From positions 1 through 26,851 of the IMG/VR virus record IMGVR_UViG_3300043395_000829: a stretch of DNA of 26,851 nucleotides; one strand, written 5' to 3'. Both the position numbers and the translations under genes were made by a program. Below are positions 1 to 26,851 of this stretch, piece by piece (the first letter of the stretch is position 1; every line of letters begins with the position of its first letter). A model generated the notes under the pieces. It searched no databases and was not told the origin of the DNA. It saw only the letters and a list, made by a program, of their open reading frames with translations. This DNA is from a virus.

Positions 1-115
1 TGCCGATATGAACGCACATCATCCCGATGAGCGCAATCGCAATCACACATGCAGCTGCAATAAGCTCATCTTTATAGAAGTAGGTATTTCCTACGTGTAC
101 GATATTCTTTCTCAT
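1..115 (-). CDS. Small membrane peptide, partial at the window edge
   Basis: The reading frame starts with ATG at 113-115 on the minus strand and runs off the left edge of the window after 38 codons. The start overlaps the stop of the upstream gene as TAATG, so translation is probably coupled to it. The visible part has a short polar N-terminus (MRKNIVHVGNTYFYKDE) followed by a hydrophobic stretch, LIAAACVIAIALIGMMCV, that looks like one membrane-spanning helix. The product is therefore probably a small inner-membrane protein of the left-hand operon. No family is recognised and the C-terminus is not in the window. Confidence 0.55.
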   Translation of the reverse strand, partial: MRKNIVHVGNTYFYKDELIAAACVIAIALIGMMCVHIG

Positions 116-336
116 TACTTTGCTCCGATTTGCATGATGGTTGGTACTGCATCACCACCGTTAGGCAGTGAGCGAGCAGCGTCTGCGAGCTTCTCTCGCA
201 ACTGTGACTGGCTTACGATATAAACCTTCTGCTTGTTCAAACCGTTGGAATTCTCGACTGAGATCCACGTGTTTCCGTGCTCACCCGGCCACCACTTAGC
301 AAAGAGGCCATTGGCCTTGATCCATCCTTCAAACAT
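115..336 (-). CDS. Hypothetical protein, 73 residues
   Basis: The start is ATG preceded at good spacing by GAGGAGA, the strongest kind of ribosome binding site seen here. The product is a soluble small protein with an aromatic N-terminal half (GWIKANGLFAKWWPGEHG) and a helical C-terminal half (QSQLREKLADAARSLPNGG). I recognise no family. It lies downstream of a composite leader consisting of a tRNA-like minihelix (372-412) and a CCCC-AATA-GGGG hairpin (357-368). It is translationally coupled by TAATG to the membrane peptide that follows. The GC content is visibly higher than in the rightward genes. Confidence 0.65.
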   Translation of the reverse strand: MFEGWIKANGLFAKWWPGEHGNTWISVENSNGLNKQKVYIVSQSQLREKLADAARSLPNGGDAVPTIMQIGAK

Positions 337-371
337 ATCTCTCTCTCCTCAAACAACCCCTATTGGGGAAA

Positions 372-412
372 GGTAGTAGGGGAATCGAACCCCTACTAGG
401 CACCAGCCTACC
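372..412 (-). promoter_or_regulatory. tRNA-like minihelix 1 (acceptor/T-arm mimic) in mRNA leader
   Basis: Read on the minus strand, GTAGGGG and CCCCTAC form a 7-bp stem closing a TTCGATT loop, which is the canonical T-loop sequence of tRNA. The flanks GGTA and TACC pair outside it, giving about 11-12 stacked base pairs, the length of the tRNA acceptor plus T stem. The D and anticodon arms are replaced by a 12-nt linker. No CCA is encoded. It overlaps the stop codon of the upstream gene (complement 408-410). It is followed by a CCCC-AATA-GGGG hairpin (357-368) and the GAGGAG ribosome binding site of the next gene. Function is inferred; it could be an RNase P or RNase Z substrate, or a tRNA remnant. 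Confidence 0.6.
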
Positions 413-656
413 GTTTAAATCGTGCGACAGTGATCGGGTCATCTTCCCGATCAAATAGTGCAGAGCGACAGAGCTTGATGTCGTACTCGTCAGTGCTTGA
501 CCATGCTAGGCCAGCACCCTTGTACACACTGATCTTGTTGCGATCAGCGATAACCATGAGTCCGGAGTAAGCGAACTTACCCGGCTCTGTTGTTACCGTG
601 TTGTCAGCCGTAAGTTTGCCAGACTTTATGGCCGAAACGATATTCTTAATCTTCAT
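408..656 (-). CDS. Hypothetical protein, 82 residues
   Basis: The ATG start overlaps the stop of the upstream gene (TAATG), so it is probably translated by reinitiation. The protein begins with a lysine-rich helix (MKIKNIVSAIKSGKLTADN) and continues with short strands (FAYSGLMVIADRNKISVYKG), ending in a basic tail (VARFKR). No catalytic motif or known family is recognised. Its stop codon lies inside the tRNA-like element that follows, so folding of that RNA and termination of translation would compete with each other. Confidence 0.62.
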   Translation of the reverse strand: MKIKNIVSAIKSGKLTADNTVTTEPGKFAYSGLMVIADRNKISVYKGAGLAWSSTDEYDIKLCRSALFDREDDPITVARFKR

Positions 657-982
657 TACTTCTCCTCAATATTGATAGTCCATCCAAGATGAATGGCTAA
701 CGCCCTGTCTACAAACACTGTGACCCATCGGCCCTTACGGTCAAGGCCTACCGCTATTGCTTGCCATTCGGCTTCCTCGTTGTAGATGAGGTTGATAGGC
801 GATGTGCAATACAGCACTGATGGGATGTTGCGCCATGTCACTGGCACATTACGACGAGTGTCGATTTGCAAGGCACGATGATTCATCTTAATCATTGCCT
901 TTTTGTCGGTTTCGCAAACATGTTGCGGAGGGATATTAATCCCTTGTGCAACATTTGCAAAGTATGTTTCCGCTGGTGTCAT
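656..982 (-). CDS. Hypothetical protein, 108 residues
   Basis: The start is ATG with GAGGAG a few bases upstream. The protein has no recognisable family. It contains a predicted beta-rich middle (NVPVTWRNIPSVLYCTSPINLIYNEE) and a C-terminal part, WQAIAVGLDRKGRWVTVFVDRALAIHLGW, that looks like alternating strands and a helix. The gene follows the second tRNA-like leader (1014-1053) and its CCC-AATA-GGG hairpin, and couples by TAATG to the next gene. Small genes of this kind in a separate leftward operon are often early host-takeover genes, but nothing in this sequence proves that. Confidence 0.65.
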   Translation of the reverse strand: MTPAETYFANVAQGINIPPQHVCETDKKAMIKMNHRALQIDTRRNVPVTWRNIPSVLYCTSPINLIYNEEAEWQAIAVGLDRKGRWVTVFVDRALAIHLGWTINIEEK

Positions 983-1013
983 TCTTTCTCCTCAAACGTT
1001 CCCTATTGGGAAA

Positions 1014-1053
1014 AGGCAGCTAAGGAATCGAACCTTAGTAAACCAGTCTGCCT
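1014..1053 (-). promoter_or_regulatory. tRNA-like minihelix 2 in mRNA leader
   Basis: On the minus strand AGGCAG pairs with CTGCCT (6 bp, acceptor-like), and inside it CTAAGG pairs with CCTTAG (6 bp) around the T-loop sequence TTCGATT. A 9-nt linker replaces the D and anticodon arms. Together the stems give exactly 12 bp, the acceptor-plus-T-stem length of a tRNA. Every stem base differs from or is compensated relative to element 1, while the loop is identical, which argues for selected RNA structure. It is followed by a CCC-AATA-GGG hairpin (1001-1010) and the sequence GTTTGAGGAGA, also shared with element 1. Confidence 0.65.
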
Positions 1054-1059
1054 AGATAG

Positions 1060-1085
1060 TGGTGCATTTTGCCGGAGATGCACCA
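1060..1085 (-). other. Strong hairpin upstream of tRNA-like element 2
   Basis: TGGTGCAT and ATGCACCA form a perfect 8-bp stem with a 10-nt loop on the minus strand, between the stop of the 1114-1473 gene and the tRNA-like minihelix. There is no U-tract, so it is unlikely to be a classical terminator. Its place fits a 3'-end stabiliser for the upstream mRNA if the transcript is cut at the minihelix. Confidence 0.6.
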
Positions 1086-1113
1086 AACTCCCAGATTGTC
1101 AATCGATGAGTTC

Positions 1114-1473
1114 TTAGAACTCGTATTTGGACGATGCGCTTGCATTGCGGTTGAAGTCCGCAATACGCTGAGCAACCGTGTCAAGTTGCTTGCGCTCCTT
1201 GACTGCCATGTATTCGCCGGTGCCAAACTTCTCCAACTCAGCAAGTGCCCAGTCGAGCATTTCGAGTTGGTCTGGGTTAGCGAACAGCTCAATTGAACCG
1301 TCAGCGACCTTCTGCTCAATAAGAGCATTGGCGCGCTTCACGTCGAACAGCTTCTGGCTTTGAAGGGCCTTTGCAGCCGTGTAGATGAGACCATTGACGG
1401 TCCCAGCCTTCACGACTTCACGGCGTAAGACGACGCGGTCAACCGACGCTGCCAACAATGTTTCGATAGTCAC
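1114..1473 (-). CDS. Hypothetical protein, 119 residues; first gene of the leftward operon
   Basis: The start is GTG at complement 1471-1473, chosen because TAGGAG lies about seven bases upstream. The product is predicted to be almost entirely helical and charged (for example ALQSQKLFDVKRANALIEQK and LEMLDWALAELEKFG), with no membrane segment and no recognised domain. As the first gene after the divergent control region it should be the best expressed of the operon. Its leader holds a chain of overlapping hairpins (1492-1541) and the third tRNA-like structure, so expression may be controlled at the RNA level. Codons are richer in G and C than in the rightward genes. Confidence 0.68.
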   Translation of the reverse strand: MTIETLLAASVDRVVLRREVVKAGTVNGLIYTAAKALQSQKLFDVKRANALIEQKVADGSIELFANPDQLEMLDWALAELEKFGTGEYMAVKERKQLDTVAQRIADFNRNASASSKYEF

Positions 1474-1491
1474 TTTAGACTCCTACATAAT

Positions 1492-1541
1492 GCCTGTGTG
1501 TATAGGGACAGGCTCCCCGTGTCCCTGCTTGCTAGGCAGGG
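1492..1541 (-). promoter_or_regulatory. Chain of mutually exclusive hairpins in 5' leader
   Basis: On the minus strand three 6-bp stems can form just before the ribosome binding site of the 1114-1473 gene. They are CCCTGC/GCAGGG (1523-1528 with 1536-1541), GGGACA/TGTCCC (1505-1510 with 1520-1525) and GCCTGT/ACAGGC (1492-1497 with 1508-1513). The first and second share the bases at 1523-1525, the second and third share 1508-1510, so neighbouring stems cannot form fully together. This is the layout of an attenuator or switch. The first stem also competes with the outer helix of the tRNA-like element at 1539-1613. Ligand or trigger unknown. Confidence 0.45.
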
Positions 1542-1613
1542 TATGCCCTTCACATGGACTCGAACCATGACACCGCAGGTCAACAGACATTGGTGGTACC
1601 TACAAGGACACCC
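1539..1613 (-). promoter_or_regulatory. tRNA-like structure 3, tRNA-sized
   Basis: On the minus strand the T-arm CATGG-TTCGAGT-CCATG (1553-1569) is enclosed by an outer helix of GGGTGTCCTT with AAGGGCATACCC. This gives 10 pairs, two of them G-U, with one bulged C. Between the 5' outer strand and the T-arm are 34 nt that can form a small arm (CACC with GGTG). The total length of 75 nt is that of a tRNA, but no normal D-arm or 7-nt anticodon loop can be drawn and no CCA is encoded. It is either a decayed tRNA gene or a functional mimic like the two shorter elements nearby. Confidence 0.45.
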
Positions 1614-1640
1614 AAGCATGGCGCAGAATGCACCGCTTGG
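1612..1640 (-). other. Long bulged hairpin before tRNA-like element 3
   Basis: On the minus strand CCAAGC pairs with GCTTGG, and inside it GGTGCA pairs with TGCGCC (one G-U) around a 3-nt loop, with a 2-nt bulge. This 12-bp structure sits directly upstream of the third tRNA-like element, the same order (hairpin, tRNA-like, hairpin, ribosome binding site) as around element 2. Function unknown. Confidence 0.5.
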
Positions 1641-1976
1641 AATAGGAGATTGACTATCTAGGATAGAAACTTGGCTGTCAGGCACAGACCATCGACAAGG
1701 TGTATTCACAAACTGTGTTCAGGATTATCCGACTCGCTCGGTTCACGGACTAGAATGTCCGCGCGCAGTTCAGGATGATACAGCGTGGCTGACAGCCAAA
1801 GGACATGGTAGACATCGCCTAACCATGCCTAATAATACTGAGGGGACCTTATACGACCCGTCGCCCACCTACCCACCCCCCGGTTCCCTAGCCAACCCCA
1901 CCCGGCAAGCCCCTGCCCCCCTCCTATCCGACCCGTTGGGGCCACCACTACCCATAAACTCTTTCTTCCAAATAAC

Positions 1977-2017
1977 TTCTCCCGACACAGAAACTCTTCT
2001 CCCGACGTTTTCTCCCG
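1977..2017 (+). repeat. Three direct repeats TTCTCCCG upstream of promoter
   Basis: TTCTCCCG occurs at 1977-1984, 1997-2004 and 2010-2017, ending seven bases before the -35 box of the promoter at 2024-2052. A related TTTCTCCC lies in the loop and right edge of the hairpin at 2090-2134. Start-to-start spacing is 20 and 13 bases. The position suits an activator or repressor site, or origin iterons; which one cannot be told. Confidence 0.5.
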
Positions 2018-2023
2018 CTCGTC

Positions 2024-2052
2024 TTGACATATAGAATTACTTACGGTAGTAT
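2024..2052 (+). promoter_or_regulatory. Near-consensus sigma70-type promoter, rightward
   Basis: TTGACA (2024-2029) is followed after 17 bases by TAGTAT (2047-2052), which is consensus spacing and five of six -10 bases. The -10 is embedded in TACTTACGGTAGTAT, a variant of the motif found exactly at 5154-5168 and 7091-7105. Transcription should begin near 2059 and give a leader of about 115 nt containing the large hairpin before the gene at 2176. Confidence 0.75.
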
Positions 2053-2089
2053 TTAGTACCTGCCATACATGCAAACGTTCTGCAGGTGT

Positions 2090-2134
2090 AATGCCGCCGT
2101 AAGGTCCTTTCTCTTTCTCCCTTACGGTGGCATT
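2090..2134 (+). promoter_or_regulatory. 15-bp leader hairpin with pyrimidine loop
   Basis: AATGCCGCCGTAAGG and CCTTACGGTGGCATT pair over 15 bp with a single G-U. The 15-nt loop TCCTTTCTCTTTCTC is all pyrimidine. No U-tract follows, so it is not a normal terminator. It lies in the predicted leader of the 2176 gene. The CTTACGGT in its right arm repeats the core of the promoter motif, so the DNA form could be an operator; the RNA form could protect the 5' end or bind purine-rich ribosome binding sites. Function is inferred. Confidence 0.65.
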
Positions 2135-2175
2135 GCCATGTCATAACCGTGTACACTCTTGCAGAGGTAACTGAC

Positions 2176-2586
2176 ATGCCACAAGACCCACGACTTAAAC
2201 ACGGCCAACCGATCAACCCTAAAGACCCAGATAGTCCTCGTAATATAAACATTATTGAAGGCACAAAGAACGACAAGACAATTTCTGGTCGTGGTGGTTA
2301 TCCAATTCGCCCACGTAACTATGATGATCCTATGGACCTAGCTAGTTGGTACCTAATGGGTGACGGTGTTAATGACTTTTGGGAGCGAGAAGAACTTGCT
2401 AATGCAAAAGTTATTGGCGAGTACAAGAAGAAACAGAAAGAAGAACAGCGCCGAAAGATGCTCAGTAACGAGAGAGATTACGACGGCAGGACAGCTGAAT
2501 TTGGCAAAACAGCTTTAGGTGGTACGCAGAGCAATAGTGTCAAGAAAGACGATAGATATCGTCGCGGTATGAACATCAAGAAGTAA
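2176..2586 (+). CDS. Hydrophilic hypothetical protein, 136 residues
   Basis: I chose ATG 2176 because GAGGT lies eight bases upstream; an in-frame GTG at 2149 lacks such a site. The protein is very hydrophilic, with a proline-rich N-terminus (PRLKHGQPINPKDPDSP), a Lys/Glu-rich helix in the middle (IGEYKKKQKEEQRRKML) and a basic end, RRGMNIKK. That ending weakly resembles the LLGIKK-type tail of neighbouring genes. It is the first gene of the rightward operon, downstream of the promoter at 2024. No family is recognised. A virion-packaged or host-takeover role is possible, without direct evidence. Confidence 0.72.
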   Translation: MPQDPRLKHGQPINPKDPDSPRNINIIEGTKNDKTISGRGGYPIRPRNYDDPMDLASWYLMGDGVNDFWEREELANAKVIGEYKKKQKEEQRRKMLSNERDYDGRTAEFGKTALGGTQSNSVKKDDRYRRGMNIKK

Positions 2587-2590
2587 TGCC

Positions 2591-3244
2591 ATGCCACAAA
2601 CAGTAAAGAACGCAAAAAAAGTACTACTTAGTACAGACAACGCAGCTAAGACAGCAAGTGCTGGATCAAGTGCACAGGGCATGGTCAACATTAATAAGTT
2701 TGGCAATCAGTCAAAACCACGTACTGGTGTTGACCCAAAGGTAAGTGATCGCTGGCAGCGCGAAAACATGTTACGTGAGCTGGACAAACTTGATGCGGAC
2801 ATGAAAGCGCGACGTGCGCAACATGACGCAGAGATGAAAAAGTACGAACATTTACATGACCCAAAAAAGTTAGCACAAAAGAACTGGGAAGACACATCTG
2901 CTAGTCGGAAACAGTTCTATGATGCTGATCGTGCACTAGAAACTGAGATTGCTAAGAACGAGGGTAGGAAGCCAAAACTAAGCCGTGCTACATCTCTAAA
3001 AACTGTGCAAGGTCGTGCTACACGTAATAGCATTGTAGAGCCAGTAGTTAATGCTGCATCAGCCGCTGCTACTGGTGCTACTAGTGGTGCATTAGCAAGT
3101 GGGCCAGTTAAGGGCCTTGGTACATTAGGGGCAATTATTGCATCTCAAAAAGGAGCTGGTATGTCACCTAGAGATGAGAACAATGCTGTTGCTAAATGGA
3201 ATAAAGAAACTAATTACGGACGATTACTCGGCATTAAGAAGTGA
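2591..3244 (+). CDS. Hypothetical protein with coiled coil and C-terminal LLGIKK tail, 217 residues
   Basis: The start is ATG five bases after the previous stop. Residues about 50-125 are highly charged and helical (RENMLRELDKLDADMKARRA), probably a coiled coil. Residues about 150-190 are rich in Ala, Gly, Ser and Thr (AASAAATGATSGALASG), a flexible or weakly membrane-active stretch. The protein ends in YGRLLGIKK, nearly the same as the ends of the proteins at 3389, 8066 and of the predicted scaffold at 18243. The tail suggests a shared binding partner, perhaps the capsid. No known family is recognised. The mixture of a coiled coil and an Ala/Gly stretch would suit an internal virion protein. 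Confidence 0.72.
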   Translation: MPQTVKNAKKVLLSTDNAAKTASAGSSAQGMVNINKFGNQSKPRTGVDPKVSDRWQRENMLRELDKLDADMKARRAQHDAEMKKYEHLHDPKKLAQKNWEDTSASRKQFYDADRALETEIAKNEGRKPKLSRATSLKTVQGRATRNSIVEPVVNAASAAATGATSGALASGPVKGLGTLGAIIASQKGAGMSPRDENNAVAKWNKETNYGRLLGIKK

Positions 3245-3250
3245 TATAGT

Positions 3251-3360
3251 ATTGCTGCCACCGAAAGGTGAGCTGTGTATAGAAAGACAGAAAACTCCTC
3301 CTGTCCCGTCATACAAACTCTGCAAATAAAAAGACCAGTCAATAACACTGGTCTTTTTTT
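3251..3360 (+). ncRNA. Candidate small RNA ending in a terminator
   Basis: After the stop at 3244 there is no gene until 3389. A possible -10 box, TATAGT (3245-3250), is followed by CACC-GAAA-GGTG, a GNRA-type tetraloop hairpin (about 3258-3269). Next comes GACAG/CTGTC enclosing a loop with CTCCTC, complementary to a ribosome binding site, and then a perfect intrinsic terminator. The order of two folded elements plus a terminator is that of a bacterial small RNA. It could instead be only the 3' end of the preceding mRNA. No -35 box is clear. Confidence 0.35.
3328..3360 (+). terminator. Rho-independent terminator
   Basis: AAAAAGACCAGT (3328-3339) pairs perfectly with ACTGGTCTTTTT (3347-3358) around the 7-nt loop CAATAAC, and the right arm runs into a T-tract. 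It closes the 2176-3244 transcription unit. A new start follows quickly: TATACT at 3363-3368 could be a -10 box for the 3389 gene. Confidence 0.9.
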
Positions 3361-3388
3361 GTTATACTAAGGCAGGAGTTATCAAGCA

Positions 3389-3796
3389 ATGCCTAAAGAT
3401 AGACCACTAACAAAGCGTGAGCAAAACCTAATTAATTACCATCGATCAATGCTGAAGTCTGGAAAATACTTGACTAACGACGATGGATCGATTACTACAT
3501 TTAGAGGTCAACGATTTGATACGCCAGATGGAGATACATCAAATGAAAAATATCCTTACGCACGTGTGGGACTAGCACCAACATATGTGAATGGTCAAGT
3601 GCTAGATACTCGTACACCTAAAGGTCAGCAACTGTTTAACAAAAACTTGTCTCGTATTGAATACCCAACATATAAAACAGATGTTGAAGGTGATATGGCT
3701 GAAGAAAGACTTCATGGAATCATGGAGGATGACATTAAACGATTTGAACAGGCTCGTCGTCCAAAAATGAGTAAGTTGATGGGGATAAAAAAATAA
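3389..3796 (+). CDS. Hypothetical protein with C-terminal LMGIKK tail, 135 residues
   Basis: ATG with AGGAG ten bases upstream. The N-terminus is basic and helical (LTKREQNLINYHRSMLKSGK) and the middle is rich in Gly, Asp and Tyr without a recognised motif. A C-terminal helix (AEERLHGIMEDDIKRFEQA) leads into PKMSKLMGIKK. That ending matches MSKMLGIKKK of the protein at 8066 and SRMLGIR of the predicted scaffold, while the codons used differ, pointing to selection on the protein. It is the first gene after a strong terminator and is coupled by TAATG to the nuclease gene. Confidence 0.72.
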   Translation: MPKDRPLTKREQNLINYHRSMLKSGKYLTNDDGSITTFRGQRFDTPDGDTSNEKYPYARVGLAPTYVNGQVLDTRTPKGQQLFNKNLSRIEYPTYKTDVEGDMAEERLHGIMEDDIKRFEQARRPKMSKLMGIKK

Positions 3797-4185
3797 TGTA
3801 CGAATACGGAATTAGGTATAAGAGGTTGATTGATGGCGATACCTTTGTTTGTGATATTGATCTCGGCTTTGGTATTTGGCTTGTGGATCAGCACTGTCGT
3901 CTCTTTGGCGTGGATACACCAGAAAAGAACACTGCCGAGGGTAAGGCAGCTGCGGAAACAGCAAAGGAATGGTTTACGTCACGACAAAATACATCAGAAC
4001 GATTTAGCATTGAAGTATTACAAAAAGCAGATAAATACGGACGACGACTTGTACACGTAAAAACAGATAAATCACCCACCACGCTTAATGTAGAGATTGC
4101 AAAATCACTAGGCACATACGAATACTTTGGCGGTACTAAACGCAAAGCAATTAAGGCGGTAGGAATTGTTACTGATGCAAGTTGA
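3796..4185 (+). CDS. Staphylococcal-nuclease-like (SNase/thermonuclease) protein, 129 residues
   Basis: The protein has the SNase-family motifs in order: DGDT (13-16), CRLFGVDTPE (34-43) and DKYGRRL (79-85). By analogy with staphylococcal nuclease, Arg35 and Glu43 with Arg83 are the catalytic residues and the Asp residues 20/22 and 40 bind calcium. All are present, so an active sugar-nonspecific phosphodiesterase is likely. No signal peptide is seen, so it should act in the cytoplasm, for instance on host DNA or for nucleotide recycling. At 129 residues it is slightly shorter than the usual domain and ends soon after a short helix. Its start overlaps the previous stop (TAATG). Confidence 0.88.
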   Translation: MYEYGIRYKRLIDGDTFVCDIDLGFGIWLVDQHCRLFGVDTPEKNTAEGKAAAETAKEWFTSRQNTSERFSIEVLQKADKYGRRLVHVKTDKSPTTLNVEIAKSLGTYEYFGGTKRKAIKAVGIVTDAS

Positions 4186-4432
4186 ATCAGTCCTCGTAGG
4201 AGTAATTGCTGCCTCTCTAGTAATGTTCCTATGGAATAAAGCTTGTGATTACAGAGATTACATATCATTTCGTGACTGGTGTGACGAAAACGATGTAACT
4301 AGAGCTGATATTGATAACAAATCAATACGTCACTTCTACACAATGTGGCGCTTATCGCAAATAGAAGGTGTCGAGATAGTACGACATGGAGTAAAAGAAG
4401 ATGGCGACAGCAGAGAAGACAAACCCAAGTAA
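4175..4432 (+). CDS. Single-span membrane protein, 85 residues
   Basis: ATG 4175 is preferred over an upstream in-frame TTG because TAGGA lies ten bases before it. The start overlaps the end of the nuclease gene. Residues 4-20 (ESVLVGVIAASLVMFLW) form one hydrophobic helix, followed by a charged cytoplasmic-looking part (YRDYISFRDWCDENDVTRAD) and a very acidic/basic end. The orientation is probably N-out/C-in. No family is recognised. It overlaps the next gene by 32 bases, so the two are surely co-translated. Confidence 0.7.
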   Translation: MQVESVLVGVIAASLVMFLWNKACDYRDYISFRDWCDENDVTRADIDNKSIRHFYTMWRLSQIEGVEIVRHGVKEDGDSREDKPK

Positions 4433-4787
4433 GTGGAAAGCGATTGTATCCAAGGTCAAAGCTGGCACTAAAGGCGGAGATCCGGGCGAATGGTCGGCCC
4501 GTAAGGCGCAATTAGCAACACAAGAGTACAAGAAGTCAGGCGGTGGGTATAAAGGCCCTAAATCAAGCGATAATAGCCTTGCTAAGTGGACAGATCAGAA
4601 GTGGCGTACAAGCGATGGCACACCTAGTAAAGGAACAAAACGCTATCTACCAGATAAGGCATGGGGTTCACTCTCTGCTGGTGAAAAAGCAGCTACAAAT
4701 CGAGCTAAAGCAGCAGGTAATAAGGCTGGTAAACAGTTCGTAGCACAGCCAAAATCTATTGCAAAGAAAACATCAAGGTACAGATAA
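4401..4787 (+). CDS. DUF5872-like basic protein, 128 residues
   Basis: The N-terminal block, WKAIVSKVKAGTKGGDPGEW followed by SARKAQLA, then YKKSGGGYKGPKSSDNSLAKW, and a C-terminal block (KGTKRYLPDKAWGSLSAGEK, then RAKAAGNKAGKQFV) match what I remember of the DUF5872 family found in phages and large viruses; this is recalled, not searched. The protein is strongly basic with repeated Gly/Lys patches and a final KKTSRYR, suggesting binding to nucleic acid. No catalytic residues are known for the family. It overlaps the membrane-protein gene before it and shares TAATG with the HNH gene after it. Confidence 0.78.
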   Translation: MATAEKTNPSKWKAIVSKVKAGTKGGDPGEWSARKAQLATQEYKKSGGGYKGPKSSDNSLAKWTDQKWRTSDGTPSKGTKRYLPDKAWGSLSAGEKAATNRAKAAGNKAGKQFVAQPKSIAKKTSRYR

Positions 4788-5044
4788 TGCCATACGTTAA
4801 CAAGGCTAGGCCATATAAAAAGGAATACGAGCAACAGAAAGCTCGTGGCGAACATCCACTACGTATGGAACGACAAAAAGCTCGACGAGCCATGGATGCT
4901 AAAGGCATTGACCGCACAGGAAAAGATATTGACCATAAAAAGCCACTATCTAAAGGTGGAACTAACTCAATGCGTAACCTAATACTTAAAAGCCCTTCTG
5001 CTAATAGATCATTCAAGCGGAATAGTGACCACACAGTCAAATAA
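4787..5044 (+). CDS. Small HNH-type nuclease, 85 residues
   Basis: The core DIDHKKPLSKGGTNSMRNL (47-65) followed by SPSANRSF (69-76) is a compact HNH motif, with His50, Asn64 and Asn73 as likely metal or catalytic residues (an H-N-N variant). The N-terminal 45 residues are basic and helical (KEYEQQKARGEHPLRMERQK). No zinc-binding cysteines are present. It is a free-standing protein, not inserted into another gene, so a role in host DNA degradation or phage DNA processing is more likely than homing, though homing is possible. It is the last gene before a strong terminator. Confidence 0.8.
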   Translation: MPYVNKARPYKKEYEQQKARGEHPLRMERQKARRAMDAKGIDRTGKDIDHKKPLSKGGTNSMRNLILKSPSANRSFKRNSDHTVK

Positions 5045-5070
5045 AAAAGCCCCTCTGTGAAGGGGCTTTT
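5045..5070 (+). terminator. Rho-independent terminator
   Basis: GCCCCT (5049-5054) pairs with AGGGGC (5061-5066) around a 6-nt loop, extended by AAAA pairing with TTTT. A-tract before and T-tract after make it usable in both directions. It ends the nuclease/HNH unit right after its last stop codon. Confidence 0.9.
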
Positions 5071-5153
5071 ACTTCGCTCGACTCAAAATATCTCAAGGCA
5101 TGATGGGCGGACTTTTAAGTTTTCATCGCGTTGTGCATCTATGTTACCACATA

Positions 5154-5168
5154 TACCTACGGTATAAT
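5154..5168 (+). promoter_or_regulatory. Promoter motif TACCTACGGTATAAT, copy 1
   Basis: A perfect -10 box TATAAT (5163-5168) lies eight bases before the tRNA-Leu gene. The 15 bases TACCTACGGTATAAT recur exactly at 7091-7105 before ssb. No good -35 box is seen at 17 bases, so the conserved upstream TACCTACGG may replace it, as an extended -10 or a site for a phage factor. It should drive tRNA-Leu and thyX together. Confidence 0.65.
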
Positions 5169-5176
5169 GCAGTCAG

Positions 5177-5257
5177 GCTCCGGTGGTGAAATGGTAGACA
5201 CGACAGACTTAAAATCTGTTACCGCAAGGTGTACGGGTTCGAGTCCCGTCTGGAGCA
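5177..5257 (+). tRNA. tRNA-Leu (anticodon UAA)
   Basis: The acceptor stem GCTCCGG/CTGGAGC has one G-U. The D-arm contains TGGTGAAATGGTAGACA and the anticodon arm is ACAGA-CTTAAAA-TCTGT with anticodon TAA. The long variable arm (ACC-GCAA-GGT) is typical of leucine tRNAs, the T-arm is ACGGG-TTCGAGT-CCCGT and the discriminator is A. CCA is not encoded. It reads UUA, a codon common in the AT-rich genes here. The 3' end is only a base from the ribosome binding site of thyX, so tRNA processing would set the 5' end of the thyX mRNA. Confidence 0.97.
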
Positions 5258-5268
5258 TAGGAGAAAAA

Positions 5269-5919
5269 ATGGCAGCAACACTTAAGTACATTCAACCTGA
5301 CGCAGAAGAGTTTATGATTCACCTTGCACGTGTCTCATCAGAAAACCAAGACAATCCTGAGTACGTGCGTTTACTTAACTACTGTATGAAAGAAGGCCAC
5401 TGGTCTGTATTTGAGATGGTTGATGTAGTTATGGAAATCTACACATCAAGAGCTGTTTCAGCACAGATATTGCGCCATAGGAGCTTCCATTTCCAAGAGT
5501 TTAGCCAACGATACGCTAATCCTTCTAAGATTGAATTAGATCTGCCTGTAATGCGCCGTAAAGGGGCCACAAATAGGCAAGGTAGCGTGATGTTTGATGA
5601 TCAGGAAACGCAATTTGAAATGGATAATAAAGCTCTGGCGCCAGTGCTTTATTCCATTCGCGCATACGATGATCTTGTCAAGTCTGGTGTAGCACTTGAG
5701 TCAGCTAGGATGATTTTGCCATTGTGCGTTGGTACACGCCTATATATGAAAGGTACCGTGCGTGATTGGCTACATTATTGTCGAGTGCGAATGGATAGCC
5801 ATACGCAGCAAGAACATCGCTTAATTGCAATTGATTGCTGGAATGTACTGAAAGAAGTGTTACCATGCACTACAACTGCGTTTGAAAAATATTATTTGAA
5901 GACAGAACAAGGAGAATAG
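5269..5919 (+). CDS. thyX: Flavin-dependent thymidylate synthase ThyX, 216 residues
   Basis: ThyX makes dTMP from dUMP using methylene-tetrahydrofolate, FAD and NADPH. The signature is RHRSFHFQEFSQRY (69-82), a variant of the family motif RHRxxSxNxxSxRY, with His where the first Ser usually is. The later helix ESARMILPL (144-152) and RVRMDSHTQQEHR (172-184) match the substrate-binding C-terminal part. Length is normal. The start ATG 5269 is chosen because AGGAG is five bases upstream; the frame extends further into the tRNA but that cannot be coding. It opens a pyrimidine-nucleotide operon with dut downstream and should supply dTTP for phage replication. Confidence 0.95.
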   Translation: MAATLKYIQPDAEEFMIHLARVSSENQDNPEYVRLLNYCMKEGHWSVFEMVDVVMEIYTSRAVSAQILRHRSFHFQEFSQRYANPSKIELDLPVMRRKGATNRQGSVMFDDQETQFEMDNKALAPVLYSIRAYDDLVKSGVALESARMILPLCVGTRLYMKGTVRDWLHYCRVRMDSHTQQEHRLIAIDCWNVLKEVLPCTTTAFEKYYLKTEQGE

Positions 5920-5921
5920 TC

Positions 5922-6173
5922 ATGTATATGTTGCGAATTGGCCGCGATAGCGATGTTTCCGTTGAGTTAACGCCATCAAAAGGCTACATTATTACAAATA
6001 AGGACGGTAGTTCAACGCAATGTGAGAACATTGGGGCAGTTACATACCTTACGAATGCAATGCGATCAGGTGTTAAGATTCCAAACAAGTGGTTTATTGA
6101 TTTCCAAAGTCATGTAATTGGTGAATTAGTAGAGAAAATTGAGGAAGTAACCACCAAAAATGTTGCAAGTTGA
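5922..6173 (+). CDS. Hypothetical protein, 83 residues
   Basis: ATG with AAGGAGAA upstream, two bases after the thyX stop. The protein looks like a small alpha/beta fold: strands in MYMLRIGRDSDVSVELTPSK and YIITNKDGSSTQCENIG, then helices in AVTYLTNAMRSG and VIGELVEKIEEVTT. No family is recognised. Its place between thyX and dut suggests a role connected to nucleotide metabolism or replication, but that is only context. It overlaps dut by 14 bases. Confidence 0.68.
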   Translation: MYMLRIGRDSDVSVELTPSKGYIITNKDGSSTQCENIGAVTYLTNAMRSGVKIPNKWFIDFQSHVIGELVEKIEEVTTKNVAS

Positions 6174-6627
6174 GTTTATTTGGAACGGCAAAAAAGATGA
6201 AGGTGTTTTACCAATACGTAAAACAGATTTATCGAGTGGATTAGATCTAAAAGCTTACATTGATAAACGTGTTGTAATAAAGCCCGGTACACGGGCGCTT
6301 ATTGATACAGGGTGGTCTGTAAATATTCCTAAAGGATATGAAGCACAAGTCAGATCGCGCTCAGGAATGGCATATAAGTACGGCATCTTTGTATTAAACT
6401 CACCCGGCACAATTGATAGAGACTACACCGGAAACATCAAAGTGTTATTGCAAAATGCTTCACAGGAAGAGTTTATTGTGCTGAATGGTATGGCAATTGC
6501 TCAACTAGTAATTGCTCCTGTAGCCATAGTAGAACCTATTGATGTACGTACAGGGGTATTGTTTGACGCAGATGTAACCTCTTCATCTAGGGGCAGTGGT
6601 GGATTTGGAAGTACTGGTGATTATTAG
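6160..6627 (+). CDS. dut: dUTPase (trimeric type), 155 residues
   Basis: It hydrolyses dUTP to dUMP and pyrophosphate, keeping uracil out of DNA and feeding ThyX. All five family motifs are present: SSGLDLKA (25-32, usually SAGYDL), RSRSGM (65-70), GTIDRDYTGNIKV (83-95, with the catalytic Asp in the first part), GMAIAQLVI (110-118) and SRGSGGFGSTG (143-153), the flexible C-terminal lid. Length is normal for the homotrimeric enzyme. The start lies inside the end of the previous gene, with GAGGAAG twelve bases upstream. Confidence 0.95.
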   Translation: MLQVEFIWNGKKDEGVLPIRKTDLSSGLDLKAYIDKRVVIKPGTRALIDTGWSVNIPKGYEAQVRSRSGMAYKYGIFVLNSPGTIDRDYTGNIKVLLQNASQEEFIVLNGMAIAQLVIAPVAIVEPIDVRTGVLFDADVTSSSRGSGGFGSTGDY

Positions 6628-6902
6628 TGATTGATAATAGGCACTACGGTAAACATCGTATTCAAGCAATTGAAGTTGCGTGGGAATGGGATTTAACACC
6701 TGAAGAGTTTTCTTGCATTAAGTATATTGAGCGAGCAGGTGATAAACCGGGCAACACTTATAATAATGACATCTTAAAAGCTATCTGGTTTTTAGGCGCA
6801 GCATTATTTAAGGATAGGTATAAAGCCCAGAAATTACAAGAGTTTGCTTCTGGGCTTCTAACTAGTGAACTAACTCCGTTGGAAATTGACGCAAGTCATT
6901 AG
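6627..6902 (+). CDS. DUF3310-like protein, 91 residues
   Basis: The N-terminal HYGKHRIQAIEVAWEWDL, then FSCIKYIERAGDKPGN and LKAIWFLGAAL fit the DUF3310 pattern (HY....IEV....L......N.IKYI.RAG.K......DL.KA..YL), a short all-helical family common in phages and sometimes fused to nucleotide kinases. Its biochemical role is unknown to me. The start is GTG overlapping the dut stop (TAGTG), so it is translationally coupled to dut. The stop overlaps the stop of the minus-strand gene at 6899-7045, making the pair convergent. Confidence 0.75.
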   Translation: MIDNRHYGKHRIQAIEVAWEWDLTPEEFSCIKYIERAGDKPGNTYNNDILKAIWFLGAALFKDRYKAQKLQEFASGLLTSELTPLEIDASH

Positions 6903-7045
6903 CACTTGCAGGGTTCTGACTTACAATATGGGCAAGCCTTTTTCGTCTTTGGCGGAACGGACTTGCCCTTCTTCATGCCCTTAGACATCCCCTGCTTCAT
7001 CTTAGACTTGCCCTTCATCATCCCTTGAATCATTTGACGTAACAT
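6899..7045 (-). CDS. Met/Lys-rich peptide with C-terminal Cys cluster, 48 residues
   Basis: I chose ATG at complement 7043-7045 because GGAGGT lies six bases upstream; a longer frame to 7090 has no such site. The peptide is made of repeats of M, K, G and S (MIQGMMKGKSKMKQGMSKG) and ends in CPYCKSEPCKC. Four cysteines in eleven residues could bind zinc or another metal. It is an isolated minus-strand gene between two plus-strand genes. A nucleic-acid or ribosome-binding role would suit the charge, but no family is recognised. The stop overlaps that of the preceding plus-strand gene. Confidence 0.65.
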   Translation of the reverse strand: MLRQMIQGMMKGKSKMKQGMSKGMKKGKSVPPKTKKACPYCKSEPCKC

Positions 7046-7090
7046 AACGCACCTCCACCGCAAGTATACAACTGCATATCCATAACGCAT

Positions 7091-7105
7091 TACCTACGGT
7101 ATAAT
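7091..7105 (+). promoter_or_regulatory. Promoter motif TACCTACGGTATAAT, copy 2
   Basis: Identical over 15 bases to the motif before tRNA-Leu. TATAAT (7100-7105) would start transcription near 7112, giving ssb a leader of about a dozen bases that includes GGAG. The motif lies in the divergent gap between ssb and the minus-strand Cys-cluster peptide. No clear -35 box. Confidence 0.65.
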
Positions 7106-7123
7106 ACGTATGGAGAAAACAAT

Positions 7124-7519
7124 ATGTTGAATCATGTTACATTAATTGGTCGTCTTGTTGCAGATCCTGAGCATAAACAATCTAGTAACGGTAAAGGTCT
7201 GTGCAATATCCGCATTGCTGTAGATCGCAAAGGACGAGAGAAAGAAACCGACTTTTTTAGCTGTACAGCATTTGGACAGACTGCTGATGCATTAAGTACA
7301 TACGCACAAAAGGGTCGCCTTATTGCAATAACTGGAAAGATCCAGATTGATAACTATACGGATAAAGACGGCGTTAAGCGTCAAGGATTAAAGGTATTGA
7401 TTGACCAGTGGACATTGCTTGACTCACGTAAAGAGCAAGACGGACAAACAGCTCCACCAAACCCACGTCCTGCTGGAGTTATTGCGACAGATGATATTGA
7501 TGATCCGTTTGCTGATTAA
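7124..7519 (+). CDS. ssb: Single-stranded DNA-binding protein, 131 residues
   Basis: The N-terminal OB fold is evident from MLNHVTLIGRLVADPE, the strand NIRIAVDR (28-35), DFFSCTAFGQTADAL (43-57), KGRLIAITGKI (63-73) and KVLIDQWTLL (90-99). A short Pro-rich linker is followed by an acidic tail, DDIDDPFAD (123-131). This is a variant of the bacterial DDxIPF tip that recruits replication and repair proteins; here two residues follow the Phe. It coats single-stranded DNA during phage replication. It is driven by its own promoter. The stop overlaps that of the minus-strand LuxR-type gene. Confidence 0.94.
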   Translation: MLNHVTLIGRLVADPEHKQSSNGKGLCNIRIAVDRKGREKETDFFSCTAFGQTADALSTYAQKGRLIAITGKIQIDNYTDKDGVKRQGLKVLIDQWTLLDSRKEQDGQTAPPNPRPAGVIATDDIDDPFAD

Positions 7520-7722
7520 TCTAAAAGATTATTTTGCAGCGCAACGTTATACGCATCTAATCGTGCTTTAGGTCCGCTAACACCTAGCTTCCAATAGATG
7601 TTTTCTAAGTAAGCATGTATGGTTCGCGGACTTAACGATAGCTTATTAGCTATTTGCTTAGAGGTCATCTTATTGCCGATTGCAATAATGACCTCTTTTT
7701 CTCTTGGTGTCAGTTTATGCAT
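7516..7722 (-). CDS. LuxR/GerE-type HTH domain protein, 68 residues
   Basis: The whole protein is one DNA-binding domain: LTPREKEVIIAIGNKMTSKQ (4-23), then IANKLSLSPRTIHAYLENIY (24-43) with the recognition helix in SPRTIHAYLENIY, and KLGV. There is no receiver or autoinducer domain, so it is not controlled by phosphorylation or a ligand in the usual way. It probably binds DNA as a dimer and regulates phage or host transcription. It lies on the minus strand, convergent with ssb and divergent from 7793. The gap upstream (7723-7792) holds an inverted repeat that could be its own operator. Confidence 0.92.
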   Translation of the reverse strand: MHKLTPREKEVIIAIGNKMTSKQIANKLSLSPRTIHAYLENIYWKLGVSGPKARLDAYNVALQNNLLD

Positions 7723-7724
7723 AT

Positions 7725-7747
7725 TACATTGTACTGTAAGTAATGTA
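7725..7747. promoter_or_regulatory. Candidate operator between LuxR-type gene and 7793 gene
   Basis: TACATT (7725-7730) and AATGTA (7742-7747) form an inverted repeat with 11 bases between, overlapped by ATTAC/GTAAT (7723-7727 and 7740-7744). It sits just upstream of the start of the LuxR-type gene in a divergent gap, where an autoregulatory site would be expected. TACGGTGTAT (7746-7755) is a degenerate form of the promoter motif seen at 5154 and 7091. Confidence 0.4.
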
Positions 7748-7792
7748 CGGTGTATCTATCTATAGTATGATGCTATTACACTAAGTAAGGTA

Positions 7793-8053
7793 ATGGTGTC
7801 TACTATGGGAGTTATTAAGAAGTATCAAAATCCTAAAGGTGGTTTAAATGCTGCAGGACGTGCGCATTTTAATCGCACAACAGGATCTAATTTAAAACCT
7901 CCTGCCCCAAACCCTAAAACAGCAAAAGATGCATCTAGACGAAAATCATTCTGTGCAAGAATGGAAGGTATGAAAAAATCTAGAACATCTGCTAAAACAG
8001 CTAATGATCCAAATAGTAGAATAAATAAATCGTTACGTGCTTGGAATTGTTAG
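7793..8053 (+). CDS. DUF6321-like small basic protein, 86 residues
   Basis: The pattern NPKGGLNAAGRAHFNRTTGS followed by NLKPP near the start, then RRKSFCARMEGMK and TANDPNSRINKSLRAWNC at the end, matches a small phage protein family that I recall as DUF6321; the number is from memory. The conserved Cys residues and basic charge suggest a nucleic-acid-binding or structural role, but the function is unknown. The start is uncertain: ATG 7793 is only two bases from AAGG, GTG 7796 has five bases, and ATG 7805 gives MGVIKKYQNP. The family is widespread in aquatic phages. Confidence 0.78.
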   Translation: MVSTMGVIKKYQNPKGGLNAAGRAHFNRTTGSNLKPPAPNPKTAKDASRRKSFCARMEGMKKSRTSAKTANDPNSRINKSLRAWNC

Positions 8054-8065
8054 CGGAGGTGTGTT

Positions 8066-8359
8066 ATGCAAAAAGGTAAGAGCGGTAAACTTTCTGATCC
8101 AACAACTGGAGCATCGGCCATTGGTTTAAAGACTGGTGACAAAGTTCCATATGCCGAAATGGGTTATGCGGTGCCAAAAGCTAAACCCCAGTATAAGACA
8201 CCTTCAAAGCCATCCTCGGCTGAGCCGACAACTGGCGCAAGTGCAATTGGATTGAAAACTGGAGATCGTGTTCCGCGTGAACTTATGTCTGGTCGTAAGT
8301 CAATGATGAATTCTAAGCCAGCGTCTATGAGTAAAATGCTGGGCATTAAGAAAAAGTAA
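8066..8359 (+). CDS. Protein with duplicated 17-residue repeat and MLGIKKK tail, 97 residues
   Basis: ATG with GGAGG six bases upstream. The block PTTGASAIGLKTGDKVP (12-28) recurs as PTTGASAIGLKTGDRVP (54-70), separated by a Lys/Pro-rich spacer. The rest is low in complexity and basic. The C-terminus SMSKMLGIKKK matches the tails of the 2591 and 3389 proteins and of the predicted scaffold. Two identical short modules on a flexible chain suggest a bivalent peptide that binds two copies of the same partner. No family is recognised. It overlaps the next gene by TAATG. Confidence 0.75.
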   Translation: MQKGKSGKLSDPTTGASAIGLKTGDKVPYAEMGYAVPKAKPQYKTPSKPSSAEPTTGASAIGLKTGDRVPRELMSGRKSMMNSKPASMSKMLGIKKK

Positions 8360-8520
8360 TGCCAAGCAAAGCCCATCCCGGATTTAAAGCAGTGCAAAGT
8401 AGTATTGCAAAGAAACAAGGCATCAGTAGCAAAGCTGCTGGTGCCATATTGGCTTCTGCTACACGTAAAGCATCGGCCAAAGCAAAAAAAGCTAACCCAA
8501 GGCTTTTACGAGTAAAGTAA
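8359..8520 (+). CDS. Small conserved-type phage protein, 53 residues
   Basis: ATG at 8359 overlaps the preceding stop (TAATG); the frame ends with TAA at 8518-8520. The sequence begins PSKAHPGFKAVQSSIAKKQG and ends KKANPRLLRVK, with an Ala-rich middle (SKAAGAILASATRKASAKA). I recall very similar short proteins (HPGFKAVQ, then AGAILA, then NPRLKRV) in many aquatic phages; their function is unknown to me. Strongly basic, with an HTH-like helix pair possible. Its length falls below common gene-calling limits, so it is easily missed. Confidence 0.78.
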   Translation: MPSKAHPGFKAVQSSIAKKQGISSKAAGAILASATRKASAKAKKANPRLLRVK

Positions 8521-8534
8521 CAGTGGAGTAAGTC

Positions 8535-11500
8535 ATGGCATCTTTTCGTTCTTTATTATTAGGCAATCCAGCAGAAACTGATAAGGAAAAAGTAGACAAG
8601 GCTATGGTAGGGCAAGGTGCCCCTGCACCAGCCGCTGCAGCACGACCTATACCTCCTGCTCTACCAGTAAATACAGAAATAAAGGGTGATCTTAATGTAT
8701 CTCCCGGTGGTGTTCCACGACTAGTTAAAGCGCGAATTGATAGTGTACTTGCAAAAAATCCTGATGACGAAAAAGAACTGCGTCGTTTAATTGCGTCTGG
8801 AGCACCTAAAGAAGAAGTTAATAAGATTGCAATGCCTATATTTCAAAGACTTGGCATTGCAAAGTTTGCTACAACATCTGTAGATCCATTTGAATTCTTA
8901 AAAGCGTCAACGCCAACTATGCCGGGACCACGTGCTGCGCAATTAAGTGATATTGAAGAACGTAAGGGCCAACAACAAATAGGGCAAGTTGATACTGAAG
9001 ATTTAGTTACCCGTGGTTTATACGCAACAGGAGAAACAGTATCGCCTAATGTATATACGCCAGTACAAAAAGTAAGGACTGGTGGTAAAGCAGATGGAAA
9101 TAAACGTACTGCTGTTAGTGGCACATCATCATTCTCAGGTTCAATGGATATCGATGCATTCATTGAACGTGCTACACCAGAGATTACTAGTATTGCAGAA
9201 CGTACTGGTCGTCCTGTAGACGTAGTCATTTCTGATATTAAAACTAAGATTGCCGGAACACGTGAAGCAGTAGGTCAAGCTTCTGCTGCATACGACAAAT
9301 TACTAGAACAAGTAATAAATGCAAAAGCTAGTGGTGACACAAGAGGAAAAGTTGATGTTGTAGATTCCGGTAATGTTGGTGGTGCAAAATCCATGGAAAC
9401 GACAATGGATTTTTCACGTATGCCACAGGGTAATTCTGCAATATTAGGAATTATTTCTAGATCTATTGGAAATCAATCAGCAGGATCATTTTTACGAACA
9501 TATTTAAACAAGCCATCTATTGACCGAATGAATGTCATTACAAGGACAGCTGCCGATCTTGGTGGTGGAACAAAAAATACTCAAGTGTCAGCAGATGCAG
9601 CTCGCTATATTGAAGGAGTGGCACAAGTTTATAGCAGTGCAAGTGGAGCTACTCGTACAGCTATTGCTGATGGATTTGGCAACTTAGTAACCTTAAATGG
9701 CCTATTGTCAGATCCTGCAAATGGTGTGCCTAAAAATATTCAAGAAGAATACATGACTAAGGCGCAGGAATTATTTGACAGCACCTTGCGTCAAGCTGGT
9801 GAATTTGGTGCTGGAAAACGTCTGACATCTAAACTTATTGGGCAGGACACATTAGCCAACCTTATGCGTAAGGGTTTAATTGGTTGGTTGCAAAACGGAA
9901 ATACGTATGAAGAATATCAAAATTTAAAGGTTGCAAACAAAGATTTAGAAGACTGGGCTGAAGAAGGTCGTGTTACCGTACAAGATGTAACACGTAAATT
10001 TAAAGAAGAAGTTATAGGTGCAGCGCGAGCTATTGTACTCAAACGCATCGGTGATGATTTTGATAAAAAATACGCTGGTACTGCCGTCGGTGGTAAACAA
10101 CAGGCTGTACTTGGGTTAGTTGAGGCACTGTTTAAAGCAAAATCGCCATTTATGTCTGCGTTAGAAGACAACGTAGGAGATTTAGCAGAAAAGGGTTTGT
10201 TGTCTCAAACATTTGGGTCTGGAAACAAGAGTGCTGTCCAGTTAATGGAAGCAATGAAAACAGGAACGCAAGTAGGTAAAGCCGGTGCTTTGGTTGACCC
10301 TGTTACCGGAAAATCTGTTTCTGGCCCAGCCGTATCTGCAGCTCAGCGACTTGATGTTGCTAATGCAGTCGAACAAATTACTAAACTTGATTGGTTTGGT
10401 AGTGGTACAGGACAAGATCCTAACTCTCCTGCAGCTCGTGCTTTTGAAGCTCGTGTAAAACAAGCAACTGCAGCATTATTACAAAACCCACCTGACTGGG
10501 GTGTGTTTGCTCGTAAGATTTCTCCATATGCAACGCCTGATCAGCTAAAGCTGATGCTTCCATTAAACGTTGCTAAAACTATAGCGCGTAATCCATATAG
10601 ACCAAGTGCCGTTGGTCCTGACGGAAAGCCAATTGAGAGAACTTATGACCGAGAAGGTATCTTGCAAGAAAACCTTGTAAGAAACCTTGCACGTCTTACA
10701 CGTTCTAAGGTTTCCTTTACAGAAGATGGCGACATCCAAATTAAATCAAAGGGAATGGAAGGTGAGTTCTTACTTGATGATGCCATTAACCAGTTAAAAA
10801 CACCTGCTGTTCAGGACTACGTTAGTAAGATATTTAAGCCATTAGCTGCTGCCGATCCAGCTATTGCTGCAGCAAATAAAAAATCTCCATATGACTTTAG
10901 GCAGCAATTATTAACAATTGCATCAAATCAAGCTGCTGGTTCTCCTAAATTCTGGACAGACCTTATGAGGTTAGCTCCAAAGGATTCGCAGTTGCTTACT
11001 ACGTTTAGGGAGATGCGTGGTGGCAACGTAACTACAAGTGCCACAGATGTAAGAGACGCTAATTTACCAGAACGTTTAAAACAAAGACGTGCTCTGCTTG
11101 ATGTGCAAGGCGCATTAATTAAAGAAGCAAAATTAACTGAAATGAACGTCGATGTTCCAGAAACCGTACTAAGTTTCATACGGGGATATCGAAAATTTGG
11201 CGTGTCGCCATATATGATTAATGCTGATGGAACTATTGGTAAAGATAGTCCAGCTCGTCCCGGAGCTGCACCTCCAGAAAAACGTTTGCCATCAGGACCA
11301 ATCAATTATGAAATTTATTCTCCTGAAGGATTGATGGAGAAAATTAATCAAGATCCACAAGCATGGGATAAGTTTGTAAAAGACGCAGCACGTTTGGCTG
11401 TGGCATATGAACGCCAAGAACTTACTGATGAATTGGCTGGTACATCTGTAAGAAGAGCTATTCAAGGCATGGGCGTACGTCAGGCTGCAAATGCTATTGA

Positions 11501-12719
11501 ATATGGCAAAGGTGACCCAGATGTTGACTACAAAGAATTAGTCGGCATATTGCGGTCAATACCTCAACAATCTAAAAGGTTAATTGGTGAGGGTATATCT
11601 ACAAAAGGAATTACTGGTGGATTAGTAGCTGGCATTGATGGCATTGTAACGGGATTACGTCAAGGTAAAGTATTGCCTAAACAATTATCCGGTGCATCTG
11701 GTGTTGCTCGTTCCCAAGTAATAGAGCAACCTGCATTATTTGATTTAGCGCATCAAGCAATTAGTGTTATGGCCGAGCGTTTAGGCCCCGGTAGCAAAGA
11801 TTTCCTATTTTGGAATCCAGACTTTAAAAAGAAATATGACGCAATTCAAAAACGTGATGTTTCTGGTGAAGTTAAAGCGGCATTGGAAGCAGAAGCTCTA
11901 AGCGACTTTTTAAAAGATCCAAATCGACAAAGAGGTATGTTATCTATTATTGCTAACTCGCCATCACAAGAAGAAGCAATACGAAAAACTCTTTCACTGC
12001 AACGAGCTGTGTCTGTAGCACTTGAAAAGAGTATTCCTAAACCTCCAGCAAAGAACCGTGGTAGGCAAAACCCAACTGCAGATCTTGCAATTAAAAATGT
12101 GGAACGCGCCGAAGAGAGAGGTGAGGAGCCTCCAAAGGGAGAAACAATTGGTAAAAAGGGACCAACTGGCAAAGGATATCAAGTCAATACTGGTCAAACA
12201 ACTGGAACAAATTATGTACCGCAACAGTTTATGGGAGAACTTAAGCCAGAAGAATGGATTACTAAAGTCAATTCTGACATTGATCGGTGGAACGCTAGTA
12301 CTCGAAAAGCAGATAAGGTTACTACAAAAGAAGCAAGTGACATTAAATTTGTTGCTGAGGAATTAGCGTCTGGTAGAACCATAGATCAATTAACACGTAG
12401 TCCTAGATTTGATGGAAACAGAGCTGATTTAGATACAGCTCTTGCGTTCTTGCGGTTTGAACCCGGCACTAAATTTGATCTTGCAAAGGTTAGTCCGTCA
12501 TCTATGATTGCCGGTGTATCACCAGCAATTCCAGCACCAAAAAGAACTAAGGGTGTTGTACTTGGCGATCAAGCTCAAAAGGCAAAGGGTAAGGGTTTAT
12601 TATCAAGATTTAAAAAGCCCGGAATGATGTTAATTCCGGCAGCAGCAGGTGTATTTGGTGATCGAGTTAGAAGTAATCTATCCCAACAAGTGAGAGATGG
12701 AAATGCAGCAAAAAAGTAA
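8535..12719 (+). CDS. Very large protein of unknown function, probably virion-associated, 1394 residues
   Basis: ATG with GGAG six bases upstream. It is the longest gene in the window. It is mostly helical, rich in Ala, Lys, Asp and Gln, with Pro-rich linkers near residues 28-45, 900-930 and 1165-1215 and a hydrophobic patch near the C-terminus (GMMLIPAAAGVF, about 1362-1374). I see no protease, lysozyme, transglycosylase or nucleotidyltransferase motif, and no tape-measure-like heptads throughout. Large helical proteins with little sequence signature are typical of proteins ejected from short-tailed phages, and this is my best guess. Its place before the terminase rather than after the portal is unusual for such a protein. 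Confidence 0.8.
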   Translation: MASFRSLLLGNPAETDKEKVDKAMVGQGAPAPAAAARPIPPALPVNTEIKGDLNVSPGGVPRLVKARIDSVLAKNPDDEKELRRLIASGAPKEEVNKIAMPIFQRLGIAKFATTSVDPFEFLKASTPTMPGPRAAQLSDIEERKGQQQIGQVDTEDLVTRGLYATGETVSPNVYTPVQKVRTGGKADGNKRTAVSGTSSFSGSMDIDAFIERATPEITSIAERTGRPVDVVISDIKTKIAGTREAVGQASAAYDKLLEQVINAKASGDTRGKVDVVDSGNVGGAKSMETTMDFSRMPQGNSAILGIISRSIGNQSAGSFLRTYLNKPSIDRMNVITRTAADLGGGTKNTQVSADAARYIEGVAQVYSSASGATRTAIADGFGNLVTLNGLLSDPANGVPKNIQEEYMTKAQELFDSTLRQAGEFGAGKRLTSKLIGQDTLANLMRKGLIGWLQNGNTYEEYQNLKVANKDLEDWAEEGRVTVQDVTRKFKEEVIGAARAIVLKRIGDDFDKKYAGTAVGGKQQAVLGLVEALFKAKSPFMSALEDNVGDLAEKGLLSQTFGSGNKSAVQLMEAMKTGTQVGKAGALVDPVTGKSVSGPAVSAAQRLDVANAVEQITKLDWFGSGTGQDPNSPAARAFEARVKQATAALLQNPPDWGVFARKISPYATPDQLKLMLPLNVAKTIARNPYRPSAVGPDGKPIERTYDREGILQENLVRNLARLTRSKVSFTEDGDIQIKSKGMEGEFLLDDAINQLKTPAVQDYVSKIFKPLAAADPAIAAANKKSPYDFRQQLLTIASNQAAGSPKFWTDLMRLAPKDSQLLTTFREMRGGNVTTSATDVRDANLPERLKQRRALLDVQGALIKEAKLTEMNVDVPETVLSFIRGYRKFGVSPYMINADGTIGKDSPARPGAAPPEKRLPSGPINYEIYSPEGLMEKINQDPQAWDKFVKDAARLAVAYERQELTDELAGTSVRRAIQGMGVRQAANAIEYGKGDPDVDYKELVGILRSIPQQSKRLIGEGISTKGITGGLVAGIDGIVTGLRQGKVLPKQLSGASGVARSQVIEQPALFDLAHQAISVMAERLGPGSKDFLFWNPDFKKKYDAIQKRDVSGEVKAALEAEALSDFLKDPNRQRGMLSIIANSPSQEEAIRKTLSLQRAVSVALEKSIPKPPAKNRGRQNPTADLAIKNVERAEERGEEPPKGETIGKKGPTGKGYQVNTGQTTGTNYVPQQFMGELKPEEWITKVNSDIDRWNASTRKADKVTTKEASDIKFVAEELASGRTIDQLTRSPRFDGNRADLDTALAFLRFEPGTKFDLAKVSPSSMIAGVSPAIPAPKRTKGVVLGDQAQKAKGKGLLSRFKKPGMMLIPAAAGVFGDRVRSNLSQQVRDGNAAKK

Positions 12720-13275
12720 AACACCTTTAGGTAAAACGGTAAGAAAGACACTCCCATTAGCAGCAAATCTAATGGGGGTAATGCCATATGTTGGTGGCAT
12801 TGATGCAACATTGCGCGGATTAGCATCAGATGATCCATCAGAAAGAGAAAAAGCAGTTACATATGGTTTGTCGCAAATAGGTGGAAATGCACTGCAGGAT
12901 TATTTAACTGCGCAATTTACTGGTGGTGCTGCTCCATATATTAATCTTGGTATTGATAGTGCATACAATATGTTTGGTGACTACGAGTTAAGAAAACAAA
13001 TTGAAGATGATAATTCAATAGTAAATAACAATCCTGATGCAGTAAATCGAGCAATGTGGTTAAAAATGTATGGCCCATTATTACAACCCATTGCAAAACA
13101 AATCGTAGAAAATCCTATGTATGAAAAAGGATTGACTGGAATTTCTAAATTTGGAGATGCAATAAATACGCCGGTTAAATTTGCAACACCAGCTATACAT
13201 GCATTAGCCGACTTATTTACTGGAAAACCTCAACAAAATAAAATTCCACCGAAAAAACAACCTATTAAAAAGTGA
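12697..13275 (+). CDS. Hypothetical protein with hydrophobic N-terminal half, 192 residues
   Basis: The start overlaps the end of the large gene by 23 bases; ATG 12703 in the same frame is an alternative. Residues about 18-45 (LPLAANLMGVMPYVGGIDAT) and 70-100 (SQIGGNALQDYLTAQFTGGA) are rich in small hydrophobic residues with Gly, as in proteins that can insert into or cross membranes. The C-terminus is basic (KIPPKKQPIKK). No family is recognised. Translational coupling to the 1394-residue protein suggests the two act together, for example as ejection proteins. Confidence 0.68.
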   Translation: MEMQQKSKTPLGKTVRKTLPLAANLMGVMPYVGGIDATLRGLASDDPSEREKAVTYGLSQIGGNALQDYLTAQFTGGAAPYINLGIDSAYNMFGDYELRKQIEDDNSIVNNNPDAVNRAMWLKMYGPLLQPIAKQIVENPMYEKGLTGISKFGDAINTPVKFATPAIHALADLFTGKPQQNKIPPKKQPIKK

Positions 13276-13276
13276 T

Positions 13277-13291
13277 TACTTACAGTATTCT
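13277..13291 (+). promoter_or_regulatory. Candidate late promoter giving a leaderless mRNA
   Basis: TACTTACAGTATTCT matches the promoter motif TACCTACGGTATAAT at 11 of 15 positions. The -10-like TATTCT (13286-13291) ends only five bases before the ATG at 13297, so transcription would start at or next to the start codon. The gene has no ribosome binding site, which fits leaderless translation. This would be the promoter of the packaging and head operon. Confidence 0.4.
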
Positions 13292-13296
13292 AAAGT

Positions 13297-14013
13297 ATGA
13301 GTGAATTACAGAAAGTAAATCAAAGATGCATTGCAACTTTTACCCGGCATGGAGAAAAGCATCAGTGTAAAAGAAATGCGATGGAAGGACATACCTTATG
13401 TGGATTTCATGTATCAAAAGCAACACGTAATATAAATTCACCTACATTTAAAACTGGATTGCATGGGATGAACCGAGAGAGATTTTCATCTGTTGCACCA
13501 AAGCTATTGACAAGAATACGCGAACTACGAGATGATCCTGATTTGTGGTCACTCAAAGATGATGCTGCATATATAACCGCATTACTTGATATACGCGCTG
13601 AAGCAATTAGTGAAGGTATTACAACAGACCACTACATTGAAATTAAGGGTCTAGTCAAAGCACTGAAAACAGAATGGCGCAACAGTAACTTTGAAGAAGT
13701 CGGCAAGCTAATTGAAGCATTAGACACTAGTGTTAGTGAAGGCGCTGATGCAACTAAGGCCTCAGACAGCTTAATAGATTTAATTAAGCAGAGAGCATTT
13801 ATTGTCGAAACGGAACAAAAAATGCTACAGAGTAAATCTTATATCCTCGAAGTTGATCAAGCGTACAGTTTAATTATGCAGGTATTAGATGTCATTAAGA
13901 AAAGCGTAAAAGACGCAGAAGAAATGAACGCAATTAAATCTGGTATTGGAAAACTACTAAGGCAATATCAAGAAGAAGACGTTATTGATGTGGAGGTTGT
14001 AGATGAAGTCTAG
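13297..14013 (+). CDS. Terminase small subunit-like protein, 238 residues
   Basis: The N-terminus has Cys11, Cys24, Cys35 and His38 in RCIATFTRHGEKHQCKRNAM followed by HTLCGFH, a small zinc-knuckle often seen at the start of proteins encoded just before the large terminase in aquatic phages. The rest is helical, with a C-terminal coiled coil (QKMLQSKSYILEVDQAYSLI) and an acidic end (DVIDVEVVDEV). The expected role is recognition of the packaging site and regulation of the large subunit ATPase. The assignment rests on zinc motif, size and position. No ribosome binding site is seen; the mRNA may be leaderless. Confidence 0.75.
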   Translation: MSELQKVNQRCIATFTRHGEKHQCKRNAMEGHTLCGFHVSKATRNINSPTFKTGLHGMNRERFSSVAPKLLTRIRELRDDPDLWSLKDDAAYITALLDIRAEAISEGITTDHYIEIKGLVKALKTEWRNSNFEEVGKLIEALDTSVSEGADATKASDSLIDLIKQRAFIVETEQKMLQSKSYILEVDQAYSLIMQVLDVIKKSVKDAEEMNAIKSGIGKLLRQYQEEDVIDVEVVDEV

Positions 14014-15742
14014 TATTGGCAAATCGCTAACACCTCGCAAATTAAAGCCATTTATACAGTCAGGTAAATCATTATCAGTAAGTTTGCTTCAAGCCCTTGA
14101 AGATGAACTTGACACAACTTTGCAATTAGGCGATTTTGATAGTGGTAAAGCAATACCTATTAATGGCGCAGAGTTAGATTATAAACAGTGGCTGCGGTCT
14201 TATGCTAGGCATGCAGCTAACGCAGATTTAGCAGAACATCATATACGTGCATGGGATTGGGCTGAAAAACTTAAACCCGGCGCGTCAGCTCCAGCGTTAA
14301 TTGAATGTTGGTTTCGCGGTGGAGGTAAATCAACAACTGTTGAACTTATTATCTCTAGATTAGCAGTTAAAGCTACACGCCGGTTTGCTCTGTATGTATG
14401 TCATACACAAGATGCTGCAAATAGGCACGTTAATGATATTGCAAGTGCCATGGAAAAGTGCGGGATTGAACGAGCAGTAAACCAATATGGATTTTCAAAA
14501 GGATGGAGTGCAAGTAAACTCCGTACGGCAAACGGATTCAACGTTCTTGCGTTTGGTTTGGATACCGGCGCTCGCGGTGTCAAGCTTGATCATTTACGTC
14601 CTGACATCATTATTTTTGACGACATTGATGAGCTTGATGACTCTGTTGATAGAGTTGAGAAAAAGATTAAAACGATGACTGCAACAATCCTTCCAGCAAG
14701 AAGTATTGATTGCGCAGTTATATTTGTCCAGAACGCTATTCATAGCAACAGTGTAATGACACGTACTCTGTCTGGCGAAATTGACATGTTGCAAAATCGT
14801 ATTCAATCTCCAAAGGTACCAGCTATATGGGATTTGAAATACGAACCATGTGAGCGTGATAACGGTCGTGTCGGTTATAAGATTACTGGTGGCACTGCTG
14901 CATGGAAACACAAAAGTATAGAGGTCTGCCAAGATGAGATTGACACATTTGGATTAACCTCATTTTTGCGTGAATGCCAACATGAGGTTGGTGTTGGTGG
15001 TAGGTTCTTCCCACAGTTTAAGGAATTTGACAGCGAGGGAAATCCATGGCATGTCGTTGACCATGTCGAAATACAACCTTGGTGGAGATTCTGGGCAAGT
15101 CACGACTACGGTACTGGCGCACCAGCATGTACATTGTTATTTGCATCTGATGAGAGAGAAAATGTATATCTCCTGTCTGAATGGTATGAGGCTGGTCATG
15201 TTAGTTCTAGTCAGGCTAATGAAGTAGCAAAAATGCTTGAGCAGTTTGAATTAGCTACGTGTGTTTCTAAAGAGCGTAATCAATGGGCTACTAAACTTGA
15301 AGCAATTGCATTTGACTGGGCTAATACTTTTCCACCAGCAAAGATAGAAGAACGTATTGGTGAATACCCTGTTGAAGTTTGGTGGAATATGGGATTGCCT
15401 TGTGTTCGCGCAGTCAAGGATCGAAAAGCAGGATGGGCACAAATGAAAGAGATGCTAGATGCATCTGAATTTGTTGCCGGTAAACGCAGACCTAAACTTC
15501 AGATAGTTCGTGGAAAATGCCCAAACATCATCAAGCAGTTGGAAAAAACAATGGCTTCTCCTAGAGATCCAGATGAAATTGACAACGGCACTAAAAACGA
15601 CCACGCAATTGACAGTATGAGGTATGGGGCTATGTGGAGAAAATATCCAGTAGAATGTCCTGAGATTAGATCTGAAAGAATTCGCAATAGAGAAAACATG
15701 CCGAATTGGATGAATGAACGTCAATCAAAGGATTGGATTTAA
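14003..15742 (+). CDS. terL: Terminase large subunit, 579 residues
   Basis: This is the DNA-packaging motor and nuclease. Walker A is RGGGKST (105-111) and Walker B is DIIIFDDIDE (201-210), whose last acidic residue should be catalytic. A C-terminal RNase-H-type nuclease is shown by ASHDYGTG (365-372; Asp368), AFDWAN (436-441; Asp438) and NDHAIDSMRYG (532-542; Asp537). The length is normal. It starts inside the end of the small subunit gene (11-base overlap), so the two subunits should be made in coupled amounts. It acts at the portal vertex to fill the prohead. Confidence 0.95.
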   Translation: MKSSIGKSLTPRKLKPFIQSGKSLSVSLLQALEDELDTTLQLGDFDSGKAIPINGAELDYKQWLRSYARHAANADLAEHHIRAWDWAEKLKPGASAPALIECWFRGGGKSTTVELIISRLAVKATRRFALYVCHTQDAANRHVNDIASAMEKCGIERAVNQYGFSKGWSASKLRTANGFNVLAFGLDTGARGVKLDHLRPDIIIFDDIDELDDSVDRVEKKIKTMTATILPARSIDCAVIFVQNAIHSNSVMTRTLSGEIDMLQNRIQSPKVPAIWDLKYEPCERDNGRVGYKITGGTAAWKHKSIEVCQDEIDTFGLTSFLRECQHEVGVGGRFFPQFKEFDSEGNPWHVVDHVEIQPWWRFWASHDYGTGAPACTLLFASDERENVYLLSEWYEAGHVSSSQANEVAKMLEQFELATCVSKERNQWATKLEAIAFDWANTFPPAKIEERIGEYPVEVWWNMGLPCVRAVKDRKAGWAQMKEMLDASEFVAGKRRPKLQIVRGKCPNIIKQLEKTMASPRDPDEIDNGTKNDHAIDSMRYGAMWRKYPVECPEIRSERIRNRENMPNWMNERQSKDWI

Positions 15743-15879
15743 TGCAAGTTCGAGATGTGGCTGAGGCTTTATTTGGAATTCTTACATTGGTCTGGATGTA
15801 TGAAGTTTTGAAAGAACTGAAGGATCAACGAGTAGAGAAGATAGTAAACGAAATTAAGAAGACAGGTGACTGGTTATGA
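15742..15879 (+). CDS. Small single-span membrane peptide between terL and portal, 45 residues
   Basis: ATG at 15742 overlaps the terL stop (TAATG) and its stop overlaps the portal start (ATGA), so it fills the gap exactly. The sequence has an amphipathic start (MQVRDVAEAL), a hydrophobic helix (LFGILTLVWMY) and a charged helix (EVLKELKDQRVEKIVNEIKK). The perfect fit with both neighbours is good evidence that it is translated. The hydrophobic part is short for a full membrane span, so a membrane-surface or portal-bound peptide is also possible. No family is recognised. Confidence 0.72.
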   Translation: MQVRDVAEALFGILTLVWMYEVLKELKDQRVEKIVNEIKKTGDWL

Positions 15880-18242
15880 GAAAATCGCTTATTGATCCTA
15901 GTAAGTTAGCCAACATGTTACGTGGCGGTGTTCAAAAAGCTGAGATGACAGCGTTTAAAGTTCCTGAGCATCAAGGAACAATAGGCGCACAAAAACTGAA
16001 TAATCCAAAGTTAAATGAATCAGAAAACTTAAATTTAGATCAAGAAGAAAAAGACTGGGAAGTATTACCTGCAGAAACACCTGCGGAAGCAATGAAAGTA
16101 TGTGACTTTGTTAAAGGTCAATTTGAAACTGCACAACGTGCTAGACAAGAAATGGAAACTGAATGGGCACTTTCAGTAGCCTTTTTTGAAGGCCGACAAT
16201 GGTTTAGAATTAACAGTAACGCTCGTAATCTTGTGAGGTTACAAAACCACAAAGAGCCAACACGTTATGTTGTTGTAAACAAAATGCGTCCGCTTATTGA
16301 TGGAGTTGTTGGCAAGCTTACGCAAGGAAGCCCAGACGCTAGTGCTGTGCCACTATCTGAAAATGATCGAGATCGCGCAGCAGCGGATGAGGCCAACTTT
16401 ATCATTAAGCATTACGCGAAGAAGTTTGGACGAGAAACACAACTAAAAGAACGTGTTCGCTGGGCATGCGTATGTGGCACTAGCTATTTAAAGATATTTT
16501 GGGACAGTAATAAAAGTCAAGTTGTTCCACTTTACGATGTTTCTGGTCAGGAAGTAGTTGGCCATAAACAATTCGATGCTGGAGATGTTGTTGAGCAAAT
16601 CCTACCAGCATTTGATGTTTATCTTGATCCTACAGCTAAGCAAGACGATGATGTGCGCTGGCTTATTCATGCAATGGTTAAACCGTTGAGCTGGTTTGTT
16701 GACTCATACGGTGAAATCGGAAAGCGGGTAAAAGCAGATGCACTCACCGGACACAATGCTAGTTATGTGGACAATTATCTTGATGGCGCAGCAGGAAGCG
16801 GATTCGGATACACAAATCCAACACCAGCAAGACAGACAAGTTACGATGCAAGAAAACATGCTGCAACTGTGTACGAATATTGGGAAAAGCCTAGTGCTCT
16901 TTATCCTAAAGGTCGTTACATAGTATCTACGAACTCGCAACTTCTTTATGCTGGTATCTGGCCTTATGAGAAGCGTGACTCATTCCCATTTATTCCCTTG
17001 CGATGGCAACCACGAGCAGGTACTCCATACGGATACAGTCTTGGCTTTGATCTTACGCAGCTACAGTTAATGTACAACAGGCTGTGGTCTAAACTCCTTG
17101 AGCAATTTGAGGGACAAAAAGACTACATCATGGTCGAGCGACTTAGTAAAATTGGTGCAGATGCGTTCGACAATAAGAGTGACACCATTGATGATGCAAA
17201 CCGCGTATACCGAAAAATTTACTATGATCGTGGATCACAACCGCCACAGATTGTAAGGTCTCCGGGTGTCGGCAGTGACATCTTTCCAATACTTCAATTT
17301 ATTGAAAAGGATATGGCAGATGTAGCTGGGTTACATGATGTTAGCCAAGGTATGGCTCAAGCTGGTACACCAGCTGAAGCAGTACGGTTGTTGCAAAAAG
17401 CTGATAACACACAACATTCGTTTGTTCGTGCTGACATAGAAATTAGCAACTATAAAATTAAAGAGTGGGAAGTATCACTCGTACAGCAGTTTGCTATTGT
17501 TCCATTTGTAGGAAATATGCAGGAAGAAAACGCCCCAAGCGACCAACTCAAACAAGGTGTTATGCGCTTTGACGCTATTCGTAACGGTGGCCAGTTTAGG
17601 ATTGTATATGTTCCGGGATCTGCTATGGATGATGGCCCAGAAGCTAGGTTGCAGAAATATGCAACGCTCCGCCAGATGGGAGTATTCGGAGATCCAGCTG
17701 ATCCAGATACAAATAAGTTGTTCATTGAGTTAGTAAATATGCCAGAGGCATCTAAGATCCTCAATCATTTAGAAGAACAACAGAACAAGATTAAGCAAGC
17801 CCAAATGCAACAACAAGAAATGATGCAAGCGCAAATGGAAATGCAAGCTCAGTCTCAGCAACAACAGCAGCCATCATTTGATATAGAAGCTGAGCAAGCA
17901 AAGGCTGAAATAGAAATTGCGAAGAAACGTGCAGAGATTCAGGCAAAGCTAGAGGCAGATATTACTCTGTTGACAGCTAAGGCTGGTCTTGAGTCGCAAG
18001 ATGAGCCAGATGACATGGAATCTGGCTTAGGAAGCACGGGTAGGATGATGGGTATGGGTGAACCACAGCTAAGGCCTCCAATGCCAGAAATGGAAGAAGA
18101 ACTACCTGAAAGGGATATGTTCAATCCAGACGAGGCACGTCAAGCAATTATGCAACGACAACAAGGAGGCGGAATGCCAATGGAGCAAGCCATGCCTATG
18201 GAAGACGTTGGCACAATGCAAGAAAATGAGGGTATATTGTAA
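15876..18242 (+). CDS. Portal protein (P22-type), 788 residues
   Basis: The portal forms the dodecameric ring through which DNA enters and leaves the head. Residues 70-220 (FFEGRQWF, VVNKMRPLIDGVVGKLTQGS, WACVCGTSYLKIFWD) and the later stretch GMAQAGTPAEAVRLLQKAD match the P22-type portal family. Size fits this large class (around 700-800 residues). The C-terminal 160 residues contain a Gln/Met-rich segment (about 628-668) with a long helix, as expected of a portal barrel, then an acidic Met/Pro-rich tail. It directly follows terL and precedes the scaffold and capsid genes. It is usually associated with short-tailed phages. Confidence 0.92.
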   Translation: MRKSLIDPSKLANMLRGGVQKAEMTAFKVPEHQGTIGAQKLNNPKLNESENLNLDQEEKDWEVLPAETPAEAMKVCDFVKGQFETAQRARQEMETEWALSVAFFEGRQWFRINSNARNLVRLQNHKEPTRYVVVNKMRPLIDGVVGKLTQGSPDASAVPLSENDRDRAAADEANFIIKHYAKKFGRETQLKERVRWACVCGTSYLKIFWDSNKSQVVPLYDVSGQEVVGHKQFDAGDVVEQILPAFDVYLDPTAKQDDDVRWLIHAMVKPLSWFVDSYGEIGKRVKADALTGHNASYVDNYLDGAAGSGFGYTNPTPARQTSYDARKHAATVYEYWEKPSALYPKGRYIVSTNSQLLYAGIWPYEKRDSFPFIPLRWQPRAGTPYGYSLGFDLTQLQLMYNRLWSKLLEQFEGQKDYIMVERLSKIGADAFDNKSDTIDDANRVYRKIYYDRGSQPPQIVRSPGVGSDIFPILQFIEKDMADVAGLHDVSQGMAQAGTPAEAVRLLQKADNTQHSFVRADIEISNYKIKEWEVSLVQQFAIVPFVGNMQEENAPSDQLKQGVMRFDAIRNGGQFRIVYVPGSAMDDGPEARLQKYATLRQMGVFGDPADPDTNKLFIELVNMPEASKILNHLEEQQNKIKQAQMQQQEMMQAQMEMQAQSQQQQQPSFDIEAEQAKAEIEIAKKRAEIQAKLEADITLLTAKAGLESQDEPDDMESGLGSTGRMMGMGEPQLRPPMPEMEEELPERDMFNPDEARQAIMQRQQGGGMPMEQAMPMEDVGTMQENEGIL

Positions 18243-19124
18243 ATGTCCGAAGAGATGGTGATGCGAACCGCTGACTCACCAGCAGCGGCGACGGGCGAAA
18301 CAAGCGTTGGTTCTGCACTAATTGATCATGTACGTCAGGCCGCCACTGGCGATAATCAGGAATGGGCGTTAAACGATTCTGAAGGTCAAGCGTATGCAGA
18401 AGCCGATGGTGACGACAATTATGACGAAGAGTGGAATGCTGCTTTAGATCTATATAGCGCTGAAGAAGAAGTTCGTCAGCGACTTATGGATAATCTAGGT
18501 AGAACTGAGCCTGAAGCTGTTCCTTATGAAAGATTCAGGGAAGTTAACGAGCAAGCCAAAGTTGGACGCGAAGTTCAGTCTAAGTATGACCAATGGGCAG
18601 ATGTAATCAGGCAGTTTGAGGAAAATGGTTTTAGCTCAGCTGATGATGTACGGAAAGCACTAGAGGCTCAGCAAGAACAACAGTATGAACAGCAAATTCG
18701 CGATAAATGGTTAGCTGCTCAAAATGATCAGTATCTTGATCCACAATTAGCAGAAGCACAAGCTGAAGCTGAAATCACGAAATACAGATACGAAAAACTA
18801 AATCAGCAAGTCAATGGCGTTTTGATGCAACAGCAGCGAAATGCTGCATTCACAGAATTTCCATATGCTCGTAGAGCCACTCAAATGGTAGACAACCTAA
18901 TGAATGCAGGTATGTCTCCACGTGAAGCTGCTCAACACGTCCATAATCAAGTTGAAGGCCTAATTGAAAGCATGGTGCCTGAGTTGGCAGAAATGGTTGC
19001 TAAGCAACGACGTGCTCCTACTCCAATTAGTACAGCTGATTCAGCTCAACCCGTAGTCCGCCAAACTGAACCTGTTCGCCAGAGTTCAAGTGGCATATTC
19101 TCAAGAATGCTTGGTATTCGATAA
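18243..19124 (+). CDS. Scaffold protein (by position and composition), 293 residues, MLGIR tail
   Basis: It lies between portal and major capsid genes, begins directly after the portal stop, is very acidic in the first 100 residues (AYAEADGDDNYDEEWNAALD), and is Gln-rich and helical from about 110 to 210 (LEAQQEQQYEQQIRDKWLAA). All this is typical of phage scaffolds. Known scaffolds bind the capsid protein through a short basic C-terminal element; here the end is SSGIFSRMLGIR. The same ending occurs in the proteins at 2591, 3389 and 8066, which suggests that they use the same capsid contact. No protease motif is present. Confidence 0.82.
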   Translation: MSEEMVMRTADSPAAATGETSVGSALIDHVRQAATGDNQEWALNDSEGQAYAEADGDDNYDEEWNAALDLYSAEEEVRQRLMDNLGRTEPEAVPYERFREVNEQAKVGREVQSKYDQWADVIRQFEENGFSSADDVRKALEAQQEQQYEQQIRDKWLAAQNDQYLDPQLAEAQAEAEITKYRYEKLNQQVNGVLMQQQRNAAFTEFPYARRATQMVDNLMNAGMSPREAAQHVHNQVEGLIESMVPELAEMVAKQRRAPTPISTADSAQPVVRQTEPVRQSSSGIFSRMLGIR

Positions 19125-19136
19125 AGGAGGCCTTAA

Positions 19137-20207
19137 ATGGCTATTGACTTTAACGGTGCTTTGACCCTTGCAGATCAGGCGATTTTATCGAACGATCCTA
19201 TGGTCAAGGAGATCACCAAATCTCTTCATCAAACGTGGAATGCAGTCAAAGACATCCCATTCTACACATCCCCATCGTTACGCCAGATTGGTCTGCGCTA
19301 CACGAACTCTGGTATTCCGACTCCTACGTGGACTGGAATTAACTCACAGCCACAAGCTGTAAAGGGTAAGCCAAAGTCGTATGAAGAACAGATGTTCTTA
19401 ATGCGCAACATGATTACTGTTGACCACGTTCTTCTTGATCAGCCAGACGCAATTGTTGATCCAGTAGATGCTCAGGTCAAGATGTTCATGGAAGGTTTTG
19501 CGTATGACTTCAATGACAAATTCGTAAACAACGACCCTACGAGTTTAGTTGCTGGTAATACTCCTGACTGTTTCCCCGGACTTAAGTATCGCCTTGACAA
19601 CTGGCAGCAGTTTGATATTGCATCTGACATGAACATTGCATCCAGCGCAAACATTGAATTTGGCAACTTGCTTGCAGCTTCATCTGCAACTGCTGGATCT
19701 GGTGCTGCAAACCGTTTGATGCACGATATCCAAAACCTTTTTGACAACATGTCTGCTCCAGATGGCGATGGAATTGTTCTTTATATGAACGAGCAAACGA
19801 AGCGCCATTTTGAAATGGCTATTCGCGTCATGGGACTTGGTTCTGGTTTTGATACAACTCAAGATAACTTTGACCGTCCTGTAGAACAATTCAAGAACGC
19901 AAAGGTACGCGTTGTGGGACGTAAGGCAGATGGTCTAACTCCTGTCATTCCAACGAACGTAACTGTTTCTTGGCAAGACTCGGCTGGATCAACTGTTTCC
20001 GTTGCAAACGCTACAACCATTTATGCTGTACGTTATGGCAATGGATATCTTGAAGGATGGCAACCAAAGCCGTTAAAGCCTGATTACCTCGGTAAGTCAC
20101 AGGAAAATGGAATTATGCACAATGTCCTATTTGAATGGGGTTGTGGCTTAATGGCACAGAACACTCGCGCTATTGGTCGCTTGGGTGTCCGCATTGCTAA
20201 TCCGTAA
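19137..20207 (+). CDS. Major capsid protein, 356 residues
   Basis: AAGGAGG lies seven bases before the ATG, the strongest ribosome binding site in the head module, as expected for the most abundant virion protein. Length and position after the scaffold fit an HK97-fold capsid subunit. Seen features include an N-terminal helix region (MVKEITKSLHQTWNAVKDIP), an extended loop (YTNSGIPTPTWTGINSQPQA), a central domain with LYMNEQTKRHFEMAIRVMG, and a C-terminal strand-rich end (NTRAIGRLGVRIANP). No N-terminal delta domain is fused, which agrees with a separate scaffold gene. Confidence 0.9.
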   Translation: MAIDFNGALTLADQAILSNDPMVKEITKSLHQTWNAVKDIPFYTSPSLRQIGLRYTNSGIPTPTWTGINSQPQAVKGKPKSYEEQMFLMRNMITVDHVLLDQPDAIVDPVDAQVKMFMEGFAYDFNDKFVNNDPTSLVAGNTPDCFPGLKYRLDNWQQFDIASDMNIASSANIEFGNLLAASSATAGSGAANRLMHDIQNLFDNMSAPDGDGIVLYMNEQTKRHFEMAIRVMGLGSGFDTTQDNFDRPVEQFKNAKVRVVGRKADGLTPVIPTNVTVSWQDSAGSTVSVANATTIYAVRYGNGYLEGWQPKPLKPDYLGKSQENGIMHNVLFEWGCGLMAQNTRAIGRLGVRIANP

Positions 20208-20218
20208 GGAGGATTATT

Positions 20219-21076
20219 ATGGCTAGAGATCTTAAACTTTCGTTTCTATTTGGTGCTGGAACACTTGGTACATCTACCATTGCTGCAGCTCCGGGCGCTG
20301 GTGTTGTAAGTTACTATGGTGGTTTTACACCCGGCGCATCCGCAACATCAGTTGTGTCTTGTCCTATGGCATATGGTGGTTGGTCTAAAACTGCTGTTTT
20401 AGGTCGTCCTCAATATGCTGAAGACACGCCGGATGCTGGTGGAATTATTCTTCCCGGTCAATCTACTCGTAATGACTTGTTTGCAATTGTTGATGCAACA
20501 ATCGCTGCTACTGTAACGTCTCAGACGTTCAGCGTTCAAGCATCAAGTGATTTGACAAACTGGGTAACAATTGGATCTGCTGATACAAACGTACCTACAA
20601 CAACAGTCACTGCTGGTACACCTGCTGTTACAAGTTCTGCTACTACTGCTGGTGTGTTTACAAGCGCAGCTGCACATGGTTTTGCAGTAAATGACATTGT
20701 GTATGTAAGTAATGTTGGTACTGGCACCTATGGGCCAGCTCTAGGGCTTTCAGCTGCTGTTGTTGGACAGATGGCTGAAGTATCCAGCATTCCAAGTACT
20801 ACTACATTTACACTGCGTCCACTTTCTGGCCAACCATTGCCACTGTTAAATCAGAATTTGGTTGTTACTGGAAACTATGCAAGTAACGGTACTGCTACAA
20901 TTCAGTTCACAAGGGTCAACCCAAGTGTTGTAATTGGTCGGCAGTTTACTATTCCAATTGCTCCTACCGCTCGCCCGTACTTACGTTTAGCGTGTACTAG
21001 CAACGGTGCAGCTGGTGGAATTGTACTGGTTCGCGATGCTTACATTGCAAACAGCCGTGTAGGTGCAGTTGTTTAA
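20219..21076 (+). CDS. Probable capsid decoration or minor head protein, 285 residues
   Basis: It follows the capsid gene with an equally strong ribosome binding site (AAGGAGG), so it is probably made in large amounts. The composition is that of an extracellular beta protein, rich in Thr, Ala, Val, Gly and Ser. The stretch TFSVQASSDLTNWVTIGSAD resembles the repeating strand pattern of carbohydrate-binding-like beta sandwiches. After a Thr/Ala linker comes a second beta domain (FTLRPLSGQPLPLLNQNLVV) and an end that returns to the first (FTIPIAPTARPYLRLACTSN). No family name is certain. Decoration of the capsid surface is the likeliest role. Confidence 0.7.
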   Translation: MARDLKLSFLFGAGTLGTSTIAAAPGAGVVSYYGGFTPGASATSVVSCPMAYGGWSKTAVLGRPQYAEDTPDAGGIILPGQSTRNDLFAIVDATIAATVTSQTFSVQASSDLTNWVTIGSADTNVPTTTVTAGTPAVTSSATTAGVFTSAAAHGFAVNDIVYVSNVGTGTYGPALGLSAAVVGQMAEVSSIPSTTTFTLRPLSGQPLPLLNQNLVVTGNYASNGTATIQFTRVNPSVVIGRQFTIPIAPTARPYLRLACTSNGAAGGIVLVRDAYIANSRVGAVV

Positions 21077-21086
21077 GGAATAAATT

Positions 21087-21734
21087 ATGAATCTAGGTCA
21101 AATTAAACAAAGGGTTCGTATGCTTGGTCGCCACTATTTTGGTGGAGAACATGACAGAGATCCGTTTGGCCTAGATTACATTATCCTTGAGGCAACTAAC
21201 GATATTGCCAGAAAGACTGACTGTTATGTTGGTCGGCGATATCTTTCTACCGTCGGGGGAACAAGTGACTATTGTTCCCCTGACATTTACAAAATCAGAG
21301 TAATCCGGATCAAAGACGAAACCGGAGATTATACTGAAATTAAACTTGCTAGTTTTAGTGATCAGATTCTTGATGACTACAGAAACATGCAAGCTGAATA
21401 TGTTCCACAATTTTGTGTTGTTCACGGAATGAACAAAATTGTATTGATGCCACCGCCTAGCACTAGTGTTACTAATGGATTACTAATTGAAGGTTACGCA
21501 CAACCCGGCGACTACTGGCAATATGATTCTAATGGTGACCCTGTACCAAACACAGATGCTACAGAGTGCCCATTACCAGAGATGGCTCACGACTGCCTCG
21601 TCTATAATGTTTTATATCTACGTGCAATGCAGTTGCGTGATATGGATGGCATGACAATTTACAAAGGTGAATACCTTGATAGGCTCGGCCACATTGAGTC
21701 CAACGCTGCTATGTATGTACGGAGGTCAGTCTAA
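21087..21734 (+). CDS. Head-tail connector/adaptor-like protein A, 215 residues
   Basis: The N-terminal helices (NLGQIKQRVRMLG; DYIILEATNDIARKTDCYVG), the strands around KIRVIRIKD and KIVLMPPPST, and a C-terminal helical part after PEMAHDCLVYNVLYL fit the kind of connector protein that binds below the portal. Position right after capsid and decoration genes supports this. It shares its layout with the next gene, so the two look like tandem relatives. I cannot assign it to a specific family (it may be analogous to P22 gp4 or to similar adaptors). Its stop and the next start overlap (TAATG). Confidence 0.7.
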   Translation: MNLGQIKQRVRMLGRHYFGGEHDRDPFGLDYIILEATNDIARKTDCYVGRRYLSTVGGTSDYCSPDIYKIRVIRIKDETGDYTEIKLASFSDQILDDYRNMQAEYVPQFCVVHGMNKIVLMPPPSTSVTNGLLIEGYAQPGDYWQYDSNGDPVPNTDATECPLPEMAHDCLVYNVLYLRAMQLRDMDGMTIYKGEYLDRLGHIESNAAMYVRRSV

Positions 21735-22426
21735 TGGCTCTTGGCTTTACTGTATTACGAAACGAAACACTTAAACTGCTTAATGAAACAGATGCTAGTG
21801 TTGTTGGTGAATTAGCTACTGGTACTGGTGGAGCTGCAGTTGTTGATTCAGATGACACCATATTAGACTATATTAATGAAGCTGCTATTGAGATGACACG
21901 TACTTGTTGTTATCTGCAAGGATCAATTAATATTACGTCAACAACATCGCGTGTAAATTCATTTGCAGACACAGATCTTTGGTATCCACAATTAGTCACA
22001 ATTGCATCAACTCCATTGACGAGATGTGGTGAACAAGAGCTACAAGCTTATAGTTATAACTATTTAAATGAATCAGGCACACCTGCTTATTGGTACCGAA
22101 ATGGTCCATACCAAATTGGTCTGTATCCAAAACCTACGTCTGCTGTCACAATTGTAGTCACGGGAGCGATTATAGCTACACCTATTGCCACTGGATCAGG
22201 CACGTTTGCATTTGCTCCTGACGACATATTACTTAAAGCGTTACCAGCATATGCTGCTGCAAAGATAGCAATGAAGAACTACGATGACCCATCATTAGTT
22301 GGTCGTGCATTCTGGAAAGACTGGTACGACATGTCGCGTATGACATTATGGGCGCAACTAGATACATCTTACAAAACTCCCGGAGCATTGTTTGCAATAC
22401 CACCAGTAGCACCAGCAGGTAAATAA
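21734..22426 (+). CDS. Head-tail connector/adaptor-like protein B, 230 residues
   Basis: It has the same order of elements as the gene before: an N-terminal helix (FTVLRNETLKLLNETDASVV), a helix with acidic/asparagine residues and Arg (DTILDYINEAAIEMTRTCCY), beta strands, a Pro/Ser turn (YQIGLYPKPTSAVTIVVTG) and a C-terminal helical tail (DDILLKALPAYAAAKIAMKN). A second adaptor or stopper ring at the portal is likely. Similarity to the first protein is at the level of pattern, not clear sequence identity. Translation is coupled by TAATG. Confidence 0.7.
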   Translation: MALGFTVLRNETLKLLNETDASVVGELATGTGGAAVVDSDDTILDYINEAAIEMTRTCCYLQGSINITSTTSRVNSFADTDLWYPQLVTIASTPLTRCGEQELQAYSYNYLNESGTPAYWYRNGPYQIGLYPKPTSAVTIVVTGAIIATPIATGSGTFAFAPDDILLKALPAYAAAKIAMKNYDDPSLVGRAFWKDWYDMSRMTLWAQLDTSYKTPGALFAIPPVAPAGK

Positions 22427-22427
22427 A

Positions 22428-22724
22428 ATGAATATTGCATGGGGTAGATTATTTCTTTTAGCACTTGGCGCATTTGTTGCGTCTGCTGCACCGGAGTTTG
22501 ATAGCGCATGGAAGGCCATGCACGTGCCTGACAATGCGTCATTTGGCACGGTGACACGCAGTTTATTATTGTGTAGCATAGAAGGCATACGCGCTGGTAT
22601 ACCAGCAATGACTACTGCGTTGATTGCCTTCTTCATGCGACAAGATAGCAACCTACCAGTATTTTCAGTTAAACTACCGGAGGTGAGACGTGTCAGCGAA
22701 ACGACGAGGGACATCGATGGATAA
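22428..22724 (+). CDS. Membrane protein with two hydrophobic segments, 98 residues
   Basis: The N-terminus, WGRLFLLALGAFVASAAPEF, is a signal-like or anchor helix with a possible cleavage site after ASA. A second hydrophobic segment is GIRAGIPAMTTALIAFFMRQ. The charged C-terminus follows. Two short membrane spans and the position beside the next membrane protein suggest the lysis cassette (holin or pinholin/antiholin pair), but no specific family is recognised. It overlaps the next gene by 35 bases. Confidence 0.68.
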   Translation: MNIAWGRLFLLALGAFVASAAPEFDSAWKAMHVPDNASFGTVTRSLLLCSIEGIRAGIPAMTTALIAFFMRQDSNLPVFSVKLPEVRRVSETTRDIDG

Positions 22725-23001
22725 ACTGCATATTGATATTAATCAATTATTGGCTGGGATAATTGGCGCTATTATAGGAACAGACTGGCCAAAGATTAAA
22801 TCAGTTGTGCAGGGAGTAGTTACTGTTTTGTCTGGAGCTGCCTCAGCCATTTACTTAACGCCACTAGTTGCAGAAAAACTTGGATGGGACAAGCCACATG
22901 AGATGATCGGCTTGTCTTTTTTGTTAGGCACGTTAGGCTTACGGACTGTTCAAGCGTTTAACATCATAATTGAAAAAGCATTAAAGAAGGTAAGTGAATG
23001 A
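22690..23001 (+). CDS. Holin-like membrane protein, 103 residues
   Basis: The start is GTG with GGAGG six bases upstream; ATG at 22717 is a weaker alternative. Three hydrophobic segments are seen: QLLAGIIGAIIG, VVQGVVTVLSGAASAIYLTP and MIGLSFLLGTLGLRTVQAF, ending in a basic tail (IIEKALKKVSE). The stretch with AAxAIYLTP and the final LGLRTVQAF recall putative holins that I have seen in other phages. A holin forms the inner-membrane lesion that releases the lysin. No endolysin gene is visible in the window. It overlaps the next gene by ATGA. Confidence 0.6.
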   Translation: MSAKRRGTSMDKLHIDINQLLAGIIGAIIGTDWPKIKSVVQGVVTVLSGAASAIYLTPLVAEKLGWDKPHEMIGLSFLLGTLGLRTVQAFNIIIEKALKKVSE

Positions 23002-23258
23002 CTTACGAAGCATCTGCCCAATTACATAGAGTAGATGAATTAACGGATGGTCGTATTGTCATCTGGTGGAATGATTCTGAATCTCTTGTTTTTGACAGTG
23101 ATGAATTATTTCAACAATACTGCGCAGTATTATCATCTCAATTGTATTTATTGTTGCGAACACTCCTTCTTTTGGACTATTCAGAACAGCGCGTTGATGG
23201 CAAAACTGCATCACTATCTATTAGTGATCCTGATAACAACTGGGTGGTTGTTACGTGA
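22998..23258 (+). CDS. Hypothetical protein, 86 residues
   Basis: The start ATG overlaps the previous stop (ATGA). The N-terminal half has beta-strand pattern (GRIVIWWNDSESLVFDSDE), the middle is a leucine-rich helix (CAVLSSQLYLLLRTLLLLDY) that could be a buried or membrane-associated segment, and the end is short strands (ASLSISDPDNNWVVVT). No family is recognised. It is translationally coupled on both sides, and lies between lysis-type membrane genes and surface-protein genes. Confidence 0.65.
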   Translation: MTYEASAQLHRVDELTDGRIVIWWNDSESLVFDSDELFQQYCAVLSSQLYLLLRTLLLLDYSEQRVDGKTASLSISDPDNNWVVVT

Positions 23259-24328
23259 TACTAAATTTCCTTGGTCGTTATAGTACTGGTTATCAGGGTC
23301 CATTTTCATATTCTCAATGGACTTTTAATGCTACCGGACAATACATTGTCAATGTATTTACAGCAGAAAAAACTATGACTATTACGCAACTTGGTATGTG
23401 TGTTAGTAGTTCAACAGGAACACCACCTGTTCGGATTGCAATGTGGCAATATACCGGAGGTAGAGATTTACCATCAAACCCACTAACAGCGAAGATATAC
23501 ACAGACCCTAATCCAATAAGTGTTACTGCTGGCATTACGCAACCTACATTTATATGGTGGAATCTTACAACACCACAAGTAATAACTAGAGGAACTACAA
23601 TTGCAATTGGTTTAGAAACATATGGAACATGGAGTGGTGGATTGTCGCTTGTTAGTACACAAGATCAAAGTAAGCGTGACTACACATTAATGTCAGGTCA
23701 ACCATATGCCAGAACATGGACACAAAATACTGGGCCTTTTAGATTTGGTGTTGCATCAACAACTGAATCTTATGGTTATCCAGTTCAGAGTTCTACGCTT
23801 ACAAATAGAAATAATACTTTCTCCGGGACGGCATTTACTATTCCAACATCAATGGGTGGAACTTGTTTACTGCAAGGTGTATTGGCACCATTAAACGGTG
23901 AGTCAAGTTTTATTAATCTGTCGTTGCGCTTATACAATGCAACGTCATACCCGCCTACTCTTATTACGTCTAGATCATTTGCTGATGGTAGTGCAACGTC
24001 ATGGCTTAATGCGATGAATCAAGATGCCGGACAAGTTTATTTTCCATTTGATACACCACAAACGCTAACTACCGGCGTTAAGTATGCTGTCGGATTTAAT
24101 CATAGCGGAAATAACTTTAACTTAGCTAGATTTACATTTAATAGAGCACAAGATGCTAACTGCCTGTCAGACATTTCATCGTTTGGTCTTGAGGCTGATT
24201 CCACATTGACAACATGGACTGAATCTGGAACAGTGCGATATGCAATGAGTTTAGATGTTACTGATTTCACTCCAGCTGCTGGCGCATCTGGCGGTGGGCC
24301 AGTGATAGGTGGGAGGTTGATCAATTGA
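23255..24328 (+). CDS. Beta-sandwich surface protein A (two domains), 357 residues
   Basis: The start is GTG overlapping the previous stop (GTGA), without a strong ribosome binding site. Two beta-sandwich domains can be seen, each ending in the same kind of strand pattern: PQVITRGTTIAIGLET (about 108-123) and PQTLTTGVKYAVGFNH (about 264-279). The tail after residue 335 is Gly-rich (TPAAGASGGGPVIGGRLIN). The same pattern occurs in the 25509 protein. Such domains are typical of capsid- or tail-surface proteins that bind host polysaccharide. The exact location in the virion is unknown. Confidence 0.75.
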   Translation: MILNFLGRYSTGYQGPFSYSQWTFNATGQYIVNVFTAEKTMTITQLGMCVSSSTGTPPVRIAMWQYTGGRDLPSNPLTAKIYTDPNPISVTAGITQPTFIWWNLTTPQVITRGTTIAIGLETYGTWSGGLSLVSTQDQSKRDYTLMSGQPYARTWTQNTGPFRFGVASTTESYGYPVQSSTLTNRNNTFSGTAFTIPTSMGGTCLLQGVLAPLNGESSFINLSLRLYNATSYPPTLITSRSFADGSATSWLNAMNQDAGQVYFPFDTPQTLTTGVKYAVGFNHSGNNFNLARFTFNRAQDANCLSDISSFGLEADSTLTTWTESGTVRYAMSLDVTDFTPAAGASGGGPVIGGRLIN

Positions 24329-25509
24329 TTCCATATATCGGTGACTTTGCAGTCAACTCCACACTAAGATATTTCTATGCGTCTAATGCAGCAGGTGGCG
24401 CATCGGCAGCGCGTACTACGGCTGGCACTTATCGCGTATACAAAAACATATCGACAACGGAGCGCACATCATCAGCTGGCATTACTGACTTCAGTGGGTT
24501 TGATTCTGTCACAGGTTTAAACGCTGTAACCATTGATCTCAGTAACAATACTGACGCTGGGTTCTATGCTGCTGGCAATGACTATGTTGTAGTACTTGTA
24601 GGCGCTGTAGTTGATAGTCAGACTGTAAACGTCCCACTGTTCCAATTTAGTATCGCCAATAGAGCACCAACTGTAACAGTTTCTTCAATGGCTGCTGGAG
24701 TAATTACAAACACGGCAATTGCTAATAACGCAATCATCCTCCGGTTAGCTAATGATGCTCTTCCATCTAATGCTAGGTTTACAACTTACGACACATTTAG
24801 TGGTTATCCATTACTATCACAATCAGCACAACATCAAATATCTGTCACTGGAGCGCATCACGCAGCTGCTGATGTGCATGAGTTTCAGCCGAACGTCATT
24901 ACTAATAATGCTACTGACGCATCTTTTATTGCAGAGGTTGCTGATGCTGTGTGGGATGAATTAGCTAGTGGACATAGTATTGCGAATAGTTTTGGAAAGT
25001 TACTCGCTAATTTAGCTGCTGTATACACTGGTATTACTGGTGTTGTTACAAGCACAGTGACTGCTACGTTCAACACGTTTAGTACTAGTTTAACAGCATT
25101 GGATGATACATATAACGAGCAAACAATCGTTTTTACAACTGGTGCATGTGCTGGTCAATCTGTTCCAGTTACAGACTTTAATCAATTAAATGGATACATT
25201 ACTACGGAAGATCCATTTACATCTGAACCACAACCCGGCGACGTATTCTCCATTATCCCGATTCATATTCACAAGAGGACGCAAATTGCCGATGCGTTAC
25301 TTAATCGATTATTGGATAGCACTGGTTCTAGTTTTGATGTTATGAATGAGCGAACTGTGAGATCTGCATTACGTGCTATGCGCAATAGGGTGATTGTTGC
25401 TAGTGGTAACATTTCGGTTTACAAAGAAGATGATCAAACTGCAGCGTGGGAAGGTACATTAAGTAATACTGCAAATGTGACAGTCAATCCGGATGGAGGA
25501 ACTGTGTAA
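24325..25509 (+). CDS. Phage surface/tail structural protein, 394 residues
   Basis: The start is TTG overlapping the previous stop (TTGA), supported by GGGAGG eight bases upstream. It has a beta-rich N-terminal part (FAVNSTLRYFYASNAAGGAS and similar), a middle with ADAVWDELASGHSIANSFGK, and a C-terminal part with IADALLNRLLDSTG and the strand SVYKEDDQTAAWEGTLS. The block AD-VWDEL-S-H and the KEDD-TAAWEG-L pattern are common in phage virion proteins encoded near tail fibres. I infer a tail or head-fibre structural role; the receptor is unknown. Confidence 0.75.
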   Translation: MIPYIGDFAVNSTLRYFYASNAAGGASAARTTAGTYRVYKNISTTERTSSAGITDFSGFDSVTGLNAVTIDLSNNTDAGFYAAGNDYVVVLVGAVVDSQTVNVPLFQFSIANRAPTVTVSSMAAGVITNTAIANNAIILRLANDALPSNARFTTYDTFSGYPLLSQSAQHQISVTGAHHAAADVHEFQPNVITNNATDASFIAEVADAVWDELASGHSIANSFGKLLANLAAVYTGITGVVTSTVTATFNTFSTSLTALDDTYNEQTIVFTTGACAGQSVPVTDFNQLNGYITTEDPFTSEPQPGDVFSIIPIHIHKRTQIADALLNRLLDSTGSSFDVMNERTVRSALRAMRNRVIVASGNISVYKEDDQTAAWEGTLSNTANVTVNPDGGTV

Positions 25510-26621
25510 TGCCAAAGTTTAATACATTTTTTCCTTTTGGACCATCAGACTACACATACGCTCAAAGAACTATTCAGACTGCCAGTGGGACGGCTGGTTT
25601 TACATACGTGTTTATTTGTCCAGCTGATTTTGCTAATGGGGCAAGTTTTAGAATTGCTATTCAATGTTCTGCTAATACTAATAACGGTGGTGAAAATGTC
25701 TCTGCTAGAATATATGCAATATCTTCTCAAGCTGGTGTAGGTGTTTGGAATAGTGCTGCGCCATTGTCGTCTATTGCACTTATTGACAATGATATTGCAA
25801 CAATGCCACCCGGCGAAATTGTGCAGTTTACAATGACGTTGACATCTGCTCTAACAAAGGGTGAACGATATGCAATACGAATTTTTCCTGATGTAACTTT
25901 TGGAGCAGGGTGTAGTTTTAATGCTGCTTATGCTAGTAATACAGCATACTCGCAAAATGCTGATGAATATGGTGTAAACGGCGTAACTCCAGCAGCTGGT
26001 TATCCAAATATATCAATTGGTTCTTCTACTGTCTGGTATGCAAATAAATGTAGTCGCGCTATACCGCAGACAACGACTGCAACGTCTGCCGTTGCATCAC
26101 AAGTTGGATTTAGATTTACTTTGCCAACAGGTTTAAATTACACTTTAAACGAAATAGTTATTAAAGGTTTGCGTTTAAGTGCTGCAGCACAAACTACTGG
26201 TACATATACTGGTCGCATTTTAGATGCAGCTGCAACGACAACTATTGCGTCTAGTCCATCATATACACACGGGCTTCAACGAATTGGCACTAACACAGCA
26301 TCTAATTATTCCTTTAACTTTACAACTAATCCTACACTAACTGGTGGGACTGCATATTTTTTTGTAGTTGAAAATTCATTTGAGAAAACGCTTCAATACT
26401 TTCACATAGATAACACGACAGATAGTTCTTTATCATTTAATGGTGAAGTAACAAATCTAGATGTAGTTTTTAGAAGTGGTACATCTGGAGCAATGTTGTC
26501 AGCCTCAACATTAAGTTATCAAGCATTGCCATTTGCACATATTGATGCAACGCCTGTAGCTGGTACAAGTAGCGGTGGTATGTTAATACATCCCGGAATG
26601 TCTGGAGGAATAAATGGCTAA
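25509..26621 (+). CDS. Beta-sandwich surface protein B (two domains), 370 residues
   Basis: ATG overlapping the previous stop (TAATG). It has two beta-sandwich domains like the 23255 protein: FTMTLTSALTKGERYAIRIF (about 115-134) and FNFTTNPTLTGGTAYFFVVE (about 270-289) are the corresponding end strands. It ends in a Gly-rich tail, TPVAGTSSGGMLIHPGMSGG. Shared layout and tail with the 23255 protein make it a likely paralogue or a partner in the same structure. It probably lies on the virion surface and binds host glycans. It overlaps the next gene by eight bases. Confidence 0.75.
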   Translation: MPKFNTFFPFGPSDYTYAQRTIQTASGTAGFTYVFICPADFANGASFRIAIQCSANTNNGGENVSARIYAISSQAGVGVWNSAAPLSSIALIDNDIATMPPGEIVQFTMTLTSALTKGERYAIRIFPDVTFGAGCSFNAAYASNTAYSQNADEYGVNGVTPAAGYPNISIGSSTVWYANKCSRAIPQTTTATSAVASQVGFRFTLPTGLNYTLNEIVIKGLRLSAAAQTTGTYTGRILDAAATTTIASSPSYTHGLQRIGTNTASNYSFNFTTNPTLTGGTAYFFVVENSFEKTLQYFHIDNTTDSSLSFNGEVTNLDVVFRSGTSGAMLSASTLSYQALPFAHIDATPVAGTSSGGMLIHPGMSGGING

Positions 26622-26851
26622 ACAACTAGTACAAGCCAATAACACTAGTAGGACTGAGTATATTTTTATACAAAACTCATCTGTATCTACTGGTGCTGGT
26701 TTAACAGGCCTAGTATTTAACTCCGCTGGCTTAACCGCAGATTATTGTGTTGAGCGTGGCGCACGAACCAATATTGTTTTGGCAACACAGACTCCTACTG
26801 GTGCATATTCGTCTGGTGGTTTTTGTGCAGTAGATGGAACGAATATGCCGG
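26614..26851 (+). CDS. Surface protein, partial at the right edge
   Basis: ATG with GGAGGAA nine bases upstream; 79 codons are visible before the window ends. The N-terminus MAKQLVQANNTSRTEYIFIQ and the following SSVSTGAGLTGLVFNSAGLT have the pattern of phage surface proteins that begin with a short capsid- or tail-binding peptide followed by a beta domain. I recall the phrase S-x-x-TGAGLTGL from other aquatic phage structural proteins. Function is not certain. Confidence 0.7.
   Translation, partial: MAKQLVQANNTSRTEYIFIQNSSVSTGAGLTGLVFNSAGLTADYCVERGARTNIVLATQTPTGAYSSGGFCAVDGTNMP

Follow-up and report, generated by a model that had tools for sequence, protein, structure and literature searches.

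Putative anticodon-less tRNA-like structures ahead of phage genes as candidates for tRNA punctuation of operons

On the minus strand of the window, i.e., the whole stretch of 26,851 nt analyzed here (IMG/VR virus record IMGVR_UViG_3300043395_000829), the genes starting at 336 and 982 are preceded by similar arrays of tRNA-like parts, which raises the question whether these arrays represent chance resemblances, remnants of DNA-level events, or functional RNA leaders. A sequence-only reading had described them as two composites with the same order of parts. Both are present on the minus strand and consist of the following features (TLS, tRNA-like structure; SL2, the hairpin behind it; bit scores and E values refer to the covariance models R1 and R2 introduced below):

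372..412, minus strand: TLS copy A, called from sequence (R1 52.2 bits; R2 E 4.2e-5)
408-412/372-376, minus strand: acceptor-like helix of TLS A, GGTAG (412-408) with CTACC (376-372), 5 bp
Between GGTAG and TAGGGG, minus strand: linker of TLS A, GCTGGTGCCTAG, with TGGT at 402-405
390-395/377-382, minus strand: T-stem of TLS A, TAGGGG/CCCCTA, 6 bp
383-389, minus strand: T-loop of TLS A, TTCGATT
357..368, minus strand: SL2 of copy A, CCCC-AATA-GGGG, beginning 3 nt past TLS A
344..354, minus strand: GTTTGAGGAGA of copy A, containing the Shine-Dalgarno sequence GAGGAG (350-345)
115..336, minus strand: gene under composite A, 73 aa, N-terminus MFEGW, ATG at 336
408..656, minus strand: gene upstream of TLS A, 82 aa
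1015..1052, minus strand: TLS copy B, called from sequence (R1 42.0 bits; R2 E 1.4e-9)
1048-1052/1015-1019, minus strand: acceptor-like helix of TLS B, GGCAG (1052-1048) with CTGCC (1019-1015), 5 bp
Between GGCAG and CTAAGG, minus strand: linker of TLS B, ACTGGTTTA, with TGGT at 1042-1045
1033-1038/1020-1025, minus strand: T-stem of TLS B, CTAAGG/CCTTAG, 6 bp
1026-1032, minus strand: T-loop of TLS B, TTCGATT
999..1012, minus strand: SL2 of copy B, TTCCC-AATA-GGGAA
987..997, minus strand: GTTTGAGGAGA of copy B, containing the Shine-Dalgarno sequence GAGGAG (993-988)
656..982, minus strand: gene under composite B, 108 aa, ATG at 982
1114..1473, minus strand: gene upstream of TLS B, 119 aa, whose stop ends 61 nt ahead of TLS B

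In both copies the acceptor-like helix is followed by the TGGT linker, the T-stem, the TTCGATT loop, a spacer, the AATA-loop hairpin, GTTTGAGGAG, and the start codon. The stems differ between A and B yet pair, and the loop and the ribosome-binding parts are constant. Of the 11 to 12 bp proposed earlier for the stacked helix, 11 bp are found in both copies, and 12 bp are reached solely by an optional further A-T pair in copy B. The TAG stop codon (410-408) of the 82-aa gene falls within GGTAG of TLS A. Allowing up to one mismatch, GGTTCGANTCC occurs four times in the window, including the true tRNA-Leu (5177-5257), which is the only tRNA called there by ARAGORN and Rfam; in shuffled sequences the mean was 0.6 and four occurrences were never reached. 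Folded on their own, the window pieces have unremarkable minimum free energies (z -1.1 and -1.0), and nearest-neighbor folding of copy A favors an extended T-hairpin together with a small additional hairpin (-19.1 vs -12.2 kcal/mol). Due to these weak z-scores and the competing fold of lower energy, the structure needed a comparative test, and the predicted acceptor helix of copy A rests on family covariation rather than on energy.

For this comparison, model R1 (type I) was built from 13 sequences obtained by IMG/VR pattern scans, none of which stems from the window, and model R2 from 34 type II sequences of other phages only. R1 matches both window copies, the cyanophages Syn5 and S-TIP28, and several copies each in window-related contigs. 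The second type, with the loop AACGGTTTTC, came to light in Mycobacterium phage Indlulamithi, and R2 finds 10-15 copies each in Indlulamithi, Fowlmouth, Papyrus, and record G017 (68,869 bp), as well as matches in a low-GC phage (L090) and a few Bacteroidota genomes. Two more scans, together with a search by R2, added 169 matches in 71 loci, including Mycobacterium phage Konstantine and Streptomyces phage Endor1; the non-redundant set comprises 215 distinct copies from phage contigs and a few bacterial contigs. R2 finds both window copies as well, so that the tRNA-like minihelix proposed for them was recovered twice without the help of window sequences. Judged by sequence comparison, these independent models exclude a chance origin of the window copies.

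The family was opened up by the pattern scans and not by BLAST, which returned nothing when the window region and 12 kb of the window were compared to cultured phages. A strict hairpin-plus-Shine-Dalgarno pattern led to a single contig, because the position of SL2 is kept and its sequence is not. The strict type I pattern had no match in 84,980 bacterial and archaeal genomes, and R2 matched 3 out of 148 genomes of one Bacteroidota order. Due to this small number of genome matches, the TLS is not a general cellular RNA and R2 does not simply pick up tRNAs. Pattern matches in loci L001, L002, L006, and L007 and in Clostridia, Nitrospira, and Pseudomonas genomes were rejected as chance or ordinary tRNA/tmRNA. 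In two contigs (2856677671_000002, L163, and 2795385840_000013, L078) TLSs recur every ~100-115 nt in GC-rich repeats, unlike the arrangement in operon gaps.

Compensatory changes are present in related phages, and thus the covariation claimed from two copies is borne out by the family: pairing is kept while both sides change in 8 out of 11 pairs of type I (99.0% of cells paired in the model-fitted alignment; 99.3% and 6 out of 11 on a MAFFT alignment) and in 10 out of 11 pairs of type II (99.7% paired), percentages that are partly given by construction, as the hand-picked sequences (A1-A3) came from a geometry scan demanding pairing. How numerous and varied the compensatory changes are is not given by construction, and neither are the model matches outside each model's own training set; the type II scans put no constraint on the stems. 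A further set of 86 distinct sequences yielded 99.8% paired cells and compensatory changes in 10 out of 11 pairs (model-fitted). Slid controls reached a pairing of 28-59%, and the type II covariation score was 1.04, compared to at most 0.24 for slid versions. RNAalifold, unprompted, predicts the same type II structure.

The near-invariant positions are those of the tRNA elbow, i.e., GG, TTCGANY, and G53-C61. The linker GG occurs in 212 out of the 215 non-redundant copies, and the T-loop reads T (214), T (212), C (210), G or A (214), and A (212), a conservation partly owed to hit selection, as models and scans demanded a T-loop-like core and GG. The family thus carries the tRNA-type T-loop TTCRANY with G53-C61 and a D-loop-like GG. 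The next unpaired nucleotide is A in 159 out of 215 copies, and CCA at 74-76 is found in two. By analogy to tRNA, the linker GG could dock on the T-loop as in the elbow, and because nearly every linker has this GG, the TLS as predicted goes beyond the minihelix of the sequence-only reading, in which neither the GG nor a probable eroded third copy near 1569-1523 (see below) had been mentioned.

Most type II copies are arranged in the order stop codon, TLS, SL2, Shine-Dalgarno sequence, start codon, with a clear mode of 6-10 nt between the upstream stop codon and the TLS, and a composite leader with fixed part order, as suggested for the window, is common to related phages. SL2 begins 2-5 nt past the TLS in 51 out of 53 type II copies with a hairpin. 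Its score is 8.69 in type II, compared to 2.23 in dinucleotide shuffles (maximum 2.99), and its arms vary among copies, with 98.5% pairing to the own partner vs 42% after swapping, although the shuffle is the fairer control as the SL2 detector picks paired arms. In window-like type I elements, copy A among them, stop codon and TLS start frequently overlap (+1 or +5). In case of Syn5 and S-TIP28, a single copy without close SL2 is situated in the gap ahead of the major capsid gene; Syn5-type elements lie 87 nt past the previous stop codon and >100 nt from the next start codon, with SL2 absent or displaced.

This placement leaves room for a translation element, which we consider rather unlikely: the uncut TLS would fold at the mRNA entry of a ribosome just terminated upstream and SL2 would set access to the ribosome-binding site, whereby the TLS might insulate or couple translation of the neighboring genes or recruit ribosomes or tRNA-binding factors. 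The unusually tight distance of 6-10 nt from stop codon to TLS, the overlap of both in some type I copies, the ribosome-binding site directly behind, and a CUUU(U)CCC strand in both window copies that can pair with the Shine-Dalgarno region in place of SL2 are in agreement with such a role. It leaves unexplained, however, why the elbow positions are conserved and why SL2 begins 2-5 nt past the TLS, and the type II flanks lack evident sequestration of the Shine-Dalgarno sequence, the folds ending before it.

Orientation follows the genes throughout. In the stretches examined, all copies of Konstantine (7 out of 7) and Endor1 (9 out of 9) occupy intergenic gaps in gene direction, and Papyrus and Fowlmouth together have 26 sense and no antisense copies. 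The RNA of HK022 put acts as an antitermination signal, and restriction to the sense strand with repetition along long gene runs of one direction would suit a nascent TLS RNA that antiterminates or counteracts Rho; as a 3' cap, possibly after CCA addition, the TLS might also protect upstream mRNA ends, which suits copies with the stop codon inside the TLS. We regard these transcription or 3'-end functions as improbable, since one copy per gene gap and the link to the downstream ribosome-binding site indicate a leader role, and a homology block shared with phage locus L003 joins the TLS with the downstream gene.

This block, which comprises gene 115..336 and its TLS, ends exactly at the TLS boundary at 412, and a block shared with L004 does so at 1052; therefore the TLS leader seems, on sequence grounds, to travel together with its gene. 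Phage attP sites often contain tRNA 3' ends, and exact block ends could likewise mark tRNA genes in decay, remnants of attachment sites, or boundaries at which shuffled gene cassettes recombined, all of them DNA-level elements without RNA function. This explanation is disfavored and appears very improbable to us considering the marked compensatory change over >100 distinct sequences, the fixed orientation and the fixed spacing to stop codon and ribosome-binding site, and up to ~15 copies per genome whose different stems leave no shared att core. Correspondingly, attP tRNA fragments were dropped as candidates, as stems differ among copies of one genome and covary.

In some mycobacteriophage copies the linker contains an additional arm, a stem-loop at the place of the anticodon arm, which occurs in the gaps 10748-10898 and 16238-16491 of Indlulamithi (L042) and 14858-14979 and 19028-19210 of Fowlmouth (L099); in their predicted structure these copies are a bridge to the full tRNA shape. 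Around 2285-2319 of L005, CCCC-AATA-GGGG stands 3 nt behind a seemingly complete tRNA (Arg, TCT, by eye), with a start codon farther downstream, as though a genuine tRNA took the place of the TLS; this is a single case from a search that demanded the hairpin core. Papyrus (L100), with its ~15 TLS copies, also encodes a GOLLD RNA (RF02032, E 8e-52) at 26838-27297.

With regard to known RNA classes, no TLS was called as a tRNA by ARAGORN and Rfam, which reported true tRNAs only (tRNA-Leu of the window and tRNA-Gln of Indlulamithi and Fowlmouth), and the cloverleaf with anticodon arm that defines tRNA (RF00005) is lacking. Likewise, Rfam returned no TLS match in the window (E up to 1) or in Indlulamithi, Fowlmouth, and Papyrus (gathering threshold), and neither program called a tmRNA in the window or the eight loci scanned. 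The TLS resembles the tRNA-like domain of tmRNA (ssrA) in its acceptor and T-arm, reduced D-loop, and missing anticodon arm, and the type II core ACGGTTTTC..GGTTCGATTCC was seen by eye at some tmRNA-like 3' ends of Clostridia and Nitrospira. In contrast to tmRNA, it is contiguous, ~40 nt long, lacks CCA and an mRNA-like part, and is repeated between genes. Plant RNA virus tRNA-like structures (TYMV) share the viral mimicry of the tRNA elbow but are located at the genome 3' end and contain pseudoknots, whereas TLSs are internal leaders in DNA phages.

In mitochondria, RNase P and RNase Z free mRNAs at tRNAs situated between coding regions. The TLS likewise places a tRNA structure between coding regions, but it is non-decoding (no anticodon) and followed by a hairpin and a Shine-Dalgarno sequence, and its cleavage is only proposed. 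RNase P cuts phage M3 RNA, the C4 antisense RNA of P1/P7, and T4 gene 32 mRNA (PMC11143913), which are single loci, whereas the TLS is a repeated, covarying family of operon gaps with a near-canonical T-loop. Among published phage elements, the SAS/ESAS of cluster K phages come closest; they are repeats in runs of non-structural genes, located in the gaps directly ahead of start codons. Their sequence is conserved, and the authors found that deviations in the arms are in general not in favor of RNA pairing (PMC3203893); in case of the TLS, stems vary and pairing is kept. SAS/ESAS traits (GGGATAGGAGCCC, 17-bp imperfect inverted repeats) were not seen by eye in the composites. TLSs are unannotated in the phage records examined, and no description of them was found in the open-access papers searched. 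There is a fair chance that the TLS, a kind of tRNA-like structure or tRNA punctuation, deserves a class of its own.

As to function, we hold it rather probable that TLSs mimic tRNAs without an anticodon and are cleaved by RNase Z and/or RNase P of the host, so that downstream mRNAs start with a protective 5' hairpin. The TLS would be a tRNA mimic cut down to acceptor helix, D-loop-like GG, and T-arm between the genes of a single transcript, on which we infer that elbow-clamping tRNA-maturation enzymes of the host act. RNase Z handles CCA-less pre-tRNAs and cuts right past the unpaired nucleotide following the acceptor helix, and its cut would create a new 5' end directly at SL2 or a few nt ahead of it; RNase P may cut at the 5' base of the TLS where the stop codon is 6-10 nt upstream. 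A 5' stem-loop (ompA-type) stabilizes mRNA. In the same manner SL2 at the new 5' end would hinder 5'-end-dependent decay and leave the ribosome-binding site open, and the upstream mRNA would end shortly past its stop codon or be capped at its 3' end by the retained TLS. In this way, one transcript would provide the phage with separate, individually stable mRNAs, and no nuclease of its own would be needed.

The elbow is recognized by RNase P RNA, the flexible arm of RNase Z, and CCA-adding enzymes (PMC4810234), and for RNase P the D-loop is dispensable whereas the T-loop or a similar element is required (PMC4919913). The features read by these three are kept in the TLS, and those for decoding and aminoacylation are missing. 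The predicted shape of an RNase Z substrate is given by the acceptor/T-arm minihelix with conserved elbow, and the occurrence of CCA in just 2 out of 215 copies fits RNase Z rather than processing with an encoded CCA. Concerning RNase P substrate traits, the stack has 11 bp (sometimes 12), A73 and C74 are common and C75 is not, and a leader of 6-10 nt past the stop codon is available in most type II copies and absent from several of type I. Where the upstream stop codon is part of the 5' strand of the TLS, as in copy A and several of its type I relatives, an RNase P cut at the 5' base would yield a non-stop mRNA, which argues against obligatory RNase P cleavage; for these copies a 3'-side cut is more likely, or else late or partial 5' cutting. 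Counting against processing are the stack of 11 bp compared to the 12 bp of tRNA, the absent or displaced SL2 of Syn5-type elements, and the competing fold of copy A. That TLSs constitute a widespread new phage RNA class, punctuating operons so that host tRNA-maturation enzymes release individually hairpin-capped mRNAs, we give an even chance.

In phages that are in daily use with M. smegmatis and S. coelicolor, one gene after another has a TLS as its leader module, which tRNA finders and Rfam overlook. If TLSs are processing sites, phages without a known processing nuclease borrow tRNA enzymes to split long operons into mRNAs. Well-studied Mycobacterium and Streptomyces phages would then have their own version of the tRNA punctuation of mitochondria, and TLSs could serve as short, portable insulators between the genes of synthetic operons. 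TLSs also help to correct start codons, e.g., of Indlulamithi gp53 and Papyrus gp78, whose annotated starts are overlapped by the TLSs at 12758-12797 (L042) and 35972-36011 (L100), respectively; the true starts are probably situated downstream, past the Shine-Dalgarno sequence.

Further elements are located near the window copies:

1523..1569, minus strand: probable eroded third composite upstream of gene 1114-1473, without R1 or R2 match
1569-1553, minus strand: T-arm of the third composite, CATGG-TTCGAGT-CCATG
1541-1523, minus strand: hairpin of the third composite, CCCTGC-CTAGCAA-GCAGGG (CCCCAC/GTGGGG in L004 and L008)
1061..1099, minus strand: conserved element immediately upstream of TLS B, predicted hairpin GGTGCAT-CTCCGGCAAA-ATGCACC

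The non-coding region of ~430 nt upstream of gene 1114-1473 (1474-1911, minus strand), which contains the eroded TLS-like T-arm and the covarying hairpin, has no Rfam match and is conserved in L004 and L008 with 72-76% identity across blocks spanning the region; possibly it is a larger structured RNA or control region. The element at 1061-1099 shares 97% identity over 37 nt with L031 (10494-10530) and is present in L003 and L008 too. Around GGGAGTTTGGTGCATCTCCGGCAAAATGCACC, this 37-nt element directly precedes a TLS in four phages, and the surroundings in L031 differ from those of the window. It may form a pseudoknot between its loop CTCC and an upstream GGAG.
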